A DNA stretch of 10,287 nt, from NCBI GenBank assembly GCA_013140465.1, contig JABFST010000456.1:1-10287 (forward strand), written 5' to 3'. Numbering within the stretch: the first letter of the stretch is position 1; each line of letters starts with the position of its first letter. The notes under the pieces are model-generated. The model was given only the letters and a program-made list of their open reading frames with translations, was not told where the DNA came from and made no database searches. This document shows, piece after piece, positions 1-10,287 of this stretch. Origin of the DNA: Methylococcaceae bacterium. GTDB taxonomy: Bacteria > Pseudomonadota > Gammaproteobacteria > Methylococcales > Methylomonadaceae. The translations under genes and the position numbers were made by a program.

Positions 1-1389
1 CTTAAAACGGGCGAGGTGTCTAGTAGGCAAAGGTTGGTGATTATTTACTTTCTTCCTCTGTTTTTAAGTTTTGCTGGGCTTTTGGTGATGCTAGTTTTTG
101 TCTTATGGCGTTTTGCCTTGAAACGATGGGGATGGTTAGGGGAGTTAGATGCTTTCCCTGCGTTAGTAAGACCCTATTGTCTATCGGCTGTTGTTCCAGT
201 TGGAATGGGCAAGTTCAAAAAAATGGCTAATTTTGTGGGGCGGAATTTTAAACGGACATTATTGTTTACTGGGTTTGGAATTTGCTTAGTTGTCTTTGCA
301 GGTTTTTTGCACCAACCTGCGCTTTATGGACATGAAAGACCAATAAATCGTTTAGCCAGTGCATCCGCCATTTCGTTGGTAGTTACAGGTTCTGATGATA
401 ACACCGCGCGTCTATGGGACAGCCAAACAGGGCGTGAGTTACGGCGTTTTAAGCATGATAGCAGTGTTAGGGCAGTCGCCTTATCTCCTGATGGCTTGAG
501 GGTATTGACAGGTTCTCGTGACAACACCGCGCGGCTATGGGACAGCAAAACAGGGCGTGAGTTACGGCGGTTTCAGCATGATGGTGATGTTAATGCAGTT
601 GCCTTTGCCCCTGATGGCTTACGGGTATTGACAGGTTCTGATGATAACACCGCACGGTTATGGGACAGCCAAACAGGGCGTGAGTTACGGCAATTTAAGA
701 ATGATGACGATGTTTGGGCAGTCGCCTTATCCGCTGATGGCTTGCTGCGGGTATTGACAGGTTCTGATGATAACACCGCGCGGTTATTGGACAGCCAAAC
801 TGGGCGTGAGTTACAGCGATTTCAGCATGATAGCTCTGTTAGCTCAGTTGCCATATCCCCTGATGGCTTACTGGTATTGACAGGTTCTTGGGACAGAACT
901 GCACGTTTATGGGACAGCCAAACAGGCCTTGAGTTACGGCGGTTTCAGAATGATAGCTATGTTACTGCGGTTGCCTTTGCCCCTGATGGTTTGAGCGTAT
1001 TGACAGGTTCTTGGGATAACACCGCACGTTTATGGGACAGCCAAACTGGTGCAGAGCTACGGCGGATAACGCTTGATACAGATGTCAATGCCGTAGCCTA
1101 TACCCCCGATGGCTCTGGCATATACACGGGTTCAGACGATGGCATATTACGCTTATGGGATAGCCAAACAGGCCAATTGCGATGGGCAACATCTAAGCCT
1201 TTTTGGAATGAGGATACTTGGACTATTGATATTTTATATATCTGGCTAGCCTTAGTCTTTGTGTCGCTGTTCATCCCTTGCCTAAAATGCTTCGACCCTG
1301 GCCGTGTTTGGTTTATCCGCAAACCCAACCGCTATATCCAGTTCTACCAAATCCCCGGCATCAACCGCTGGCTACCCCCGCAAGACTAA
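1..1389 (+). CDS. WD40-repeat membrane protein, seven-bladed propeller, possibly 5'-partial
   Basis: The reading frame is open from the window edge. The first possible start inside is GTG at 16 (457 residues), with no convincing Shine-Dalgarno, so the true start may lie upstream. Counting from that GTG, hydrophobic segments at about residues 7-31 and 81-98 look like membrane spans, and a third lies at about 401-424. Between them are seven WD40 units (TARLWDSQTG-type signatures) of 41 residues each, one of 42, enough for one closed propeller. Only the first unit keeps a clear GH dipeptide (YGHERP); the later ones have HD or ND there. WD40 propellers are protein-binding scaffolds. The function here is not known, and no enzymatic domain is visible in the part seen. 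Confidence is high for the fold and low for the exact start. Confidence 0.85.
   Translation, partial: LKTGEVSSRQRLVIIYFLPLFLSFAGLLVMLVFVLWRFALKRWGWLGELDAFPALVRPYCLSAVVPVGMGKFKKMANFVGRNFKRTLLFTGFGICLVVFAGFLHQPALYGHERPINRLASASAISLVVTGSDDNTARLWDSQTGRELRRFKHDSSVRAVALSPDGLRVLTGSRDNTARLWDSKTGRELRRFQHDGDVNAVAFAPDGLRVLTGSDDNTARLWDSQTGRELRQFKNDDDVWAVALSADGLLRVLTGSDDNTARLLDSQTGRELQRFQHDSSVSSVAISPDGLLVLTGSWDRTARLWDSQTGLELRRFQNDSYVTAVAFAPDGLSVLTGSWDNTARLWDSQTGAELRRITLDTDVNAVAYTPDGSGIYTGSDDGILRLWDSQTGQLRWATSKPFWNEDTWTIDILYIWLALVFVSLFIPCLKCFDPGRVWFIRKPNRYIQFYQIPGINRWLPPQD
385..1188 (+). repeat. Seven tandem 123-bp repeats inside the WD40 gene
   Basis: The codon for the Thr of each TGS(D/W)D signature falls at 385, 508, 631, 757, 880, 1003 and 1126. 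The spacing is 123 bp except for one 126-bp step (631 to 757), where one extra codon is present. The units share long stretches of identical DNA such as TATGGGACAGCCAAACAGG, which points to recent duplication or gene conversion rather than ancient divergence of blades. Confidence 0.9.
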
Positions 1390-2095
1390 GCCACCCGCAA
1401 AACGTCTAAAGCCGTTTTACCCCAGCCCGGAGTGCAATGGCTTTAGACATTGCCTTGCCATGCGTAAAACGTCTAAAGCCATTTTACTCCAGCCCGGAGT
1501 GCAATGGCTTTAGACATTGCCTTGCCATCCGTAAAACGTCTAAAGCCGTTTTACTCCAACCCGGAGTGCAATGGCTTTAGACATTGCCTTGCCATGCGTA
1601 AAACGTCTAAAGCCGTTTTACTCCAGCCCGGAGTGCAATGGCTTTAGACATTGCCTTACCATCCGTAAAACGTCTAAAGCCGTTTTACTCCAGCTCGGAG
1701 TAAAAGGGTTTTACACATTGCACGGTTATCCGTAAAACGTCTAAAGCCGTTTTACTCCAACCCGGAGTGCAATGGCTTTAGACATTGCCGTGCCACCCGT
1801 AAAATGTCTAAAGCCATTTTACTCCAGCCCGGAGTGCAATGGCTTTAGACATTGCCTTGCCACGCGTAAAATGTCTAAAGCCGTTTTACCCCAGCCCGGA
1901 GTGCAATGGCTTTAGACATTGCCTTGCCATTCGTAAAATGTCTAAAGCCGTTTTACTCCAGCCCGGAGTGCAATGGCTTTAGACATTGCCTTGCCGCCCG
2001 TAAAACGTCTAAAGCCGTTTTACTCCAACCCGGAGTAAAAGGGCTTTAGACATTGCCTTGCCACCCGTAAAATGTCTAAAGCCATTTTACTCCAG
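1390..2095. repeat. Array of 67-bp hairpin-forming units (REP/BIME-like) next to a RAYT gene
   Basis: Units start (GTAAAA or GCAAAA) at 1397, 1464, 1531, 1598, 1665, 1732, 1799, 1866, 1933, 2000 and 2067: exactly 67 bp each time, ten full copies and one partial. The tail of a preceding unit (GCCACCCG) begins directly after the WD40 stop codon. Each unit contains GTCTAAAGCC and its exact complement GGCTTTAGAC, with ACTCC/GGAGT nested inside, so a single strand folds into a long hairpin with a five-base loop. Units are highly alike throughout their length. The 1665 and 2000 units differ, having GGAGTAAAAGGG where others have GGAGTGCAATGG. The adjacent transposase gene of the REP-associated class makes a RAYT-linked repeat family the natural reading. 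Confidence 0.9.
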
Positions 2096-2122
2096 TGGTT
2101 AAGGCCGTTTTACACCACTCCG

Positions 2123-2671
2123 TCAAAAATCATCTTCCGGCAATTTTAAGTCTTTATATCCTGGGTGGCTTTTAAATTGTTGCAGCAAATGCTCCCTGCC
2201 ACAGTCGGCAATGGTTTGGTGAAAGCTGGAAAATGGGTATTCGCTTAACCGGGTGGTATAACCATGCTTTACTGGATTCATCAGCAAGTAGTTCAGTCGC
2301 AACAGGTAGTCATTTTCATCACGCGGGCAATAATCCCAATAATTCCACCAAACTTGACCGTGTGTTTTTGTTGCGTGTTTGATATGGAAGCCGCTAACGC
2401 TATGGATTTCGTTGATTAGTTTGGGTAATTCGTTGCCTTTGTGGCTATGCCCTAACAAATGGTAATGGTTATCCAAAATGACCCAGTGCTGTAATAGCCA
2501 TTGATGTTGGTCAAAATAGTGTTGGATGCACTGCAATAAATTGGTTTTGAGTTCGGGGTTATTGAGTAAAGGGCGTTTTTGGTAAATAGCTGCGGTGATG
2601 AAATAGGCGGCATCATCCATAAAGATGTGTGGCGGATTGTGTTCGTAGGTCTTTTTGGTCATGGCTTGCAA
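2123..2671 (-). CDS. REP-associated tyrosine transposase (RAYT, Y1_Tnp/IS200-like)
   Basis: RAYTs are single-domain HUH nucleases that act on single-stranded hairpin DNA and are linked to the spread of REP sequences. Visible here, numbering from the TTG start: the metal-binding HUH motif as HYH (residues 69-71, in ILDNHYHLLGHS) and the catalytic tyrosine region NYLLMNPVKHGY, with Tyr128 the likely nucleophile. The preceding VWWNYWDYCPRDENDY block and the later PFSSFH are also typical of the family. The length of about 180 residues is usual. The start is either TTG at 2671 or ATG at 2662, giving MTKKTYEHN; I prefer the ATG, and neither has a clear ribosome site. The catalytic residues appear intact. 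The gene sits between copies of the 67-bp repeat, and its flanks carry imperfect 18-bp direct repeats (2100-2117 and 2690-2707). Confidence 0.88.
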   Translation of the reverse strand: MQAMTKKTYEHNPPHIFMDDAAYFITAAIYQKRPLLNNPELKTNLLQCIQHYFDQHQWLLQHWVILDNHYHLLGHSHKGNELPKLINEIHSVSGFHIKHATKTHGQVWWNYWDYCPRDENDYLLRLNYLLMNPVKHGYTTRLSEYPFSSFHQTIADCGREHLLQQFKSHPGYKDLKLPEDDF

Positions 2672-2694
2672 CCATTGGAAAAAAGGAAGTAAGG

Positions 2695-2780
2695 ACGTTT
2701 TATGCCAGCTTGGAGTGCAATGGCTTTAGACATTGCCGTGTTATTCGTAAAATGTCTAAAGCCATTTTACTCCAGCCCGG
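2695..2780. repeat. One and a half further copies of the 67-bp unit, right of the RAYT gene
   Basis: From 2695 the sequence follows the unit from CGTTTTA onward through GGAGTGCAATGGCTTTAGAC. A second copy starts at GTAAAATG (2747) and breaks off after CCAGCCCGG near 2780. The orientation is the same as in the left array. The two copies are in exact 67-bp register with each other, because the partial copy would have begun at 2680. The end of the second copy lies inside the toxin reading frame. Confidence 0.88.
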
Positions 2781-3015
2781 GGACTGAATGTTTACCGCGA
2801 AAGTAAACACCATAAGGAAAACGATTGGCTACTATGCGTCGAATATCCTTATGAACGGGGGAAAACTGATAGGGATACTCAGATGCAAGTACAACACAAC
2901 GGTCGATTTCACTAATAAACTCAAGCGCAAGTCCTGCTTTCTTATTTTCATACCATACGCTTGCTTCGATAAACTCTGCGCTAGCAGCACGATGAAAAGT
3001 AATTGGGAGTTTCAT
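2767..3015 (-). pseudogene. RelE/ParE-family toxin, 3' end truncated by the repeat element
   Basis: The first 78 residues look like a RelE/ParE-superfamily toxin (mRNA-cleaving or gyrase-poisoning in known members). MKLPITFHRAASAEFIEASV starts it, WYENKKAGLALEFISEID follows, and the IRRIVANRFPYGVYFR strand ends it. Family members normally continue about 20 residues past this strand with a final beta strand and an H-x-x-RDP-like end. Here the last residues (PGLE) and the TAA stop are encoded by the 67-bp repeat, giving only 82 residues. I infer that the native 3' end was lost when the repeat element arrived, so the toxin is probably inactive. Its ATG overlaps the antitoxin stop by four bases (ATGA), the usual coupled layout. 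A functional shortened form cannot be excluded. Confidence 0.75.
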
Positions 3016-3242
3016 TCGCTAATTTTGGCTAAAGCGGCAGCTTTTACTTCGTCCCAAGAAAGCACATCATTAGGATAGGCTAAATAATCAGCAAGGCGAC
3101 CGTCCAGTTCTCTTTTTTGTACATCTGTTATTGATGGGGCAACGCCGCGATTCACGATACCGTTCCAGATGGCTTCAACTAATTCTATTTGTTCATCAAT
3201 GTCTAGCTGACTTGCTTGCTCTAATAGAGTTGTGTTCATCAT
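3012..3242 (-). CDS. Addiction-module antitoxin (PF09720-like small helical protein)
   Basis: This small acidic protein of 76 residues is taken from ATG at 3242. The next codon (3239) is also ATG, and the in-frame TTG further upstream is less likely. The sequence LLEQASQLDIDEQIELVEAI, followed by WNGIV and ending in SWDEVKAAALAKISE, matches the short helical antitoxins (addiction module protein, putative component family) that pair with RelE/ParE toxins. In the family the protein binds and neutralises the toxin and often represses the operon. It lies directly upstream of the truncated toxin, with a four-base overlap. If the toxin is dead this gene may be an orphan. Upstream, an imperfect palindrome with CACT/AGTG ends (about 3290-3306) could be an operator, which is weak inference. 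Confidence 0.75.
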   Translation of the reverse strand: MMNTTLLEQASQLDIDEQIELVEAIWNGIVNRGVAPSITDVQKRELDGRLADYLAYPNDVLSWDEVKAAALAKISE

Positions 3243-3456
3243 TATTACCAAGTTGAAAGATTATTTTAGGACAGGTTAAAAATATCTACGCACTATAATT
3301 TAAGTGTAAATATTAGCTCTTTTTTAGCCGTGAGCAAGCTTGGCTGTGGGTATTAAACCTGACTGACCAAGCCCGTGCGGGTGCGTAGGATTAGCGATAA
3401 CATTAGTACGACAGCAACCACCTGATGAATCCCAAGCTTCCCGCTACACCGCCACC
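3243..3456. other. Intergenic region between the antitoxin and the large PEPCK-like gene
   Basis: These 214 bp follow the large minus-strand gene and precede the antitoxin gene. They are AT-rich toward the antitoxin end (3251-3330), where the antitoxin promoter should lie. A TATAGT hexamer is present on the minus strand but lacks a convincing -35 partner. CACTTAAATTATAGTG on the minus strand is an imperfect palindrome. I see no convincing rho-independent terminator for the large gene: the AGCC/GGCT stem near 3326-3345 has its T-run on the wrong side. Confidence 0.4.
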
Positions 3457-6400
3457 CTAACGATGCACCCAATCCGCCCCTAACGTACCTTGTAGCTGCT
3501 CCAAATACGCGGGCTGCGACAAGGTCGCCAGCATATCCACGGTGCTTTGCAGTTTTGCCGCTAAGATGCCGTGTAGGGCATCGGTGGTTTCGGTTTCTGC
3601 CAATTGTTGGCTGATGTAGGCGTGGTGGCGTTGCCAGAGTGCGCAATCGCGTTGTTGTTTGATGCGCAAACGCTCTTGATACCAATCGCTGCTGAGCAAA
3701 TAGTCGCGGGTAAATAAGGCCCGCAGTGTTGGGTCGCTGGCATCGGCGCCATGGTAATGGCCATAAGCCATGATGTGCAGCAAGGCTTGCAGCGGCGGGC
3801 AAGCGTCGTCTATCGTGCCGTCTTGGAAATACAGCAAGGCCACGCGTTGTTGGGCTTCATAGATGTTGTCTATGCCTTCCACATAACTGGCGAGGTCTTG
3901 GGTTTCGGGTTTGAGCATGGCCTCGTCAAACACGGCGGTGGGGTAATCGAACACTTTACCAAAGTTGGTGTGCACAAACCGTTCGGTAATGCGGTAGCCC
4001 AAGCGGCTGGCGTAGACGGTGCGGCCTTGGTAGGGGAAATCTTCAAGCTTTTCCAATTGCCCGTGCGCGAGCAAATACTGCGGGTCGCGTTGGTCTACGG
4101 GCAAGCGCGACCACAGTTCGGGGATCAGCAAGCTGATGTCATGGTCGCAACGGCGTTGCGAGCCGATATAACCAGCCGCTGTCGAATAGCCGTCATAGCC
4201 GCACAAGATATACGACACCAAGGCGGTGTTGAGGTCGGCGGTGGTGCTTAAGGCGTTAAACGGGCCTTTGGTCAGCGCACCTTCCGATCCTGCGCCTGTG
4301 GTGGACGGTGATTTGCCGGTTAAGCTACAGATGAAATCCATAAACAATTCCGGCAATTCTTGATAATGGATAGGGTTGTAGACTGCCAACGGGCGTATGC
4401 CCGCCGCGCTGTCGATGGGGTTGTTGCGCCGTCCGGGCAATACCGCGTTGACGGGGTTATGGACGCTGAGTTCGGCGCTGATGCCGCGTGCCAAACGCGT
4501 GCAGACTTCGGTCAGATAGCGCGGCAAGGGGTTGACCAAATCGGGGCGCAATTGCAAATAGCGCACGTTTTGGCTAGGTTTGCCATCGACTAGGCGCGGA
4601 TGCGCCGACGACACGAAATACTCGCCGTCTTGGCCTAGCGCAGCTTGGCGGATCAGCGTTTGCATGGGTTTGCTGAATTGGTCAAAGTGGATCACATCTT
4701 CCACCAATTCCCGCGCGTCTTTAGGGGTGAGCGGCTCGAAGTTGGAGATAAAGTTATCCGTACCCGACAAATCCAATTCGGTTTGTAAATCGGTACCCCG
4801 GTTGATTGCATCATCCGGGCGTTGGAAAAACCGTTGTTCGCAGTTTTCGACCAGTTTGACGCTGGGGTTGTGGTAATCGGGGTTGAGTCCGGTCAGTTGT
4901 TGGGCGGGTACGACGGTAGAGGCGGTAATATCATCTTCTAGCTGTACTTTGGCGGCGGCGATAAAATCTTGGCGCAATTTAAACACCCGCCACGCGCCGT
5001 TGCTGTCAAAACCCACGCGCAAATAACTGGCAATCAGTTTGCGCCCGGCATATTTTAGTTCGTTGCCGGGATAGCCATTCACTCTATCGACCGAAAAATG
5101 CGCGCGCCAATCGGCTTTCCATTCGGCTTTGTAAAAGCGTTTTATCATCAGCACCAAGGCCCAGATATGCTGCGGGATTTGGGTCAGCCAGTGGTTGTAG
5201 TCGTCGTTATATTCGGTGACTGATGGGGTGAGCAATTTAATCACCGAACCTAGGGTGCGCTGGTTGCTCAGCAAGCTGCGCATGTCCGTGCCATTGCGGG
5301 CAGGATCGCGGAAACGGTTGGAATAGTCGTAGTCAAAAATTTTTGCCACGGTGTCCATGTCTTTGTCAAAGTCATCGACAAACACCGCACCGGAAATGAT
5401 CGCCCCGGCGATGGATTTGGAGATTTCCGATTTGCCGCCACCCGATACGGTGCTGGGTTTGTGGCAAAACGTACCTTCGGGGTGAGTGCCGACCAAACGC
5501 CAACTGGGGGCATTGGGGTGGCGTTCCATTTGTACGCTAAAGCCGTTTGGATAGATATAGCAGTGGTTAATCAGCAGTTTAATCTGTTGCAACTCACCGT
5601 CTTGCTGCCAACTGATGCGCTGGAGTTGGATATTGATTTCAGCGGTGTTGGGGATGAACACCACGTTCGGGTAGCGGGTATCGATGGCATGGCCTTGTGG
5701 CTGCAAGCTGACCCGCCCGCCAAACAATTGCATCAAACGGGCAAACGGGTAGTGCGCTTCGCTGGTGTTGTCATTAGGGACATAGATTTCTCCTAATATC
5801 GCCCTAGGGAACGCCAATGCCCCGCCGGAATGTTCTTCTTCGCAACCGCCGAACAAATTGGCGGCATAGCTGATATGGGATTTGATTTCTTTTTTGCTGT
5901 AACCAAAATAATTGTCGGCAATCAGGGTGACAATCACGCCATGTAGCGTGCGGCACACCAGCTTAAACGGTTTGCCGTCGTTGTATAGCTCATCTTCGTG
6001 TTGCCAGCACATGCCGTCGTGGCGTTCGCGCTCGCTGGCTTGGTCATAATGCGGCAAGCCTAGGGCTTGTTTGCGGTAACCCACCAAATGCGGGGCCAGA
6101 ATAATGCAGCTGGTGTGGCCGGTCCAATGCTCGATGTCCAGTGCGGCATCGTTTTCGGGCAAGAACGGATCACCCGCATTGCCAAAAATGGACTCGACAA
6201 AATCCAAATTGGCCACCAAGCCACCCGGGGCAAAAAACCGGGTTTCTAAGGTTTTTTCGGGTGCTATTCCCGGCACTTCTGGGACAACTATCGGCCTTAA
6301 CAGTAACGATAGCCATAACTTGGCAGCATGGGTTTGTTGGCTGGTAAACGGCAAGCACAACAGTTCATCCGGCGGCGACAAGGCCAGTTGCAACAACTGG

Positions 6401-6903
6401 GCGTAGGCTATAACAGGCACTTCGTTTTTGTCGGCGGGTACGGGCAAACCGCCCGCCGCGATGTGGAACACGCCTTTGGTGGTGCGGCGGTCGTTTTGGG
6501 GATTGTGCAGCACGCCTTGGTGCATACGGTAAGAGGCCACATAGGCGGAATGGAAATCATTTTTGCCGAACGGTAACGACAATTCCCGCGCCATGCCCGC
6601 CCGGTCTAAAACAAAGGTTTCACCCGGCAGCTTAATGTCCGTGTCGATGCCGTTGTCACGCAAATACGCATTGAGGAAATCTTGGATGCGTTGGTCAGCC
6701 GGACAGCGGTATTTGGCTAACAAGCGCCGTTGTTGGCTGTAGTTTTTTAGCAAGCTGTCGGCAATTTTAAGATACGGCTGCTCGCCATCAACAGCACAGA
6801 CAGGTTGTCCCAAAGCCGCCAATTGTAGGTTGATGTGTTGCAGTTCTTCTTGCGTTTGCGGGGCGGCAGCAGTCGCCTCGTTTAGGGGGGCAGATGAAAT
6901 CAT
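3457..6903 (-). CDS. Large PEPCK-like protein, probably PPi-type phosphoenolpyruvate carboxykinase
   Basis: This is a 1148-residue soluble protein with no signal peptide or membrane span. PPi-type PEP carboxykinases (EC 4.1.1.38) interconvert oxaloacetate plus PPi with PEP, CO2 and phosphate, and at about 1100-1150 residues are roughly twice the size of the ATP or GTP enzymes. The assignment rests on that length, a P-loop-like STVSGGGKSEISKS (residues 484-497) followed by an acidic VFVDDFDKDMD (507-517) resembling the PEPCK kinase motifs, and conserved-looking blocks ADNYFGYSKKEIKSHISYA (329-347), EEEHSGGALAFPR (355-367) and SLTGKSPSTTGAGSEGAL (860-877), which I associate with this family from memory. 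ATG at 6903 has GGAG eight bases upstream. A TAGAAT hexamer (6941-6946, complement) may be the -10, but no good -35 is seen. It seems to be a lone transcription unit. The alternative is an uncharacterised large protein family. Confidence 0.6.
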   Translation of the reverse strand: MISSAPLNEATAAAPQTQEELQHINLQLAALGQPVCAVDGEQPYLKIADSLLKNYSQQRRLLAKYRCPADQRIQDFLNAYLRDNGIDTDIKLPGETFVLDRAGMARELSLPFGKNDFHSAYVASYRMHQGVLHNPQNDRRTTKGVFHIAAGGLPVPADKNEVPVIAYAQLLQLALSPPDELLCLPFTSQQTHAAKLWLSLLLRPIVVPEVPGIAPEKTLETRFFAPGGLVANLDFVESIFGNAGDPFLPENDAALDIEHWTGHTSCIILAPHLVGYRKQALGLPHYDQASERERHDGMCWQHEDELYNDGKPFKLVCRTLHGVIVTLIADNYFGYSKKEIKSHISYAANLFGGCEEEHSGGALAFPRAILGEIYVPNDNTSEAHYPFARLMQLFGGRVSLQPQGHAIDTRYPNVVFIPNTAEINIQLQRISWQQDGELQQIKLLINHCYIYPNGFSVQMERHPNAPSWRLVGTHPEGTFCHKPSTVSGGGKSEISKSIAGAIISGAVFVDDFDKDMDTVAKIFDYDYSNRFRDPARNGTDMRSLLSNQRTLGSVIKLLTPSVTEYNDDYNHWLTQIPQHIWALVLMIKRFYKAEWKADWRAHFSVDRVNGYPGNELKYAGRKLIASYLRVGFDSNGAWRVFKLRQDFIAAAKVQLEDDITASTVVPAQQLTGLNPDYHNPSVKLVENCEQRFFQRPDDAINRGTDLQTELDLSGTDNFISNFEPLTPKDARELVEDVIHFDQFSKPMQTLIRQAALGQDGEYFVSSAHPRLVDGKPSQNVRYLQLRPDLVNPLPRYLTEVCTRLARGISAELSVHNPVNAVLPGRRNNPIDSAAGIRPLAVYNPIHYQELPELFMDFICSLTGKSPSTTGAGSEGALTKGPFNALSTTADLNTALVSYILCGYDGYSTAAGYIGSQRRCDHDISLLIPELWSRLPVDQRDPQYLLAHGQLEKLEDFPYQGRTVYASRLGYRITERFVHTNFGKVFDYPTAVFDEAMLKPETQDLASYVEGIDNIYEAQQRVALLYFQDGTIDDACPPLQALLHIMAYGHYHGADASDPTLRALFTRDYLLSSDWYQERLRIKQQRDCALWQRHHAYISQQLAETETTDALHGILAAKLQSTVDMLATLSQPAYLEQLQGTLGADWVHR

Positions 6904-7312
6904 GGCTATAGCTCCAACAGGTTAAAATCAGGTTACAGCTATTCTAACTGTTTTGGCGTGGGAGTCTGTAGCTAAATGCGTGTTGCTAATAGGGATGGCT
7001 TGAACGCTTGCACGCTAGTTTGGCGTAAAACGGCTTTAGCTGTATTTGGGGTCTCGTTACGGAGCGGGCGAAATGTAGCAATTTGCCGTGTAGGCAAACC
7101 GATCTGCAAAAGCAAATAGCGCAGATAAATGGTATGCGCTGGGATAAAGGATTTACTGGAGATTTTAGGAATAGCTTGGCAGAACGCTAGGCAGTTTATC
7201 CGCACACAAAAAAGTCTTGGCAATGCTCACTTGACACTTAAGTCACGCGACCAAAACCAGCACGTTTTTGAGGGAAGAACGAAAGGAAAATCAACTAACT
7301 TATTGGTATTTT
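6904..7312. other. Intergenic region of about 410 bp upstream of the large gene
   Basis: No gene is supported here. Short open frames exist on both strands but lack ribosome sites and recognisable sequence. It should hold the promoter of the minus-strand large gene (near 6930-6985) and the 3' trailer of the tRNA operon. No clear terminator for the tRNAs is visible. One solo fragment of the 67-bp repeat family lies at 7021-7039. Confidence 0.5.
7021..7039. repeat. Solo inverted fragment of the 67-bp repeat
   Basis: TGGCGTAAAACGGCTTTAG matches the reverse complement of the array unit (TGGAGTAAAACGGCTTTAG) at 18 of 19 positions. Similarity fades within a few bases on the right. It lies about 120-140 bp upstream of the large minus-strand gene and suggests that the repeat family is dispersed in this genome. 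Confidence 0.6.
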
Positions 7313-7389
7313 TGGGGTGAACGACGGGGCTCGAACCCGCGACAACCGGAATCACAATCCGGGACTCTACCAACTGAGCTACGCTCACC
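7313..7389 (-). tRNA. tRNA-His (GTG)
   Basis: A complete cloverleaf on the minus strand. The anticodon loop contains GTG within CCGGATTGTGATTCCGG. The acceptor stem pairs fully (one G-T), including the extra G-1 opposite C73 that identifies tRNA-His. The T arm is GCGGGTTCGAGCCCCGT-like, and CCA is encoded (7313-7315). It is the last gene of the tRNA operon, 21 bp after tRNA-Arg. Confidence 0.96.
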
Positions 7390-7410
7390 ATAAAATGGGA
7401 TAACTTTGAA

Positions 7411-7487
7411 TGGCGCGCTTGGCAGGACTCGAACCTGCGACCCCCGGCTTAGAAGGCCGGTGCTCTATCCGGTTGAGCTACAAGCGC
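7411..7487 (-). tRNA. tRNA-Arg (TCT)
   Basis: A complete cloverleaf: acceptor GCGCTTG pairs with CAAGCGC, discriminator G, and encoded CCA (7411-7413). The anticodon stem-loop CCGGC-CTTCTAA-GCCGG reads anticodon TCT, decoding AGA and AGG codons. It is the middle gene of the operon, five bases after tRNA-Pro. Confidence 0.95.
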
Positions 7488-7492
7488 AAAAC

Positions 7493-7569
7493 TGGTCGGG
7501 GTGGAGGGATTCGAACCCCCGACATCCTGCTCCCAAAGCAGGCGCGCTACCAAACTGCGCTACACCCCG
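7493..7569 (-). tRNA. tRNA-Pro (TGG)
   Basis: A complete cloverleaf: acceptor CGGGGTG pairs with CACCCCG, starting with C1 as is usual for bacterial tRNA-Pro. The discriminator is A and CCA is encoded (7493-7495). The anticodon stem-loop CCTGC-TTTGGGA-GCAGG gives TGG. It is the first gene of the Pro-Arg-His operon. Confidence 0.96.
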
Positions 7570-7580
7570 AATGTCTTCTT

Positions 7581-7657
7581 TGATTGATGATAGGTTAATT
7601 TAAAACCACTCTTGAAGAGCTGACTATTATGAAGGCTAATTAACCTACCGTCAATCA
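7581..7657. repeat. 77-bp inverted repeat spanning the tRNA promoter
   Basis: Left arm 7581-7600 (TGATTGATGATAGGTTAATT) and right arm 7638-7657 (AATTAACCTACCGTCAATCA) are complementary at 18 of 20 positions. They are separated by 37 bp that holds a small central palindrome, CTCTTGAAGAG (7609-7619). The right arm is followed by a run of seven T. It could be an operator for the tRNA promoter, a cruciform, or a small palindromic repeat element. Confidence 0.75.
7626..7654 (-). promoter_or_regulatory. Sigma70-type promoter of the tRNA operon
   Basis: On the minus strand, TTGACG (7649-7654) is followed after exactly 17 bp by CATAAT (7626-7631); each matches consensus at five of six positions. Transcription should start near 7619, about 50 bases before tRNA-Pro. 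The promoter lies inside the 77-bp inverted repeat described separately, with the -35 in one arm and the -10 in the loop. Confidence 0.7.
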
Positions 7658-7681
7658 TTTTTTTGCTGATTTTAGTTTTTT

Positions 7682-8311
7682 TTAAAGTTTATCTTTAACG
7701 ACTGTGTAAATTTCCGCCACTAAGTCTTCAACGCCGTCCATCACTTCAGCCAACTCCGCCAATTTGGCTTCGGCAAAAGGTCGGTCTTTTAGGCTGCTGG
7801 TGTTGATATACACATTCAGCGCGGCACTTTTTAATCCGGCATAAGCCGCCATGACCGCCGCACCCGCATCACTGACCACACCCACATAGCCCTGATTGGC
7901 AGCAGTTTGGCTTAGGGCTATTACGGCACGGCACGCGCGTGCGCACGCCAAAGGCACTTCTGTTGCGGCTTTCAACACGGCTTGTATCGCCTCAGAACGT
8001 AGGTATTGTTCACCCTCGGTCACTTTAGGCAAGCCATAAGCCGCCATAAGACGGTCAAACACATCCACATCGGCCTTAATCAGGCCCGTCAGCTGTTCAC
8101 GCAAAACCTCGGATTCCAGCAACAAAGCCTGCATTTGTGCCTCAACTTCTACATATTTGGGCTTGCCTATGGTCAAATTACAGACCATGCCGACTAAAGC
8201 CGCCGCCTGTGCGCCCAATAATGCCGACACACTGCCACCACCCGGCGTAGCCGACTTGCTGGCCAATTCATCAAGAAATAGTTGGATTGAATTATCTTTA
8301 ATTTCGCTCAT
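7682..8311 (-). CDS. fchA: Methenyl-THF cyclohydrolase / formimidoyl-THF cyclodeaminase family protein (FchA-like)
   Basis: This 209-residue cytosolic protein is of the cyclodeaminase/cyclohydrolase family (FTCD C-terminal domain, PF04961). Members interconvert 5,10-methenyl- and 10-formyl-THF, or deaminate formimino-THF. Seen here: SATPGGGSVSALLGAQAAAL near the N terminus (20-39), the glycine-rich folate-binding region of the family, then GMVCNLTIGKPKY (41-53) and the central EVPLACARACRAV helix. The length is that of stand-alone Fch enzymes, without the formiminotransferase half. No histidine-degradation genes are nearby, so a role in C1/folate metabolism, as in methylotrophs, is more likely than histidine catabolism; this is inference. 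The start is ATG at 8311, with no strong Shine-Dalgarno. It probably has its own promoter (8433-8461) and a structured leader. The tRNA promoter begins just past its stop. Confidence 0.85.
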   Translation of the reverse strand: MSEIKDNSIQLFLDELASKSATPGGGSVSALLGAQAAALVGMVCNLTIGKPKYVEVEAQMQALLLESEVLREQLTGLIKADVDVFDRLMAAYGLPKVTEGEQYLRSEAIQAVLKAATEVPLACARACRAVIALSQTAANQGYVGVVSDAGAAVMAAYAGLKSAALNVYINTSSLKDRPFAEAKLAELAEVMDGVEDLVAEIYTVVKDKL

Positions 8312-8351
8312 TTAAAGTATCTGGGTTAATTAGGGCGGGTAGCTGGAAGAG

Positions 8352-8418
8352 GAAGTTTGTTATGGCAAGACCATCAGCTTACCGCACCCTCTTATGGCAC
8401 ATAGCCATAACAAACTTC
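8352..8418 (-). repeat. 15-bp perfect inverted repeat in the fchA leader
   Basis: GAAGTTTGTTATGGC (8352-8366) and GCCATAACAAACTTC (8404-8418) are exact complements separated by 37 bp. TTATGGC occurs a second time at 8392-8398, so GCCATAA (8404-8410) can pair either with the distant arm or with this close copy over a five-base loop, giving two mutually exclusive folds. If the candidate promoter at 8433-8461 is used, the whole structure is in the 5' untranslated RNA, 41 bases upstream of the fchA start. Confidence 0.7.
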
Positions 8419-8432
8419 AAAATAAGGTGGCA

Positions 8433-8461
8433 ATTGTAACCTATTCGCCCTGCCAGTTGAA
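8433..8461 (-). promoter_or_regulatory. Candidate promoter for fchA
   Basis: On the minus strand, TTCAAC (8456-8461) and TACAAT (8433-8438) are separated by 17 bp. The -10 is good (five of six) and the -35 poor (three of six). It is placed sensibly, just after the ilvC terminator, and would give a leader of about 115 bases. Confidence 0.4.
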
Positions 8462-8471
8462 AAACCACAAT

Positions 8472-8509
8472 CCCACAAAAAAGCCCGTTCTCACGGGCTT
8501 TTTTGTGGG
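8472..8509. terminator. Rho-independent terminator (bidirectional) after ilvC
   Basis: CCCACAAAAAAGCCCGT (8472-8488) and its exact complement (8493-8509) enclose a four-base loop. The GC-rich core is flanked by six A on one side and six T on the other, so it can work on either strand. It lies about 125 bp past the ilvC stop and separates ilvC from fchA. Confidence 0.9.
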
Positions 8510-8574
8510 GGCACTAAACGGTAAAAGCTTAGTTTGTAACTTCCCGTTAGTTGTAGGCAATAGCGGCAGAGCGC

Positions 8575-8607
8575 AGACCTGCGAGGTTTTATAAACCTCG
8601 CAGGTCT
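8575..8607. repeat. Perfect 15-bp palindrome (AGACCTGCGAGG type) downstream of ilvC
   Basis: AGACCTGCGAGGTTT (8575-8589) and AAACCTCGCAGGTCT (8593-8607) are exact complements around a three-base TAT loop. It lies 27 bp past the ilvC stop. There is no T-run after it on the ilvC strand, so it is not a standard terminator. Its compact perfect symmetry suggests a small dispersed palindromic element, or an mRNA 3'-end stabiliser for ilvC. Confidence 0.8.
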
Positions 8608-8634
8608 TTATCCTGCCACTAATGGGTAGTTACC

Positions 8635-10032
<1,398 letters not shown>

Positions 10033-10055
<23 letters not shown>

Positions 10056-10287
10056 AATGAAGAAAGCTATTTTTTTTATTTTCAGAAATAGAGTTAAATA
10101 ATCGGTCTTCTCTGTCTGAAATATCATCCATGTCTTCTAATTCAGAAAATATACTTAATACTAAATTATAGCTTTCCTCATCCCAGCATTTATAAAGATG
10201 CAGTGCTTTTTTGACATCACCAAAAATATCAACAATAGGCTGGTGACACCACAGTAAAAAATCAGCTAACTGATGCTTTGAAATAAA
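10033..10287 (-). CDS. Unknown protein, 3' part only, coupled to the HEPN-like gene
   Basis: An open frame enters from the right edge and ends at TAA (10033-10035), giving the last 84 residues. The visible part is acidic and hydrophilic: QPIVDIFGDVKKALHLYKCW, then WDEESYNLVLSIFSELEDMD, ending HYVVIAQR. I do not recognise the family with certainty. Its stop lies 23 bp inside the HEPN-like gene, so the two are probably cotranscribed and may form a toxin-antitoxin-like pair. A nucleotidyltransferase partner would be one option, but its catalytic motifs would lie outside the window. Base composition is AT-rich like its neighbour. Confidence 0.6.

Follow-up and report, generated by a model that had tools for sequence, protein, structure and literature searches.

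A probable GGAG-footed REPtron with tandem REPIN arrays grown in place in a Methylococcaceae bacterium

The window, a 10,287-nt stretch of a Methylococcaceae draft genome, most likely contains a REPtron, namely a RAYT together with its cognate REPINs, that belongs to a lineage with the guide tetranucleotide GGAG instead of GT[A/G]G and with arrays that grow in place; a probability of about 0.78 is given to this reading. It is built on the anatomy of the locus, stem covariation, co-occurrence of repeat and RAYT within the genus, the GGAG foot of the RAYT clade, array-private spacers and length differences between corresponding arrays, all of which are observed. The arrays would be made by the RAYT and not by slippage or recombination alone. 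Published definitions of REPs rest on a 5' GT[A/G]G (PMC3686654; PMC6006769) and the GTAG foot of E. coli is reported to tolerate no substitution (PMC8266576), in contrast to this natural GGAG lineage. Within the limits of one clade, one switch and sequence comparison, GGAG feet accompanied by fixed residue changes at the guide-contact strand could allow the recognition code to be deciphered through the exchange of a few residues and bases, and arrays of unequal length at the same locus in two genomes make the question of whether a RAYT builds BIMEs testable.

RAYT gene and REPIN array in the window

The RAYT open reading frame (2123-2671, minus strand, first ATG at 2662) scored 102.8 bits against the NCBIfam model for REP-associated tyrosine transposases (cut-off 80) and also matched Pfam Y1_Tnp. 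The deduced protein has the Y1 HUH core of RAYT/TnpA_REP enzymes (HUH motif, one catalytic tyrosine, TnpA_REP fold), with HYH at residues 66-68, WWNYWDYCPR at 105-114 and, by alignment, the catalytic Y125, and its gene is flanked by REPs that are also scattered through the genome. The array sits between this gene and a convergent WD40 gene (Table 1). The WD40 gene, which is next to the array, contains 123-bp tandem repeats (378-1133); these are coding and unrelated to the REPINs. Beyond the RAYT, a small ORF (2767-3015, minus strand), by eye a ParE/RelE-type toxin and without a Pfam match, ends inside the REPIN region, its last codons deriving from the repeat; its neighbour (3012-3251, minus strand) is a PF09720/TIGR02574 antitoxin.

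Table 1. RAYT and repeat features of the window
Feature	Position	Strand	Basis
RAYT (TnpA_REP-type Y1 HUH transposase), 179 aa	2123..2662	-	profile matches, alignment
Tandem array, period 67, 10.5 copies	1390..2095	+	TRF and unit parse
First REPIN unit: REP A (GGAGTGCAATGGCTTTAGACATTGC) and, after a 10-nt spacer, REP B in inverted orientation with CTCC at its end	1429..1490	+	
Odd unit 5: chimeric REP (GGAGTAAAAGGG...) and spacer ACGGTTATCC	1697..1758	+	unit comparison
Degenerate half REP, upstream of RAYT start	2690..2711	+	
Single REPIN upstream of RAYT, one long hairpin (z -8.05)	2712..2773	+	

The array was detected by TRF with 90% matches and a score of 1139, the best score among 100 dinucleotide shuffles of the window being 64. 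Each 67-bp unit consists of a 62-nt REPIN (GGAG...CTCC, two inverted REP hairpins) and a 5-nt linker of the AGCCC type; ten REPINs start at 1429 + 67n (n = 0-9), spaced by exactly 67 nt and preceded by a lone iREP half, and 1.5 further copies occupy 2690-2780 on the other side of the RAYT. TRF, the unit spacing and the NCBIfam and Pfam matches thus bear out the initial annotation in so far as it described a RAYT flanked by an exact 67-bp array with one and a half copies opposite. Its statement that identity is high over the whole unit does not hold for the segment between the hairpins: mean pairwise identity in the array is 0.941 and 0.956 for the hairpins and only 0.729 for the 10-nt spacer. 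REP A has the sequence given in Table 1 in eight of the ten units, and REP B ends in CTCC in nine.

The units have the head-to-tail tandem order of BIME-2 elements or ordered REPIN clusters, and they show the two inverted REPs, short spacer and single-hairpin fold of a REPIN/BIME. Folded as single-stranded DNA, three complete REPINs each formed one long hairpin (z -3.9, -7.5 and about -8.1), and the opposite strand of the first REPIN gave a z of -3.5. Since many single copies elsewhere also span GGAG to CTCC, the GGAG-to-CTCC REPIN is taken as the mobile unit. The palindromic region that follows the tag is kept by paired changes: in 194 REPs from the fetched stretches, collected with a pattern that held the loop and two stem pairs fixed and left only the other pairs free to vary, three stem pairs varied on both sides, and because of these two-sided changes the hairpins are considered to be under selection.

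Distribution of the repeat and growth of the arrays

The window is contig C267 of genome G000, a draft of 507 contigs and 83% completeness; its nearest relative at this locus, G002, is also a draft, so that copy numbers in both may be off. Among 61 genomes searched, the RAYT was found at 94% identity or more only in G000 and G002, and at 67-68% in three more genomes of the genus. The 67-bp unit had 106 matches in G000 and 65 in G002, as against 0-2 in each of the other 33 of 35 genus genomes (1-2 matches in five of them), although 13 of the 35, G000 included, are less than 90% complete and not all absences are firm. Cognate REPs are therefore abundant only in the two genomes in which the RAYT was found at that identity, and within the genus the repeat family was not seen to abound in the other genomes, several of the 35 being incomplete, in agreement with the link between repeat and RAYT proposed earlier. 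One of the relatives with a 67-68% RAYT carries an array of its own that follows this plan but has altered stems (74-bp unit, GGAGTAAAACAGC / GGAGTGCAACTGC), indicating that GGAG and the CTTTAG core are retained as stem sequences drift. Abundance of REPs beside such a RAYT is not general, one exact Methylobacter-type pattern giving only 5, 1 and 0 matches in three other WW hosts (defined below): four GGAG feet and one GCTG in one Methylobacter genome, one GGAG in another, and none in Desulfonema magnum, whose REPs differ. Outside the arrays, 40 loci of G000 and G002, hand-picked from listed places and not a random sample, comprised 17 inverted doublets (gaps of 5-97 nt) and 20 lone REPs. In addition to the REPINs of the arrays, which have 10-11-nt gaps, both genomes contain scattered doublets of another class, in which the gap is 22 nt (GGAGTGCAACGG / GGAGTACAACGG; L212-L251).

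Further arrays were found in G000 on contigs C133 (5.8 x 67), C20 (8.3 x 67), C231 (7.4 x 67), C288 (5.4 x 67) and C70 (5.9 x 133). A RAYT-family search of this genome gave matches on C267, C374, C302, C142 and C181 only and none on these five array contigs, of which C133 adjoins the left end of the window by synteny with G002. Arrays are thus not tied to the position of a RAYT: those on C20, C231, C288 and C70 stand on contigs without a found RAYT, arrays remote from any RAYT reach almost the same length, and growth consequently needs no gene next door. This should be the picture expected of REPINs mobilised in trans.

A comparison of 60 units from ten arrays separated the parts of the unit. 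Spacer identity was 0.813 within and 0.623 between arrays, a difference reached in none of 1000 shuffles, and the corresponding values were 0.960 and 0.950 for REP A (16 of 1000 shuffles as large) and 0.946 and 0.939 for REP B (76 of 1000). By these values the spacer, private to each array, appears to be the neutral part of the unit, and the hairpin, common to the arrays, the recognised part. Corresponding arrays in the two genomes have the same type of spacer and unequal numbers of units, namely ten units on C267 and eight on G002 C81 (matched by the WD40 side and the RAYT), and eight on C20 and three on G002 C62 (matched by one flank only). Array-private spacers, hairpins that are alike genome-wide and unequal lengths at corresponding loci support growth of the arrays in place; together with the boundary positions described below, they uphold the expansion in place that the initial annotation had proposed, with a comparison of array length between strains as a check. 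The arrays also seem to exchange units, as the unit 5 spacer, in register in the window array, is of the type typical of the arrays on C231 and C288.

Long-period arrays include duplicated host DNA, with periods of 133 bp on G000 C70 and of 131, 228, 198 and 172 bp on G002 C35, C73, C384 and C48, respectively. In these five arrays, four of only nine boundaries (the C70 start, the C35 start and end, and the C48 end) fell at most 6 nt outside a REPIN end, with 0.78 expected (P 0.005), a limit of 6 nt having been chosen after the data were viewed. Seven loci had been tested; C297 and C19 were dropped, because there the REPIN alone is repeated and not its flank; their ends would have favoured breakage at REPIN ends. 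C384 contributes a single boundary since its contig ends. The result hints that breaks occur at REPIN ends, as cutting by an enzyme beside REPs would give.

The strongest competitor to enzyme-made arrays is passive growth, in which the RAYT scatters REPINs and the arrays then lengthen by slippage or unequal recombination without the enzyme; it is given somewhat less than an even chance. Arrays on contigs without a RAYT-family match (C20, C231, C288, C70) agree with it, array-private spacers are expected of any local process, and the foreign-type spacer of unit 5, lying in register, is what gene conversion would leave. Slippage alone, however, would not be expected to place four of nine boundaries next to REPIN ends, nor to make arrays more common beside one kind of RAYT: a tandem array lay within 500 bp of the RAYT in 27 of 71 loci of the WW type against five of 48 of the WQ type (P 0.0008, relatedness ignored).

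Marks of genome rearrangement were also sought at the arrays. The REPIN upstream of the RAYT and the C20 array each mark a point at which synteny with G002 ends, and a third such point lies near the C133 array, but the right side of the window itself maps to two other G002 contigs; as synteny with G002 is thus poor in general, no claim is made. One flank of the C133 array can be aligned to G002 C81 to within about 30-50 bp of the array, and the 8.1 kb of C81 at the counterpart contain no REP-like sequence, but the other flank fails to align, so that this is an absence of the array and not a clean empty site. No usable orthologous site was found for C288 and C70.

The GGAG foot and its RAYT clade

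At the foot of the hairpins, where the printed definition places GT[A/G]G, GGAG stood in 95 of 100 and in 48 of 50 listed places. The relatives of the window RAYT that share its NHYH and WWNYWDYCPR motifs were collected from 133 candidate loci, reduced to 123 after removal of six without a matching ORF of at least 100 aa and of four duplicates of named contigs; the window's own RAYT lies outside this set. Alignment divided the 123 loci into 71 WW (WWNYW, nearly all with NHYH and YL[LF]xNP), 48 WQ (mostly DHLH, WQRR[FY]WEH and YIHxNP) and four others. The way in which the WW set was assembled biases it, since WWNYWDYC was among the six peptides that seeded the search; the seeds did not include GGAG. 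A separate protein search with other seeds returned the exact motif in 110 of 120 listed proteins, out of 586 homologues.

GGAG (GGAGTNCAA) was the foot in 61 of the 71 WW loci and in none of the 48 WQ loci (second count). GTAG or GTGG occurred in 14 WW and 20 WQ loci, and in no WW locus did it exceed GGAG. Hairpins were also counted at 80 genome loci: of 882 around the RAYTs, 314 had a GGAG foot, 10 GTAG and 7 GTGG, and among 570 far from the RAYT the numbers were 51, 21 and 9, respectively. A blind scan of all 256 tetramers placed GGAG first in the WW loci (59/71; far hairpins 16/65) and GTAG first in the WQ loci (19/48), with little excess over far hairpins (6/19); as 28 of the 48 WQ loci, moreover, had neither a GTAG nor a GTGG foot, these loci provide a weak positive control for the detector. 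By the strict count ten of the 71 WW loci lack a GGAG foot, some of these being partial genes; three of the failures (L066, L074, L081) have GGAG inside a full palindrome, while L054, L075 and L114 have no GGAG foot in either count. The WW foot logo reads GGAG-T-N-C-A-A (T 0.90, C 0.81, A 0.89, A 0.90), and nothing is conserved before it.

That GGAG is not a guide, but either the end of a longer GTRGGAG tag or merely part of the stem, is improbable. Many pseudomonad REPs do read GTRGGAG in the tables of PMC2817692 and PMC3686654, in some relatives GGAG lies inside the full palindrome GGAGTACAAACCTAGGTTTGTACTCC, and one or two GGAG bases fell in the detected stem in 39 + 123 of 311 WW cases. 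However, GTA precedes GGAG in only 5 of 61 WW loci and GTG in none, and these near-random bases argue that GGAG is not the tail of the pseudomonad tag; moreover, the motif stands at the stem foot, in the place that GTAG takes in WQ loci, and the stem of REP A in the window starts only after GGAGT.

In the tree (116 rows, seven broken or partial loci left out) the WQ loci form one side of a branch (100/100), with WW and L114, L115 and L120 on the other, and a core of 66 WW rows is supported at 90/92. WW is one clade, so that the link between foot and protein is a single evolutionary event. Hosts of the WW rows belong to Pseudomonadota, Chloroflexota, Thermodesulfobacteriota, Planctomycetota, Calditrichota and others, which implies horizontal transfer. 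L120, with NHYH and WY, has GTAG feet and suggests that GTAG came first and GGAG later, an order made unsure by three long branches. L114 and L115, relatives from candidate phyla that branch at the base of the WW clade, have other feet (GGAC/GGAT-like in L114) and are possibly intermediates. In a Methylobacter/Methylovulum/Methylomonas subclade (L066, L067, L088, L117 and kin) the REP is the full palindrome mentioned above, the GGAG counterpart of a 'double foot' REP.

Proposed mechanism and relation to known systems

In the proposed mechanism, the RAYT would bind the folded single-stranded REP, with GGAG at the foot and T-N-C-A-A at the stem base as contacts; by cutting at CT close to the ends of the REPIN and rejoining, it would scatter REPINs in trans. 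Arrays would lengthen in place by tandem duplication, with breakpoints often at REPIN ends. In E. coli, cutting is described at CT beside the REP, with GTAG crucial, and in the guide model A3 and G4 pair with CT (PMC8266576). A3-G4 is retained in GGAG, and CT immediately precedes GGAG in 28 of the 61 REPs at the 40 sampled loci, against a background of 5.5%. CT precedes none of the eleven REPINs of the window, where the linkers end in CC or TC and the upstream copy has TT; the far end of the REPIN, CTCC, contains CT. Cutting at CT would thus be expected with a GGAG guide, and in the window array the only sites would be those within CTCC. Aligned with the E. coli enzyme, the window RAYT has W and Y in place of Q95 and H101, the second W of the WW motif replacing Q95, a guide contact. 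A more far-reaching version, regarded as rather doubtful, would have one multi-phylum NHYH/WWNYWDYCPR lineage in which the guide changed from GTRG to GGAG with matching changes of Q95 to W and H101 to Y, A3-G4 being kept so that each CTCC end holds its own CT site, and in which arrays are built in place by cutting at REPIN ends, perhaps via small single-stranded circles.

Retention of the array as a regulatory or terminator element is very unlikely: its location between convergent genes and hairpins under selection would suit such a role, but these units also occur widely dispersed and in arrays at other places, and both spacers and copy number drift. An assembly artefact from collapsed or misjoined short reads, conceivable in so fragmented and incomplete a draft, is still less likely, since in an independent genome contig C81 of G002 repeats the order of neighbour gene, array and RAYT, and the units carry private changes.

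Tandem REPIN/BIME arrays beside RAYTs are already published, and the array itself is not new. One third of RAYTs are reported beside BIMEs (PMC2817692) and REPIN clusters beside all three RAYTs of Pseudomonas fluorescens SBW25 (PMC3116915), which, with the 27 of 71 clade loci, gives no support to the premise of the initial annotation that a RAYT normally has just one or a few REPs next to it. SBW25 resembles the window in its inverted REP pairs that fold as hairpins and its tandem clusters beside RAYTs, with 16 ordered tandem clusters that include flanking sequence; the largest ordered cluster given there has four REPINs and one REP (PMC3116915), compared with ten REPINs here, and SBW25 REPs are listed with GTGG or GTAG (PMC2817692) and not GGAG. 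The E. coli yafM REPtron is described with BIME-2 on both sides (PMC2817692; structure 4ER8). TnpA_Y1 subclass 2.8, for which W[YH], YIHYNP and GT[AG]G feet are given (PMC6006769), has in common with the WW clade NHYH, a residue other than Gln after W, and relatives in unrelated phyla, whereas the clade differs in WW, YL[LF]xNP and GGAG; the window RAYT has NHYH but WW, YLLMNP and GGAG, and so falls outside the subclass, which L120 resembles (WY, NHYH, YIHMNP, GTAG feet). The GTAG- and CGTC-tagged repeats of PMC3733652 are likewise short tagged palindromes with dimers and tandem groups, but GGAG is neither tag, and the string is absent from the main text of that paper. For Thiomargarita nelsonii, a WW-clade host reported to have 13 IS200-like genes and palindromic repeat families, passages of PMC4853749 name no GGAG-type tag. 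A GGAG-footed REP class was not found in the open-licence PMC literature; among the matches listed for papers joining repetitive extragenic palindromes with GGAG, titles and abstracts indicate typing or marker studies and no REP study. From these comparisons the GGAG tag looks to be the new part, a new variant of the RAYT/REP system. The distinct RAYT-linked repeat class that had been suggested thus stands through its GGAG foot, a feature absent from the argument originally made for it.

Other RAYTs of G000 have repeats of different kinds. L013 and L014 (on C302 and C142) encode RAYTs with a WQEG motif beside palindromes of the TTCCCAAGC/GCTTGGGAA type, which have neither GTAG nor GGAG directly at the foot and are perhaps a further REP type. 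Finally, the 3' end of a RAYT of this genome on C142 (L131, 4439-4777) lies within a tandem repeat of 170 bp x 2, resembling the rayt 3' ends caught in BIMEs that are described in PMC2817692.
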